Part shown: positions 1 to 64,000 of the stretch, piece after piece | How positions within the stretch are numbered: the first letter of the stretch is position 1 | Layout: each line of letters opens with the position of its first letter | Source: Prevotella sp. | GTDB taxonomy: Bacteria; Bacteroidota; Bacteroidia; Bacteroidales; Bacteroidaceae | Length of the DNA: 64,000 nucleotides | Reading direction: 5' to 3' | Assembly: GCA_016291085.1 (NCBI GenBank) | Contig: JAEEVW010000010.1 | Location: 40,053-104,052, forward strand | Position numbers and translations under genes: made by a program | The notes under the pieces: generated by a model | The model's database searches: none | What the model was told of the DNA's origin: nothing | The model's input: the letters and a program-made list of their open reading frames with translations, nothing else

Positions 1-18
1 CTTTAAATAGATTGAATT

Positions 19-531
19 ATGAAAAGATTGATTTATGTTTTGTTCTTGATGGTCAGCCTTCAGTGTGCTGCTCAAGACGAGGTCGTTTTCCACAATGGTA
101 ACATTGCGAAAGGCAAGGTGAGTGAGGTGACAGAAATTAGCATTAAGTTTTGTTACGAGGGTGAGGATGCCATGAACATTATTGGCCGTGCTGCTATTGC
201 TGAGATACGTTTCGCTAGTGGACGCGTTCAGCAGATGTCACAGAAAATCTTCATCGAGTCAGAGAAAGACTGGGAGAAGGTGCGCATCGTCAACGACAAG
301 AACGAGGTGCTGGGACTGAAGTCGCTCGGACAGGTGGAAAAGCACTCTACGGGTACTTGGTCGTTCTCTACTACGGCAGGTCATTTCAGCGAGAAGACGA
401 TGAAGAAGATTCGCAAGGAGGCAGCAGCCCGTGGCGGATGTATCGTACTTCTGTTGAGTCAGCAGAGCCAGTCTGGCGGATTCTTCCAGGACGGTCACGC
501 TTCTATGACAGGCGAAATCTATACCTATTAA
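19..531 (+). CDS. secreted hypothetical protein
   Basis: ORF with N-terminal signal peptide (MKRLIYVLFLMVSLQCAAQ); no family recognised. Confidence 0.7.
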   Translation: MKRLIYVLFLMVSLQCAAQDEVVFHNGNIAKGKVSEVTEISIKFCYEGEDAMNIIGRAAIAEIRFASGRVQQMSQKIFIESEKDWEKVRIVNDKNEVLGLKSLGQVEKHSTGTWSFSTTAGHFSEKTMKKIRKEAAARGGCIVLLLSQQSQSGGFFQDGHASMTGEIYTY

Positions 532-543
532 TATAATAAGGAT

Positions 544-1026
544 ATGAAAAAGATAGCATTCATTCTGATAGCTTTGGTGGCAAGTGTCTTCCAGACAAAC
601 GCCCAGGACAAGAAGTTACTTGTTGCAGGTACCGATGTCCCTGTTGTGGCAGTAACAAGCATTAATGCCAATGAACTGAAAGAGGGTCAGATGATAGAGC
701 TGGCTACTGCTGATGATGTGAAATTAGAATCGGGCGAGATAGCTATCCCCAAAGGTTCGCAGGTGTCAGCACGTGTGCGCACCTCGCTGAAACAGCGTTT
801 TCTGGTCAACGAGAAAAAGCGTATCGTCATTGACATTAAAGAGTTGAAACTGCCTAACGGCAAGAAAGTGGCTCTCGGTAATGGCGTTGTCAATTTCACT
901 GTCAGTAAGAATATTGGCGACATGGTGGGAGCACCGCTTAAGATCGTCTCGTCAAAGAAATATCTGATTCCTACTGATTATGTAATGCACGCCAAGGTGG
1001 AAGTGTCACAGGACATCAGTAAATAA
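544..1026 (+). CDS. secreted hypothetical protein
   Basis: ORF with signal peptide MKKIAFILIALVASVFQTNAQ, co-directional with neighbours. Confidence 0.7.
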   Translation: MKKIAFILIALVASVFQTNAQDKKLLVAGTDVPVVAVTSINANELKEGQMIELATADDVKLESGEIAIPKGSQVSARVRTSLKQRFLVNEKKRIVIDIKELKLPNGKKVALGNGVVNFTVSKNIGDMVGAPLKIVSSKKYLIPTDYVMHAKVEVSQDISK

Positions 1027-1052
1027 GTATTAATCACGGGGTTTGAAACTTG

Positions 1053-1538
1053 ATGCAAAACGACCCAATCCGTCCTGTCAAGAAACCCAGTGGTTGTCTA
1101 TACCATGCTGGCTGCCTGCTTACGGTAGCCAGCATGTTGCTGATATCATTTTTCGTGTATCTGATTTTTGATTCAGAAAAGCAGCTCGACAACAAACGTG
1201 CGGAATACAAAGCCTCGCAAATGGAATACGAGGAAGCAATGCAGGCTTACGAAGCTGACTCTGTGTACATGAAAGCCCAGTATCAGCGTATTCAGGCAGA
1301 GATAGATGCCGCCCAAGCCCGCAACGACTCATTGGCGGTTGCATCCCTGCAGGACAGTCTCAAACTTTACAGCGAACCCGAGTGGGTTCCTCGTGGAGCC
1401 ATAGGTGTCAACATCGGTGCAGCCTTTTTCGTTCTTTTCGCTGTGGTGATGCTCATTCCTCTGTCCATCGGCCTCCTCCTACTACTCGTCTATCGCCACC
1501 GTAAGCGCAAGTGGCTTTCATCAGCAAATAGTTTATAA
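1053..1538 (+). CDS. membrane protein with two TM segments and a central coiled region
   Basis: ORF; ATG at 1053 preferred over the TTG at 1050; hydrophobic segments at both ends. Confidence 0.65.
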   Translation: MQNDPIRPVKKPSGCLYHAGCLLTVASMLLISFFVYLIFDSEKQLDNKRAEYKASQMEYEEAMQAYEADSVYMKAQYQRIQAEIDAAQARNDSLAVASLQDSLKLYSEPEWVPRGAIGVNIGAAFFVLFAVVMLIPLSIGLLLLLVYRHRKRKWLSSANSL

Positions 1539-1549
1539 AGTGACATATC

Positions 1550-1846
1550 ATGACGAGACAGATTGAGAGAATCAAATTGATGGAGCAGCATTTGGACCAT
1601 GCTTCACAGGCAGTGATGCAACTGTCAGCAGCACTCGACGACTTTGCTGCTGCGCAGAAGGCCATCAGCGAACTTTCTGCCTATTATGGTAGCAAGGACT
1701 GGAAACAAGACTTTGCCGACGACGAGCAAGGCCTGTTGCCAAACGACTTAAAACGCGGCGTTCTTTCCGAAGATGCCATCTGGAACCTACTGAGCGACTG
1801 CAACGAGCTGAACGCCCGTATGCAGGAACTGCTCACAGCAAAATAA
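1550..1846 (+). CDS. DUF4298-like small protein
   Basis: ORF; MTRQIERIKLMEQ...LSAYYGSKDWKQDF resembles the DUF4298 family. Confidence 0.65.
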   Translation: MTRQIERIKLMEQHLDHASQAVMQLSAALDDFAAAQKAISELSAYYGSKDWKQDFADDEQGLLPNDLKRGVLSEDAIWNLLSDCNELNARMQELLTAK

Positions 1847-1857
1847 GCATTTCAATT

Positions 1858-2307
1858 ATGAAGAGAAGATTTCTACTAGTTCTTTTTTCAGCAATTACTA
1901 TGTTTCTGTATGCTGAAAGCATTACTATAAAACAGAAAAGTGGCAACGAGACGGTTTTTGAGTTGTCTACCAATCCCGTCATTACCTTTTCTGGCGAAAA
2001 CATGGTTGTAACCAGCGAGGTTATTACTATCATGTTTCCTATTGATGATATTGACTGTTATGTTGTTGGCAATGCTGCTTCTGGGATAGAAGCGTTAACA
2101 GGTGCTCCTCAATATCGTGATGGACATATTATATTCCGAAATGTCAGCAATGGATTTTCTGCTTCGGTCTTTTCTATCGACGGCAAGAAAATAGGCCAGT
2201 ATAGCCCAAGTAGTGATGGCGTTCTTGAAATTAGTATTGAGAGTTTCCCAAAGGGAACCTATATTATCAGTACACCAAATAACAAAGTAAAAGTCATAAA
2301 CAAATAA
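1858..2307 (+). CDS. secreted protein with C-terminal T9SS-sorting-like domain
   Basis: Signal peptide; C-terminus FSIDGKKIGQYS...FPKGTYIISTPNNKVKVINK resembles Por secretion tails. Confidence 0.6.
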   Translation: MKRRFLLVLFSAITMFLYAESITIKQKSGNETVFELSTNPVITFSGENMVVTSEVITIMFPIDDIDCYVVGNAASGIEALTGAPQYRDGHIIFRNVSNGFSASVFSIDGKKIGQYSPSSDGVLEISIESFPKGTYIISTPNNKVKVINK

Positions 2308-2320
2308 CGTAAAACAAGTC

Positions 2321-2803
2321 ATGAAAAGAATTACATTATTATTTGCATTGGTTTGCTTGTACCATATAGCAGTTTTTGGACAGAAAAAGTACGAAATGGT
2401 TATAGAGAAAACGGACGGTTCAGAGATCGTTATCAAAACCGAAGATATAGCTCGTACATACTTTCGCGAAATAGAAGAAAATAATAATAACGAAGGGGAT
2501 GGGGAACACGACGCAAGATTAATCGGAACATGGTGGGACGCTGACACAAAAGAGCCCTGCGGTTTTATATTTGAAGCTAATGGCAGATATTATTATGATG
2601 AGTGGAAATTGCCACAAGAGGGTTTCACAAATATAAACAGCCAAGGAACTTGGTCAACAAATGAAAATTTTATCACAACGGTTCGTGATGATGGGAAATC
2701 AGAAACATTGCGGTATGAATTCAGTAGTGATGGCCAGACCTTGTTCTTTTATGAACAAAGTAGTGAGGGTGAATCCTGTGAATATATTCTTGTCCGGATG
2801 TGA
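2321..2803 (+). CDS. secreted lipocalin-like hypothetical protein
   Basis: Signal peptide; LIGTWWDADTKEPCGFIFEANGRYYYDEW...GTWSTNENFITT pattern. Confidence 0.55.
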   Translation: MKRITLLFALVCLYHIAVFGQKKYEMVIEKTDGSEIVIKTEDIARTYFREIEENNNNEGDGEHDARLIGTWWDADTKEPCGFIFEANGRYYYDEWKLPQEGFTNINSQGTWSTNENFITTVRDDGKSETLRYEFSSDGQTLFFYEQSSEGESCEYILVRM

Positions 2804-2815
2804 GTCACAAGCACG

Positions 2816-2858
2816 GAAAAAAGTGATCAGGGGCTTATTCCTCTGGTCACTTTTTCTT
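2816..2858 (+). terminator. rho-independent terminator
   Basis: GAAAAAAGTGATCAG - loop - CTGGTCACTTTTTC stem followed by T-rich tract. Confidence 0.75.
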
Positions 2859-3074
2859 TGGTATTTAGGGATTGTGGACCCAGACTTTGTGGGAGGCGGC
2901 GCCTTTGGCCTTGATGCCTGATTGGGAATCAGCGACGAGTTTGGAGAGTTCGCGAGAGGCGGAGCTGTAGCTGAGGCGATTGAGGTTGGCGTATTATCTC
3001 CTTTGCGTTGTTCAAATAGGGCCTTATAGGGTACAGGCCCCGTCCGAGCAAGGTGCAAGTGCCGTTGTGGGAGG

Positions 3075-3184
3075 GACAGAGAAGCCTTCTCGCAACCGTT
3101 TGCGTTAGCCCAAACAACCGTGCGCGTTAGCCCAAACAACCGTGCGCGTTAGCCCAAACGACCGTTCGCGTATACGCAAAAGCT
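3075..3184. repeat. intergenic 22-bp-period array (about 5 units)
   Basis: Units at 3075, 3097, 3119, 3141, 3163; e.g. CGTGCGCGTTAGCCCAAACAAC; first unit contains GAGAAGCCTTCTC. Confidence 0.85.
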
Positions 3185-3323
3185 AAAATCAAGTTTTTGT
3201 AAGGGGCACTGTTAGGGCGGGGTTGGGGCACCCTTTTTGGCAAACATAGCTCCCAAAAGCACCCTTTGTACAAAGGGGTTTCCCGCAATTGGGGCACATG
3301 GGGCATAGTTTTTTTGTTTTTTA

Positions 3324-3355
3324 TTTGTAGGATTCGCTGTTATGTTGTACCTTTG
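3324..3355 (+). promoter_or_regulatory. Bacteroidetes-type promoter for the downstream symporter
   Basis: TTTG (3324-3327) - 20 nt - TACCTTTG (3348-3355). Confidence 0.65.
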
Positions 3356-3388
3356 TGGCGAAAAGTGTTATCGGAGAAGGAATAAGGA

Positions 3389-4321
3389 ATGAAGAAACTC
3401 TGTCATTATATATCAGAATATATGGGCGTGCTGGTGCTGGCGGCTGCTTTGCTGGCATTGGTGTTCCCTGGGGTGCTGCAACAGGTGCGCCCGACGGTCA
3501 TCAATTATATGCTGGGCGTGGTGATGTTTGGAATGGGACTGACGCTGAACCTGCAAGATTTCAAGATTGTGTTCAGTCGCCCCAAAGATGTCATTATCGG
3601 TTGTCTGGCGCAGTTTACCGTCATGCCTTTGTTGGCGTGGGGACGGGCGCGACTCTTTTCGCTTGACGAGGCATTGGCGCTGGGTGTCGTGCTTGTTGGC
3701 TGTTGTCCTGGGGGTACGGCGTCGAACGTGATTACCTATCTGGCTAAAGGCGACTTAGCACTCTCCGTGGGAATGACAGGCGTTTCCACCTTGCTGGCCC
3801 CGTTGCTGACCCCTTTGTTGACGTGGGCTTTGGCTGGGAAAAGTGTCAATGTCGACGTGGTAGGTATGTTGTTGAGCATTCTCTGGGTGGTCATACTGCC
3901 TATTGTCGTCGGACTGATCATGAAAGGACTCTGGCCCAAGTTAACTGAGCGGGCAACGGACTATCTGCCTGCCTTCTCCTCAATAGCCATTGCACTGATA
4001 GTGGCCATCATCATTGCTGCCAACGCCAGCAAGCTGTTGGCAGGCGGACTGATTATCGTCCTTGTAGTGATGCTCCACAACATCTGTGGACTCACTCTTG
4101 GCTATCTGATAGGTCGTCTGCTGGGTTTGTCCGAATCCAAGAAACGAGCCATATCCATCGAGGTGGGTATGCAAAATTCAGGGTTGGCCAGCAGTCTGGC
4201 AACCCTGCACTTTGCGGCCTATCCGTTGGCCACTATTCCTGGCGCCATTTTCAGCGTATGGCATAACATCAGCGGAGCCATCGTGGCCCGCCTGTATACG
4301 CGAAACGGTGCCAACGACTAA
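3389..4321 (+). CDS. bile acid:sodium symporter (BASS) family transporter
   Basis: 310 aa polytopic; VLVGCCPGGTASNVITYLAKGDLALSVGMT is the BASS signature. Confidence 0.9.
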   Translation: MKKLCHYISEYMGVLVLAAALLALVFPGVLQQVRPTVINYMLGVVMFGMGLTLNLQDFKIVFSRPKDVIIGCLAQFTVMPLLAWGRARLFSLDEALALGVVLVGCCPGGTASNVITYLAKGDLALSVGMTGVSTLLAPLLTPLLTWALAGKSVNVDVVGMLLSILWVVILPIVVGLIMKGLWPKLTERATDYLPAFSSIAIALIVAIIIAANASKLLAGGLIIVLVVMLHNICGLTLGYLIGRLLGLSESKKRAISIEVGMQNSGLASSLATLHFAAYPLATIPGAIFSVWHNISGAIVARLYTRNGAND

Positions 4322-5877
4322 CGTTGTTGTTCCTTCTTTTCTTCCAGATAGCCCCAGATGGTCAGTTCCTTGTCAGCCAGCGGAGTCTTAAACAGGAAAC
4401 TGGCCGCATAGCCAACGACGAGGACGATGAGGTGGCTGTAGACACCTAACATATATTTATGGTGGGTGAAGTTCCAATCGCCCAGGTCGAGCAGCGTCTG
4501 CTTCACGCCGTCGCCATCAATGTCGACTTTTGTGGATGTCAGCACAGCGTAGGCCGTATAGATGACAGCAGCCGCAATGCCAATGTAGAGGCCCTGTTTG
4601 TTGGCCCTGCGACTGAACAGTCCCAACACGAAGATGCCCACAATACCTGCTGAGAAGATGGCATAGAGCGAGAATAAAGCTCCCAAGATGCCTTCACCTC
4701 CCCAGAAGATGTAGAGACAGGCTACCCCAATGGCGCCAACACCCGAGGCAACGACCATCCACTTACCAAAACGCAGCTGTTGCTGGTCGGTAGCATCTTT
4801 CTTGAAGCGCTTGTAATAGTCTTGCACAGCGATAGCTGACAGACAGTTCAGGTCAGAATCCAACGACGAGATGGCCGCTGCTGCAAGGGCAGCAATGATG
4901 AGGCCACGAATACCAACAGGCAGTTCATGGGCAATGAAATAAGGAAATACCTCGTCCGCCTTGATGCCCTCAGGCAATAGGGGTGCCCCTTGTGCATGAT
5001 AGTAGGCAAAGAGCGCCGTACCGATGAACATAAACAGCGCCCAGATGGGAACACTCATCAGCACACCGATATAGGCAGCTTTCTTGGCCTCCTTGTCGTT
5101 TTTGGCAGCCAGATAACGCTGTACGATGGTCTGATCGGTGCCATATTTCTGCAAAGCATAGAAGATACCGTTGAGCACCATCACGAGGAACGTCAGTTGC
5201 GTGAGGTCCCAGTCGTAGGGGCCAAAGCTGATTTTGTTGTACTCAGAGGCAATGCGGAAAGTCTCTGCTGGTCCGCCATCAATGCCGAACAAGAGGATGC
5301 CGATACAGATGACGCCACCTCCGATGAGCAGGAATCCCTGTGCCACATCCATCCACACAATAGCTTCCATACCGCCAAACAGCGTCAGGATGATAATGGT
5401 AATACCCAGAATGAGTACTATACTATATATATTAATGTTAAGAAACGTCGCCAGTGCCATCGATACCAAGAAGAATACGGTTCCTGCCTTCGAGAAATGC
5501 CCCAGCGTGAAGGCAAACGACGAATAGAGGCGGGCAAAGAGTCCGAAGCGACGTTCGAAGTATTCGTAGGTTGACAGGCGGATGACCTTGCGGAACAGCG
5601 GTACGATGATGCCAATGAGTGCCAGTAGCACGATGGGCACCATCAGTCCCTGCACCAAAAGAATCCAATTGTCAGCATACGCAGCACCAGGATAGGCGAG
5701 GAATGTGACACTTGAAATCAGCGTGGCAAAGATGGATATACCCACAGCCCAGGCAGGAATCTTTCCTCCGCCAGCAAAGTATTGCGACGTGTCCTTTTGC
5801 TTGTGTGCAAAATATACACCTGTGCCTATTGCAGCCAGAATGGACAGCAGTACAATGACGTAATCTATGATATGCAT
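4318..5877 (-). CDS. sodium:solute symporter (SSS) family protein
   Basis: 519 aa polytopic SSS fold; ISIFATLISSVTFLAYPGAAYADNW. Confidence 0.9.
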   Translation of the reverse strand: MHIIDYVIVLLSILAAIGTGVYFAHKQKDTSQYFAGGGKIPAWAVGISIFATLISSVTFLAYPGAAYADNWILLVQGLMVPIVLLALIGIIVPLFRKVIRLSTYEYFERRFGLFARLYSSFAFTLGHFSKAGTVFFLVSMALATFLNINIYSIVLILGITIIILTLFGGMEAIVWMDVAQGFLLIGGGVICIGILLFGIDGGPAETFRIASEYNKISFGPYDWDLTQLTFLVMVLNGIFYALQKYGTDQTIVQRYLAAKNDKEAKKAAYIGVLMSVPIWALFMFIGTALFAYYHAQGAPLLPEGIKADEVFPYFIAHELPVGIRGLIIAALAAAAISSLDSDLNCLSAIAVQDYYKRFKKDATDQQQLRFGKWMVVASGVGAIGVACLYIFWGGEGILGALFSLYAIFSAGIVGIFVLGLFSRRANKQGLYIGIAAAVIYTAYAVLTSTKVDIDGDGVKQTLLDLGDWNFTHHKYMLGVYSHLIVLVVGYAASFLFKTPLADKELTIWGYLEEKKEQQR

Positions 5878-5907
5878 TTCGATATTTCGTTATTTCGATA
5901 TTACGAA
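5876..5907. repeat. tandem octamer (ATTTCGAT)x4
   Basis: ATTTCGAT ATTTCGTT ATTTCGAT ATTACGAA, abutting the SSS start codon. Confidence 0.7.
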
Positions 5908-5918
5908 CGGACTAAGCC

Positions 5919-6812
5919 TTAAATGGCCTGCGCTTTCAGGGTAATGGCTCGTTCTTCGAACATGGACAGACGCGTCAGCGGCATCAACATCCAAGGCTCG
6001 CAGAGCCCCTTGGTCTGCATCATCACCTTCAGGGCAGTAAGCGACTGTCCGAGGGTGCGGTCCTTTTGGTAGATCTTGGCAATCTCGTTTGTCTCATCTT
6101 GCAAACGGTTGGCTGTTTCCATATCGCCTGCAACGGCAGCCTCGAAGAGTTGTTGGAACATCTCAGGCACGAAGTTGCCCGTTGAAGGTACGATACCGTT
6201 ACCACCCAATTCCAACGAGTGGGCACTCTGGGCGGCCCATCCGCAGAAGTAGGCAAAGTCGTCGCGACCCTTGGCAATCTCGATACATTGTGCCATACGC
6301 TCCAAGTCGCGCTCCGAGTCCTTCAAACCCACGATGTTTGGATGGTCGGCCAATCTCTTAATCACATCTACAGGAATCGACATGTGAGTCGTCGCCAAAA
6401 TGTTATACAGCATCAGCGGACCCGTGATGCAGTCTGCCAACGTTTTATAATAATCGTACATCTGCTCTGGAGTCAGTGCATAGTAGGTGGGCAGGGTGGC
6501 TACAATGACGTCGGCGCCCAAAGCTGTATAGACCTCTGCTTGGCGCACTTGCTCGGCAAAACAGTTGCCCGTCAGGCCTGCATAGATTGTGATTCGCCCG
6601 TCGGCAGCCTTTACGGCAGTCTCCACAAAGAGTTGTCCGTCAGCCTGACTGACGCTGTTGCCTTCACCCGTGGTGCCCATCAGTAAAGGAGACACTCCTG
6701 AATGAGCAAAAAAGTCAATAATCCGTTTGACAGCCCCCAAGTCCAACTGTCCGTCTTGAGTGACAGGGGTCACCATTGGGACCACCACGCCACGATACTT
6801 GCTATTGTTCAT
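5919..6812 (-). CDS. dihydrodipicolinate synthase / N-acetylneuraminate lyase family aldolase
   Basis: VVVPMVTPV...GTTGEGNS...YAGLTGN...YYALTPEQMYDYYK...LYNI; ATG at 6812 preferred. Confidence 0.85.
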   Translation of the reverse strand: MNNSKYRGVVVPMVTPVTQDGQLDLGAVKRIIDFFAHSGVSPLLMGTTGEGNSVSQADGQLFVETAVKAADGRITIYAGLTGNCFAEQVRQAEVYTALGADVIVATLPTYYALTPEQMYDYYKTLADCITGPLMLYNILATTHMSIPVDVIKRLADHPNIVGLKDSERDLERMAQCIEIAKGRDDFAYFCGWAAQSAHSLELGGNGIVPSTGNFVPEMFQQLFEAAVAGDMETANRLQDETNEIAKIYQKDRTLGQSLTALKVMMQTKGLCEPWMLMPLTRLSMFEERAITLKAQAI

Positions 6813-6960
6813 ATGCACTTTAATAATTTGTTGTTATCTGCTTATATATTAAAGACGTACGAGCGTGTGATTAGTAATCACTCTCTATGAATCTTCTTCT
6901 GTTAACGTTTTTTTGCAAATTATTTTAGAGGAAAAGTGTATCTAATTCGGGTAATATTTG

Positions 6961-6968
6961 TACCTTTG
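6961..6968 (+). promoter_or_regulatory. -7 box TACCTTTG upstream of nrdD
   Basis: Exact TAnnTTTG match about 128 nt before the nrdD ATG. Confidence 0.6.
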
Positions 6969-7095
6969 CAAGCGATTAGCGTTTACCGAAACGGGAAACT
7001 TTTTGAAAATTGAAAAACAAAAAGTTGTCCAAAACGGAACACTTTAAGGGAGGACAACCCTAAGTCAGTAACTAAATAAAAAGAGATATAATCAA

Positions 7096-9198
7096 ATGAT
7101 GGAGATTAAAAACTTTACTATTACGAAGCGTGATGGAACGAAAGATCGCTTCTCTTTAGACAAGATTATGAATGCCATTGTGAAGGCATTCGAGAGTGTT
7201 GATGAACCTGCTGACCTTGGAACAGTTTCGAAGATTCTGAGCCATCTGGACATGCACGACGACATTAAGGTGGAGGATATTCAGAACCAGGTAGAGGAGG
7301 CTCTGATGCGCGAAGGCTTCTACAAGGTGGCCAAGTCGTTTATCCTTTATCGTCAAGAACACTCAGAGGATCGTGACACTTTGGAGAAAATGATGTTCCT
7401 GTCAGAGTACACCGAATCGGTGAACGCTGCAACGGGTTCGAAGTATGATGCCAATGCCAACGTGGAGCACAAGAATATTGCCACGCTGATTGGCGAGTTA
7501 CCCAAGTCGAACTTCATTCGTTTGAACCGTCGTCTGCTGGTTGACCGTATCAAGAAGATGTACGGCAAAGACCTCGCCAGCGAGTATATCGACAAACTGA
7601 CCCATCATTTTATATATAAGAACGACGAGACATCGTTGGCCAACTATTGTGCGTCTATTACCATGTACCCCTGGCTCATTGGTGGTACGACCGCCATTGG
7701 TGGCAACTCTACTGCTCCCACGAACCTGAAGTCGTTTGCTGGCGGTTTTGTTAATATGGTCTTTATGGTCAGCTCGATGTTGAGCGGTGCCTGTGCTACG
7801 CCTGAGTTCCTGATGTACATGAACTATTTCATCGGCAACGAATATGGCAAAGACTATTGGAAGCGTCCTGACGACCAGGCAGACCTCTCGTTGAAAAAGC
7901 GTACCATCGACAAGGTCATTACTGACTATTTCGAACAGATTGTCTATACCCTGAATCAGCCCACAGGTGCCCGTAACTATCAGGCTGTATTCTGGAATGT
8001 GGCTTACTACGACAAGTACTATTTCCAGAGCATCTTCGGTGAGTTCTACTTCCCCGATGGTTCTCAGCCTGATTGGGACGGCCTTTCTTGGTTGCAGAAG
8101 CGCTTCATGAAGTGGTTCAACCAGGAGCGTACCAAGACCCTCTTGACTTTCCCTGTTGAGACAATGGCGCTGCTCGTCGACGAGAACGGTGAGTGCAAGG
8201 ACAAGGAATGGGGCGACTTTACCGCTGAGATGTATGCTGAGGGCCACTCGTTCTTCACCTACATGAGCGACAACGCCGACTCACTGTCGTCTTGCTGCCG
8301 TCTGCGCAACGAGATTACCGACAACGGTTTCAGCTATACGCTGGGTGCTGGTGGCGTGTCGACAGGTTCGAAGTCTGTGCTCACCATCAATCTGAACCGT
8401 TGTATCCAGTATGCTGTGAACCACAAGATGGATTACCTGCAGTATCTGGAGGGTATCATCGATCTTTGCCACAAGGTACAGATGGCCTACAACGAGAATC
8501 TGAAGGAACTGCAGGCTCATGGCATGCTGCCGTTGTTCGATGCTGGCTATATCAACATCAATCGCCAGTATCTGACCATCGGTATCAACGGACTTGTGGA
8601 AGCCGCAGAATTCATGGGTCTGAAGATTACGCCCAACGATGACTATAAGAAGTTCGTTCAGGGTATCCTTGGACTCATCGAGAAGTACAACAAGCAGTAC
8701 CGTTCGAAGGAAGTGATGTTCAACTGTGAGATGATTCCTGCTGAGAACGTTGGTGTGAAGCATGCCAAGTGGGATCGTGAGGACGGCTACTTCGTACCAC
8801 GCGACTGCTACAACAGCTATTTCTATGTGGTTGAGGACGATTCGCTCAGCGTCATCGACAAGTTCAAACTGCATGGTGCTCCTTATATCGAGCATCTCAC
8901 GGGTGGTTCTGCTCTGCACATGAACTTGGACGAGCACCTGTCTAAGCAGCAGTATCTGCATCTGCTGAAGGTGGCTGCCCAGGAGGGTTGTAACTACTTC
9001 ACGTTCAATATCCCCAACACCGTTTGCAACGACTGTGGTCACATCGACAAACGCTATCTGAAGGAGTGTCCGCACTGCCACTCGAAGAATGTGGACTACA
9101 TGACCCGTATCATTGGCTATCTGAAACGCGTCTCGAACTTCTCACAGCCCCGTCAGGAAGAGGCAGCACGCCGTTTCTATGCACATGCGGAGGCTTAA
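7096..9198 (+). CDS. nrdD: anaerobic ribonucleoside-triphosphate reductase
   Basis: 700 aa; ATP cone N-terminus, SSCCRLRNE, C-terminal CNDCGHIDKRYLKECPHC and glycyl-radical region RIIGYLKR. Confidence 0.97.
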   Translation: MMEIKNFTITKRDGTKDRFSLDKIMNAIVKAFESVDEPADLGTVSKILSHLDMHDDIKVEDIQNQVEEALMREGFYKVAKSFILYRQEHSEDRDTLEKMMFLSEYTESVNAATGSKYDANANVEHKNIATLIGELPKSNFIRLNRRLLVDRIKKMYGKDLASEYIDKLTHHFIYKNDETSLANYCASITMYPWLIGGTTAIGGNSTAPTNLKSFAGGFVNMVFMVSSMLSGACATPEFLMYMNYFIGNEYGKDYWKRPDDQADLSLKKRTIDKVITDYFEQIVYTLNQPTGARNYQAVFWNVAYYDKYYFQSIFGEFYFPDGSQPDWDGLSWLQKRFMKWFNQERTKTLLTFPVETMALLVDENGECKDKEWGDFTAEMYAEGHSFFTYMSDNADSLSSCCRLRNEITDNGFSYTLGAGGVSTGSKSVLTINLNRCIQYAVNHKMDYLQYLEGIIDLCHKVQMAYNENLKELQAHGMLPLFDAGYININRQYLTIGINGLVEAAEFMGLKITPNDDYKKFVQGILGLIEKYNKQYRSKEVMFNCEMIPAENVGVKHAKWDREDGYFVPRDCYNSYFYVVEDDSLSVIDKFKLHGAPYIEHLTGGSALHMNLDEHLSKQQYLHLLKVAAQEGCNYFTFNIPNTVCNDCGHIDKRYLKECPHCHSKNVDYMTRIIGYLKRVSNFSQPRQEEAARRFYAHAEA

Positions 9199-9201
9199 AT
9201 C

Positions 9202-9684
9202 ATGTTGAAATACGTTAATACTGGAGTTGTTTTTCAGGAGATACCCGACGAAGTGACACTGGCAATTAATATCTCTAATTGCCCGTGCCACTGTCCGGGG
9301 TGTCACAGCCATTACCTGTGGGAGGATGTTGGCTTGCCATTGACAACGGATGCCATTGATGATTTCGTGTCGCAATACGGCACAGACATCACCTGCATCT
9401 CTTTTATGGGTGGTGATGCCGATCCTCGTGCTGTCAACCAGTTGGCACAGTATATTCACGAGTATCATCCTCAGTTTCATGTGGCGTGGTATAGTGGACG
9501 TATACGTATTCCGTCGGTTGTCAACAAGCAAGACTTTGACTATATCAAGGTGGGTCCCTACATCAGACACCTTGGTCCGTTGAAGTCAGCCACCACCAAC
9601 CAACGTCTCTATCGTCGTAACATCGATGGGGAATTTGAAGATATCACCTATCGGTTCTGGCGACAACAGGACATTGCTGTGTAA
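9202..9684 (+). CDS. nrdG: anaerobic ribonucleotide reductase activating protein
   Basis: Radical-SAM CxxxCxxC (CPCHCPGCHSHYLW), directly after nrdD. Confidence 0.95.
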   Translation: MLKYVNTGVVFQEIPDEVTLAINISNCPCHCPGCHSHYLWEDVGLPLTTDAIDDFVSQYGTDITCISFMGGDADPRAVNQLAQYIHEYHPQFHVAWYSGRIRIPSVVNKQDFDYIKVGPYIRHLGPLKSATTNQRLYRRNIDGEFEDITYRFWRQQDIAV

Positions 9685-9687
9685 GAT

Positions 9688-9726
9688 AAGACTGATGACA
9701 AAACCCTACGTCATCAGTCTTTTTTA
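9688..9726 (+). terminator. rho-independent terminator after nrdG
   Basis: AAGACTGATGAC aaaaccctac GTCATCAGTCTTTTTT. Confidence 0.9.
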
Positions 9727-9746
9727 TATATAAAAGGTATAGCGAG

Positions 9747-12434
9747 ATGAAGAAGAGAATCATAGTTTTATACATTGGACTCACGATAACCTTTTTGGCT
9801 ATGGCACAACGGGTTAGCGTGGTAACATCCAAAGGAGCGTCAGCACGTGAGCAGTATGCTGCCGAATACCTCCAGAAGAAACTGACAGACATGGGGTATG
9901 AGGTCACGCCAAAGAAAGGATTGCGCATTACGCTGACTAATGCTAGTAATGGTCCTGCTGAGGGATATACCATCACGAAAGATAAGAAGGCCGTGAGTAC
10001 GGGCCTTCAGGGAATCGTGGTATCGGGCAACGATGCGACGGGTGTTATCTATGGTTGCGTGGAACTGGCTGACCGTATTCGTCAAAAAGGGTCGCTGGAT
10101 ATCGAGCCTGTGCAGGAGACACCAGGTATGGTGATGCGCGGCACGTGCATCGGACTGCAGAAGACGGTGTATCTGCCTGGTCATGCTGTGTATGAATACC
10201 CCTATACGCCCGAGAACTTCCCTTGGTTTTACGATAAGGCAGAGTGGCTGAAGTATCTCGACATGATGGTTGAGAACAAATACAATTCGCTGTACCTTTG
10301 GAACGGACATCCCTTTGCCTCGCTGGTGAAACTGAAGGACTATCCCTTCGCCTTGGAGGTAGACGAGGAGACCTTTAAGAAGAACGAGGAAATCTTCTCA
10401 TTCCTGACCCACGAGGCTGACAAACGTGGCATTTGGGTCATTCAGATGTTCTATAACATCATCCTGAGTAAGCCCTTTGCCGACCACTATGGCCTGAAGA
10501 CACAGGATCGTCATCGCCCCATCACACCACTGATTTCTGACTATACCCGCAAGTCCATTGCCGCCTTTATCGAAAAATATCCCAATGTGGGACTGTTAGT
10601 CTGCTTGGGCGAAGCAATGGCAACGATAGATGATGACGTAACGTGGATGAAGGAGACCATTATCCCAGGCATTAAGGACGGACTGACAGCCAGTGGACGA
10701 GCCACTGTGCCCGACGGTTCTCCGTCGGGGCTCCCCCCCATCGTGCTCCGTTCCCACGACACAGACGGCCCATTGGTGCTGAAGGAGTCGCTCCCCCTCT
10801 ATCCCAACATTTATACAATGTCGAAATATACGGGGGAGTCGTTGACCACCTACGAGCCAGGAGGTCCTTGGGGCGAGACGCATCGTCAGCTGGCAGATGC
10901 TGCTCCAGTGCATATCGATAACGTACATATCTTGGCGAACTTGGAACCTTGGCGTTGGTCGTCGCCCGCTTTTATCGAGAAAACCGTTCAGGCTATGCAT
11001 CGTGTACATCACTCGAAGGGTTTGCACCTCTATCCGCAGGCTTCCTATTGGGACTGGCCTTATACGGCAGACAAGTTACCCAATGGCGAACGTCTGAAAC
11101 AGTTGGATCGCGACTGGATGTGGTATCAAGCTTGGGGACGCTATGCGTGGAATGACCAGCGTGGCGAAGACAGTGAATACTGGCTTAAGATTCTTATGGA
11201 CTATTATGGTATTAAAGACAGATACACAGGTCAACTAGTGTTGGAGGCCTATAATGAAAGTGGCGAGATTGCTCCCAAATTGCTGCGTCGCTTCGGCATT
11301 ACGGAGGGTAACCGCCAGACGCTTCTTCTTGGTATGACAATGGGACAACTTGTCAACCCCTACAAATACACCATCTATCCTGGTTTCTATGAGAGCTGTG
11401 GACCACAGGGCGAGAAACTCATAGAATACGTGGAAAAAGAATATAAAGGCGAGAAACATCAAGGTGAGCTGCCTTTAGACATTGTTGACCAATGTGTGGA
11501 ACACGGAAATAATGCAGCACGTAACGTTATCTTTGCCGTACAGAACGTTGAAAAGCATCAAGAGGAATTCCTACGCTTTGCCAACGACATGTTCTGTTAT
11601 TGGAAATTTGCAGAATCATTCCGTGCAAAGGTGCTTGCTGCCCAGCAGGTTTTGAACTACAAATGGACAAAAGACCTTAAGTATTTAGACAATGCCGTTC
11701 CTTTGTTGGAACAAAGTGTGGCTCTTTGGCATGAACTTGTTGCTTTTGCAGATAGTAGTTATCTTTATGCTAACTCCATGCAGACGCAGCAGCGCCGCAT
11801 CCCGGTAGGAGGTGATGGAGGCAAGATGAAGACATGGGGCGAACTGGAAAAGGTGTATCAGGAGGAACTCGATGCCTTTAAGGAGAACATCGAGAAGCTG
11901 AAGCATCCTGTAGCACAGACGAATGTCAAGATACTGCCTGCAAATAATGCAAAGGTCAACTACAAAGGCGCCACCGTTACACTCGAGAAGGGTGCCATCC
12001 TCTTTGAGAATCGTCCAGATACCCCCGTCGATTCCATTGCTCCTGAGTTGGCCGGCCTGCAAGCCCTCGTGCTGAATCGCGACACCACCCGCATTGTGGG
12101 AACGACTCTTGTTTTTGAGAGCGAGAACCCCGTCAAGGTGCTGGTTGGTCTTTTCAAGGATGACGATAAGAAATTTGCCAAGGCTCCCAAACTGGAGATT
12201 GACGCAACGGGCAATGAGTACGGTCAGGCAGAACCCATTCTGACCAATGCCATCAGCATCGTACAGATGCCTAAAGTCAATATTCATCAGTATTCTCTGC
12301 CAGCAGGTCGTAACACCATCCGTCTGCCAAAGGGAATTCTTATGGTGGCAGGTTTTACGGATAGCACCATCACTCCACGCGACTGCGGCTTAAGTGGACC
12401 ATCCAGCGAAGTTGATTGGCTGTTTCAAAAGTAA
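9747..12434 (+). CDS. secreted glycoside hydrolase with alpha-glucuronidase/GH20-type N-terminal domain
   Basis: Signal peptide; zincin-like N-terminal domain then TIM-barrel-like region (EWLKYLDMMVENKYNSLYLWNGHPFASLV). Confidence 0.6.
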   Translation: MKKRIIVLYIGLTITFLAMAQRVSVVTSKGASAREQYAAEYLQKKLTDMGYEVTPKKGLRITLTNASNGPAEGYTITKDKKAVSTGLQGIVVSGNDATGVIYGCVELADRIRQKGSLDIEPVQETPGMVMRGTCIGLQKTVYLPGHAVYEYPYTPENFPWFYDKAEWLKYLDMMVENKYNSLYLWNGHPFASLVKLKDYPFALEVDEETFKKNEEIFSFLTHEADKRGIWVIQMFYNIILSKPFADHYGLKTQDRHRPITPLISDYTRKSIAAFIEKYPNVGLLVCLGEAMATIDDDVTWMKETIIPGIKDGLTASGRATVPDGSPSGLPPIVLRSHDTDGPLVLKESLPLYPNIYTMSKYTGESLTTYEPGGPWGETHRQLADAAPVHIDNVHILANLEPWRWSSPAFIEKTVQAMHRVHHSKGLHLYPQASYWDWPYTADKLPNGERLKQLDRDWMWYQAWGRYAWNDQRGEDSEYWLKILMDYYGIKDRYTGQLVLEAYNESGEIAPKLLRRFGITEGNRQTLLLGMTMGQLVNPYKYTIYPGFYESCGPQGEKLIEYVEKEYKGEKHQGELPLDIVDQCVEHGNNAARNVIFAVQNVEKHQEEFLRFANDMFCYWKFAESFRAKVLAAQQVLNYKWTKDLKYLDNAVPLLEQSVALWHELVAFADSSYLYANSMQTQQRRIPVGGDGGKMKTWGELEKVYQEELDAFKENIEKLKHPVAQTNVKILPANNAKVNYKGATVTLEKGAILFENRPDTPVDSIAPELAGLQALVLNRDTTRIVGTTLVFESENPVKVLVGLFKDDDKKFAKAPKLEIDATGNEYGQAEPILTNAISIVQMPKVNIHQYSLPAGRNTIRLPKGILMVAGFTDSTITPRDCGLSGPSSEVDWLFQK
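10701..10729. repeat. in-frame palindromic element
   Basis: GCCACTGTGCCCGACGGTTCTCCGTCGGG; arms 10710-10717 / 10722-10729, encodes ATVPDGSPSG. Confidence 0.8.
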
Positions 12435-12450
12435 AAAGGTAAAAAAATAG
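12427..12450. repeat. octamer repeat (AAAGGTAA-type), stop codon of upstream gene lies within it
   Basis: AAAAGTAA AAAGGTAA AAAAATAG. Confidence 0.65.
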
Positions 12451-12454
12451 TGCA

Positions 12455-15400
12455 ATGAGAAAGACAGGCAATAAGCAGGCAGACATAAGGGTATGGGGTG
12501 TTTTACTTTTTTACCTTTTTACCTTTTCTCCTTTGCTGGCTGACGATATCAGCCAGCAAGAGATGCAGCGCATCTACCAAGAGGTGCGCACGCCTTATAA
12601 ATATGGTATGGTGGTAGCCCCTACGGACAACTACCACAAGATAGACTGTCCGACAGTGTTCCGTGAAGGCGAAAAATGGCTGATGACCTATGTCGTTTAT
12701 AACGGCAAGGACGGACTCGATGGACGAGGCTATGAGACGTGGCTGGCTGAGAGTGACGACTTGTTGCATTGGACGACGAAGGGACGCCTTCTGTCGTATA
12801 AAGACGATGGTTGGGACATGAATCAGCGAGGTGGTTTTCCTGCCCTCATCGATTGGACTTGGGGCGGGGGCTACGAGCTCGGCGAATACAAAGGCAAGCA
12901 TTGGATGACCTATATCGGTGGGCACGGTACAGGCTACGAAGCTGTGCGCGAACCCCTGAACATCGGAATGGCTTGGACACAGGGCGAAATCACTAAAGCC
13001 CATGAGTGGCAGTCAGGCGAAAAACCGCTGATGAGCATTAATGACAAAGACGTGCAATGGTGGGAGCAATTGGTGCAATACAAGAGTACCATTTATAGCC
13101 TCACCCCCAGCTCCTCTCCGAAGGGCGAGGGGAGTGGTTTGCCCAAAGAACTGGCGAAGTATCGTTTTGTGATGTTCTACAATGCTGGCGGCGTCAATCC
13201 AGATAACAATTTGAAGGCTGAGCGCATTGGTATAGCCCTCAGCAACGACCTGAAGAAATGGAAACGCTATGATGGTAATCCCGTCTTTGCCAATGAGGTA
13301 GGTGGCATCATCACGGGTGATGCCCAGATAGCCAAGATGGGCGACCTGTATGTGATGTTTTATTTCAAGGCCTACGACCCGTCGCGCAAGTATAATGCCT
13401 TCAATACCTTTGCTGTGAGTCGCGACCTCATTCATTGGCAGCGATGGGAGGGTGAAGACCTCATCTGGCCCACGAAACCCTACGACGAGATGTTTGCCCA
13501 TAAGAGCTATGTAGTGAAGCACGATGGGGTGGTGTACCATTTTTATTGTGCAGTGAACAACGATCAACAGCGTGGCATCGCCGTTGCTACGAGTGTACCC
13601 ATGGGGCGCTCTGAGGTGCGTTTTCCAGAACCTGAACGCAAAGGTCGTCGCACGATCACTAACCTCAACGAAGGATGGATGGCAAGCATTGTGCCCGACG
13701 GAGAACCGTCGGGAACGGTGGCAGAACCATCGGGCGTCACCATCCCCCACAACTTCGATGACTACTACGGCTACCGCCAGCTACGGCATGGAAACCTGCA
13801 CGGTAGTGCCGTTTATCAGAAAACATTCGTCGCTCAACCACAAGAGGATAAGCGCTACTTCCTGCAGTTCGAGGGCGTGGGCACGTATGCTACCATCACC
13901 CTTAATGATACGCAATATTCTAAGGAACTGATTGGTCGCACCGTCTTTACCCTTGACGTTACAGAGGCTTTGAATACGGGCAAGAACACATTACACGTTC
14001 TTGTCGATCATCCTGCCATGCAGACGGAGTCACCTTGGGTATGTGGAGGTTGCTCATCAGAATGGGGTTTCTCTGAAGGTAGTCAGCCCTTTGGCATCTT
14101 CCGTCCTGTAACGCTCATCGAAACGGATGCTGTGCGCATTGAACCCTTTGGTGTGCATATTTGGAATAACGCTACCTGTGACTCAGTATTTATCGACACA
14201 GAGGTCAAGAATTACACCCAACAGCCTCAGACCTTTGAACTGGTCAATAAGTTTGCCCTCGCCTCTGGCAAAACTGTGTTCCGCCTATCACAAGAAATGA
14301 GACTGGAACCAGGAGAAATGCGAGTCATCCACCAGTCTTCTGCCATATCCAATGTACACCGCTGGTGTCTTGACGATCCTTATCTTTACACGCTCACATC
14401 AATGCTAAAGCGACCAGACCATTACGATGGTGATAGCAACCAACAGCGTGAGCCTGCCTACGTTACTTTCGATGAGGTGCGGACACCCTTCGGTATTCGT
14501 AACATCTCATGGCCTGTTAAGCGCAACGACGGAGATCATCGTTTCTTCCTCAACGGACAGCCAGTCTTTATCAATGGCACTTGCGAGTATGAACACCTTT
14601 TGGGTAATAGCCACGCCTTTACCCCAGAGCAGATCCGCTCGCGCATCAAGCAGATTACCAATGCGGGCTTTAACGCCTTCCGAGAGGCCCATCAGCCCCA
14701 TAACCTGCTCTATCAGCAGTTGCTCGACGAACAAGGCATCCTCTTCTGGAGCCAGTTCTCAGCACATATCTGGTACGATACTCCACAATTCCGTGAGAAC
14801 TTCAAACGGCTGCTAGTGCGATGGATTAAGGAGCGTCGCAATTCGCCCTCTGTTATCCTTTGGGGATTGCAGAACGAGAGTATCCTGCCCAAGGACTTTG
14901 CAGAAGAGTGCAGCGATATTATCCGCTCGCTTGACCCCACCTGTCGTGATCAGCGCCTCATTACTACGTGTAATGGTGGTGAGGGTACCGATTGGAACGT
15001 CATCCAGAACTGGAGTGGCACATACGGAGGCTCTGCTGAGAACTACGACAATGAGCTGAAGCGCCCTGAGCAATTGCTGAATGGCGAATATGGTGCTTGG
15101 CGCACCATCGACCTGCATGGTGATGCGAAATATAGCGAGGAAAGTTTTACCAAGCTATTGGAAACCAAGGTGCGGTTGGCAGAGAAAGCGTTTGATGTCA
15201 GCGGGGAAACCGCTGACAGCAAGGGCGTCTGCGGCCACTTCCAGTGGCTCTTCACCTCACACGACAATCCAGGCCGTGTGCAACCCGATGGCGCCCTACG
15301 TCGTATCGACAAGATTGGACCGATCAACTATAAAGGGCTGACGACGATTTGGGAGGAGCCTACGCCTGCGTATTATATGTATAGGCAGCGGTATGCGGGA

Positions 15401-16519
15401 AGACCCGACGGAAAACCGTCGGGCACAGTGGGCACCGCTGCAGGGTTTAATTCCAATGCTGCAGACAATCCCACCGCTGCTGACAGGAATCGCGACCTCG
15501 TGAAGGGTGCTGATGGGTATCAGTATCTATACCGCATCAATTGTGGTGGTGATGCTTTTGTCGATGAGTTCGGACAGCAATGGCTGGCGGACGACACCCT
15601 CTATAGCCACTCGTGGGGTCAGGACTATGGCATGCATCCCTATCAGGCTTCGCAACGCCACATCGCAGAAGACATTCGTGGAACCAAGAGCGACGAATTG
15701 TTCCAATATTTCCGCTTTGGACGCCATCGTTTGTGGTACGACTTAGATGTCAGTGGAGGATTGCGTGCCACACTCCTACCTTCAGGTGGGAGAACTACTG
15801 ACAGCGAGTATCGCATTGAACTTTACTTCGCGGAGCCTTGGCACGGAAAGGGTGGTGGCGAGCGTGATGACTATGAGGGCATGCGCATCTTTGATGTAGC
15901 TGTGAATGGTGAGACTGTTGTCGATGATCTCGACCCATGGGCTGAGGCTGGCTATTGTGGGGCCATGAAACGTGTGGTTACTGCTAAGGCTAAAGACGGA
16001 AAACTTCGTATCTCCTTCCCAGAAGTGAAGGCTGGGCAGGCTGTCATTTGTGGTATTGCGATAGCAACTGTATCGCCTGTTGCGACTCAGTCGCAACAAA
16101 CGGTAAATGCAATTCCGACCTCTTGGCGAGCCTTCGATACAGACACCATCGCAAAGTTGCCAAAGGAGTTGCTGCCAAAAGATACAGAAGCCCGTCCGGC
16201 TTCCGTCTATGAGCCTGCAGCTAATAGCCAAAAGACAAAAGCAGGTAGCGGAACCTCCTTTGTCATCAAGCCTGGTTTGGGTCAGGAGTATGCCCTGCGT
16301 TTCCGTTATAAGAACACGACAGGCAACCCTGTGAAGGCCCGCATGACCATTACGGATTCGAAGCGTACCACGCTGGTGGATCGTGACATCACGTTCCCTC
16401 CCACGCCCAATAAGTTCAAAATGCTCTCGACGACCACTGGTACCCAGATTAATGCGGGTACTTATACTGTCTGCATTGACACCAAGGATGTAGAATTTAA
16501 AGAACTCGAAATCCAATAG
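12455..16519 (+). CDS. multidomain secreted glycoside hydrolase: GH43/GH32-like beta-propeller + GH2 + malectin-like domain
   Basis: 1354 aa; propeller motifs; GH2 core RWIKERRNSPSVILWGLQNES; C-terminal malectin-like ELYFAEPWHG. Confidence 0.75.
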   Translation: MRKTGNKQADIRVWGVLLFYLFTFSPLLADDISQQEMQRIYQEVRTPYKYGMVVAPTDNYHKIDCPTVFREGEKWLMTYVVYNGKDGLDGRGYETWLAESDDLLHWTTKGRLLSYKDDGWDMNQRGGFPALIDWTWGGGYELGEYKGKHWMTYIGGHGTGYEAVREPLNIGMAWTQGEITKAHEWQSGEKPLMSINDKDVQWWEQLVQYKSTIYSLTPSSSPKGEGSGLPKELAKYRFVMFYNAGGVNPDNNLKAERIGIALSNDLKKWKRYDGNPVFANEVGGIITGDAQIAKMGDLYVMFYFKAYDPSRKYNAFNTFAVSRDLIHWQRWEGEDLIWPTKPYDEMFAHKSYVVKHDGVVYHFYCAVNNDQQRGIAVATSVPMGRSEVRFPEPERKGRRTITNLNEGWMASIVPDGEPSGTVAEPSGVTIPHNFDDYYGYRQLRHGNLHGSAVYQKTFVAQPQEDKRYFLQFEGVGTYATITLNDTQYSKELIGRTVFTLDVTEALNTGKNTLHVLVDHPAMQTESPWVCGGCSSEWGFSEGSQPFGIFRPVTLIETDAVRIEPFGVHIWNNATCDSVFIDTEVKNYTQQPQTFELVNKFALASGKTVFRLSQEMRLEPGEMRVIHQSSAISNVHRWCLDDPYLYTLTSMLKRPDHYDGDSNQQREPAYVTFDEVRTPFGIRNISWPVKRNDGDHRFFLNGQPVFINGTCEYEHLLGNSHAFTPEQIRSRIKQITNAGFNAFREAHQPHNLLYQQLLDEQGILFWSQFSAHIWYDTPQFRENFKRLLVRWIKERRNSPSVILWGLQNESILPKDFAEECSDIIRSLDPTCRDQRLITTCNGGEGTDWNVIQNWSGTYGGSAENYDNELKRPEQLLNGEYGAWRTIDLHGDAKYSEESFTKLLETKVRLAEKAFDVSGETADSKGVCGHFQWLFTSHDNPGRVQPDGALRRIDKIGPINYKGLTTIWEEPTPAYYMYRQRYAGRPDGKPSGTVGTAAGFNSNAADNPTAADRNRDLVKGADGYQYLYRINCGGDAFVDEFGQQWLADDTLYSHSWGQDYGMHPYQASQRHIAEDIRGTKSDELFQYFRFGRHRLWYDLDVSGGLRATLLPSGGRTTDSEYRIELYFAEPWHGKGGGERDDYEGMRIFDVAVNGETVVDDLDPWAEAGYCGAMKRVVTAKAKDGKLRISFPEVKAGQAVICGIAIATVSPVATQSQQTVNAIPTSWRAFDTDTIAKLPKELLPKDTEARPASVYEPAANSQKTKAGSGTSFVIKPGLGQEYALRFRYKNTTGNPVKARMTITDSKRTTLVDRDITFPPTPNKFKMLSTTTGTQINAGTYTVCIDTKDVEFKELEIQ
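12501..12531. repeat. octamer TTTTACCT tandem encoding the signal-peptide core
   Basis: TTTTACTT TTTTACCT TTTTACCT TTTCTCC encodes LFYLFTFSP. Confidence 0.75.
13101..13137. repeat. in-frame C/G-rich palindromic element (half copy)
   Basis: TCACCCCCAGCTCCTCTCCGAAGGGCGAGGGGAGTGG encodes LTPSSSPKGEGSG. Confidence 0.75.
13691..13736. repeat. in-frame palindromic element
   Basis: CCCGACGG AGAA CCGTCGGG (13694-13713), followed by GAACGGTGGCAGAACCATCGGGC; encodes VPDGEPSGTVAEPSG. Confidence 0.8.
15196..15218. repeat. in-frame hairpin
   Basis: TGTCAGCGG GGAAA CCGCTGACA. Confidence 0.6.
15404..15432. repeat. in-frame palindromic element, reverse orientation
   Basis: CCCGACGG AAAA CCGTCGGG CACAGTGGG; encodes RPDGKPSGTVG. 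Confidence 0.8.
16079..16097. repeat. in-frame perfect palindrome
   Basis: GTTGCGACT C AGTCGCAAC. Confidence 0.65.
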
Positions 16520-16559
16520 ATAAGTTGCATCTCGAAAATGAAAATAAATCCTAATTTAT

Positions 16560-16590
16560 TTTGCATTTTATTCGATTTACACTACCTTTG
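16560..16590 (+). promoter_or_regulatory. promoter of folP
   Basis: TTTG (16560-16563) - 19 nt - TACCTTTG (16583-16590); ATG at 16600. Confidence 0.75.
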
Positions 16591-16599
16591 TAGGCAGTT

Positions 16600-17391
16600 A
16601 TGGACTATACGCTGAATTGTAACGGGCAGTTGCTTGAACTCAACACACCACAGGTGATGGGCATCCTTAATGTGACGCCAGACTCTTTCTATGCTGATAG
16701 TCGTCAGCAGACGGAACACGACGTGGCTAAAAGGGCAGAAGAGATTCTCGTTCAAGGTGGTAGCATCATCGATGTGGGGGCCTGTTCGACACGTCCGGAT
16801 AGTGTACCCGTTAGTGAATCGGAAGAAATGGAGCGCCTGCGTTGGAGTTTGGCGATTATTCGTCGCGAGGTCCCTCAAGCCATTATTAGTGTCGACACTT
16901 TCCGTCCTTCAGTGGCTCGTATGGTAGTCGAGGAATACGGAGTTGACATCATCAACGATGTGGGTGCTCCTGCTAACAGCCAACATGACATGTTCCGTAT
17001 GGTCAGTCGCTTGCGCGTTCCTTATATATATATGTCCAGGAAGAGCACTATGAGGGACATCCTGCTCGATTGTGCTGAGGTAGCAGACAAGTTGCGTTCC
17101 ATGGGACAGAAAGATATTATTATTGACCCTGGCTTTGGTTTTGGCAAGACGTTAGAACAGAATTATGAGGTCATGAGTCAGTTGGAACGTCTTAAAATGT
17201 TAAGACTCCCAGTGCTCGTTGGCGTTTCTCGTAAATCGATGATATACAGGCTGTTGGAAACCAATCCGGAACAGGCTCTCAATGGAACAACAGCGCTCAA
17301 TACCATTGCCCTGTTGAAGGGTGCCTCTATATTGCGAGTCCACGATGTTCGTGAAGCGGTGGAATGTGTGAAAATCCTTTCTAAACTCTAA
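16600..17391 (+). CDS. folP: dihydropteroate synthase
   Basis: MGILNVTPDSFYADS, IDVGACSTRPDS, DPGFGFGKT. Confidence 0.96.
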   Translation: MDYTLNCNGQLLELNTPQVMGILNVTPDSFYADSRQQTEHDVAKRAEEILVQGGSIIDVGACSTRPDSVPVSESEEMERLRWSLAIIRREVPQAIISVDTFRPSVARMVVEEYGVDIINDVGAPANSQHDMFRMVSRLRVPYIYMSRKSTMRDILLDCAEVADKLRSMGQKDIIIDPGFGFGKTLEQNYEVMSQLERLKMLRLPVLVGVSRKSMIYRLLETNPEQALNGTTALNTIALLKGASILRVHDVREAVECVKILSKL

Positions 17392-17410
17392 ACAGTCATC
17401 TCTATATACT

Positions 17411-18187
17411 ATGTTCTTCGAATTTGGAATCAAAGATATTGTCGACATCCTGTTGGTAGCCCTGATACTTTATTACATCTACCGACTGATGAAAGAGTCA
17501 CGTTCACTGAATGTCTTCATGGGCATTCTGGTGTTTGTTGTTTTGTGGCTGGTGGTGTCGCAGGTTTTACAGATGAGGCTGTTAGGGTCCATTCTCGACA
17601 AGTTTGTCAGCGTGGGTGTCATTGTGCTTGTTATCCTGTTTCAGGACGAAATCCGTAAGTTTCTTTATAACCTGGGTGCTCACCAGCGAATGAAGAGTTT
17701 CCGCAAGTTCCTTTCGCTTAACGATAAGAAGCAAGATACAGAGAAACTGAAACAGATCATCATGCCTATCGTGATGTCGTGTATGAGTATGAGTAAGAAG
17801 AAGGTGGGTGCTCTTATCGTTATCCAGCGGGCTACTCCTCTTGACGATATTGTTGCAACTGGTGAACGTATTGATGCGGAAATTAGTCAGCGACTGATAG
17901 AGAACTTGTTTTTCAAGAACTCACCTCTACACGATGGAGCTATGGTGATTGTCGATCATCGCATCAGGGCTGCAGGATGTATTCTGCCTGTATCGCACAA
18001 CTTGAACATTCCCAAGGAATTAGGACTTCGCCATCGTGCAGCATTGGGTATTACGCATGAGAGCGACAGTGTGGCTATCGTCGTTTCTGAGGAGACGGGT
18101 GGCATTTCTGTTGCCATACATAGTCAGTTCCAGTTGAGACTGACTGCTGAAAAGTTAGAAAGTATCCTGACACAGGAACTTGCGTAA
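17411..18187 (+). CDS. cdaA: diadenylate cyclase (DisA_N domain, CdaA type)
   Basis: TM N-terminus then GALIVIQR...NSPLHDGAMVIV...RHRAALGITHESDSVAIVVSEETGGIS. Confidence 0.95.
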   Translation: MFFEFGIKDIVDILLVALILYYIYRLMKESRSLNVFMGILVFVVLWLVVSQVLQMRLLGSILDKFVSVGVIVLVILFQDEIRKFLYNLGAHQRMKSFRKFLSLNDKKQDTEKLKQIIMPIVMSCMSMSKKKVGALIVIQRATPLDDIVATGERIDAEISQRLIENLFFKNSPLHDGAMVIVDHRIRAAGCILPVSHNLNIPKELGLRHRAALGITHESDSVAIVVSEETGGISVAIHSQFQLRLTAEKLESILTQELA

Positions 18188-18240
18188 ACGTAAACGCTTA
18201 ATAATTCATAATTCATAATGTATTATTGAGAATTATTTTG

Positions 18241-18248
18241 TACCTTTG
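18241..18248 (+). promoter_or_regulatory. -7 box upstream of pta
   Basis: TACCTTTG 45 nt before the pta ATG. Confidence 0.6.
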
Positions 18249-18292
18249 CAGACAGTGAATAATTTAGGACTAATTTTAAATAAAAGCAAACT

Positions 18293-19303
18293 ATGGATTT
18301 ATTAAGTCAAATCGTAGCGCGTGCTAAGAGTAACAAGCAGCGCATCGTGCTCCCTGAAGCAGAAGAGGAGCGTACACTCTGTGCAGCCGATAAGGCATTG
18401 GCTGATAACCTCGCAGACATCATCCTGATTGGTAACCCTGCTAAAGTGGAGGCTTTGGCCAAGGAGAAGGGTCTGACAAATATTGGTAAGGCAACCCTTA
18501 TCGACCCAGAGAACTACGACAAGAGCGAGGAACTGGCTGAGAAACTGGCTGAGATTCGCAAGTCGAAGGGTATGACCATCGAGGAGGCTCGCAAGCTGAT
18601 TAAGAACCCCTTGTATCTGGGTTGTATGATTATCAAGACTGAGGGTGCTGATGGTCAGATTTCTGGTGCATTGAGTACTACGGGCGACACCCTGCGTCCT
18701 GCTCTGCAAATCATCAAGTGCCAGCCTGGTATCACTTGCGTTAGTGGTGGTCTGCTGCTCATCTCTAAGGAGAAGCAATATGGTGAGGATGGTGTGCTCG
18801 TCGTAGGTGACGTCGCTGTAACACCTATGCCCGATGCTGCTCAGCTCTCTCAGATTGCTGTCTGCACCGCTCAGACTGCTAAGAGTGTTGCTGGTTTTGC
18901 TGACCCCAGAGTGGCTATGCTGAGCTTCTCAACAAAGGGTTCTGCCAAGCACGAGGTGTGCGACAAGGTCATTGAGGCTACCAAGCTGGCTAAGGAGCTG
19001 GATCCCAACTTGAAGATTGATGGTGAGCTGCAGGCTGATGCTGCTCTCGTACCAAGTGTTGGTGCCAAGAAGGCTCCTGGCTCTGAGATTGCTGGCAAGG
19101 CCAACGTGCTGGTATTCCCCAACCTCGAGGTAGGAAACATTGGCTATAAGATGGTTCAGCGCCTGGGTGATGCAATCGCTATTGGCCCGATTTTGCAGGG
19201 CATTGCTCGTCCTGTGAACGACCTTTCTCGTGGCTGCTCTGTAGACGACATCTACTACATGATAGCCATCACCGCTTGTCAGGCAATGGACGCTAAGAAG
19301 TAG
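18293..19303 (+). CDS. pta: phosphate acetyltransferase
   Basis: PTA_PTB family; IVLPEAEEERT, GLLLISK...MPDAAQLSQIA, PNLEVGNIGYKMVQRLG. Confidence 0.96.
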   Translation: MDLLSQIVARAKSNKQRIVLPEAEEERTLCAADKALADNLADIILIGNPAKVEALAKEKGLTNIGKATLIDPENYDKSEELAEKLAEIRKSKGMTIEEARKLIKNPLYLGCMIIKTEGADGQISGALSTTGDTLRPALQIIKCQPGITCVSGGLLLISKEKQYGEDGVLVVGDVAVTPMPDAAQLSQIAVCTAQTAKSVAGFADPRVAMLSFSTKGSAKHEVCDKVIEATKLAKELDPNLKIDGELQADAALVPSVGAKKAPGSEIAGKANVLVFPNLEVGNIGYKMVQRLGDAIAIGPILQGIARPVNDLSRGCSVDDIYYMIAITACQAMDAKK

Positions 19304-19440
19304 ACCCACCCCCAACCCCTCCCTATATGGAGGGGAGTAGATAGATAAAACGAAGTATAACAAAATAAAAAACGCCCCTAAAACTCCCTAATAGGTGACT
19401 ACTCCTCCCCATACAGGGGGAGGCTGGGAGGGGGTCTGAA
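19304..19440. repeat. C/G-rich composite inverted repeat between pta and ackA
   Basis: ACCCACCCCCAACCCCTCCCTATATGGAGGGGAGTAG ... GACTACTCCTCCCCATACAGGGGGAGGCTGGGAGGGGGTC. Confidence 0.85.
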
Positions 19441-19442
19441 TT

Positions 19443-29081: not shown

Positions 29082-32000
29082 ATGATGAGACGTTTTTATT
29101 TCTTTTTCTTTCTGCTGACAGTCTGTTTGATGGTATCAGCACAGCAAAGAGTGTATATATCTACCTCGTTCCACGAGCCAGCCACAGATGGTTTGCGGTT
29201 TATTTATAGCTACGACGGATGGACCTGGAACCAGGTCGACGGTATCTGGCTGAAGCCTGAGGTGGGGAATCAGAAAGTGATGCGCGACCCCTCGATTATT
29301 CGTACGCCCGATGGTATGTTCCATCTCGTGTGGACGTCGAGTTGGCGAGGTGACAGAGGCTTTGGCTATGCTTGTTCGAAGGATCTGGTACATTGGAATG
29401 AACAGCGTTTCATCGAGGTGATGACGGATACGACGACAGTCAACGTCTGGGCGCCCGAACTCTTCTGGGACGATGTGAAGAAGCAGGCTGTCATTATATG
29501 GGCATCGTGCATTCCAGGTAAGTTTCCTGATGGTCAGGAGGATCATAAGAACAATCATCGTCTCTACTATACCACCACAAAGGACTTTAAGAAGTTCACA
29601 CCCACGAAGCTGATGATTGACCCAGGGTTCTCGTGTATCGATGCCACGCTGGTGAAGCGTGCCAAGAACGACTATGTGATGGTGCTGAAGGACAATACCC
29701 GTCCTGAGCGCGACATCAAGGTGGCTTATGCCAAGACGCCTTATGGCCCGTGGTCGAAGGCTTCAGAACCTTTTACGGGTAAGATGATGGAAGGCCCGAC
29801 AACGGTAAAGGTAACGCGTAAAGTGGACAAAACCATAGAGAATGGCTGGCTCATCTACTACGACCGCTATCGTCTGAAGGACTTCGGAGCGCACTTTACG
29901 AAAGATTTTGTGATCTTCGAGGATGTCAGCGACAAGACCATTGTCCCCAACTTGCATAAGCACGGCACCATCTTTGAGGCTGACGAAACCATCCTGCAAG
30001 GTTTGTTGAATGCCAAGAAGATTCACTATACGGGTAAGACGTTGAGTAATCCCAATCGTCACGACGGAGGCCTGTCGCCAGTGGTCGGTGTGCATAACAT
30101 CCAAATTATGCGGGCCAATCGCGAATACCCTACAGAGGCTAACGGACAAGGGTGGACATATAACCATCAGCCCATGATGGCCTATTGGAATAATCAGTTC
30201 TATGTGCATTACCTCTGCGACCCTAGCGACGAACATGTGCCCCCTTCGCATACGATGTTACAGACCTCAAAGGACGGCTATACATGGACGAATCCGCAGG
30301 TATTGTTCCCTGAGGTGCAGGTGCCTGAAGGTTTTCAGAAGCCCAATCGTCCTGAGAAAGCCCACGACCTCATTGCTATCATGCACCAGCGGGTAGGGTG
30401 GTACGTCTCGAAGAGCGGACAACTATGGGCTCTTGGCAATTATGGCGTCGCCTTCGACAAGAAAGATGACCCCAACGATGGTAATGGCCTAGGGCGTGTC
30501 ATCCGCGAGGTGAAGAAAGACGGCACGCTGGGCTCGATTTATTTTCTTTACCTGAATGGGGCCTATAAGTCTTATAAGCCCTATTGGCCCTACTACACGA
30601 AGGCTCCCAAGGACGTCAAGACTGCCTGCGAAGAAATCCTCGCCAACCCCCGCTATCGCATGCAATGGGTAGAGGAGGCTGATCGCGAAGACCCGCTCAT
30701 TCCTTTGCATAAGGAGTACAAGGCCTATTGCGACTATACCCTGCCTGACGGACAGATTGCATCGCTGTGGAAACATGCACTGACATCGACCAGTGCGGAT
30801 GGTGGACTCACGTGGGCACAGCCAGTGGAACGTGCCAAGGGCTTTGTGAACAGCAACGCTAAGATATGGGGACAGCGACTTAGCGATGGAACCTATGCTA
30901 CTGTCTATAATCCTTCTGAATACCGTTGGCCGTTAGCTATCTCGTTAAGCAAGGATGGTTATGAGTATACCACGCTGAATATGGTGCAGGGCGAAGTGCC
31001 ACCTATGCGCTATGGTGGCAACTATAAGTCGTACGGACCGCAATATGTACGAGGCATCCAGGAGGGCAACGGCGTTCCTGCTGATGGCGACCTGTGGGTG
31101 ACGTATTCTATGAATAAGGAAGATATGTGGGTGGCTCATATCCCCGTGCCCGTACAGACGGAGGCCCATAGCCACGCTGATGGCACCGAGTTTATACCCA
31201 ACGGAAAAGCCGTTGGGCACAGTGGCCTTGCAATGCTTACAAATTGGAACATCTATTCCCCCGTCTATGCCCCCGTTTCGCTGAATGACGGATGGCTGAC
31301 ACTGAGTGACAGCGATCCCTTCGATTATGCCCGTGTGGAGCGCAAGATTCCTGCCACAAAGGAACTGAAGGTCGCCTTCGACCTGCGTGCCTCGCAGAAC
31401 GACAAAGGCTTGTTGCAGATTGAATTCCTCGATGCTCATGGTACTGCGTGTTCACGCATTGAGCTGACAGCTGAAGGCATTATGCGCTGTAAGGGTGGTG
31501 CACGCTATGGTAACTTAGGCAAATACGAGCGCAACACTACGTATCATATCGAGGCTATCTTAAGCGTCTCGAAGCGTATGATAGAGGTATATATCAATGG
31601 CAAGAAGGCTGGTCAGCGCATGTTCTTTGCGCCTGTGGAAACCATCGAGCGTGTCATGTTCCGTACGGGGTCAGAGCGTCGCTTCCCTGATGTCGACACA
31701 CCTGCCGATTGGGATGGCACCCTCGACAACGCTGGCGACACAGTGCCCACAGCGACCTTCGCCATTGCCAATGTTGTTACCACCCCCGAAGGAGATTGCA
31801 ACGCCACACTCCGACCTCAGGTCGGAGAACCTTCGGGCACTGCGGCCTTCCTCCGCTACGACGACTACAAGCACTACGTCGACTACTTCAACACGATGGA
31901 GGACGAAAACATCGTCCAGGCCATTCCTAACGAGAAAGCATGGAAGTGGATGACGCAGAACGTGCCCCTCTTCGATTGTCCCAACAAGGACTTTGAGGAA

Positions 32001-33329
32001 ATGTGGTACTACCGCTGGTGGACACTCCGCAAACACATCGAACTGACGCCTGTGGGTTATGCGATGACGGAGTTTCTGGTCAATCGTAACTATGCTGACA
32101 AGTGGAAGCTCATCTCCTCGGGTGTGGGCCATCATATCCACGAGAGCCGTTGGCTCAGAGACAGCACGTACCTCGACCAGATTGTCCGCACGTGGTACAA
32201 AGGCAACGAGGGCAAACCTATGGCGAAACTCATGAGATATTCCTCGTGGATAGCCCATTCTTTGTGGCAGCGCCACTTGGTAGATGGTCGCAAGCAGTGG
32301 TACATCGACCTGCTGCCCTCGTTGGAGTGGGAGTACAACGAGTGGGAAACGACACACACTCGCGAAGGCGGTCTCTACTGGCAGGAGGACGTTCGCGACG
32401 CGATGGAGGAAACCATCAGTGGCGGACGCAAGAAGAAGTACCTGCGCCCCTCCATCAATGCCTATATGTATGGCAACGCAATGGCCATTGGCAATATCTT
32501 TGCCCTTAGTGGTTCTCCCGCCAAGGCCCAAACGTATTTCGCCAAGGCCAACGACCTGAAGGAAAAGGTCCACGCGAAGCTTTGGAACGAGAACCACCAA
32601 TTCTTCGAGACCCACCGCATTGACTCCTCATCGAACGTTCGCGAAGCCATTGGCTTCATGCCTTGGTACACCCACATGGCGAAAGATGAGGCGAAATATG
32701 CTGTTGCCTGGCTTCAGGCTGCTGACCCTGAAGGCTTCTCGGCTCCCTACGGACTGACTACCGCTGAGCGTCGTCATCCCGAATTCCGTACGCATGGTGT
32801 AGGCCAGTGCGAATGGGACGGTGCCGTATGGCCCTTCGCCACCAGCCAGACGCTGACAGCCCTTGCAAACTTCGCCAATGACTATTCTACAGTCTCCTGT
32901 CTCCCGACTCCTGACTCCTTGTTTTTCGCTGAAATGGAGAAATACATGCAGAGCCAGCACATGCGTGGCAAGCCCTATATTGGCGAATATCTCGATGAAA
33001 CCACGGGCTATTGGCTGAAAGGCGACCAGGAACGCTCGCGCTATTACAACCATTCTACGTGGAACGACCTGATGATTACAGGTCTTTGTGGTCTGCGCCC
33101 TCGCGCTGATCAGACCCTTGAGGTGAATCCTTTATTGCCTGAAAACAAGTGGGACTATTTCTGTCTCGACAATGTGCTCTATCATGGTCACAACCTCACC
33201 ATCGTATGGGACAAGGACGGCTCGCGCTATCATGCTGGCAAAGGCCTTCGCGTTTACGTTGATGGCACACTCGCAGGCCACCGCGACACCCTCGGAAGGC
33301 TCATCGTCGAGAACGCGTTAAGGCGCTGA
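29082..33329 (+). CDS. giant multidomain CAZyme: GH43-like propeller + second sialidase/BNR-like propeller + LamG-like + C-terminal (alpha/alpha)6-type catalytic domain (GH142-like)
   Basis: 1415 aa; RDPSIIRTPDGMFHLVW; BNR-like DGGLTWAQPVERAKG; C-terminal SSGVGHHIHESRWLRDSTYLDQIVRTW ... CEWDGAVWPFATSQTL. Confidence 0.65.
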   Translation: MMRRFYFFFFLLTVCLMVSAQQRVYISTSFHEPATDGLRFIYSYDGWTWNQVDGIWLKPEVGNQKVMRDPSIIRTPDGMFHLVWTSSWRGDRGFGYACSKDLVHWNEQRFIEVMTDTTTVNVWAPELFWDDVKKQAVIIWASCIPGKFPDGQEDHKNNHRLYYTTTKDFKKFTPTKLMIDPGFSCIDATLVKRAKNDYVMVLKDNTRPERDIKVAYAKTPYGPWSKASEPFTGKMMEGPTTVKVTRKVDKTIENGWLIYYDRYRLKDFGAHFTKDFVIFEDVSDKTIVPNLHKHGTIFEADETILQGLLNAKKIHYTGKTLSNPNRHDGGLSPVVGVHNIQIMRANREYPTEANGQGWTYNHQPMMAYWNNQFYVHYLCDPSDEHVPPSHTMLQTSKDGYTWTNPQVLFPEVQVPEGFQKPNRPEKAHDLIAIMHQRVGWYVSKSGQLWALGNYGVAFDKKDDPNDGNGLGRVIREVKKDGTLGSIYFLYLNGAYKSYKPYWPYYTKAPKDVKTACEEILANPRYRMQWVEEADREDPLIPLHKEYKAYCDYTLPDGQIASLWKHALTSTSADGGLTWAQPVERAKGFVNSNAKIWGQRLSDGTYATVYNPSEYRWPLAISLSKDGYEYTTLNMVQGEVPPMRYGGNYKSYGPQYVRGIQEGNGVPADGDLWVTYSMNKEDMWVAHIPVPVQTEAHSHADGTEFIPNGKAVGHSGLAMLTNWNIYSPVYAPVSLNDGWLTLSDSDPFDYARVERKIPATKELKVAFDLRASQNDKGLLQIEFLDAHGTACSRIELTAEGIMRCKGGARYGNLGKYERNTTYHIEAILSVSKRMIEVYINGKKAGQRMFFAPVETIERVMFRTGSERRFPDVDTPADWDGTLDNAGDTVPTATFAIANVVTTPEGDCNATLRPQVGEPSGTAAFLRYDDYKHYVDYFNTMEDENIVQAIPNEKAWKWMTQNVPLFDCPNKDFEEMWYYRWWTLRKHIELTPVGYAMTEFLVNRNYADKWKLISSGVGHHIHESRWLRDSTYLDQIVRTWYKGNEGKPMAKLMRYSSWIAHSLWQRHLVDGRKQWYIDLLPSLEWEYNEWETTHTREGGLYWQEDVRDAMEETISGGRKKKYLRPSINAYMYGNAMAIGNIFALSGSPAKAQTYFAKANDLKEKVHAKLWNENHQFFETHRIDSSSNVREAIGFMPWYTHMAKDEAKYAVAWLQAADPEGFSAPYGLTTAERRHPEFRTHGVGQCEWDGAVWPFATSQTLTALANFANDYSTVSCLPTPDSLFFAEMEKYMQSQHMRGKPYIGEYLDETTGYWLKGDQERSRYYNHSTWNDLMITGLCGLRPRADQTLEVNPLLPENKWDYFCLDNVLYHGHNLTIVWDKDGSRYHAGKGLRVYVDGTLAGHRDTLGRLIVENALRR
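31197..31227. repeat. in-frame palindromic element
   Basis: CCCAACGG AAAAG CCGTTGGG CACAGTGGCC. Confidence 0.75.
31803..31841. repeat. in-frame palindromic element
   Basis: GCCACACTCCGACCT C AGGTCGGAGAACCTTCGGGCACT; 9-bp arms 31809-31817 / 31819-31827. Confidence 0.8.
32891..32918. repeat. in-frame heptamer tandem repeat
   Basis: AGTCTCC TGTCTCC CGACTCC TGACTCC encodes TVSCLPTPDS. Confidence 0.7.
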
Positions 33330-33388
33330 CGTCCTTTTAGGGCATACCTTGATGACAAAACGGTTGGGTTGTGCGTCTTATTAGGAGT

Positions 33389-35833
33389 ATGAGACAGGTC
33401 TTAATAGCACTACTGATAGGATTTGTACAGCCGTTGATGGCGCAGACAGGCGACAGGGACTATGCACAGACAAACGCCTTTGGCAATGCCCAGTGGATAG
33501 GTGCCATCACGAAAGCTGATGCCAAGACACCAGCAGGGCGGCACTATACGGGTAGCGTGCTGAAAGAGACGAAGGAAGCATGGGCTCAGGCTGACCCACT
33601 ATCGCGACAGAGCATCATCCTGCGACGTAGCTTTAGGCCTTACAAGAAGGTGAAGCAGGCGGAGTTGCGCATCTGCGGATTAGGATTCTACGAGGCCACC
33701 ATCAATGGCGTGAAGGTGGGCGAATCGGAGTTTGCCCCCACGTGGAGCGACTACGACAAGACGCTGTACTTCAACACCTACGATGTCACCCAGCTGATTC
33801 AGCAGGGTGACAACGAGTTGCGCGTGCTGTTGGGCAATGGTTTTTATAATGAACAGGGCGGGCGATACGTGAAGCTGAAGGTGTCGTTTGGTCCCCCCAC
33901 GTTGCTTTGTCTGCTCTACGTCACCTATGAGGATGGTATGCGCGAGCACCTGTTCAGCGACGACAAGTGGCAATGGACGGAGAGTCCGATCACCTTTAAC
34001 AGCATCTATGGTGGTGAGGATTATGATGCAAGGCTGGAGACCCCCCTCCGTCTCCCCCGCGGGGGAGTGGCTGAAGCCTCCCCTCGGGGAGGTTTGGTGG
34101 GGGTCTGGAAGCCCGTCGTGATACAAGAGGCACCAAAGGGTGTGCTGCGTCCGCAGGTTGTCCAACCCGTAAAAATCATGGAGCGCTTTCCCGTCAAGCA
34201 GGTTCTGAAATGGCAAGGCGATACGCTCCTCGTATTCGATATGGGTCAGAACCTTGCTGGCTATCCGGAAATCACTGTCGAGGGCAAGGCTGGTCAAAGA
34301 CTGAAGCTCATTCCTGGCGAGACGCTGGATAAAGACGGATTCGTGAATCAACGACAAACGGGCCGCCCCCATTATTATACTTATATATTAAAAGGTAATA
34401 GCCAGACTAATCATAAAGTTCAAAGCTCAAAGTTCAAAGTTCAAAGTTCAGAAGTTTGGCATCCGCGATTCTCGTATTACGGCTATCGTTATCTGCAAGT
34501 GGAGGGCGACATTAACGTGTTGAAGAAGGTGGAGTCGTGCTTCGTCTACAATTCTGCTGAGCGGACAGGTTCGTTCGAATGCAGTAATCCACGCATCAAC
34601 GCTACCCACCAGTTGATAGATCGCGCCATCAGAAGCAATTGGCAGTCTGTGTGGACAGACTGTCCCTCGCGCGAAAAGCTTGGCTGGCTGGAACAAGACT
34701 GGTTGAATGGCGAGGCACTGGTGTATAACTACGATGCGCAAAGGATGATAGAGCAGACCATGCAGAACATCGTCGATGCACAACACGAAGATGGTTCTAT
34801 GCCCGAGATAGCACCAGAGTATACGCAGTTTACAGGTTCGTGGGCTCGCCCCTTCCAAGAGTCGCCCGAATGGGGTGGTGCCATCATCGCCCTGCCCATG
34901 CTCTACCTCAGGCATTATGGCAGTCTCGATTTGGCAGAACGCCATTATGACGCCATGAAACGCTATGTCGACTATCTGGCCTCGCAGGACTCCTGCTACA
35001 TCTTGAAACAGGGTCTTGGTGACTGGTACGACTACGGGCCTGGACGTGCAGGCTTCTCGCAGAATACCCCTATGCCGCTGGTATCCACAGCCCACTATTA
35101 TCAGTGGATGTGTAATATGTTCGTCATAGCCAAGCTGTTAGGGAAGAAGAAGGATGCTGAGCAGTTCAACACGCAGGCAGACAACATCCGCCAGTCGTTC
35201 AACCGCACTTTTTACAATGCAGAAAAGAAGACCTACGGCTCAGGCAGTCAGTGTTCCTTGGCTTTGCCGCTGTATCTGAAGATGGTTCCTGAGGGTGACT
35301 ATCAGGTTGTGCTTCAGCATCTGATGGATGACATCAAAGCCCACGGAACCCGTCTGACCACAGGTGATGTGGGCAATCGATACCTCTTCTCTGTATTGAT
35401 AGAGAACGACCAGCGCGAGTTGCTCTACGCCATGCTGAATCACGACGATGTGCCTGGCTATGGCTATCAGATCAAGAAGGGACACACCACGCTGACAGAG
35501 CAATGGAACCCCGATATGGGCGCGTCGATGAACCACTTTATGATGGCGCATATTGAGAATTTCCTGATATCCGATCTTCTGGGCATCCAGCGTATTGGCG
35601 ATTTGATAGAGATACAGCCGCATCCCGTGGGTGATATCGTTTGGTGCAAGGGTTCCACGATGAGCGCCAATGGCATTGTCAAGGTGGAATGGCGTATCCA
35701 TGAAGGTGTATTCACGATGGATATTGATATCCCAGAGGGCGGTTTTGCCGATGTCTATATGCCCTTCTCGAATCATGCGGAGAGTGTCACAGAGGGACAT
35801 CATAAACTGACAGAAAAGATAAACAAACAATAA
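33389..35833 (+). CDS. GH78 alpha-L-rhamnosidase
   Basis: RICGLGFYEATINGVKVGESEFAPTWSDYDKTLYFNTYDVT; WTDCPSREKLGWLEQDW; ATG at 33389 preferred. Confidence 0.92.
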   Translation: MRQVLIALLIGFVQPLMAQTGDRDYAQTNAFGNAQWIGAITKADAKTPAGRHYTGSVLKETKEAWAQADPLSRQSIILRRSFRPYKKVKQAELRICGLGFYEATINGVKVGESEFAPTWSDYDKTLYFNTYDVTQLIQQGDNELRVLLGNGFYNEQGGRYVKLKVSFGPPTLLCLLYVTYEDGMREHLFSDDKWQWTESPITFNSIYGGEDYDARLETPLRLPRGGVAEASPRGGLVGVWKPVVIQEAPKGVLRPQVVQPVKIMERFPVKQVLKWQGDTLLVFDMGQNLAGYPEITVEGKAGQRLKLIPGETLDKDGFVNQRQTGRPHYYTYILKGNSQTNHKVQSSKFKVQSSEVWHPRFSYYGYRYLQVEGDINVLKKVESCFVYNSAERTGSFECSNPRINATHQLIDRAIRSNWQSVWTDCPSREKLGWLEQDWLNGEALVYNYDAQRMIEQTMQNIVDAQHEDGSMPEIAPEYTQFTGSWARPFQESPEWGGAIIALPMLYLRHYGSLDLAERHYDAMKRYVDYLASQDSCYILKQGLGDWYDYGPGRAGFSQNTPMPLVSTAHYYQWMCNMFVIAKLLGKKKDAEQFNTQADNIRQSFNRTFYNAEKKTYGSGSQCSLALPLYLKMVPEGDYQVVLQHLMDDIKAHGTRLTTGDVGNRYLFSVLIENDQRELLYAMLNHDDVPGYGYQIKKGHTTLTEQWNPDMGASMNHFMMAHIENFLISDLLGIQRIGDLIEIQPHPVGDIVWCKGSTMSANGIVKVEWRIHEGVFTMDIDIPEGGFADVYMPFSNHAESVTEGHHKLTEKINKQ
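34039..34106. repeat. in-frame C/G-rich composite palindrome
   Basis: Outer GACCCCCCTCC / GGTGGGGGTC; inner CTCCCCCGCGGGGGAG and CCTCCCCTCGGGGAGG. Confidence 0.85.
34415..34449. repeat. in-frame heptamer (AAAGTTC)x5
   Basis: AAAGTTC AAAGCTC AAAGTTC AAAGTTC AAAGTTC encodes KVQSSKFKVQSS. Confidence 0.85.
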
Positions 35834-35836
35834 GCG

Positions 35837-38734
35837 ATGAATACTTGGAAAGCGAATCTCGAAGAGACGAAGAAACACTATATCGACTGGTGGAACCACA
35901 AGGGCATTGTGCTCAACATGTGGGAACACTTTCAGGAAGGCGTCACACCCCATGCTGACATTCCTGCCCCTCAGCCCTATCGCGACTTGAACCAACGTTG
36001 GTTCGACCCAGTGTGGCGTGCGGAGTATTTGGATTGGTATGTGGCGCACTCGTCGATGATGGCTGACATGTTGCCTGTGGCCAATACGCAACTGGGCCCA
36101 GGCTCGTTGGCAGCTATCTTGGGTGGTGTGTTCGAGGGTGGTGAAGATACCATCTGGATTCATCCTGACCCCAATTACAGCGACGATATCAAGTTCGATT
36201 CCAACCATCCTAACTGGCTGTTGCACAAAGAGTTGCTGAAGGCCTGCAAGGCGAAAGCACAGGGTCACTACTATGTCGGTATGCCTGACCTGATGGAAGG
36301 TCTCGACGTGCTGGCAGCTATCAAGGGAACGGACAAGGTGTTGCTCGATACGGTGATGCAACCTGAGGTGCTCGAGCATCAGATGCAACAGATTAACGAC
36401 ATCTATTTCCGTGTGTTCGACGAGCTCTACGACATCATTCGCGAGGGCGACGAGATGGCATTCTGCTATTTCTCCAGTTGGGCGCCTGGCAAGATGTCGA
36501 AGTTGCAGAGCGACATCTCGACGATGATCAGTGTCGACGACTATCGTCGTTTCGTACAGCCCTTTATCCGCGAACAATGTCAGAAGATTGACTATACCCT
36601 CTACCACCTCGATGGAGTGGGGGCTATGCACCATTTGGATGCCCTGTTGGAGATTAAGGAACTGAACGCCATCCAGTGGACGCCAGGTGTGGGAGAGCCA
36701 CAAGGCGGTTCACCCAAGTGGTACGACCTATACCGCAAGATTCTGGCTGGTGGTAAGAGCATCATGGCTTGTTGGGTGACACTCGACGAGTTGCGCCCCC
36801 TGCTCGATAACATTGGAGGCGAGGGTGTCCATATCGAGATGGACTTCCACAATGAACGCGAGGTGGAACAGGCGATGAAGATAGTGGACGACTTCAAAAC
36901 CAATCGTAATATACATCCGTCAGACTTCAAAGACGACGTCGACCTCGAGGTAGAGGAAATCATTCGTCGTGTAGAAAGTGCAGAGTGTGCTTCTGCAGAG
37001 GAAAATACTGATAAAAGTGCGGTAGCAAACTCTACACTCTACACTCTAAACTCTAAACTCAATAAAATCCTCGTTCTCGATGGTGCGATGGGTACGATGA
37101 TTCAGCGCTATCAGTTGCGCGAAGAAGACTTCCGGGGAGCTCGTTTCGCTAACCATCCTAAGGAACTGAAGGGTTGCAACGACGTGCTGTCGCTGACTGC
37201 TCCTTTCGTCATTCGCGACATCCATCGCAAATACCTGGAGGCAGGTGCTGACATCATCGAGACGAACACCTTTAACGCCCAGCGCATCTCGATGGGTGAC
37301 TTCGGCATGCAGGACTACTGTCGCGACATCAACCTTGCCGCAGTCAAGATTGCCCGTCAGTGTGCCGACGAGTTTAGCTCGTCGGATAAGCCCCGCTACG
37401 TAGCAGGTAGCATCGGCCCCACAAGCAGAACAACCTTTGTTACCACCAGTGGCGAGACACTTGATAAGAATGTATTGCGTGAGGCCTACGCCGAACAGAT
37501 TCAGGCCCTCGTTGACGGAGGTATAGACGCCCTGCTCATCGAAACCATCTTTGATGTAGAGAATGCCCGCATTGCCTTTGAGGAAGCCCAGCGCATAGCA
37601 CCTCAGCTGCCTATCATGTTGAGTTTCAGCGTATCTACGCCCGATGGTCATAATATGTTGGGACAGGACATCTGCGAGTTTCTTCAGTCATTGGACAAAG
37701 AAAATATCTTCTCCGTAGGAATCAATTGCGTGAGCGACGTTGCACAGATGGCGCCCCTCGTTTGTCGCTTGGCACAGTTTGGCACACGGGTGAGCCTCTA
37801 TCCCAATGCAGGCATGCCTGATGGTAACGGACACTATAACAAGACTCCAGAGAGTCTGTTGGCTGACGTCTGGCCCTTGTTAGAAGGACATTGCCTGAAC
37901 ATTATTGGTGGCTGTTGTGGAACGACGGATGCACATATCCGCCTATTCGCCAAAGCCATTGAGCCCGTGCCAGGAATTTTTCTGTCGCCATTGAAGACCC
38001 ACCCCCAACCCCTCCCTATGAAGGAGGGGAGTGAATACTCTCCAGTCAAGGAAATAACGGAAAAACTATCTATTCCCATCCCTCATAGGGAGGGGTCAGG
38101 GGAGAGTCTTCTCTTCGAGGCCATCCTGAACGGCAAGAGCGACGAGGCTGCTGCTGCGACTAAGGACGCTATTGCAGAAGGCATTGCTCCACAAGACCTC
38201 ATCAACGGACAGATGATTCGTGCGATGGGTGAGGTGGGTCAGCGTTTTCAGGATGGCAAGGCCTTCGTACCTCAGTTGCTGATGGCTGGTCGTGCGATGA
38301 AGGCCGCCCTCGAACTGTTGAAACCCATGATGGCTGGTGCTGCCTCTACGTCGTTGGGTAAGGTGGTCATCGGTACGGTGAAGGGCGACTTGCACGATAT
38401 TGGTAAGAACCTGGTGGCGTCGATGTTGGAAGGTTGCGGATTTGAGGTTGTCAATATTGGTATCGACGTTTCTGCCGATAAGTTTATTGAGGCCATCAAG
38501 GAGAACCAGCCCGACATTCTTTGCATGAGTGCACTGTTGACCACCACGATGGGTTATATGAAAGAGGTTATCGACGCCCTCGAACAAGCGGGCATTCGCG
38601 ACCAAGTGAAAGTGATGGTAGGTGGAGCGCCTGTGACGCAGGGTTTTGCCGACGAGATTGGTGCCGATGGTTATAGCGACAACGCCAATTCGGCAGTTGC
38701 AGTCGCGAAGCAACTGTTAAAGGTAAAAAGGTAA
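35837..38734 (+). CDS. fusion: UroD-type methyltransferase - MetH-type homocysteine S-methyltransferase - B12-binding corrinoid domain
   Basis: 965 aa; UroD-like aa ~1-390; HcyMT (DGAMGTMIQ, GGCCGTTDAHI) ~410-715; corrinoid domain with DLHDIGKN ~757-965. Confidence 0.88.
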   Translation: MNTWKANLEETKKHYIDWWNHKGIVLNMWEHFQEGVTPHADIPAPQPYRDLNQRWFDPVWRAEYLDWYVAHSSMMADMLPVANTQLGPGSLAAILGGVFEGGEDTIWIHPDPNYSDDIKFDSNHPNWLLHKELLKACKAKAQGHYYVGMPDLMEGLDVLAAIKGTDKVLLDTVMQPEVLEHQMQQINDIYFRVFDELYDIIREGDEMAFCYFSSWAPGKMSKLQSDISTMISVDDYRRFVQPFIREQCQKIDYTLYHLDGVGAMHHLDALLEIKELNAIQWTPGVGEPQGGSPKWYDLYRKILAGGKSIMACWVTLDELRPLLDNIGGEGVHIEMDFHNEREVEQAMKIVDDFKTNRNIHPSDFKDDVDLEVEEIIRRVESAECASAEENTDKSAVANSTLYTLNSKLNKILVLDGAMGTMIQRYQLREEDFRGARFANHPKELKGCNDVLSLTAPFVIRDIHRKYLEAGADIIETNTFNAQRISMGDFGMQDYCRDINLAAVKIARQCADEFSSSDKPRYVAGSIGPTSRTTFVTTSGETLDKNVLREAYAEQIQALVDGGIDALLIETIFDVENARIAFEEAQRIAPQLPIMLSFSVSTPDGHNMLGQDICEFLQSLDKENIFSVGINCVSDVAQMAPLVCRLAQFGTRVSLYPNAGMPDGNGHYNKTPESLLADVWPLLEGHCLNIIGGCCGTTDAHIRLFAKAIEPVPGIFLSPLKTHPQPLPMKEGSEYSPVKEITEKLSIPIPHREGSGESLLFEAILNGKSDEAAAATKDAIAEGIAPQDLINGQMIRAMGEVGQRFQDGKAFVPQLLMAGRAMKAALELLKPMMAGAASTSLGKVVIGTVKGDLHDIGKNLVASMLEGCGFEVVNIGIDVSADKFIEAIKENQPDILCMSALLTTTMGYMKEVIDALEQAGIRDQVKVMVGGAPVTQGFADEIGADGYSDNANSAVAVAKQLLKVKR
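37026..37060. repeat. heptamer tandem repeat encoding interdomain linker 1
   Basis: TCTACAC TCTACAC TCTAAAC TCTAAAC encodes NSTLYTLNSKLN. Confidence 0.85.
37995..38109. repeat. C/G-rich composite inverted repeat encoding interdomain linker 2
   Basis: AGACCCACCCCCAACCCCTCCCTATGAAGGAGGGGAGTG ... CATCCCTCATAGGGAGGGGTCAGGGGAGAGTCTT. Confidence 0.85.
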
Positions 38735-38758
38735 AAAAGTAAAAGGGTAAAAAGGTAT
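38719..38758. repeat. octamer repeat overlapping the 3' end of the fusion gene
   Basis: AAAGGTAA AAAGGTAA AAAAGTAA AAGGGTAA AAAGGTAT; first 32 nt identical to 61501-61532. Confidence 0.9.
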
Positions 38759-38760
38759 AC

Positions 38761-39408
38761 TCAAGCCTTTTTCTTGCGCTTATAACACTTTTCAAACGTA
38801 CAGAGTCCGCAGGTGTATTCAAGCTTGCGGACTTCTTTTCCCAAGCCCATGATGCCGCTGACGCTCTTGATGGGCACCATCAGCGACGAGTCCGTCAACG
38901 TGATGCCACAGGTATGTCCGTCGAACAAGGGGAAGAGGTGTTGTTGCTCGCTGACGTGCCAACCGCAATAGCCTGGTGAGAAGCGGTTGGTGTGATGCCA
39001 ACCCAGTTTGTCGATACTTTTCTGAAGTGTGACTTCCATTTGATCAGCACATTTCTCGGCAATGACGGAACCTAACGCATCGGCAATAAACACACGAACC
39101 ATATCGCCCTCCGTTTTCAGGCGCTGCTGATAAGCCTCGTATTCTACGCCAGCGGTGCATACAAAGAGCGCATAAGCCTCTGAGCCTCGCAGCTGACGAA
39201 GGATAATCTTGCCCATATTGAAGGCAGGCAGTTCACGAACCACGAAGAAGCAGTACTGTGGACGCAACCACTGACGCACCTCATCGACAACGGCCTGCGT
39301 CTCCTGCTGCGTCGCCTCGTCAGGCAAAGCACCATGATAACCCATCTGCTCGTAGACATCAGCGAGGGTGATCTGCAAGTCTTCGTATGTTAGCACTTTC
39401 TGCGTCAC
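38761..39408 (-). CDS. stand-alone MetH-type (B12-dependent methionine synthase) activation-domain protein
   Basis: GYGALPDE-like start, IADALGSVIAEKCADQME, RFSPGYCGWHVSEQQHLFPLF, C-terminal YTCGLCTFEKC; GTG start. Confidence 0.8.
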   Translation of the reverse strand: MTQKVLTYEDLQITLADVYEQMGYHGALPDEATQQETQAVVDEVRQWLRPQYCFFVVRELPAFNMGKIILRQLRGSEAYALFVCTAGVEYEAYQQRLKTEGDMVRVFIADALGSVIAEKCADQMEVTLQKSIDKLGWHHTNRFSPGYCGWHVSEQQHLFPLFDGHTCGITLTDSSLMVPIKSVSGIMGLGKEVRKLEYTCGLCTFEKCYKRKKKA

Positions 39409-39409
39409 A

Positions 39410-39472
39410 ATTCGTTCAGTCCGTTAAAACCGTTCAATCCGTTCAAACCGTTTAATTCGTGAAATTCGTTGT
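39410..39472. repeat. nonamer tandem repeat, 7 units
   Basis: ATTCGTTCA GTCCGTTAA AACCGTTCA ATCCGTTCA AACCGTTTA ATTCGTGAA ATTCGTTGT. Confidence 0.85.
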
Positions 39473-39482
39473 CGAAAGAAAA

Positions 39483-40505
39483 CTATCCTCGGTTCCATTC
39501 GTTCAGTGCGTCGAAGAAGGCATTGATGTTCTCGACGGGTGTATGAGGAGGCGTGTCACATCCGCTGGAAAGAACAAAATTGGGATAGTCCTTCATTTTG
39601 TCCAACAAGTCGAACACCGTCTCTCGCATCTGTTCTGGTGTACCGTCCTTGAAGACGCTGACAGGGTCGATATTGCCCATGGCCAGCGCCGTTGGGGGCA
39701 CATCCTTGATGACCTCCTCCATGCGGCACTTGTTGCCGAAATGGTAGGCTGCAGCACCCGTCGATACCATTGCCTTCGTGCATTGTCCCGTATTGCCGCA
39801 ATTGTGCAGAATGACGATGAAGTTGTCGTCCTGTACCTTATTAATAATATACTTGACGTAGGCTGATGAGAAGTTCTGGCAGTCGTCGTTAGACATCAGA
39901 CCCGCCGCTGGCTCAGCCATCAGCACACCATTGGCTCCCGTCTGTTTCAGTGCCTGACAATATTTCTCGATGAACTGCGTACACTTGGCCAACAGCGTAT
40001 GGGCGGCATCGGGATTCTCGTAAATCAGCATCATGATGCCTGACATATCGTAGAGTCGTCCTGCCAACGAGAAGGGACCGATGCAGCCAGCGAAGAGGGG
40101 CTTTTGGTTGTTAGCTGTTCGCTCTTGACTTTTGGCAGCAAGCAGGTTGGCCTTCAGGTATTGTGGGATACGCCCAGCGTGGAGCGAGGGAATCTGCAAC
40201 TGGTTGATGCTCTCGACATCCTTCAGCATGTGCCCCACAACGGCAGGTACCGCTTCATCCGAAAAGGCTATCTCGGCACCAAAGGCCTCTGCTTCCGTCG
40301 TCAGGTCCATGATGGTACAGGCGGCAACGGCAGGGTAGGCCTCTGTCAGCCGCTTTACGGCTTCTGCATGAATGCGTCCGTTGCTGACGGCTTCGCGTAC
40401 GGTGTTGCCATTCATCTCAATGCCAGGATGTGTCATCACTGGTATTGCCGTTATTTCCTTCCGTCGGATGATGTCCTCCACCCATTGGTTCATGTTTATC
40501 TTCAT
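39483..40505 (-). CDS. UroD-family corrinoid methyltransferase (MtaA/CmuA-like)
   Basis: FAGCIGPFSLAGRLYDMSGIMMLIYENPDAAHTLL ... HNCGNTGQC ... SSGCDTPPHTPVENI; HxC zinc motif; ATG at 40505 (-7 box at 40544-40551 minus strand). Confidence 0.85.
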   Translation of the reverse strand: MKINMNQWVEDIIRRKEITAIPVMTHPGIEMNGNTVREAVSNGRIHAEAVKRLTEAYPAVAACTIMDLTTEAEAFGAEIAFSDEAVPAVVGHMLKDVESINQLQIPSLHAGRIPQYLKANLLAAKSQERTANNQKPLFAGCIGPFSLAGRLYDMSGIMMLIYENPDAAHTLLAKCTQFIEKYCQALKQTGANGVLMAEPAAGLMSNDDCQNFSSAYVKYIINKVQDDNFIVILHNCGNTGQCTKAMVSTGAAAYHFGNKCRMEEVIKDVPPTALAMGNIDPVSVFKDGTPEQMRETVFDLLDKMKDYPNFVLSSGCDTPPHTPVENINAFFDALNEWNRG

Positions 40506-40626
40506 ATCGTATAGTAGTTTGTTGTTGCAACATAATTCACGATGCAAAGTTATGCAAAATTATTCAGATGACAAAATAAATTGCCGTTCGTCTTACAAAA
40601 AAGTAACAAATCAAAAAAGCAAGAAT

Positions 40627-41565
40627 ATGGAAACGACATTCAAAAAGCCCCTGAGTGGCATCATTCCCCCACTGGTAACCCCCCTGAAGAACAATGAGAC
40701 TCTCGATATCGAGAGTCTCGAAAGACTGATCGAACACCTCATCGAGGGTGGCGTACACGGACTGTTTGTGTTGGGTACAACTGGCGAAGAACAGAGCCTT
40801 TCGTACGACGTGCGCAAGCAGATGATTAAGGAGTCGTGCCGCATCAATCGGGGTCGTCTGCCCCTGTTGGCATGTATTACGGACACGTCGATAGAAGAGA
40901 GCATCCGACTGGCCAGAAAGGCTGCCGACTATGGTGCCGATGGTGTGGTCAGCGCTCCTCCCTACTACTTTGCGACGGGTCAGCCCGAGCTGGCTCAGTT
41001 CTACGAGGAACTGGTGCCTCAGTTGCCGTTGCCCGTGTTCCTTTATAATATGCCCTCGCACGTGAAGGTGAGCTTTGCCCCTGACACCGTCAAGCGCATT
41101 GCCCAGCTGGAGCAGGTGGTAGGTTTCAAGGACTCCTCGGCCAATGCCGTTTATTTCCAGAGCGTAATGTACAAGATGCAGCACCGCAAGGACTTTGCGA
41201 TGTTGGTAGGTCCTGAGGAGATTACGGGCGAGTGTGTGCTGCTGGGTGCACAAGGTGGCATCAACGGTGGTGCCAACATGTTCCCTGAGCTCTATGTGGC
41301 GATGTACGACGCTGCCCGTCAGCACAACATCGAGCGTGTGTTGCAGTTGCAACAGCTCATCATGCAGATCTCGACCACGATTTATACCGTTGGCAAGCAC
41401 GGAAGCAGCTATCTGAAGGGTCTGAAGTGTGCCCTCTCACTCTTGGGCATCATCAACGACGATTTCGTGGCCTCACCGTTCTATAAGTTCGAAACACCCG
41501 AACGTGAAAAAATCCGTCAGGCCCTCGACGCACTACCCATCAAGAATGGCAAGCTATGCATCTGA
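40627..41565 (+). CDS. dihydrodipicolinate synthase family aldolase
   Basis: GIIPPLVTPLKNNETLD...FVLGTTGEEQSL...APPYYFATGQPE...LYNMPSHVK; ATG at 40627. Confidence 0.88.
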   Translation: METTFKKPLSGIIPPLVTPLKNNETLDIESLERLIEHLIEGGVHGLFVLGTTGEEQSLSYDVRKQMIKESCRINRGRLPLLACITDTSIEESIRLARKAADYGADGVVSAPPYYFATGQPELAQFYEELVPQLPLPVFLYNMPSHVKVSFAPDTVKRIAQLEQVVGFKDSSANAVYFQSVMYKMQHRKDFAMLVGPEEITGECVLLGAQGGINGGANMFPELYVAMYDAARQHNIERVLQLQQLIMQISTTIYTVGKHGSSYLKGLKCALSLLGIINDDFVASPFYKFETPEREKIRQALDALPIKNGKLCI

Positions 41566-43067
41566 TAGATTTCGTCATATTCTTGGTTTTTACGCTGGGT
41601 GTGGTGGTGTTCGGCTGCTCGTTCTTCAAGAAGGGCAGTTCGGCTGACGAGTTCACGTCCGCTGGCCATTCCATTCCTGGCTGGGTGGTGGGTATGTCGA
41701 TATTCGCCACCTATGTGTCGAGCATTTCGTATATCGGCTATCCAGGCAAGGCGTTTGCAGCAGACTGGAATGCCTTTGTGTTCTCGTTGTCGATACCCAT
41801 TGCGAGCTATTTTGCTGCGAAGTATTTCGTGCCATTCTACAGGCACAGCGGCTCCGTATCGGCCTACACGTTCTTGGAGGAGAAGTTTGGTGCATGGGCA
41901 CGACTGTATGCCTCTGCGTGCTACCTGTTGACGCAGATTGCCCGTATGGGTAGCATCCTCTATCTGTTGGCCGTTCCGATGTATATCCTGATGGGTTGGG
42001 ACATGCATACCGTCATCATTCTGACGTCCATTGGCATTATTATCTATTCGATGCTGGGAGGCTTGAAGGCGGTCATCTGGGCAGACGCCATACAGGGTAT
42101 TATATTAATAGGTGGAGCCGTGCTGTGCTTGGGTATTCTGATGTTCTCGATGCCCGAGGGTCCCATGCAGACCTTTGAACTCGCAGCCAACTCGCCTATG
42201 GGCAACAAGTTCTCGTTGGGTGCGTTTACCAGCGATCTGACCACGTCGACCTTCTGGGTATGCCTCATCTACGGCATTTTTATTAATTTGCAGAACTACG
42301 GCATTGACCAGAACTACGTGCAGCGCTATCATGCGGCGAAGACGGACAAGGATGCGAAGTTCTCGGCACTCTTCGGAGGCTATCTGTTCATTCCCGTATC
42401 GGCCCTCTTTTTCCTTATTGGTAGTGCATTGTACAGCTACTATCAGGCTGGTGTTGCCGAGTTGCCTGCCGAGATTCAGGCTAAGCCCGACTACGTGTTC
42501 CCCTATTTCATTGTCAATGGTCTGCCCGTAGGCCTTCGAGGCCTGTTGATTGCGAGTATCTTTGCTGCAGGCATGAGTACGGTGTCGACCAGTGTGACCT
42601 CTGCAGCCACGATTATCCTGACGGACTACGTGCGCCCGTTCTTCCTGAAGGCACGCAACGTAGCCGACCATCTGCGCCATCACGATCCGCAGGACCATCA
42701 CAAACATCAGAAACTTGAATTGGCCATCGTGCGCCTCTCCAGTTTTGGCGTGGGCATCTTAGGTGCCTGTGTGGCTATTGCCATGTTGAGTGTCGAGAGC
42801 ATCATTGACGCGTGGTGGACACTCAGCTCAATATTCAGCGGGGGTATGTTGGGACTGTTTTTGTTGGGTTGCATCCCTCAGAAAATCAACCGCATGGCAG
42901 CGTTCATGGGCTGTGTGGCTGGCGTGTTGGTCATTGGTTGGATTAGTCTCGCCTCCATGTGGAACCTGCCAGGCATCCACCTGCACCCCTATCTGGCCAT
43001 CGTGCTGGGCACCTGCGTCATCTTCCTGACGGGTTTCTTGGCTACGCTGGCCGTGAAAAAAGGTTGA
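41556..43067 (+). CDS. sodium:solute symporter (SSS) family protein
   Basis: 503 aa polytopic; ISYIGYPGKAFAADWNAFVFSL; overlaps aldolase gene. Confidence 0.9.
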   Translation: MHLIDFVIFLVFTLGVVVFGCSFFKKGSSADEFTSAGHSIPGWVVGMSIFATYVSSISYIGYPGKAFAADWNAFVFSLSIPIASYFAAKYFVPFYRHSGSVSAYTFLEEKFGAWARLYASACYLLTQIARMGSILYLLAVPMYILMGWDMHTVIILTSIGIIIYSMLGGLKAVIWADAIQGIILIGGAVLCLGILMFSMPEGPMQTFELAANSPMGNKFSLGAFTSDLTTSTFWVCLIYGIFINLQNYGIDQNYVQRYHAAKTDKDAKFSALFGGYLFIPVSALFFLIGSALYSYYQAGVAELPAEIQAKPDYVFPYFIVNGLPVGLRGLLIASIFAAGMSTVSTSVTSAATIILTDYVRPFFLKARNVADHLRHHDPQDHHKHQKLELAIVRLSSFGVGILGACVAIAMLSVESIIDAWWTLSSIFSGGMLGLFLLGCIPQKINRMAAFMGCVAGVLVIGWISLASMWNLPGIHLHPYLAIVLGTCVIFLTGFLATLAVKKG

Positions 43068-43190
43068 TAAATGTTGAAAAAGGATTAATAAAATGATGAA
43101 AAAGTAGAGGAAATAGGCTCAAATGCGTAGTTTTAGTTCATAAAGAGTTAATAATGTTTAACAAATCCTACGTATTTCAAATATAATCCC

Positions 43191-43198
43191 TATATTTG
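43191..43198 (+). promoter_or_regulatory. -7 box upstream of outer-membrane protein
   Basis: TATATTTG. Confidence 0.5.
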
Positions 43199-43285
43199 CG
43201 ACATCAAAAGTCAAGCAATTGACTGATATTTAAGTAGAAAACAAACATTATTAATTCATTTTATTCATTAAAACAATTTTTGATT

Positions 43286-43909
43286 ATGAAGAAAATTATG
43301 ATGATTGCAGCTATGATGCTGCTGAGCGTAGGTGCTTTTGCACAGAACGAAGTTGGTCAGTTTACTTTGAAGCCCATGGCTGGTGTGAACCTCGCTACAA
43401 TGACAGACACCAACGACTCTAAGATGCGTGTAGGTCTTGCTGCTGGTGTTGAGGGTGAATATGGTGTTGCTGAAAACTTCAGTATTAGCCTTGGTGCTCT
43501 CTATTCTATGCAGGGTGTGAAGTTCACACGTCAGCTTTTAGGTGCTTCAATGGATGCGACCTTTAAACTTGACTACATCAACGTTCCCATCATGCTCAAC
43601 TACTATCTTTTCAAGGGATTTGCCATTAAAGCTGGTGTCCAGCCTGCTTTCAAGGCTTCTGCTAAACTTAAGGCTGAAGCTTCTGCTAATGGCCAGTCTG
43701 ACAGTGATTCTGAGTCTATCTCTGATTATGTACAGGGCTTTAATCTTTCTATTCCCTTTGGTCTGTCTTACGAGTATGAGAGTTTCGTTCTCGATGCACG
43801 TTACAACCTTGGTGTGACCAAGGCATTCAAGGATAACAATGGCATGGGTGCTGACGATTCTAAGCACTCTTGGTTCATGTTTACCCTGGGTTACAAGTTC
43901 GCTCTCTAA
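43286..43909 (+). CDS. outer-membrane beta-barrel (porin-family) protein
   Basis: MKKIMMIAAMMLLSVGAFAQNEVGQFTLKPMAGVNLATMTD ... FTLGYKFAL; ATG at 43286. Confidence 0.82.
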   Translation: MKKIMMIAAMMLLSVGAFAQNEVGQFTLKPMAGVNLATMTDTNDSKMRVGLAAGVEGEYGVAENFSISLGALYSMQGVKFTRQLLGASMDATFKLDYINVPIMLNYYLFKGFAIKAGVQPAFKASAKLKAEASANGQSDSDSESISDYVQGFNLSIPFGLSYEYESFVLDARYNLGVTKAFKDNNGMGADDSKHSWFMFTLGYKFAL

Positions 43910-43937
43910 GCACTTACAATCCATTTAATAACAACAT

Positions 43938-43967
43938 GGCGCTCCTCCTCATCGAGGGGCGCTTTTT
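43938..43967 (+). terminator. rho-independent terminator
   Basis: GCGCTCCTC ctcatc GAGGGGCGCTTTTT. Confidence 0.8.
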
Positions 43968-43989
43968 GTTTGCACGTACCTCGTGGACC

Positions 43990-44182
43990 GTTTGCTCGGA
44001 GCAATCGATGGGTTTGCTCGGAGCAATCGATGGGCCCGCTCGGAGCAACAAGCCGTTTCGCTGGTAGCGAGAGGCCGTTTCTCTCCCAGTGAGAGGCCGT
44101 TTCTCTCCCAGCGAGAAGCCGTGTTGCTATTTTTCCCTGGGCAGGGAATTTTTGCGCGCTGGGCAGGGCGCAAATTTTCGCT
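43990..44182. repeat. intergenic 22-bp-period hairpin array (about 8-9 units)
   Basis: Units GTTTGCTCGGAGCAATCGATGG (43990, 44012), one 21-bp unit (44034), GTTTCTCTCCCAGTGAGAGGCC (44077) etc.; CTGGGCAGGG hairpins at 44137 and 44159 keep the 22-bp spacing. Confidence 0.85.
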
Positions 44183-44332
44183 TAGCAACGTGCCAGTGAT
44201 GACGATGACAGTGATGACAGTGGGGGTATTTATTTTCTGACGGTGTGGCAAATTTGCAGTAGCATTATATTATATAATATATATTATATATATAATGGCA
44301 ATCTTTTTCTACAAGCGATGACAAAAATAGGC

Positions 44333-44359
44333 CGGTGTCATCGGTGTCATCGGTGTCAT
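44333..44359. repeat. nonamer (CGGTGTCAT)x3
   Basis: Exact triplicate. Confidence 0.85.
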
Positions 44360-44459
44360 CGTCAGCGAAAACATTCTGTATAATGATGGCACTGATGACA
44401 ACGGGGCTGGTTGTTCGTCCTATAAGTTGGAAACTTATAACACTAAAGCATATCAAAGA

Positions 44460-46286
44460 ATGATGAAACAGAATTATCCGAAGATTGGTATTCGTCCGAC
44501 GATTGATGGTCGCCAGGGCGGTATCCGCGAGGGACTGGAAGAGAAGACGATGGCGCTGGCCAACGCAGTGAAGAACCTGATTGAGAGCAACCTGAAGAAT
44601 GGTGACGGCTCGAAGGTAGAGTGTGTGATTTCTGATACGACGATTGGTCGTGTCGGCGAGAGTGCCGCCTGTGCCGAGAAATTCGAGCGCGAGGGTGTAG
44701 GTTCGACCATTACCGTCACGTCGTGCTGGTGCTACGGCTCAGAGACGATGGACATGAACCCTATCTATCCGAAGGCTGTTTGGGGCTTCAACGGTACGGA
44801 GCGCCCAGGAGCCGTTTATCTGGCTGCTGTGCTGGCTGCACACGCCCAGAAGGGTCTGCCCGCTTATGGCATCTATGGCCACGACGTGCAGGACTTGGCA
44901 GACAACACCATTCCTGAGGATGTTGCAGAAAAAATTCTGCGCTTTGCCCGTGCCGCTCAGGCTGTGGCTACGATGCGTGGCAAGAGCTATCTGTCGCTGG
45001 GCAATACCTGTATGGGTATCGCTGGAAGTATCGTCAATGCCGACTTCCTGCAACAGTATTTAGGCATGCGTACCGAGTATGTATCGCTGGTAGAGATATT
45101 GCGTCGCGTCGACTTCGGCATCTACGACAAGGACGAGTTCGAGAAGGCTATGAAGTGGGTTGACAAGTACTGCAAGCCCAACGAGGGCCATGACTATAAC
45201 GAGGACCGTCCGCTGTTCCCAGGCGTGCCCATGACGACGTTCAACGGCAAGGGCAAGGGTAAGAACCGCCAGGAGAAGGACGAGGACTGGGAGTTCACCG
45301 TGAAGACAATGATGATTATCCGTGACCTGATGCAGGGAAGCGAAAAGCTGCTCGAGATGGGCTACAAGGAAGAGGCTATCGGCCACAACGCCATTGCAGC
45401 TGGTGTACAAGGTCAGCGCCAGTGGACGGACTACAAGCCCAACTTCGACTTCCCTGAGTCGCTGATGTGCACGTCGTTCGACTGGAACGGCCCTCGCGAG
45501 GCTTACACGCTGGCTACGGAGAACGATTTCCTGAACGGTATGTCGATGCTGTTCGGCCACCTGCTGACCAACAAAGGCGTGATGTTCAGCGACATTCGCA
45601 CCTATTGGAGCCCAGAGGCCGTAGAACGCGTGGCAGGTACGGTGCCCAGCGGTTTAGCCGCTGGTGGTTTCATCCACCTCATCAACAGCGGTGCAACCAC
45701 CCTCGACGCTACGGGTGCCATGAGCGACAAGGACGGTAACCCCACCATCAAGAACTTCTGGGAGATGAAGCAGGAAGACGTGGAGGCCTGTCTGAAGGCT
45801 ACCAGTTGGATGCCTGCCGATCGCGACTACTTCCGCGGCGGTGGTTACTCGTCGCACTTCGTAACCCGTGGTGGTATGCCCATGACCATGCTGCGTCTGA
45901 ACCTCGTAGCTGGCTTAGGTCCCGTACTGCAGTTGGCTGAAGGCTGGACGGTTGAGCTCGACCCCAAGACGCACGACATCCTCGACAAGCGTACAGACCC
46001 CACATGGCCTACCACGTGGTTTGCCCCACGTCTCGACCCCACGAAGGATGCCTTCAAGGACGTCTACTCAGTCATGAACAACTGGGGAGCTAACCACGGT
46101 GCCATCTGCTACGGACACGTAGGAGCCGACCTCATCACGCTGTGTGCAATGCTGCGTATCCCCGTCTGCATGCACAACATTGCCGATAAGGACATCTTCC
46201 GTCCTGCCGCTTGGAATGCATTCGGTATGGACAAAGAAGGCGCCGACTATCGTGCCTGCGCCAACTTCGGACCAATATATAAGTAA
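44460..46286 (+). CDS. fucI: L-fucose isomerase
   Basis: [73 protein letters not shown]. Confidence 0.95.
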
Positions 46287-46383
46287 TAGGTAAAAGTGAA
46301 TAGTGAATAATTTGCTACCGCAATTCTTTCAGCCAAAGGGAGAGCGGTAGCAAATTTTTCACTTTTACCTATTCACTATTACC
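46283..46383. terminator. long inverted repeat, likely bidirectional terminator
   Basis: GGTAAAAGTGAATAGTGAATAATTTGCTACCGC / GCGGTAGCAAATTTTTCACTTTTACC between convergent genes. Confidence 0.7.
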
Positions 46384-49038
46384 TTATTTTACCATAAAGT
46401 CGAACGACTGCAAATCTTCATCCCTTGACGACGTGCCGTAGAGTATCTGGTATTTGCCAGGCTTTACGGCAAGTTCGTCTATCTTCTCTTCGTAGTATTC
46501 AAAGGCCTCACCATCGAGGGTAATCTCAGCCTGCTGGGTCTCGCCAGCCTTGAGCGTAAGCTTCTGGAAGCCCTTCAGTGCCTTGATGGGAGCGCCAGCA
46601 TCACCGAGTCGCTTCACGTAGACCTGAACGGTCTCTGTGCCCTCGCGGTTGCCTGTGTTCGTAACGGGAACGGTAATCGTGCAGAAAGCACCGGATTTTC
46701 CAGACTTTCCAGATTTTCCGGAAATCTTGCCTTGTCCAACACTAAACGTGGTATAGCTCAGACCATAACCGAAGGCATACTGAGGCACGCCAGTGAAGTA
46801 ACGATAGGTGCGGTTCTTCATCGAGTAGTCCATGAAGTCGGGCAGGTCGTCGTTCGAGCGATAGAACGTCACAGGCAGTTTGCCACCAGGGTTGTAGTCG
46901 CCAAACAGCACCTCAGCCAGTGCCTTGGCACCACCCTGACCAGGATACCACGCCTGCAACAAAGCATCATACTGTCCCTCGACACTACCAAAGGCAATGG
47001 CCGAACCCGAGCAGTTGACGAAGACGACGGGCTTACCAGTCTGGTGCATCGCCTTGACCAGCAGCTGCTGTACTACAGGCAGTTCGATGGTCTGCTTGTC
47101 GCCACCTTCGCCCTCCATACGGGCACTGATGCCACCAATGATGACGATGGCGTCAGCCTGCTTCACGTTGTTGGCCAAGTCAGTGAAGTCGACGAGCTTG
47201 CGTTCGCAGATGTCACCACGCAGCATAGCGAACTGGCCCTTGCCGCGACGATATTCAATGACAACGTCGTAGTCCTTGCCCTCTTCGACGGGGAACGACT
47301 TATATTCTACGCGACGGCCAAAGCCGAAGCCAAAGCCACGACGTCCGCCGCCTTTATTTTCTTCAACGACCTCGCCATTCACCTTCAACACATAGCCGTT
47401 GTCGCTCATCAGCGTGTACTTCATCTCGCCTGTGAATGTAGCCGTGTACTTACCGCTGATGCGGACGCAGATGTTGTCGTTGCTGACACCCTCGGCAAAG
47501 CCCCAGGCACCAAACGTCGAGAAGTTCAGCTCGTTGTAGTAGCCCGTCTTGACAGGAGCAGGTGCCTCACCCTCGAAGGGAGAAGTCTCTGAGTTCCAAA
47601 ATTCTACAAAGACGCCCTTACCATCGTTGAAGTCCTGCAAATGGTGGATGGTTTCGTACTCGTCGTTCAGCTCGCAGGCCTTCTGGTAGATAATCTTTGC
47701 ACCAGGCACAGCGGCCTTGATGCCCTCCAATAAAGAGTGCTGGTGTTCCTTGGTCGGTGTGCCGCCATAGTTACCGTTCAGCAGTTCGATATCATCAGCG
47801 TTGGGACCAACAATGGCGATGGTCTTAATGCTTTTGGAGAGCGGCAGTACGTTGTCCTTATTCTCCAGCAGCACCATTGACTCGCGAGCAGCCTGGGTTG
47901 CCAGGTCGTTGTTCTTTTCGTTGCTGATAGTCGAAGCGGGAATCTTTGCCCAAGGTAACGATTCAGCAGGGTCGAACATACCCAGTTCGAAGCGGCCCCT
48001 CAGCGTGTAGCGCAGGTGCTTGTCCAACTCGTCCTCCGTAATGAGTCCCTTCTTCAGACCTTCAGCCAACGACATAAACACCTTACCGCACTCCAGATCA
48101 GTACCGTTCAATACGGCGTCGACAGAGGCGCTCAAGCCGTCCTTGTGCGTCTCGTGCTGTCCTTTGTTGTAGAAGTTGTTGATGGCGTCGCAGTCTGTCA
48201 GTACAATGGCGTCGTAGCCCCACTTGTTGCGCAGAATATCGATGAGCAGACGGTCGCTCGTGCAACAAGGCTTGCCCTCGAAACGCTGGTAGGCACACAT
48301 CACCTCGCGGACGTTACCTTTCTTCACCAATGCTTTGAATGCAGGCAGATAGGTTTCCCACAGGTCACGATTGGTGGGCTCAACGTTCATCGAGTGGCGC
48401 AGGGGCTCTGGTCCGCTGTGTACGGCATAGTGCTTGGCACAGGCATGGGTCTTGTAATAGGTCTTGCCATTCAGCGTGATGGGTTCCTGCATACCCAACA
48501 CCGTCTGCACACCCAACACGGCGTTCAGATAGGGGTCCTCACCGCACGTCTCCTGTCCGCGTCCCCAACGAGGGTCACGGAAGATGTTGACGTTCGGACA
48601 CCAAAAGGTCAGTTCCGGATTGCCAGGATAGTAGGTCACGCCCTGAGGCACGTTAAACAGCTTGGGGTCGTTGTGGTCGGTGCGGTTCCAGTTGGCACGG
48701 GCCTCGTCGCTGACCTGCGAGAAGACGTCGTACACCAGTTGTGCGTTGAAGGCAGCAGCCAAGCCAATGGGCTGAGGATAGACGGTATAGCCCCCCTGAC
48801 GGACACCATGACAGGCTTCGCTCCACCAGTTGTATGACGGGATGCCCAAGCGGTCGATACTGACGCTCTTGTTCATCATCAGACCCACCTTCTCTTCTGG
48901 AGTCAACATGCCTAACAGGTTTTCTACACGCTCAGCACGAGGCAAATTGGGATTCTGCCAAGGGTATTTCTGCTGTGCTTTTACTTTTACGGCACTTACG
49001 GCAATCGCCAGTGCTGCCAACAAAATGATTCTTTTCAT
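46384..49038 (-). CDS. GH3 beta-glycosidase with PA14 insert and fibronectin III-like C-terminus
   Basis: WWSEACHGVRQGGYTVYPQPIGLAAAFN, VLTDCDAINNFY, PGQGGAKALAEVLFGDYNPGGKLPVTFY; ATG at 49038. Confidence 0.93.
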   Translation of the reverse strand: MKRIILLAALAIAVSAVKVKAQQKYPWQNPNLPRAERVENLLGMLTPEEKVGLMMNKSVSIDRLGIPSYNWWSEACHGVRQGGYTVYPQPIGLAAAFNAQLVYDVFSQVSDEARANWNRTDHNDPKLFNVPQGVTYYPGNPELTFWCPNVNIFRDPRWGRGQETCGEDPYLNAVLGVQTVLGMQEPITLNGKTYYKTHACAKHYAVHSGPEPLRHSMNVEPTNRDLWETYLPAFKALVKKGNVREVMCAYQRFEGKPCCTSDRLLIDILRNKWGYDAIVLTDCDAINNFYNKGQHETHKDGLSASVDAVLNGTDLECGKVFMSLAEGLKKGLITEDELDKHLRYTLRGRFELGMFDPAESLPWAKIPASTISNEKNNDLATQAARESMVLLENKDNVLPLSKSIKTIAIVGPNADDIELLNGNYGGTPTKEHQHSLLEGIKAAVPGAKIIYQKACELNDEYETIHHLQDFNDGKGVFVEFWNSETSPFEGEAPAPVKTGYYNELNFSTFGAWGFAEGVSNDNICVRISGKYTATFTGEMKYTLMSDNGYVLKVNGEVVEENKGGGRRGFGFGFGRRVEYKSFPVEEGKDYDVVIEYRRGKGQFAMLRGDICERKLVDFTDLANNVKQADAIVIIGGISARMEGEGGDKQTIELPVVQQLLVKAMHQTGKPVVFVNCSGSAIAFGSVEGQYDALLQAWYPGQGGAKALAEVLFGDYNPGGKLPVTFYRSNDDLPDFMDYSMKNRTYRYFTGVPQYAFGYGLSYTTFSVGQGKISGKSGKSGKSGAFCTITVPVTNTGNREGTETVQVYVKRLGDAGAPIKALKGFQKLTLKAGETQQAEITLDGEAFEYYEEKIDELAVKPGKYQILYGTSSRDEDLQSFDFMVK
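46691..46728. repeat. in-frame nonamer tandem repeat in the GH3 gene
   Basis: GGATTTTCC AGACTTTCC AGATTTTCC GGAAATC encodes ISGKSGKSGKSG. Confidence 0.75.
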
Positions 49039-49205
49039 AGTGATAATATTTAGTTTCTGTGTGCAAAGGTACGAATAATCCTGCACTTCCGTATGCACCA
49101 GATGTATCAGAAGCTATTATAAATGTAACATCAGATGGTTTTCTGGGCCTGGATGACGACAAAACGGCTGGTTGTCAGTCTTTTTTATAAACAAAATTAT
49201 CGACG

Positions 49206-50624
49206 ATGATGAAAGTGAATAGTACTGTTTTGAGACGGGTAATGGGTCTTTTACCTTTTTACCTTTTTACCCTTTTACCTTTAAACGCTCAGACTTTTGA
49301 GACTCGCTACGAGCGTCCTGTCAGCGACCTGATGAAGGATGTTGCCAAGCGTTTTGGTGTGAAGTTCAAGTTCGACGGCAATGTCGATACCGTGGGCAAA
49401 CGTCTGCCCTATGCCGACTTCCGTGTGCGCCCCTATAGCATCGAGATGACGCTCGACAACATCTGCAAATACTACGACTGGAACTGGTGGAAACAGAGCG
49501 GCAACCTCTATAAAATCAAGCTCTATGAGTATCCGCGTCGTCATGAGCAAGAGGGAAAAATGATGCTCGACTGGCTCTCGTCACTTTATAATAATAAGGA
49601 GCAATGGGAGGCTCGTCGTGACTCATTGCGTCGTGAAGTCCGCCAACGACTGGAATTGGACAAGTTCCTCGACTCATGTGTGATGGTGAAGGACAAGAAA
49701 GGCAATCTGCAACGGCCCGTCATCCTCTCGAAGATTCGCAAGCACGACGGCTATACCACGCAGAACATCTGTATCGAACTGACGCCAGGCCAGCACCTCT
49801 TTGGTACGATCTATAACCCCTCCCCCGTCCCCTCTCGAGGGAAGGGCGTAAAGAGCTCTAAAGGTAACAATTCCTCTCCCTCGGGGAGGTTAGGAGGGGG
49901 TTATCCCCTCATCGTCTGCCCTGATGGTCATTGGCCCTATCGTTATCGTAAGGACGAGCAGCAGCGACTGGGCACGCTGGCCCGTATGGGTGCCGTGTGT
50001 GTTGATTTCGACCTCTATGGCTGGGGCGAGAGTGAAAAGGAGGTAGGCGAAGCAGCTCATCACACGAGTCGTGCCCACGTCTATCAGGCTGCTTGTGGCT
50101 ATATCCTGCTCGACTGGATGCTGACCCATCGCAAGGACATCGACCCAGAGCGTGTAGGCGTGATGGGTGGCTCAGGTGGTGGTACGCATACCGTATTGTT
50201 GTCGTTGCTCGACGAACGTGTCACAGCCTCTGCTCCTGTGGTGCATCTGGCCTCGCATTTCGATGGAGGCTGTCCCTGCGAGAGTGGCAAACCCGTACAG
50301 TTGAGCGGAGGTGGAACGTGTGAACCAGAGCTTGCTGCAACCTTTGCCCCAAAGCCTTTGCTGGTGGTATCTGATGATGGCGATTGGACGTCCAGCGTTC
50401 CTCGCTTGGAGTATCCCTATCTGCAACGCATCTATGGCTTCTACGATGCAAAGGATAAGGTGCGTAACGTGCACCTGCCAGGTGAGCGTCACGACTTCAA
50501 GGAAAACAAGCGCCAGGCTGTCTACGACTTCTTCATCGACGTCTTTGGTCTCGACCGCTCGATGCTCGACGAAAGCAAAATCACTATCGAACCTGACGAA
50601 GCACTCAAATCACTCTACAAATGA
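49206..50624 (+). CDS. secreted alpha/beta-hydrolase esterase with N-terminal STN-like domain
   Basis: VGVMGGSGGGTHTVLLSLLDERVTASAPV nucleophile elbow; N-terminal SDLMKDVAKRFGVKFKFDG...MTLDNICKYYDWNWWKQSGNLYKI. Confidence 0.7.
   Translation: MMKVNSTVLRRVMGLLPFYLFTLLPLNAQTFETRYERPVSDLMKDVAKRFGVKFKFDGNVDTVGKRLPYADFRVRPYSIEMTLDNICKYYDWNWWKQSGNLYKIKLYEYPRRHEQEGKMMLDWLSSLYNNKEQWEARRDSLRREVRQRLELDKFLDSCVMVKDKKGNLQRPVILSKIRKHDGYTTQNICIELTPGQHLFGTIYNPSPVPSRGKGVKSSKGNNSSPSGRLGGGYPLIVCPDGHWPYRYRKDEQQRLGTLARMGAVCVDFDLYGWGESEKEVGEAAHHTSRAHVYQAACGYILLDWMLTHRKDIDPERVGVMGGSGGGTHTVLLSLLDERVTASAPVVHLASHFDGGCPCESGKPVQLSGGGTCEPELAATFAPKPLLVVSDDGDWTSSVPRLEYPYLQRIYGFYDAKDKVRNVHLPGERHDFKENKRQAVYDFFIDVFGLDRSMLDESKITIEPDEALKSLYK
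49249..49280. repeat. octamer (TTTTACCT)x4 encoding the signal-peptide core
   Basis: TTTTACCT TTTTACCT TTTTACCC TTTTACCT encodes LPFYLFTLLPL. Confidence 0.85.
49815..49904. repeat. in-frame C/G-rich composite palindrome
   Basis: Outer ATAACCCCTCCC / GGAGGGGGTTAT; inner CCTCTCGAGGG and CCTCTCCCTCGGGGAGG. Confidence 0.85.
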
Positions 50625-51208
50625 AACGGCTGTTGGTATTGACATTTCTCATCTCTCATTTCTCATTTCTCATTTGCGAAGCACAAGAGACGCACTACCA
50701 CAAAGGGCTGCGTTCGCAAGCAGAGAATGATAAATACGGAGGTGTGGCCTCAGAACCGCACTTCGACGGAGGAGGCTATTATTGGACTCGTGTGCGCAAT
50801 GTAGACGACGTCGCTATCACCCATGAATCGCCAGCTGACTCTATTGCTCGTCGTAATGACTTTAAACGTTTGTGCCAGTTGGCTTATGATGCCTACGAGG
50901 AGGGAGACGCGGTGAAAACCATCACTTATGGCGATAGTGCCCTACAGAAACGGTATCATACTGCCGACCTCTACTACTTCATGGCCGTATCGTTCGAGAA
51001 GTTAGGCAGTTACGACGAAGCCGACTGGGCCTATCGCTATGCCCTCGGCTCTGGCTATCCTGGAGCCCTGAACATATACCATGATTTCAAGGCTCGGCAA
51101 CTGCAACGTAAAGCAGAAGCCAAGCAGCGTAAGAAGGAAGAAAAACAACGCCAAAAAGAAGAAAAGCGCAAGGCAAAGGAAGAAAAGAAGAGGCTCAAGG
51201 AAAGTTGA
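50621..51208 (+). CDS. secreted hypothetical protein with TPR-like region and Lys/Glu-rich tail
   Basis: Signal peptide LLVLTFLISHFSFLICEAQ; C-terminus KAEAKQRKKEEKQRQKEEKRKAKEEKKRLKES. Confidence 0.65.
   Translation: MKRLLVLTFLISHFSFLICEAQETHYHKGLRSQAENDKYGGVASEPHFDGGGYYWTRVRNVDDVAITHESPADSIARRNDFKRLCQLAYDAYEEGDAVKTITYGDSALQKRYHTADLYYFMAVSFEKLGSYDEADWAYRYALGSGYPGALNIYHDFKARQLQRKAEAKQRKKEEKQRQKEEKRKAKEEKKRLKES
50644..50675. repeat. heptamer (ATTTCTC)x4 encoding the signal-peptide core
   Basis: ATTTCTC ATCTCTC ATTTCTC ATTTCTC ATT. Confidence 0.85.
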
Positions 51209-51257
51209 GCCTCTTTTCGACTTAACATTTTCGATGTTGATGCGTATATAGCATAGA

Positions 51258-51758
51258 ATGACCCAGCAAGAGTATGAACATATGGTCCCCAGGCTTCGTC
51301 CACGTCTAAAAAACATCGGACAACTATTTTTTGGCGACGAAGAAATGGCCGAGGATATCGCCCAGGAGACACTGATGCGACTCTGGATGCTGCGTGAACG
51401 AATTGCACCGCAAACGGACATCGAACCATTGGCCGTCCGAATGGCCAAGAACCTGTGTGTCAGCGAGTGGCGCAAACAAAAGGTGAGACAAGGGAACTCC
51501 CTGCAAGAAGCACTCACAGACCATAAGGATATCCAGCGCGATGTAGAACTGAAGGAAGAAGTAGCGCGACTGAAACGGGCTGTCAGCCAGCTGAAACCCG
51601 CTGAGCAACGCTTGTTCCGTATGCGCCACGAGGCAGAGATGGACATTCAACAAATCAGCGCTGTAACAGGTATCGGAGTACGATCCGTGAGTGCCATGCT
51701 GAGTACTGCTAAACGAAAACTATTGGAAATACTAAATCCGAAAGGAGGCTTACTATGA
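51258..51758 (+). CDS. ECF-type RNA polymerase sigma factor
   Basis: MAEDIAQETLMRLWMLRE; LKPAEQRLFRMRHEAEMDIQQISAVTGIGVRSVSAMLSTAKRKL. Confidence 0.92.
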   Translation: MTQQEYEHMVPRLRPRLKNIGQLFFGDEEMAEDIAQETLMRLWMLRERIAPQTDIEPLAVRMAKNLCVSEWRKQKVRQGNSLQEALTDHKDIQRDVELKEEVARLKRAVSQLKPAEQRLFRMRHEAEMDIQQISAVTGIGVRSVSAMLSTAKRKLLEILNPKGGLL

Positions 51759-52342
51759 AGAAAGATTTGATAGAAAGACTGTTGAACGAGCAGACCACAC
51801 CCGAAGAGGAGCATCTCGTAGCCCAGATGCTTCAGCAAGAGGAGGATATGGACTCTTGGCTCGCAGAAGACGAGACGGCAGAATACGACCGCATCGTCAA
51901 CGAACGTCGTGCCAAGCATCGTACGTTGCGATGGGCTGTTGCCGCAGTCATCGTGGCGTTCATTGCGGTGGGGGCCATTGTGCTTTGGCCAAGGGAACAG
52001 CTTGATCCTGGAACACAGTGTCCAGATTTTTCCGAGAGACATACTTCTGTTGTCATTACAGAACCATCAAAACCTGAGGCACCACCCACGAAAGCCAAGA
52101 AACGTATCAGAAGGAAGGCAGCAGTTTCTACCACTGACAGCCTGCAATACTACATTGCCCGTTTGGAGAAGGAACTGGAGAACGTTAACGAAAGCACTTA
52201 CACCGCCAAAGCAGAAGAGGTGTTGCGTGCTGACGCCCGATTGCAGAAGCTGGTACAACGCATCATGATGGGCGAACTGACGAAAGACGATGTGTCTGCT
52301 GAGGCAATGAATACGAACCAAACAATGGAGGAACAGCCATGA
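51755..52342 (+). CDS. putative anti-sigma / single-TM regulatory protein
   Basis: Overlaps ECF sigma gene; one TM (AAVIVAFIAVGAIVLW). Confidence 0.6.
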   Translation: MKKDLIERLLNEQTTPEEEHLVAQMLQQEEDMDSWLAEDETAEYDRIVNERRAKHRTLRWAVAAVIVAFIAVGAIVLWPREQLDPGTQCPDFSERHTSVVITEPSKPEAPPTKAKKRIRRKAAVSTTDSLQYYIARLEKELENVNESTYTAKAEEVLRADARLQKLVQRIMMGELTKDDVSAEAMNTNQTMEEQP

Positions 52343-54618
52343 GACGTTTGATATTAATCATAGGAATAGCGTGGGCTACGCTGAACATGAATGCCCAGAG
52401 CATCTATAGTTTTGGCGACCTGCGGGCCAAAGTGCTCCATGTGGGTCAGAAACTGACTGGTCATAACTCCGCTAACGATCAGGCCATTGCAGTCATTGTG
52501 CGAGAGTTGGCTACGAACTATCAAGGTCGTTTGTCGCGCCAACAGTTTCAGGAGCTGAAAGACACCATCGAGAGTATGCGTCAGCAAATCACAGCGGACA
52601 CTTGGAAAACGGTCTTAAACAGTGCCGTTGAAACGTTGCAGGAAAAGACGGATACACTCGACATCGAGCAGCGAATTCTTAACTACTACCGACGAGTACC
52701 ACAGGAACAGATCTACGTCCACACCGACAAGCCTTACTACGTGGCAGGTGATACTGTTTGGTTCCGAGCCCATTTGGTGGATGCTGTTACGCATACGCCC
52801 ATCAGCCGCTCGCGTTTTGTCTATGTGGAACTGCATGACCAGCAGGCTGATACGCTCTTGCAACGCATCATCGTGAAGTGCGATTCGGATGGCGTCTTTG
52901 CCAATGCCATCACTTTGCCTCGTGGAATGAAGGGAGGCTGCTATACCCTTGCAGCCTATACACAATGGATGCGTAACTTTCCTGCCGAAAGGTTCTTCTA
53001 CAAGCAATTGCTGGTTATTGATAGTTCCCAAGGTGGGAACGATTCATTCCCAAAGTGGGAACGATTCATTCCCAAGGTGGGAACAATTCATTCCCAAGGT
53101 GGGAATCCGTCGCTACAAGTAGTCCAACGCAAAGGGCAACTGCTTATCCAATTGAACAAGCCTACTAACGAGCCTCTCTCGTGTGTGCTTTATGGTAGTG
53201 GGAACCTCATAGTCACTGACTATACATCAGGGAAGGTGTTACGTATTGACAGCAAAACACTACGTCCAGGAAACCTCTGCATAGCTATCGTCAACCGCGA
53301 GACGGGATACGTCATTGCTGAAAGCCAGACCACCATCGAGGGAACTCAGCCACAGGTAGCCATTAGTGGTAAAGCTCGTACCCTGAACGAACCGATGGAG
53401 TTGTCGATAGACCTTGCAGAATCTGACGGTACACCGCTCTATGGAAGCTTCTCGCTGTCGGTTGCCGATTACGACGTGGTAATCCCCGATACGATACAAC
53501 CATCTATTGACAAGTCTCTGAACCAACTATCTGCCGACTACCCTTTGGCTGATATACTCAACGGCACATACCCCCGCATCGACTATGGTTTCCAGACCAC
53601 ACAGACCATTACTGGGCAGATTCGTGGTACTATCTTCAAAAAAATCAAGAATCCCAAGCTGATGTTGGTACGGCCAGATACCGGATTCCGTCAGACCTTC
53701 GAACTTGGCGACAGTTGCCGCTTTACCATCAACGGCCTCGACTTCGCCGACGGTACAACCTACGTACTGGAGGGTATGCGACGTACAGGCAGTACCAGCC
53801 TCGTACAACTGGATATCACCACACAGACATTCCCTACCTTACATTCGCCTTTTTCCTCTGCCCCATCATCTCTTTCCGTCCCAGACAACTTCGCAAAGCA
53901 AGCTCAAGAGCAGGTGATGTATGGTAGCATAGACCGCGAGATAGAACTGCCCGAAGTAGTCAAGGAGAAGAAGCGTCAGCACAAGCCCACCAACTTAATG
54001 GGGATGCCACCCTTCCGTGCCTTCTATGATGACGACCCCTTGCTCAACAATTTCTACTCGATGGAGATTCTGCTCAGTACCTTAGGCATTCCCGTCTATC
54101 GCGATGCTAATGGCGAGTTACAAATCAGATACCGCTCAGGCACAGTTACGCGAGCGATGCAAGGTCCAGTCATTTTCATCGACGAGTTTCGTAGCAACGT
54201 GGAGGAATTACTGATGCTTCAGCCCCAGGCCATTGAGTCCATCGAATGGTTCGACCATGTCGGTGCCGCCAACATGACCATCTATGGCTGGGACGTGTCA
54301 ACCTCGGGACTATTGCTTGTCCGGCAGAAACCTGGTCTTCATGGTAGGATATTCCGTCCCTTGTCAATGGCTACGGTGCAGCAACAGGGTTGGAAACCCA
54401 ATGTCGAGTTCTATTCTCCGCAATACACGGACAAGAGTCAGAAGACGCGCCCTGACCATCGAACCACACTCTACTGGAATCCGAAGGTCACGACAGACAT
54501 CAATGGTCATGCTCAGGTCCGCTTCTACGCCTCCGACATCTCCAAACGTTATTTGGTGACGCTGGAAGGTGTCAGCAACGACGGAACTGTCGTACGAAAA
54601 CAAATGGTCATAGAATAA
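52339..54618 (+). CDS. secreted MG2/carboxypeptidase-regulatory-like outer-membrane-associated protein
   Basis: YVHTDKPYYVAGDTVWFRAHLVDAVTHTPISRSRFVYVEL is the MG2-like signature; C-terminal FYSPQYTDKSQKTRPDHRTTLYWNP. Confidence 0.75.
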   Translation: MRRLILIIGIAWATLNMNAQSIYSFGDLRAKVLHVGQKLTGHNSANDQAIAVIVRELATNYQGRLSRQQFQELKDTIESMRQQITADTWKTVLNSAVETLQEKTDTLDIEQRILNYYRRVPQEQIYVHTDKPYYVAGDTVWFRAHLVDAVTHTPISRSRFVYVELHDQQADTLLQRIIVKCDSDGVFANAITLPRGMKGGCYTLAAYTQWMRNFPAERFFYKQLLVIDSSQGGNDSFPKWERFIPKVGTIHSQGGNPSLQVVQRKGQLLIQLNKPTNEPLSCVLYGSGNLIVTDYTSGKVLRIDSKTLRPGNLCIAIVNRETGYVIAESQTTIEGTQPQVAISGKARTLNEPMELSIDLAESDGTPLYGSFSLSVADYDVVIPDTIQPSIDKSLNQLSADYPLADILNGTYPRIDYGFQTTQTITGQIRGTIFKKIKNPKLMLVRPDTGFRQTFELGDSCRFTINGLDFADGTTYVLEGMRRTGSTSLVQLDITTQTFPTLHSPFSSAPSSLSVPDNFAKQAQEQVMYGSIDREIELPEVVKEKKRQHKPTNLMGMPPFRAFYDDDPLLNNFYSMEILLSTLGIPVYRDANGELQIRYRSGTVTRAMQGPVIFIDEFRSNVEELLMLQPQAIESIEWFDHVGAANMTIYGWDVSTSGLLLVRQKPGLHGRIFRPLSMATVQQQGWKPNVEFYSPQYTDKSQKTRPDHRTTLYWNPKVTTDINGHAQVRFYASDISKRYLVTLEGVSNDGTVVRKQMVIE
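53025..53105. repeat. in-frame 22-bp-period hairpin array (3 full units plus a core)
   Basis: TTCCCAAGGTGGGAACGATTCA x3 + TTCCCAAGGTGGGAA; 3 x 22 = 66 nt keeps frame. Confidence 0.93.
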
Positions 54619-54642
54619 GTTAGCCCCCTCGTTTCCTAATAC

Positions 54643-54684
54643 AAAAAAGCCAAAAGAAGCATGAGGTTTCTTTTGGCTTTTGGA
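54643..54684. terminator. rho-independent terminator
   Basis: AAAAGCCAAAAGAA gcatgaggt TTCTTTTGGCTTTT. Confidence 0.85.
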
Positions 54685-54702
54685 TTGTTGCTACTTGATG
54701 CG

Positions 54703-55095
54703 TCAGAACATCTGTCCAACAGCTCGAGCCTCGTCGCCCTCGAAAGTGAGGACATCGGTGACGGGTTCGTAACTCATGCGGGCAAACTGATGGAGCAGTA
54801 TGGCGAGAAATGCTTTGTCGCGCGATGTGCAGACCTCTGCCATGTAGTTTCCGTTAACGATTGGCTTGGGACGGAAGTTGCCGATTGCCTGGACGAGTTT
54901 TTCACGATTTGTACTGAGAATGCGATTCAGCTGTTCGCCATCAGCGGGCGACATCTCGATGGTTTGGGCGTCGATAACGCTATTCGTAGGATTGTAAACA
55001 GCTGTAGTACGCAGTCCGAACAGGGATTTGCTGACGCTAATACGAGCATCAGCGCAGATGCTGTTCCACATCTGCAATTGTTTGATATTTGCCAT
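54703..55095 (-). CDS. conserved hypothetical protein
   Basis: MANIKQLQMWNSICADARISVSKSLFGLRTTAVYNPTNSVIDAQ; terminator downstream. Confidence 0.6.
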   Translation of the reverse strand: MANIKQLQMWNSICADARISVSKSLFGLRTTAVYNPTNSVIDAQTIEMSPADGEQLNRILSTNREKLVQAIGNFRPKPIVNGNYMAEVCTSRDKAFLAILLHQFARMSYEPVTDVLTFEGDEARAVGQMF

Positions 55096-55161
55096 TGTTG
55101 TCTTTTCTTTGTTAATGATGTTTGTTTCCCTCCTCTCATCGTTGCAAAGGGAAACACATCG

Positions 55162-55581
55162 CTAACAAAGAAGCCGCCTCAGCGCAATGACATAGTAAAG
55201 GCGCGAAGGCGCAGCAACTGTGCAGAGTCTGTCGACGCTGTAGCACCGTTGCCGTATCGGGCAATTAAAGGGTTTGCAAACATCGTCCTTAGCCCAACGC
55301 CCATGGTGTTTGCTGGGTTTGCCACCATGTGTTGGCAACAGGCGGGTGGGACGCGATGAGGCGACACGATGTGATGACGAGACTGAGCGGAAGGCGACTT
55401 CTACAGGACTCTGGGGCTCTTCGGCTACATGCTTCAGATAGCCGTCGTGCTGTTTGATTTGCTCCTCACTCTTCTGCTCGTCCTTAGCCGTAGTGCTTTG
55501 TGCCCTGACATCCTGTCCGGAGCCAAGGAAATCGCACAACAACGTAGCGACGAGGAAGAGACGAATCAGAAACCTGTTCAT
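55162..55581 (-). CDS. hypothetical secreted protein, C-terminus possibly frameshifted
   Basis: Signal peptide MNRFLIRLFLVATLLCDFLGSGQDVRAQ; the alternative frame looks more protein-like after ~55370. Confidence 0.4.
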   Translation of the reverse strand: MNRFLIRLFLVATLLCDFLGSGQDVRAQSTTAKDEQKSEEQIKQHDGYLKHVAEEPQSPVEVAFRSVSSSHRVASSRPTRLLPTHGGKPSKHHGRWAKDDVCKPFNCPIRQRCYSVDRLCTVAAPSRLYYVIALRRLLC

Positions 55582-55731
55582 GCAGCCTTTTTCAATAACT
55601 GGCGGCAAAAATACGAAAAACTTTCGGAAACTCATTCGCTTTTTCTGAAAAAAGTAATAATCGAAGGCAAAATCGGTGGTTGATGACATTTAAGGTCGTC
55701 GTTAGTCTATAATATATAAAGGTATACGACA

Positions 55732-64000: not shown

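Follow-up and report, generated by a model that had tools for sequence, protein, structure and literature searches.

Repeats of TAACTGA, a heptamer, lie in intergenic DNA upstream of start codons in Beggiatoaceae, Cyanobacteria and some Bacteroidetes (PMC4679880), and G-rich intergenic heptamers are described from Xanthomonas and Nostoc (PMC4692102). The arrays of Prevotella analyzed here are similar to these systems in that they are short arrays of 7-nt units, mainly intergenic and patchy in distribution, with a mechanism of spreading that is not clear. As with the TAACTGA repeats of Beggiatoaceae, many arrays are found near start codons. They differ from these intergenic heptamers in the many 7- and 8-nt units per genome, the frequent inverted pairs, and the arrays which encode the core of signal peptides. 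The term "signal peptide" is absent from PMC4679880. In the open-access papers searched, signal peptides built from repeats are nowhere described, and searching with the peptide and repeat letters brought up nothing pertinent.

The predicted products have the basic n-region and hydrophobic core of Sec (SPI) and lipoprotein (SPII) signal peptides, and a putative small-residue or lipobox c-region. They are unlike ordinary Sec signal peptides in that their core is encoded by a tandem repeat which unrelated genes have in common, and that the n-region often contains fragments of the same repeat. The palindromic elements of Rickettsia are likewise a repeat family present both in intergenic DNA and in frame within many unrelated genes. 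Going by their description, those elements are larger palindromes and are not known to have a common targeting role.

The octamer array of the GH2/malectin gene

The window analyzed is a stretch of 64,000 nt from a Prevotella contig. The following features make up the locus:

12455-16519, + strand: predicted exported GH2/malectin protein of 1354 aa, signal peptide MRKTGNKQADIRVWGVLLFYLFTFSPLLAD
12501-12527, + strand: octamer array (TTTTACCT)3.4, coding for the hydrophobic signal peptide core
12427-12446, - strand: array in the opposite orientation in the 5' leader, AAAAGTAAAAAGGTAAAAAA on the + strand
12447-12500, + strand: spacer separating the arrays, which includes the start codon and the basic n-region

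The original prediction, that the hydrophobic core of this signal peptide is an octamer array of the intergenic type, was confirmed at 12501-12526, where TTTTACTTTTTTACCTTTTTACCTTT reads LLFYLFTFSP in ORF 12455-16519 (+ strand). The 26-nt reverse complement matches the intergenic blocks at 38719 and 61501 exactly, as had been claimed, and there is no third site in the window. The protein had been described as GH43-like/GH2; Pfam searches revealed GH2 and malectin domains, and no GH43 family at E 0.001. Removal of nucleotides 12501-12524 lowered the best 11-residue mean hydropathy of the protein (Kyte-Doolittle) from 2.01 to 1.28. The array at 12427-12446, which contains the TAA stop codon of the preceding gene (9747-12434), is predicted to pair with the signal peptide array in mRNA. 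A palindrome, GCTGGCTGACGATATCAGCCAGC, is located at 12535-12557, immediately 3' of the signal peptide.

Allowing up to one mismatch, the 16-mer TTTTACCTTTTTACCT had 11 matches in the window, where dinucleotide shuffles gave an expectation of 0.01. Five further arrays were annotated:

49249-49282, + strand: octamer array, signal peptide core LPFYLFTLLPL of ORF 49206-50624
50643-50675, + strand: heptamer array (CATTTCT), signal peptide core of ORF 50621-51208, MKRLLVLTFLISHFSFLICEAQ
38719-38757, - strand: octamer array overlapping the stop codon of ORF 35837-38734 (C-terminus LLKVKR-stop)
60204-60241, - strand: octamer-type array filling the rimP-nusA junction
61501-61533, - strand: octamer array from nusA to the next ORF on the same strand

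The repeat-encoded signal peptides of ORFs 49206-50624 and 50621-51208, like the opposite array at 12427-12446, had been overlooked in the original prediction. The ORF after nusA is, by its position, probably infB. Both nusA junctions (60204-60241 and 61501-61533) are filled by their arrays from the stop codon nearly to the next ATG.

Heptamer arrays were also observed within coding sequence (window positions 34415-34456, 37027-37060 and 57445-57476). Intragenic arrays of this kind encode KVQSSKFKVQSS in an alpha-L-rhamnosidase and NSTLYTLNSKL immediately N-terminal of the S-methyl-transferase domain of a MetH-like protein, and one falls within a GH95 catalytic domain. Tandem arrays of 22 nt, some with internal palindromes, are located at 3093-3171, 20727-20860, 43990-44122 and 53025-53105, the last of these in frame in an ORF of 759 aa which matches MG2 weakly.

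Repeat arrays in the genome and the genus

Arrays were counted in an 864-kb sample of this genome, a non-random set of chosen large contigs which together with the window covers about 24% of the genome. There were 124 arrays of period 7 and 44 of period 8, built from many units, and at an equal threshold none of periods 1 to 6 in the same sample. Array lengths peaked at about 32-34 nt for both periods. Sequence shuffled by a first-order Markov model contained far fewer 7- and 8-nt arrays than the real sequence. The number of arrays per kb was 1.7 in intergenic DNA, 0.27 in the first 150 nt of genes and 0.06 in gene interiors. A relative without octamers (G024) had one array of each period in 400 kb; this sample and that of the present genome (G000, 864 kb) place array-rich and nearly array-free genomes in one genus.

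The two strands of the arrays have different properties. The sense strand was purine-rich in intergenic gaps between co-directional genes (52:7) and pyrimidine-rich at the 5' ends of genes (22:5). Of 164 array units in this genome, 143 contained a stop codon on the purine-rich strand and 39 on the pyrimidine-rich one, and the open readings had a mean hydropathy of -1.1 and +0.86, respectively. Because a unit of 7 or 8 nt is coprime to 3, an array encodes one cyclic peptide in every frame. For the octamer this asymmetry had been foreseen, and it holds: the purine strand carries TAA in every frame, while the pyrimidine strand gives FYLFTFLP, open and hydrophobic, in all three. With its usually open and hydrophobic pyrimidine-rich strand as the sense strand, an array at the 5' end of a gene could thus act as an h-region.

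The proposed scan for signal peptides of the FYLFTFLP type revealed that they recur throughout the genome and the genus. The exact 16-mer occurs 26 times in the whole genome (reversed control, 0), and two copies of TTTTACYY occur 161 times genome-wide compared to 5 for the reversed control. About a dozen of the octamer sites first fetched were signal peptide cores of unrelated exported proteins; the remainder were non-coding and commonly lay right after a stop codon. Sixteen octamer signal peptide candidates were found in the fetched DNA of this genome, 14 of them plausible by eye. The families with such a signal peptide include PorV, OmpA, LptE, M28 peptidase, FKBP, DUF3108 and DUF3943. A 24-mer scan of named genomes returned at least 119 stretches, and among the 80 listed nearly all were from Prevotella or relatives. 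The 16-mer was present in 65 of 150 genomes of the genus, and a 23-mer form was found in none of 198 genomes of the order outside the genus.

At 80 loci, with gene models taken as the longest ORFs and signal peptides called by crude patterns, the octamer formed the signal peptide core of 54 genes, a few of which are possibly spurious ORFs (L127, L153). A permissive, crude pattern placed 53 of the 54 c-regions, 40 as SPI-like and 13 as lipobox. The n-region had a net charge of at least 1 in 51 of the 54 (mean +3.3), and GGTAA occurred in it in 29 of 54 octamer signal peptides as against 5 of 61 ordinary ones.

It had been argued that the same peptide encoded by unrelated codons would speak against the repeat. 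When 150 genomes were searched for FYLFTFLP with every codon allowed, and with non-coding arrays counted too, the matches listed were solely octamer or near-octamer DNA, which points to the DNA repeat, and not convergence at the protein level, as the source of the common peptide; this support is strong but not complete. The same result bears on the idea that Phe- and Leu-rich signal peptides look repetitive by accident, through chance or codon and amino-acid bias. Low complexity is general in signal peptides, but the excess over expectation in the window and over the reversed control genome-wide, together with the identical arrays in non-coding DNA and the uniform codons of the listed matches, makes such an accident hardly credible.

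The octamer is just one among many 7- and 8-mer units of signal peptides. Heptamers take this role in other genomes as well, TGCATTA giving (M)HYALCI and CTCATTT giving FLISHFS. Arrays in leaders showed no clear enrichment before exported genes, a crude signal peptide being called in 24 of 51 downstream genes compared to 42% of all genes. As judged by eye, many non-coding CTCATTT arrays stand immediately 5' of TAnnTTTG, which resembles the -7 promoter element of Bacteroidetes (loci L364, L368, L369, L371, L374-L376, L378, L380, L381, L384 and L388), and these arrays may double as promoter parts.

Simple-sequence contingency loci are similar in having short tandem repeats in or near the 5' ends of envelope genes. 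Phase variation, with changes in the number of 7- or 8-nt units shifting the frame and turning surface proteins on and off, would agree with unit lengths that are not multiples of 3 and with the many envelope proteins among the targets. It is nevertheless improbable, since the octamer arrays in signal peptides comprise only about 3-5 units and stand in one and the same frame relative to the ATG in 51 of 54 cases. No frameshifted signal peptide allele was noticed, although a single assembly per species is unable to reveal switching. The Prevotella arrays are unlike contingency loci in their few copies, their constant frame and, with one assembly per species, the lack of any sign of switching.

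Our main reading, to which we assign a probability of roughly three in four, is that in this genus short tandem arrays of 7- or 8-nt units have repeatedly taken the place of h-regions in signal peptides which many unrelated exported proteins already had. Some Prevotella genomes hold hundreds of such arrays, mostly intergenic and with a purine-rich sense strand. Their pyrimidine-rich strand is usually open in all frames and encodes a repeating hydrophobic peptide, and an array in this orientation at a 5' end could provide a Sec signal peptide with its h-region. Replacement may often take the n-region and the leader as well as the h-region. The arrays would be drawn from the intergenic pool, the resulting signal peptides are predicted to be functional in export, and cassettes may spread by recombination with the aid of array homology.

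Orthologue comparisons and probable copying of cassettes

The signal peptides of 30 GH2 orthologues comprised two with the octamer, two with a degenerate or variant octamer and three with a TGCATT heptamer, the others being ordinary; the octamer signal peptides fell in separate parts of the protein tree. An alignment of the window gene to its closest relative (88% identical) covers the last part of the preceding gene and the mature protein, but not the leader and signal peptide. In one octamer orthologue (L099), the likeness to the window extends through leader and signal peptide, so that shared descent or recombination, instead of a fresh gain, is possible for this pair. The DUF3108 orthologues, found with a query 74% identical to the real protein and then aligned to the genuine sequence, have signal peptides of the octamer, of TCAATGT, of TCTTACC or of the ordinary kind. 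Four further families have the octamer in one species and a heptamer in another, in one case with a mature sequence 86% identical. TGCATTA, CTCATTT, TCAATGT and TCTTACC were the repeats seen in place of the octamer across orthologues.

Orthologues whose signal peptides are ordinary or derived from another repeat indicate that the signal peptide was swapped and export presumably retained. The original prediction went further and suggested that insertion of the repeat near a 5' end could create an export signal. The repeat-encoded h-region is borne out, but a gain of export is not: every orthologue examined apparently bears a signal peptide, so the array would have replaced or remodelled an existing one. 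A pair of secreted and non-secreted alleles, the comparison proposed for this purpose, was not seen among the orthologues examined. Genes matching the octamer set made up 6 of 23 genes with a heptamer signal peptide (duplicates of one site included) and 8 of 196 control exported genes; these small sets give hints of recurrent sites for repeat signal peptides.

Two non-homologous genes of this genome, coding for PorV (C40) and an OmpA-family protein (C69), are nearly identical from the ATG to the end of the array (89% over the 46-nt n-region), and their flanks outside this cassette are unrelated. The n-regions of a second pair are 80% identical, likewise from ATG to array end. The background identity of n-regions between octamer signal peptide genes of this genome averaged 35%, and values of at least 70% were found in 2 of 120 pairs. 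In these two pairs, the signal peptide cassette was likely copied from gene to gene within the genome. No copies of this kind were found in partial samples of two other genomes, with 6 and 5 signal peptide genes. With two pairs in 120 here and none there, most arrays appear to have arrived by means other than cassette copying.

Inverted partner arrays and significance

A complementary array upstream of or at the ATG was found in 35 of 54 octamer signal peptide genes, compared to 8 of 163 other genes at the same loci. The upstream unit was that of the signal peptide in 50 of 52 genes in which both arms could be classified, and three unit types were represented. In GH2 orthologues the arms covary, TTTTACAT occurring with ATGTAAAA in L104 and GTGCATT with AATGCAC in L086. 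These frequencies, the agreement of the arms and the predicted folding of the leaders (median z of -3.3 for paired and -0.06 for unpaired leaders) would fit a pair that is primarily an mRNA hairpin controlling translation, e.g. a thermosensor or start-site switch, with the signal peptide being whatever the stem encodes. We regard this as unlikely. The folding score is a consequence of the arms and no independent evidence, and the upstream partner is absent in 19 of the 54. In addition, inverted pairs occur within genes and away from start codons, and most leader arrays have no partner in a signal peptide. Arms were matched at least as well by the arms of foreign loci (mean, 20.5) as by their own partners (mean, 20.2), most signal peptide arms in this comparison having been preselected for pure TTTTACCT.

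Inverted repeats are known to arise, and to be made uniform, by foldback template switching (PMC8794818, PMC8604942). Such switching during replication, copying a leader array into the signal peptide region or the reverse, is a tentative explanation of the pairs. It is consistent with this published mechanism and with the partners found within 150 bp in the 864-kb sample, where 24 arrays had an inverted partner and none a direct one. A second genome sampled, however, had 4 direct pairs beside 12 inverted ones, and recent switching should have left own arms better matched than foreign ones, which was not the case, a comparison to be read with the preselection of the arms in mind.

The conserved internal sequence expected of a mobile element with inverted-repeat ends was not found, the spacers between the arms being mostly unrelated (mean identity, 35%).

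Beyond the replacement of h-regions as such, signal peptides might be replaceable modules. The prevailing repeat of a genome would then enter the leader and signal peptide of recurring envelope genes, forming inverted pairs around the ATG, and a change of unit would alter both arms. We consider this extension possible but rather doubtful.

The replacement of h-regions by arrays would be a concrete example of how non-coding repeats can turn into part of a protein, many times, at an identifiable place and with the orthologous alternatives still visible. It would also explain the odd sequence LPFYLFTFLPL in unrelated Prevotella proteins, where the likeness is not one of homology. The repeat signal peptides form a natural set with which the looseness of the sequence requirement for export can be tested. 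If the modular reading is true, the repeats would be a genome-wide and self-renewing source of export signals with a coupled leader structure.

Follow-up and report, generated by a model that had tools for sequence, protein, structure and literature searches.

An 11-nt lattice of palindrome axes in the 22-bp hairpin arrays of Prevotella

The hairpin array and its surroundings

We analyzed a 64,000-nt stretch of Prevotella sp. DNA (the window), in which a hairpin array lies between the terminator of an outer-membrane protein gene and an L-fucose isomerase-like gene. The features of this region are listed below; the gene names were assigned from their open reading frames and are putative.

43280 to 43909, + strand: gene for an outer-membrane beta-barrel-like protein, upstream of the array
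43939 to 43970, + strand: intrinsic terminator of the upstream gene as read from the sequence, directly before the array
43985 to 44122, no strand assigned: the hairpin array (target array), six CTnnnAG cores at 22-nt steps
44123 to 44189, no strand assigned: GTTGCTA ... TTAGCAAC bracket around two CTGGGCAGGG hairpins, from the sequence
44190 to 44386, no strand assigned: right part of a dispersed composite element, delimited by alignment with the copies on contigs C21 and C41 (the latter split); it contains GATGACA repeats, an AT-rich palindrome and TGTCATCGG repeats inverted relative to the left GATGACA block
44460 to 46286, + strand: L-fucose isomerase-like gene, downstream of the array

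The six cores of the target array lie at 43995, 44017, 44039, 44061, 44083 and 44105, each exactly 22 nt from the next. The first-pass annotation had described a 22-bp hairpin array here with a single 21-bp step. Every unit it quoted was found in the sequence; the 21-bp step was not borne out, since core-to-core spacing is 22 throughout and the apparent shortening arose from where the units had been cut. The arms are of the type TTTGCT/AGCAAT in units 1 and 2, degenerate in unit 3, and of the type TTTC(G/T)CT/AGCGAGA in units 4 to 6, with the linkers GATGG, AGCCG and GGCCG. When an axis was called wherever at least five of seven positions paired, with G-T counted as a pair, axes were located at 43998, 44009, 44020, 44064, 44075, 44086, 44097, 44108 and 44119. 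These fall on a single 11-nt lattice that spans both arm types and has three vacant points, all at the non-pairing unit 3; the arms are short (~7 nt) and separated by loops that are by turns 3 and ~5 nt long, so that an axis recurs every 11 nt and the 22-bp repeat results from reflection across adjacent axes. The lattice supports the earlier claim that one register is kept through unrelated arm sequences. The array scored 97 to 100 in Tandem Repeats Finder, and compared with dinucleotide shuffles its folding z was -3.1 for RNA and -3.8 for DNA. These data confirmed that the hairpin array noticed in the first pass is real. A scan of the window with Rfam 15 gave no match above any family's gathering threshold, and a tRNA scan of it found nothing. 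A CRISPR array, which would have repeats of 24 to 48 bp and unique spacers, was rejected as a reading of the target, whose period is 22 nt and whose variable parts are loops of only 3 and 5 nt.

The terminator hairpin at 43939 to 43970 occupies the same place in the relatives G105 and G098. Homologs of the outer-membrane gene were found in 160 of 200 genus genomes and of the L-fucose isomerase-like gene in 44 of 150. The two CTGGGCAGGG hairpins, at 44137 and 44159, are likewise 22 nt apart, the first beginning 32 nt past the last core; T-tracts flank them and give them the appearance of bidirectional terminators.

The target array forms the left part of a dispersed repeat of ~370 bp, of which two further long copies (on C21 and, split, on C41) and one partial copy (on C55) were found, 79 to 84% identical; the pair of CTGGGCAGGG hairpins is retained in all three. 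A 431-bp query aligned with contig C21 over 382 query bases, and a 200-bp query from the target matched 34 places in its own genome. The two halves of the C41 copy lie ~2.8 kb apart with inverted ends GTAAGCTGTCAATTTTGACG (G000:C41:20013-22841; L004/L043), evidently as the result of an insertion into the composite element. Inverted GATGACA/TGTCATC blocks stand on both sides of the right part of the element, and the AT-rich palindrome within it, TTATATAATATATATTATATATATAA (window 44266 to 44297), is itself dispersed in the same genome and in G008 (L050, L034, L039). The stem type of the target, GAGAAGCC, is nearly restricted to 3 of 398 genus genomes (13, 4 and 1 copies), with single matches in four further genomes.

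Turnover, distribution and variability of the arrays

Contig C9 of the relative G105 is colinear with the entire window at ~82 to 89% identity, and the arrays were compared site by site. Two further intergenic arrays of the window enter into it.

3093 to 3171, no strand assigned: 22-bp array with weak palindromy, intergenic
20714 to 20865, no strand assigned: second intergenic array, reversed GAGAAGCC type and GGGCGCCCGCCC type, absent from G105

At the target site, 426 bp in the window stand against 55 bp at the syntenic site in G105, where the array is absent, and at the 20.7-kb site 278 bp stand against 58. At the 3.1-kb intergenic site G105 carries a 21-bp array whose sequence is unrelated to the 22-bp array of the window; at an intragenic site near 53 kb both genomes carry arrays, on different stems; and G105 has a 21-bp array of its own at the site matching window position 33320. 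In G098 an array lies behind the orthologous outer-membrane gene, but its neighborhood differs. Arrays of this kind therefore turn over fast between close species. The proposed link between the target and the array at 20771, which carries the GAGAAGCC type in reverse orientation, was confirmed, and in the 20714 to 20865 array, too, both arm types sit on one 11-nt axis lattice. The proposed link to position 3075 held for a short GAGAAGCC hairpin there, but not for the adjoining 22-bp array, which is unrelated. Other repeats of the region include a 21-bp unit, CAACGCCACACTCCGACCTCA, at window position 31799 that is missing from G105, AACGCCACACT-type hairpins that recur elsewhere in the same genome (L007, L030), and tandem repeats of 7 to 8 bp such as TTTTACCT/AAAGGTAA at window positions 12501, 38719, 49249, 57445 and 61501; among short tandem repeats in the sampled genome, periods of 7 to 9 were the commonest.

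We further compared tandem periods in 464 kb of the target's own genome and in stretches of 120 to 140 kb per relative. In these samples, five Prevotella-type genomes had their mode of long tandem periods at 21 to 22, and two other families of the same order did not. By an arm-based test, hairpin arms were enriched in 49 arrays of period 21 or 22 (Fisher P = 3.5e-5), and 44 arrays of other periods showed no enrichment (P = 0.93); an earlier test of self-complementarity on repeat consensus units had given a weak signal only. Many period-22 arrays are non-palindromic, and there was no genome-wide excess of phased palindromes with differing arms at lag 22.

Individual stem families are confined to parts of the genus. 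The AGTCCG family, TCGGACTnnnAGTCCGA, was found in 8 of 120 genus genomes with at most 20 copies, and its reversed control pattern gave single matches in two of the 120. In a scan of 84,980 species, arrays with the AGTCCG stem were found at 104 places, and each of the 80 records listed bore the name of Prevotella, Prevotellaceae or a parent group, most of them coming from the rumen. Among the matches listed, the surroundings of the AGTCCG-array loci of G007 and G098 are sequence-identical to named rumen records. The genome of tc2-28, a cultured rumen strain of Prevotella, likewise contains AGTCCG arrays. A composite element of ~200 bp, present in many rumen Prevotella species, has AATAAGG, AATAACC and AGTCCG stems all in one 22-nt register, just as the first-pass annotation had described different sequence types sharing a register in the target. 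We noted it as a phased-hairpin element in intergenic DNA at L251, L256, L263 and about 15 more loci. With gene calls that were made mechanically and genomes many of which are metagenome assemblies, the arrays lay in 31 tandem, 12 convergent and 10 divergent gaps and within 14 predicted genes, as expected from the available space and with no preference for gene orientation. One AGTCCG array came from a contig of a viral collection (L345, IMGVR_UViG_3300031867_000459, 8488-8516), which could represent a prophage or else host DNA that was misbinned.

Within families, variation is concentrated in the loops. In the target family the triloop positions had an entropy of 1.5 to 1.7 bits and the arms 0 to 0.86; in the AGTCCG family, too, it is the loops that vary, with the arms partly fixed by the search pattern. 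In both the target and the AGTCCG families the arm sequence is conserved, and a changed arm usually lacks a matching change in its local partner. For this reason the check for compensatory changes that had been proposed for the target failed in its own family, where arm covariation over 17 distinct arm pairs was not above shuffles (P = 0.13) and a T.C mismatch is present in 28 of 46 units; it succeeded at the 53-kb array described below, in which 13 species share the axes and the arms have been replaced. Local covariation across the triloop was not above shuffles in the AGTCCG family either, and the array-level covariation seen there came from one arm type only. Inverted neighboring loops, a signature of template switching, showed no overall enrichment, although the loops of the GCT/AGC family are almost exclusively CGG or its complement CCG.

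Fixed axes and replaced arms within coding genes

The annotation had treated the arrays as an intergenic multi-copy class. Several intergenic copies do exist, but the class is not strictly intergenic, because one array of the window sits in a coding gene.

52339 to 54618, + strand: 759-aa gene (open reading frame), host of the following array in frame
53025 to 53105, no strand assigned: 22-bp array TTCCCA-nnn-TGGGAA, 3.7 copies, axes at 53032 + 11k

Orthologs of the 759-aa gene were found in 20 of 398 genus genomes. In 14 of the 19 orthologs that were compared, the array site is occupied by a segment exactly 177 nt long, and 13 of these segments are distinct. Across these 13 species the best seven of 136 palindrome centers were 57, 68, 79, 90, 101, 112 and 123, which form a ladder with 11-nt steps. 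The six inner axes showed 75.5% pairing, which dropped to 14 to 38% when they were shifted by 1 to 5 nt. Compensatory species pairs numbered 110.5 per axis compared to 26.6 +/- 4.2 (maximum 41) in shuffled columns; these counts of species are not counts of independent events, and how many arm switches lie behind them is left unfixed by the host-gene tree, which is weakly supported and poorly resolved. Between the window and G105, G106, G107 and G098 the array is only 26 to 36% identical, compared to 80 to 86% for its flanks. The arms are of the type TTCC in the window, G064 and G173, AGTCC in eight genomes, GCGTAC in G413 and GTAAAG in G107; just one or two axes are strongly kept in G413 and G107, and the palindromes are largely lost in G211. 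The G413 arms, GCGTACT/AGTACGC, occur nowhere else in that genome, so they arose in place and were not imported.

Neither the axis step of 11 nor the unit of 22 is a multiple of 3, so selection at the level of the protein cannot be the cause of the ladder. The array encodes a stretch of ~27 aa that is wholly different from species to species and constant in length, a protein segment that has apparently been rewritten by DNA symmetry.

A second gene-borne array, of the GAGAAGCC type, adds 45 nt in frame to a DegT-like aminotransferase gene (L014, G000:C41:17742-17805). The 45-nt addition is present in the same genome as the target, in G098 and in G107, shorter inserts are present in G105, G031 and G155, and most species have none. 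Axes at 58, 69/70, 80/81 and 91 are common to the three species, two more agree partially, and compensation is slight. Taken together, these data show that the arms change in concert while the spacing of the axes persists, as does their position wherever it is traceable.

Origin of the arrays

Palindromic minisatellites form a genus-wide class in Prevotella, and the target array is one of them. We put a probability of about 0.5 on the reading that the class is explained by hairpin-templated rewriting of arms across fixed axes, combined with slippage and a copying route. During replication, the nascent strand would fold into a hairpin and copy the partner arm, so that a change would be mirrored over the axis. 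Mirroring from one axis to the next, 11 nt away, would displace the change by 22 nt, and reflection across neighboring axes would in this manner generate the 22-bp tandem repeat. Slippage would add or remove units, and arm families would move between loci and species by some copying route, since the same families occur at many loci and in many species and local correction alone would be insufficient.

The main support for rewriting is the 53025 to 53105 array, with its fixed axes, fixed 177-nt length and compensated replacement of arms; the hairpin enrichment at periods 21/22, the greater variability of loops than of arms, the fast turnover and the lack of orientation bias also count in its favor. 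Two-arm compensatory changes at a fixed palindrome center, as template switching would leave them, are present at the 53-kb array and not significant in the target family. From the missing covariation in the target and AGTCCG families it follows that arms are not in every case fully corrected. If the template were switched between strands, loops would be expected to be inverted, and with no enrichment of inverted loops only same-strand template switching fits. Rewriting would need no host function for the arrays, and their gene contexts suggest none. Nothing in the mechanism by itself fixes the spacing of 11 nt.

Template switching (quasipalindrome mutagenesis) is a published mechanism that homogenizes the arms of inverted repeats, with compensatory changes possible and coding genes included (PMC8604942, PMC8794818, PMC7202029); as described there it concerns single hairpins, whereas here it would have to work along chains of axes and hold an array in register across the genus. 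We tentatively suggest that Prevotella possesses a dedicated or unusually active form of in-register rewriting, acting on both arms of every hairpin, which maintains sequence-independent 11-nt axis lattices genus-wide, in intergenic and intragenic DNA alike, so that position and not sequence is inherited.

Eleven base pairs correspond to about one helical turn, and a selected nucleic-acid structure, such as a cruciform or an RNA hairpin, or an array bound by a symmetric protein, could hold axes and spacing while the recognized arm sequence drifts. The constant spacing of 11/22 nt with free loops, the massive compensation at conserved axes of the 53-kb array, the ~200-bp composite element with one register over several arm types in many species, and the folding z of the target array are all consistent with this. 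However, the arrays show no preference for gene orientation, lie also within coding genes, are lacking from the orthologous intergenic sites in a close relative and comprise several unrelated arm families per genome. The 53-kb array also diverges far more than its flanks, where purifying selection would have slowed divergence. We consider such selection the main rival to rewriting, though a less likely origin of the class.

We regard it as unlikely that the arrays are non-autonomous mobile palindromic elements (REP- or MITE-like) whose cassettes are copied by a transposase acting in trans. Such copying would suit the place of the target array at the left of a dispersed ~370-bp element, the second composite cassette dispersed in many rumen species and the restriction of families to certain species, but by itself it leaves unexplained both why 13 species carry unrelated arms on the same axes and at the same length and why arms such as those of G413 occur once per genome. 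REP/BIME sequences with RAYT transposases are palindromes of 20 to 40 nt, numerous per genome and sometimes clustered or in genes (PMC3733652). They resemble the Prevotella arrays in their conserved stems, variable loops and many palindromes per genome, and differ from them in that the arrays are strictly head-to-tail at 22 nt, with head-head or tail-tail dimers not predominant, and have many unrelated stem families per genus. A REP/RAYT assignment failed on tag, Y1 transposase and dimer orientation. No GTAG/CGTC tag was present in the target linkers or in the 20 linkers most frequent in the AGTCCG family, and neither the target's own genome (G000, 96.6% complete) nor G024, both with 22-bp arrays, gave a match to PF01797 (Y1 transposase), which was matched in most other relatives searched.

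Among described elements, the target is most like BrickBuilt in its working, a minisatellite-MITE of Porphyromonas gingivalis with a 23-nt tandem repeat, predicted long stem-loops and variable copy number (PMC4596501). Both belong to the same order and are non-coding dispersed elements whose core is a tandem repeat of comparable length, and the target has several dispersed copies carrying the repeat (C21, split C41, partial C55). BrickBuilt consists of one repeat sequence in one species group, with a leader and a tail and with IS-tied terminal inverted repeats; it is reported as always intergenic and without described rewriting at fixed axes, whereas the Prevotella arrays occur also in genes. 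PINSR, a 188-bp intergenic repeat of Prevotella intermedia (PMC4755523), may be a cousin, being lineage-restricted, intergenic, non-coding and dispersed in the same genus; it has no terminal inverted repeats and is described as a single 188-bp consensus. The Rickettsia palindromic elements and the mitochondrial coding palindromes of Nematomorpha, several of whose inverted repeats share midpoint positions between species (PMC6649704), are similar in lying in frame within protein genes but are non-tandem and have no 11-nt axis lattice, and no bacterial replacement of arms at fixed axes is reported with them. No description of fixed-axis hairpin arrays was found in the open-licence papers searched, which is weak evidence of absence.

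Ordinary VNTR slippage with incidental palindromes agrees with the tandem structure, the near-identity of adjacent units and the many period-22 arrays without palindromy, yet it is very improbable given that hairpin enrichment is limited to periods 21/22, that unrelated arm types share one register and that axes are kept across species at the 53-kb array. That the arrays are transcription terminators or 3'-end stabilizers of mRNA is barely credible: the target follows a terminator and precedes two hairpins with T-tracts, but its own hairpins have none, and arrays occupy convergent, tandem and divergent gaps in proportion to space and occur inside genes.

Tandem repeats are usually regarded as inherited by sequence. 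Here it is the symmetry axes and the unit length that are inherited, while the sequence undergoes compensated rewriting at a faster pace than the gene around it; covariation alone is no proof of a functional RNA. Rewriting at fixed axes would account for repeats that seem unrelated between species and elude homology searches, and the arrays of Prevotella may document, in nature, how hairpins template the rewriting of bacterial DNA, or else point to a factor that reads DNA symmetry.

Follow-up and report, generated by a model that had tools for sequence, protein, structure and literature searches.

The gene at positions 49206-50624 (plus strand) of the window, the whole 64,000-nucleotide stretch of Prevotella DNA analyzed here, encodes a 472-residue alpha/beta hydrolase. 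Its mature part matches PDB entry 6goc (phmmer, E=9e-171), an entry presumed to represent the B. thetaiotaomicron pectin methylesterase BT1017. In this alignment, the GGSGGG motif, the Asp of GDW, and the His of RHD/KHD match the positions of the Ser-Asp-His triad given for BT1017 (PMC7939467), with an inferred offset of +6 residues in the 6goc chain numbering relative to that paper. By its sequence and triad residues, the protein is predicted to be a member of the BT1017 pectin methylesterase family. An in-frame palindromic insert at 49817-49901, CCCTCCCCCGTCCCC...GGGGAGGTTAGGAGGGGG, adds about 27 residues that are absent from 6goc; short copies related to it occur elsewhere in the genome, and also in L246 and L305. 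Upstream of the gene, the motif TGACGACAAAACGG...GGTTGTCAGTC at 49160-49180 is partly common to the region 5' of the esterase in the orthologs L032, L033, and L244, and is a possible regulator site.

The N-terminus of the esterase, MMKVNSTVLRRVMGLLPFYLFTLLPLNAQTFE, fits a Bacteroidetes signal peptidase I (SPI) signal peptide, with a charged n-region MMKVNSTVLRRVMG, the h-region LLPFYLFTLLPL, Ala at -1, and Gln at +1 (NA/QTFE). The predicted signal peptide, MMKVNSTVLRRVMGLLPFYLFTLLPLNA, occupies 49206-49289 (plus strand), with cleavage predicted before Q29, followed by QTFE; the NA/Q junction fits the Q-rule for SPI in Bacteroidetes, that is, Ala -1/Gln +1 (PMC5837995). Starting 43 nt into the ORF, four octamer units at 49249-49280 (plus strand), reading TTTTACCT TTTTACCT TTTTACCC TTTTACCT, encode the whole hydrophobic core directly before this junction, exactly as the preliminary description had claimed. 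TRF calls the array at 49249-49282 (period 8, 4.2 copies, 92% matches). Adjoining it is a remnant-like reverse-complement unit, GGGTAATGGG, at 49237-49246 (plus strand), and a similar motif precedes octamer cores in L057, L059, and L269.

Two further genes of the window have a repeat-encoded h-region. In the ORF 12455-16519, encoding a GH2/malectin protein by family match, it is an octamer array at 12501-12527 (plus strand; repeat and gene calls); in the gene following the esterase (50621-51208), it is a CATTTCT heptamer array at 50643-50675 (plus strand; TRF and gene calls), giving MKRLLVLTFLISHFSFLICEAQ. The earlier claim that two non-homologous secreted enzymes share a repeat-derived h-region holds for the esterase and the GH2/malectin protein, and the third gene adds a case built from a heptamer. 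The leader of the GH2 gene also carries an inverted partner arm, AAAAGTAAAAAGGTAAAAAA, at 12427-12446 (plus strand; TRF and reverse-complement search), which supplies the TAA of the upstream gene and includes a 16-nt stretch that pairs without mismatch with the array at 12501. The esterase has no such gap arm, only the remnant described above. Two more octamer arrays (both plus strand; TRF and gene calls) lie in reverse orientation at stop codons: AAAGGTAA at 38719-38757, at the end of gene 35837-38734, and an array at 61501-61533, at the end of nusA (60243-61502), between this gene and the following one.

The window also contains 22-bp tandem arrays (3093-3171, 20779-20860, 43990-44122, and 53025-53105) of about 2-4 copies, whose unit differs from array to array and some of which include inverted repeats. 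The sampled part of the genome (464 kb) has 17 arrays of period 22, and they form a distinct repeat family.

Abundance, position, and reading frames of the octamer

The pattern TTTTACCTTTTTACC has 34 exact matches in the 3.63-Mb host genome versus 0 for the reversed pattern used as a control; grouping by hand yielded 24 arrays. It is present in 67 of the 150 genomes of the genus, with up to 63 matches. In the rest of the phylum sample it is at the control level, with 1-2 matches in 17 of 295 genomes. By these counts, the octamer is a genus-restricted, patchily amplified dispersed repeat. An assembly artefact was rejected as its source, the arrays being found in many species, in the single-contig genome G045, and in the strains tc2-28 and tf2-5. 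In one locus (L173, G164:C2:200192-200642), octamer clusters recur at a higher-order period of 44 bp (GCCTTCAAAGGGGAAAC plus octamers), forming an array of arrays.

The host sample consisted of the neighborhood of every octamer match and about 400 kb of other sequence, with genes predicted by a simple home-made codon-usage caller; the statistics are based on sampled stretches and genome-wide pattern matches, and the gene starts are computed. Thirteen of the 24 host arrays lie in sense orientation within the first ~40 codons of a gene and encode LPFYLFTFLPL-type cores (one of them, L091, was recognized from its open frame). Only about one of 24 is expected there, since sense-oriented stretches of the first 40 codons account for about 4% of the DNA (binomial P about 1e-12). 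The preliminary description would have been refuted by a lack of enrichment of the repeats at ORF 5' ends genome-wide; these counts show an enrichment. Almost all the remaining host arrays are reversed and lie in gaps between co-directional genes, where all ten are antisense. Among 14 gap arrays examined, 13 include the stop codon of the upstream gene, and the next start codon follows 3-45 nt further on. The 111 further arrays found in relatives repeat this pattern: 19 were called sense at 5' ends, at most one is internal, and the co-directional gaps hold 44 antisense versus 9 sense arrays. One of the 19 calls (L184, before radA) is a start miscall for an array that really lies in the 5' UTR. 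A sense array in the 5' UTR of radA, which encodes a cytoplasmic protein, was seen in two species (L086 10153 and L184 2027) and is an exception to the rule of two places.

The two orientations differ in their coding properties. In sense, (TTTTTACC)n is stop-free and yields (FLPFYLFT)n from all three frames, and the opposite strand, (GGTAAAAA)n, carries a TAA in each of its frames; similarly, (TTTCTCA)n is translated to (FLISHFS)n. One peptide results from all three frames because neither unit length, 7 or 8, is divisible by 3. With respect to the first ATG, sense arrays occur in all three frames (24, 10, and 3 cases). The hydrophilic heptamer AAAGTTC (KVQSSKF) served as a negative control: none of its 16 arrays is a signal peptide, two that were called at 5' ends being read as start miscalls, compared with 13/24 arrays for TTTTTACC and 3/10 for the hydrophobic TTTCTCA. 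In the host loci L217, L225, L230, L234, and L204, arrays of AAAGTTC or TTTCTCA often stop just 5' of TAnnTTTG, for instance AAAGTTCaaagatttattcgTACCTTTGC. We take TAnnTTTG to be the Bacteroidetes -7 promoter box, and these arrays seem to fill the promoter spacer.

Both places in which octamer arrays survive are those predicted from stop codons and hydrophobicity, and the hydrophilic AAAGTTC arrays persist outside signal peptides. These facts, together with the decayed look of the arrays in many orthologs, would be expected if the arrays spread by slippage and copying and persist wherever they are harmless, since nearly any hydrophobic sequence will do as a signal-peptide core and stops are tolerated in gaps. 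The pattern would then reflect a filter rather than recruitment, and we give this explanation a little less than an even chance. By itself, a filter does not predict the orientation bias in the gaps, nor that an old signal peptide is replaced instead of lengthened, nor the inverted partner arm (see below for both).

A unit length that is not a multiple of three also means that one copy more or less shifts the frame, so that the arrays could act as phase-variable contingency loci, slippage of an out-of-frame unit toggling the gene on and off. We rejected this explanation as very improbable: the octamer cores consist of just 2-4 imperfect units, with substitutions, rather than a long near-perfect array; they lie in envelope genes that are presumed to be indispensable, lptE and porV among them; and the near relatives L104 and L105 have the same array at the same length.

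Unrelated recipients and rebuilt signal peptides

By mature sequence, the proteins with the 37 octamer signal peptides represent 30 homology groups. The recipients in the host include LptE, NigD-like, OmpA, FKBP, DUF3108, PorV, peptidase M28, DUF3943, histidine phosphatase, SPOR, and GH2/malectin proteins; assigned to different Pfam families, they are judged to be mutually non-homologous. Some blast matches of the esterase in relatives cover residues ~2-38 only and fall in unrelated proteins with the same repeat. For annotation, homology matches confined to such N-termini should be treated as repeat artefacts.

Pairwise comparison of n-regions revealed one clear copy of a whole cassette in the host, common to PorV and a member of the OmpA family (41 of 46 nt identical). 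This was the only strong case, and a single cassette shared by all recipients was rejected. When copies were compared for the conserved body or ends of a possible mobile element (MITE/REP-like), most pairs shared the arrays only, and PorV/OmpA shared the 46-nt cassette. Since flanks are hardly shared between recipients other than PorV and OmpA, copying of a cassette is not the usual route, and independent formation near a common unit is. In the unbiased 464-kb sample, a repeat core was found in 3 of 145 signal-peptide-like genes, all three in the window; genome-wide, the share of repeat-built signal peptides is perhaps ~1-2%, as estimated from 13-14 octamer and 3 TTTCTCA cases. In a PorV ortholog (L361), a hairpin-type element CCCACCCCC/GGGGGTGGG seems to be a part of the signal peptide LTPLPWGGVGGGFAQ, which suggests that other repeats may be recruited too.

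The esterase itself was followed through 98 orthologs; those in named records come without exception from Prevotella, Prevotellaceae, or Bacteroidales, for the most part from rumen MAGs. Their signal-peptide DNA repeats at lag 7 in 11 genes and at lag 8 in 6, and no repeats were found at lags 4-6 and 9-13. The F/L/Y/P-rich cores are compositionally biased, and convergent codon use could make them look repetitive by chance. The restriction to lags 7 and 8, the zero count of the reversed-pattern control, and the occurrence of the octamer in noncoding gaps leave such a codon-bias artefact a negligible chance, and it was rejected.

The repeat unit differs among the orthologs: TTTTTACC in the window esterase and L269/L287, TCTTACC/TCTCACC in L035/L264/L318, TTTCTCA in L256/L265/L271, L267, and L304, and further units in others. 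On the tree of the mature proteins, the repeat state changed at least 10 times, 9 of the changes being forced by well-supported branches, although parsimony does not tell gain from loss. The differences between the units argue for several gains. Between L269/L287 and L035/L264/L318, the start and n-region are nearly letter-for-letter equal with octamer versus heptamer cores, and the unit was switched in place. In the close sister pairs L267/L274 and L271/L273, the mature proteins are near-identical and the signal peptides are different.

From the esterase and the GH2 gene, the preliminary description had argued for recurrent recruitment of the octamer. This is supported by the enrichment at ORF 5' ends, by the non-homology of the recipients, and by the orthologs, in which one signal peptide was rebuilt several times. 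It has to be amended in that the octamer is not special, heptamers being used as well, the other half of the arrays is antisense in gaps, and an inverted partner precedes the start codon of many genes with a signal-peptide array.

Inverted partners across the start codon

The inverted partner was unexpected and had no place in the earlier reading. Of the 37 octamer signal peptides, 28 have a reverse-complement unit within 150 nt upstream; among signal-peptide genes of other kinds, 22 of 232 do (P about 6e-17). With one gene counted per homology group, the figure for the octamer signal peptides is 22 of 30. In lptE, FKBP, and a NigD-like gene, the pre-ATG gap array and the signal-peptide array are predicted to pair in a 20-30 bp stem whose loop holds the start codon. 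The TTTCTCA arrays have the same layout in L256, L265, and L267, with ATGAGAAATGAGAA before the start, and sisters without the TTTCTCA signal-peptide array also lack the gap array. Over the FKBP, PorV, and esterase orthologs, the arms tend to be gained and lost together: 10 genes have both, 12 the signal-peptide array only, 3 the partner only, and 130 neither (P about 9e-8, the orthologs not being independent). When the unbiased sample was searched for inverted repeats spanning start codons, whatever their unit, it gave too few cases to add to the GH2 gene of the window.

Selection might act on the RNA hairpin into which the inverted arms fold around the start codon, as a means of translational control, with the hydrophobic reading secondary. 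The mean fold z-score is -2.7 for octamer signal peptides versus -0.5 for controls (mononucleotide shuffles), 20-30 bp stems occur in L002, L006, L029, and L179, and the arms co-occur in the FKBP orthologs, 5 of which have both and 25 neither. Nevertheless, we consider this explanation unlikely. No partner was detected for 9 of the 37 octamer signal peptides and for 12 of the 22 repeat signal peptides in the FKBP, PorV, and esterase orthologs, and the window esterase retains a remnant only. The arms drift, as in AAGTAAAA opposite ACCTTTTT, and inspection of the FKBP and PorV orthologs showed no clear compensatory changes between them. Because of this drift, the hairpin is more likely a by-product than a selected feature.

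A possible origin of the repeat-built cores and related systems

We assign a probability of roughly 0.75 to the reading that the dispersed 7-8 bp arrays of rumen Prevotella are repeatedly used as signal-peptide cores of unrelated genes, with normal export of the repeat-encoded peptides presumed. Short tandem arrays, dispersed in these genomes and concentrated at gene boundaries, would grow there. The pyrimidine-rich strand offers the same stop-free hydrophobic peptide in three frames, and the opposite strand a stop in each. A sense array arriving or expanding directly behind a start codon could serve as a ready-made, frame-independent signal-peptide core, since it has no stop and encodes the same hydrophobic peptide in all frames. 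In reverse orientation, arrays are kept in gaps, where they terminate the upstream gene and provide an A/G-rich leader for the next one. The sense array may often be an inverted copy of the gap array, perhaps made by template switching across the start region, and the old cleavage junction of the gene would be retained when the repeat core comes in. Whole cassettes would occasionally be copied between genes, and arrays would later decay. A bolder version, which we offer tentatively and regard as rather doubtful, is that the inverted arrays around the start codon form a two-part cassette folding into a hairpin, one part providing a stop and a ribosome-loading leader and its inverted copy a frame-independent signal peptide, and that this is a general route from non-coding repeats to de novo or replaced secretion signals in Prevotella.

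Signal peptides diverge fast, and the sources of new ones are rarely visible; here the source is legible in the sequence. Unrelated genes obtain their hydrophobic cores from a repeat family confined to the genus, a single gene has had its signal peptide rebuilt several times from different units, and a matching arm is often left in the leader. In rumen Prevotella, simple non-genic repeats thus seem to be drawn on again and again as material for new signal peptides. This bears on the origin of secretion signals and on the role of 7-8 bp repeats in bacterial genomes, and is directly testable in cultured Prevotella.

In comparison with the BT1017 family (PMC7939467; PDB 6goc), the mature window protein is alike in sequence and triad; its alignment to the 6goc chain of 658 residues covers residues 23-434 of that chain, where the window protein ends, and it differs in the repeat-derived insert and the repeat-derived signal peptide. 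It likewise shares Ala -1, Gln +1, and the charged n-region with Sec/SPI Q-rule signal peptides of Bacteroidetes (PMC5837995), but its h-region, unlike the usual ones, is encoded by a dispersed tandem repeat. Long simple sequence repeats have units of 5-11 bp, heptamers being the commonest (as summarized in PMC4679880). In contrast to these and to contingency loci, the Prevotella arrays are short and imperfect and encode a defined functional element in presumably indispensable genes.

We found no report of repeat-derived signal peptides in the open literature, a body that leaves out most subscription papers. The closest published report found there concerns the TAACTGA heptamer direct repeats that occur in Beggiatoaceae, Cyanobacteria, and some Bacteroidetes (MacGregor 2015, PMC4679880). 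The term "signal peptide" is absent from its main text, which does note the stop-codon logic, and neither an inverted partner across starts nor repeated replacement in orthologs was found in the parts considered. As described there, the TAACTGA repeats resemble the octamer in being short tandem units, mostly in 2-6 copies and mostly just 5' of starts, with stops in the three frames of one strand, overlap with the upstream stop codon, and a reverse orientation that is open in ORFs. The units differ in identity and length, the Prevotella unit TTTTTACC having 8 bp versus 7 bp for TAACTGA. The octamer arrays in gaps have the TAACTGA-type layout, lying 5' of starts with stops in all frames, and the array at 49249 represents the other orientation.

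Follow-up and report, generated by a model that had tools for sequence, protein, structure and literature searches.

A 22-bp hairpin array inside a Prevotella gene keeps its place, period and symmetry while its sequence and peptide turn over

An MG2-like gene in the window, the 64,000-nucleotide stretch of Prevotella sp. DNA analysed here, carries in its reading frame a tandem array of hairpins whose successive units are read in different frames. This arrangement raises the question of what is conserved in such a segment, and at which level. The gene and its array are located as follows.

52339..54618, plus strand: host gene of 759 aa with an MG2-like domain at residues 125–210 (based on the ORF, its translation, Pfam and orthologues)
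53025..53105, plus strand: in-frame 22-bp hairpin array of four TTCCCA-N3-TGGGAA units centred at 53032, 53054, 53076 and 53098, coding residues about 229–256

The Pfam match of the host protein to MG2 (E 1.2e-6, 29.2 bits) lies below the curated cut-off of 32.8. TRF on 53025–53105 returned a period of 22, 3.7 copies, a 94% match and a score of 148. The hairpins read, in order, TTCCCA-AGG-TGGGAA, TTCCCA-AAG-TGGGAA, TTCCCA-AGG-TGGGAA and TTCCCA-AGG-TGGGAA, and are separated by the 7-bp spacers CGATTCA, CGATTCA and CAATTCA. The program and the sequence agree with the initial annotation, which had described a hairpin array of 22-bp period in a coding location; its statement that the frame makes the units translate differently, as SSQGGND, SFPKWER, FIPKVGT and IHSQGGN, is likewise borne out, and the reading frame is open. 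As a single strand, the array DNA is more stably folded than every one of 200 shuffled versions (z −4.8), compared with a z of −0.4 for a control 91-mer of the same gene. No Rfam match above the gathering score was found in the window. In an AlphaFold2 model of the host protein built from 13 sequences (mean pLDDT 60), the array-coded residues 229–255 have a pLDDT below 50 and are flanked by strands at 220–227 and 259–264. The array is thus predicted to code a low-confidence linker between two beta domains.

Orthologues of the host gene in Prevotella MAGs (51–83% identity) carry arrays with the same place and length as in the window and with different arms, namely AGTCCG, GTACG, GTTCC, GTTTCC, GTTTAC and ACTTTA. 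Nineteen orthologues align without gaps across 129 columns, and the dyad centres fall in identical alignment columns in all 17 scorable array-bearing orthologues. The identity of the array to that of the window is 0.24–0.38, near chance, in 10 of the 12 orthologues compared, with flanks at 0.6–0.8; two more distant orthologues (L041 and L056) have arms similar to those of the window and an array identity of 0.60. In four orthologues (L042 and L053–L055) the array is missing and the linker is shorter; in a further one (L048) the linker is degenerate. Since the arms differ and array identity is near chance, neither the peptide nor the DNA sequence is conserved; what these alignments show to be kept is symmetry, period and place. 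Watson–Crick pairing at the MG2 centres is 0.76, against a background of 0.27 and a value of 0.55 for shuffled partners (maximum 0.585), and doubly changed cells number 126 versus 49. Both counts take related species as separate and are therefore not probabilities; a slid-centre scan that retains relatedness gives the same peaks. Identity within the MG2 arrays is 0.78 at lag 22 and 0.17–0.34 at other lags.

These results bear on whether the peptide itself is the selected product. The initial annotation had named, as the outcome that would contradict conservation below the protein level, orthologues that keep the peptide and lose the DNA repeat; because the orthologues retain the array architecture with unrelated peptides, that outcome does not hold. 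Its further expectation of unit-number changes in multiples of three and of phase-variable frameshifts found no support: no scorable orthologue shows a gap in the MG2 array, and in the two other genes described below most orthologues with an array are of one length. The idea that the linker peptide itself is selected, or that unit number drives phase variation, would fit the coding location and the kept frame, but is scarcely credible with unrelated orthologue peptides and a nearly constant unit number.

The same result was obtained in two genes unrelated to the MG2-like gene, where place and symmetry are kept and the letters are replaced. The PG_1098-like methyltransferase (PG_1098_Fer and Thump_like domains) has arrays in 15 of 30 orthologues, of the classes TTCCCA, GTCCG, GTTTCC, GTTTGC, TCCGC, GTCCC and GAGAAAC. 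The dyad phase is common to 13 of these 15, and to all 10 with the commonest linker length; the array-less orthologues are all of other linker lengths. Arm pairing is 0.76 versus 0.57 when shuffled. The GH106 rhamnosidase has arrays in 17 of 30 orthologues, with one phase in all ten of the commonest linker length, and an arm pairing of 0.74 versus 0.62 shuffled, a figure lowered by the inclusion of one chance centre in the flank. The GH106 orthologues were fetched with an abridged query (first residues wrong, a middle piece missing), which served only for fetching. In other Prevotella genomes, in-frame TTCCCA arrays lie between Pfam domains in cbiA (L137 and L160; cobyrinate diamide synthase) and in rsmF (L151; 16S rRNA methyltransferase RsmF), both of which code for housekeeping enzymes. 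Depending on the frame, a unit is translated in these proteins as S-Q/H-x-G-N, F-P-x-W-E or I-P-x-x-G. Separately, an AGTCCG-class array in the genome of the window lies in frame in a 312-aa ORF without a Pfam match (L287:8395–9333), whose product may be a short protein of membrane or regulatory type.

The turnover of the units has left traces within the arrays. Loops are identical in 32% of cases within arrays versus 6% between arrays, and spacers in 39% versus 6%; this far higher agreement within arrays shows that the units are homogenised with one another as direct repeats. Changes on both sides demonstrably restore arm pairing. A mixed array (L305) holds the intermediate arms GTTCCC, GTTTCC and GTTTCT, and homogenised mismatches awaiting a change in the partner occur, for example GTCCG/CGTAC in L329. 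We infer that the force restoring arm pairing acts on DNA. Template switching is able to restore stems (PMC8794818) and, in coding DNA, homogenises arms and inverts loops (PMC8604942). Within arrays, neither inverted loops (8.6% vs 6.0%) nor inverted spacers (2.8% vs 7.0%) are enriched, and loop inversion was accordingly rejected as a template-switch signature here.

The stable hairpins and the strong covariation would also suit mRNA hairpins that are selected because they influence translation or the stability of the mRNA. Hairpins in mRNA would favour G·U pairs. On the sense strand, however, G·T mismatches within arms are rarer than A·C mismatches (24 vs 45, in cells that are not independent, with a GT:AC ratio of 0.89 expected from composition), and the RNA level is therefore not supported. 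The arrays are, moreover, near-symmetric for both strands, and intergenic copies occur in codirectional, convergent and divergent gaps (20, 6 and 6, against a background of 333, 85 and 161), a difference too weak to claim a preference for 3′ ends. Selection on mRNA hairpins is accordingly improbable. Of the conservation at the DNA or RNA level initially proposed, the placement below the protein level stands; the RNA part is not supported, as a G·U excess is absent, and the DNA letters are unconserved as well.

The array in the MG2-like gene is one of several in the window. The others are listed here without strand.

20703..20867: intergenic 22-bp arrays of two classes, GGGCG..CGCCC units followed by CTCGCT..AGCGAG units
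43990..44122: 22-bp arrays of TTGCTC..GAGCAA units followed by TTTCTCTC..GAGAG units, in a common 22-bp phase
3093..3171: intergenic 22-bp tandem array with weak palindromes

The arrays at 43990..44122 are probably intergenic, overlapped merely by a short antisense ORF. As first described, the intergenic arrays share the architecture of the in-gene array, namely dyads in 22-bp phase, with other unit sequences. The window also contains, near gene boundaries, one 8-bp tandem repeat at four sites (12501–12534, 38719–38757, 49249–49282 and 61501–61533); its unit is TTTTACCT, whose reverse complement is a rotation of AAAGGTAA, and 7-bp repeats of other kinds lie close by.

A sequence-blind detector, in which dyads recurring at a set step are the sole feature scored, was applied to sampled stretches, to which all array densities refer. 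In 610 kb, partly selected for arrays, it found 34 loci with dyads at an 11-bp step (corresponding to the 22-bp unit) and at most 6 at any other step, with none in shuffled sequence at an equal threshold. Further stretches were not selected contig by contig for arrays. Among these, the genome of the window has 11 step-11 loci in 459 kb, which include the window itself and two contigs initially found by a pattern match. G016 has 5 loci in 100 kb, G127 has 5 in 200 kb and G010 has 2 in 39 kb; G118 has 4 in 394 kb, one of them AT-rich, a small excess over other steps, and 100 kb of G024 has none. No step-11 locus was detected in 100 kb of G037, from another family, or in 323 kb of other Bacteroidota, and a further 252 kb from other families yielded one, AT-rich and not above other steps. 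The arrays are thus dispersed through Prevotella genomes, and the other Bacteroidota sampled show no excess over other periods. TTCCCA-class arrays occur in 27 of 100 genomes of the genus, with up to 68 matches and none for a reversed-pattern control; the GTCCG class occurs in 15 of 18 genomes probed, that of the window among them, and the two classes are often found together in one genome. Successive arrays of unlike class stand in a common 22-bp phase at 20703–20867, at 43990–44122 and at L166. The flanks of the arrays compared are mostly unrelated, and shared flanks or terminal repeats, as a sign of a transposon cassette, were rejected on these grounds.

In another explanation, the arrays are phased binding sites of one or more trans-acting DNA-binding proteins acting as dimers, with one dyad per helical turn. 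The arm classes would be recognition sequences, and a shift in the specificity of the protein would drive compensatory change in the arrays. The privileged 11-bp phasing, the constant number and phase within genes, the fixed arms with free loops and the lack of a G·U excess are consistent with this idea, and the reappearance of a few arm classes across numerous loci and genomes favours a sequence-specific factor. That several classes occur side by side in one genome, or even in one array, disfavours any single factor. Within a genome, the two gene sites frequently belong to different classes (6 of 11 match versus about 3.6 expected, a hand count that is not decisive), and no candidate protein was found. 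We regard binding sites as a serious but unlikely explanation. A broader proposal, in which the arrays serve a so far unrecognised DNA system that acts across the Prevotella genome (a binding factor or a dyad writer) and whose recognition sequence shifts between species and carries the arrays along, in-gene ones included, with position and helical phase unmoved, is similarly doubtful.

A further model is mobilisation as REP sequences by a RAYT transposase (Y1_Tnp, PF01797), and genomes that bear arrays more often have a RAYT subfamily of about 270 aa (20 of 27 versus 16 of 73, by hand count). However, at nine RAYT loci the palindromes beside the gene are of other kinds, such as GGGGACNGTCCCC, with no 22-bp arrays next to it, and neither PF01797 nor a RAYT protein query detected a RAYT in the array-bearing genomes G118 (57 matches, 99% complete) and G035 (41). 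The REP/RAYT model was rejected on this evidence and is very improbable. The palindromes of the RAYT genes (L215–L223) are their own, of the GGGGACNGTCCCC or GGGCCTGGCCCC kind, and vary by locus. Adjacent matches to only the first ~40 and last ~40–55 residues of RAYT were noted at G105:C46:159-369, G105:C49:2595-2805 and G006:C72:1450-1767, as if these were internally deleted MITE-like derivatives.

A full-text literature search, with subscription journals mostly outside its scope, returned no 22-bp hairpin arrays described in Prevotella; in that literature, and to our knowledge elsewhere, no repeat family is described as retaining its place, length and mirror symmetry yet swapping its letters and coded peptide. 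The nearest known systems are Rickettsia palindromic elements (RPE), PARCEL and REP, each of which fails at least one defining feature. RPE are single palindromes of about 100–150 bp whose family sequence is kept. They lie in frame, as do comparable coding palindromes from Wolbachia and Methanocaldococcus, in non-structured segments of unrelated genes, including housekeeping genes (PMC2996958). The Prevotella arrays are likewise in frame in unrelated genes, namely the MG2-like, PG_1098-like methyltransferase, GH106, CbiA and RsmF genes. In contrast to one long palindrome that follows a family consensus, the arrays consist of tandem, helix-phased 22-bp units of several unrelated arm classes that turn over at a fixed place. 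Palindromic amphipathic repeat coding elements (PARCEL) are also tandem palindromes in coding sequence (PMC2996958), but have a conserved 25-aa (75-nt) amphipathic repeat, whereas the arrays have a 22-bp unit, a shifting frame and an unconserved peptide. REP/BIME are likewise short dispersed palindromes, mostly extragenic and sometimes intragenic (PMC3733652); the arrays differ in their strict 22-bp head-to-tail phase and are not at RAYT genes, and no constant GTAG/CGTC tag, a REP feature, was seen by eye beside the arms in TTCCCA units and flanks. PINSR of Prevotella intermedia is another dispersed Prevotella repeat, described as intergenic with one 188-bp consensus (PMC4755523) and not as a tandem 22-bp structure, a description that differs from that of the arrays. 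Nematomorph mitochondrial genes also contain coding inverted repeats, for whose upkeep template switching has been proposed (PMC6649704); these are long and single, with arms that code conserved protein, unlike the arrays.

On the best reading, the array belongs to a coding palindromic element that is dispersed and can be likened to RPE, from which tandem units, helical phasing and sequence turnover distinguish it. As to its upkeep, we tentatively favour, at somewhat less than even confidence, a REP/RPE-like passenger element whose symmetry is upheld by DNA-level processes at hairpins and whose peptide is a tolerated linker, not a selected product. The array would be a member of a dispersed Prevotella DNA element of 2–5 or more 22-bp units, with dyad centres spaced by about one helical turn (11 bp). 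Copies would have entered genes where flexible linkers are coded, stop-free sets of units being tolerated in frame. After entry, the place, length and phase of an array would stay and the arm sequences would turn over, the units being homogenised mutually as direct repeats and arm pairing being restored by some DNA-level process, such as arm-to-arm templated repair or copying in addition to tandem homogenisation. This passenger element is consistent with the different letters in the same columns of all 17 scorable MG2 orthologues; with the MG2 pairing and lag-22 identity and their repetition in the methyltransferase and GH106; with the in-frame arrays of CbiA and RsmF and the modelled low-confidence linker; with the homogenised loops and spacers and the intermediate arms of the mixed array; and with the absence of a G·U excess and the wide occurrence of TTCCCA arrays in the genus. 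Against it, template switching at inverted repeats should invert loops (PMC8604942), and such inversion is not enriched. A few arm classes (TTCCCA, AGTCCG) recur across many loci and species, which is unexpected from drift alone, and the contrast between the class of the window and that of its near relatives looks like block replacement. The near-constant unit number calls for some constraint, and the search turned up no transposing enzyme.

In three unrelated genes, then, a segment of coding sequence preserves its mirror symmetry, period and place though not its protein or its DNA letters. The upkeep of palindromes in genomes, by selection for a factor or by self-correcting mutation, thereby becomes testable in a common gut genus. 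The findings also advise caution, since a rapidly changing linker of a Prevotella protein may represent repeat DNA instead of protein adaptation.
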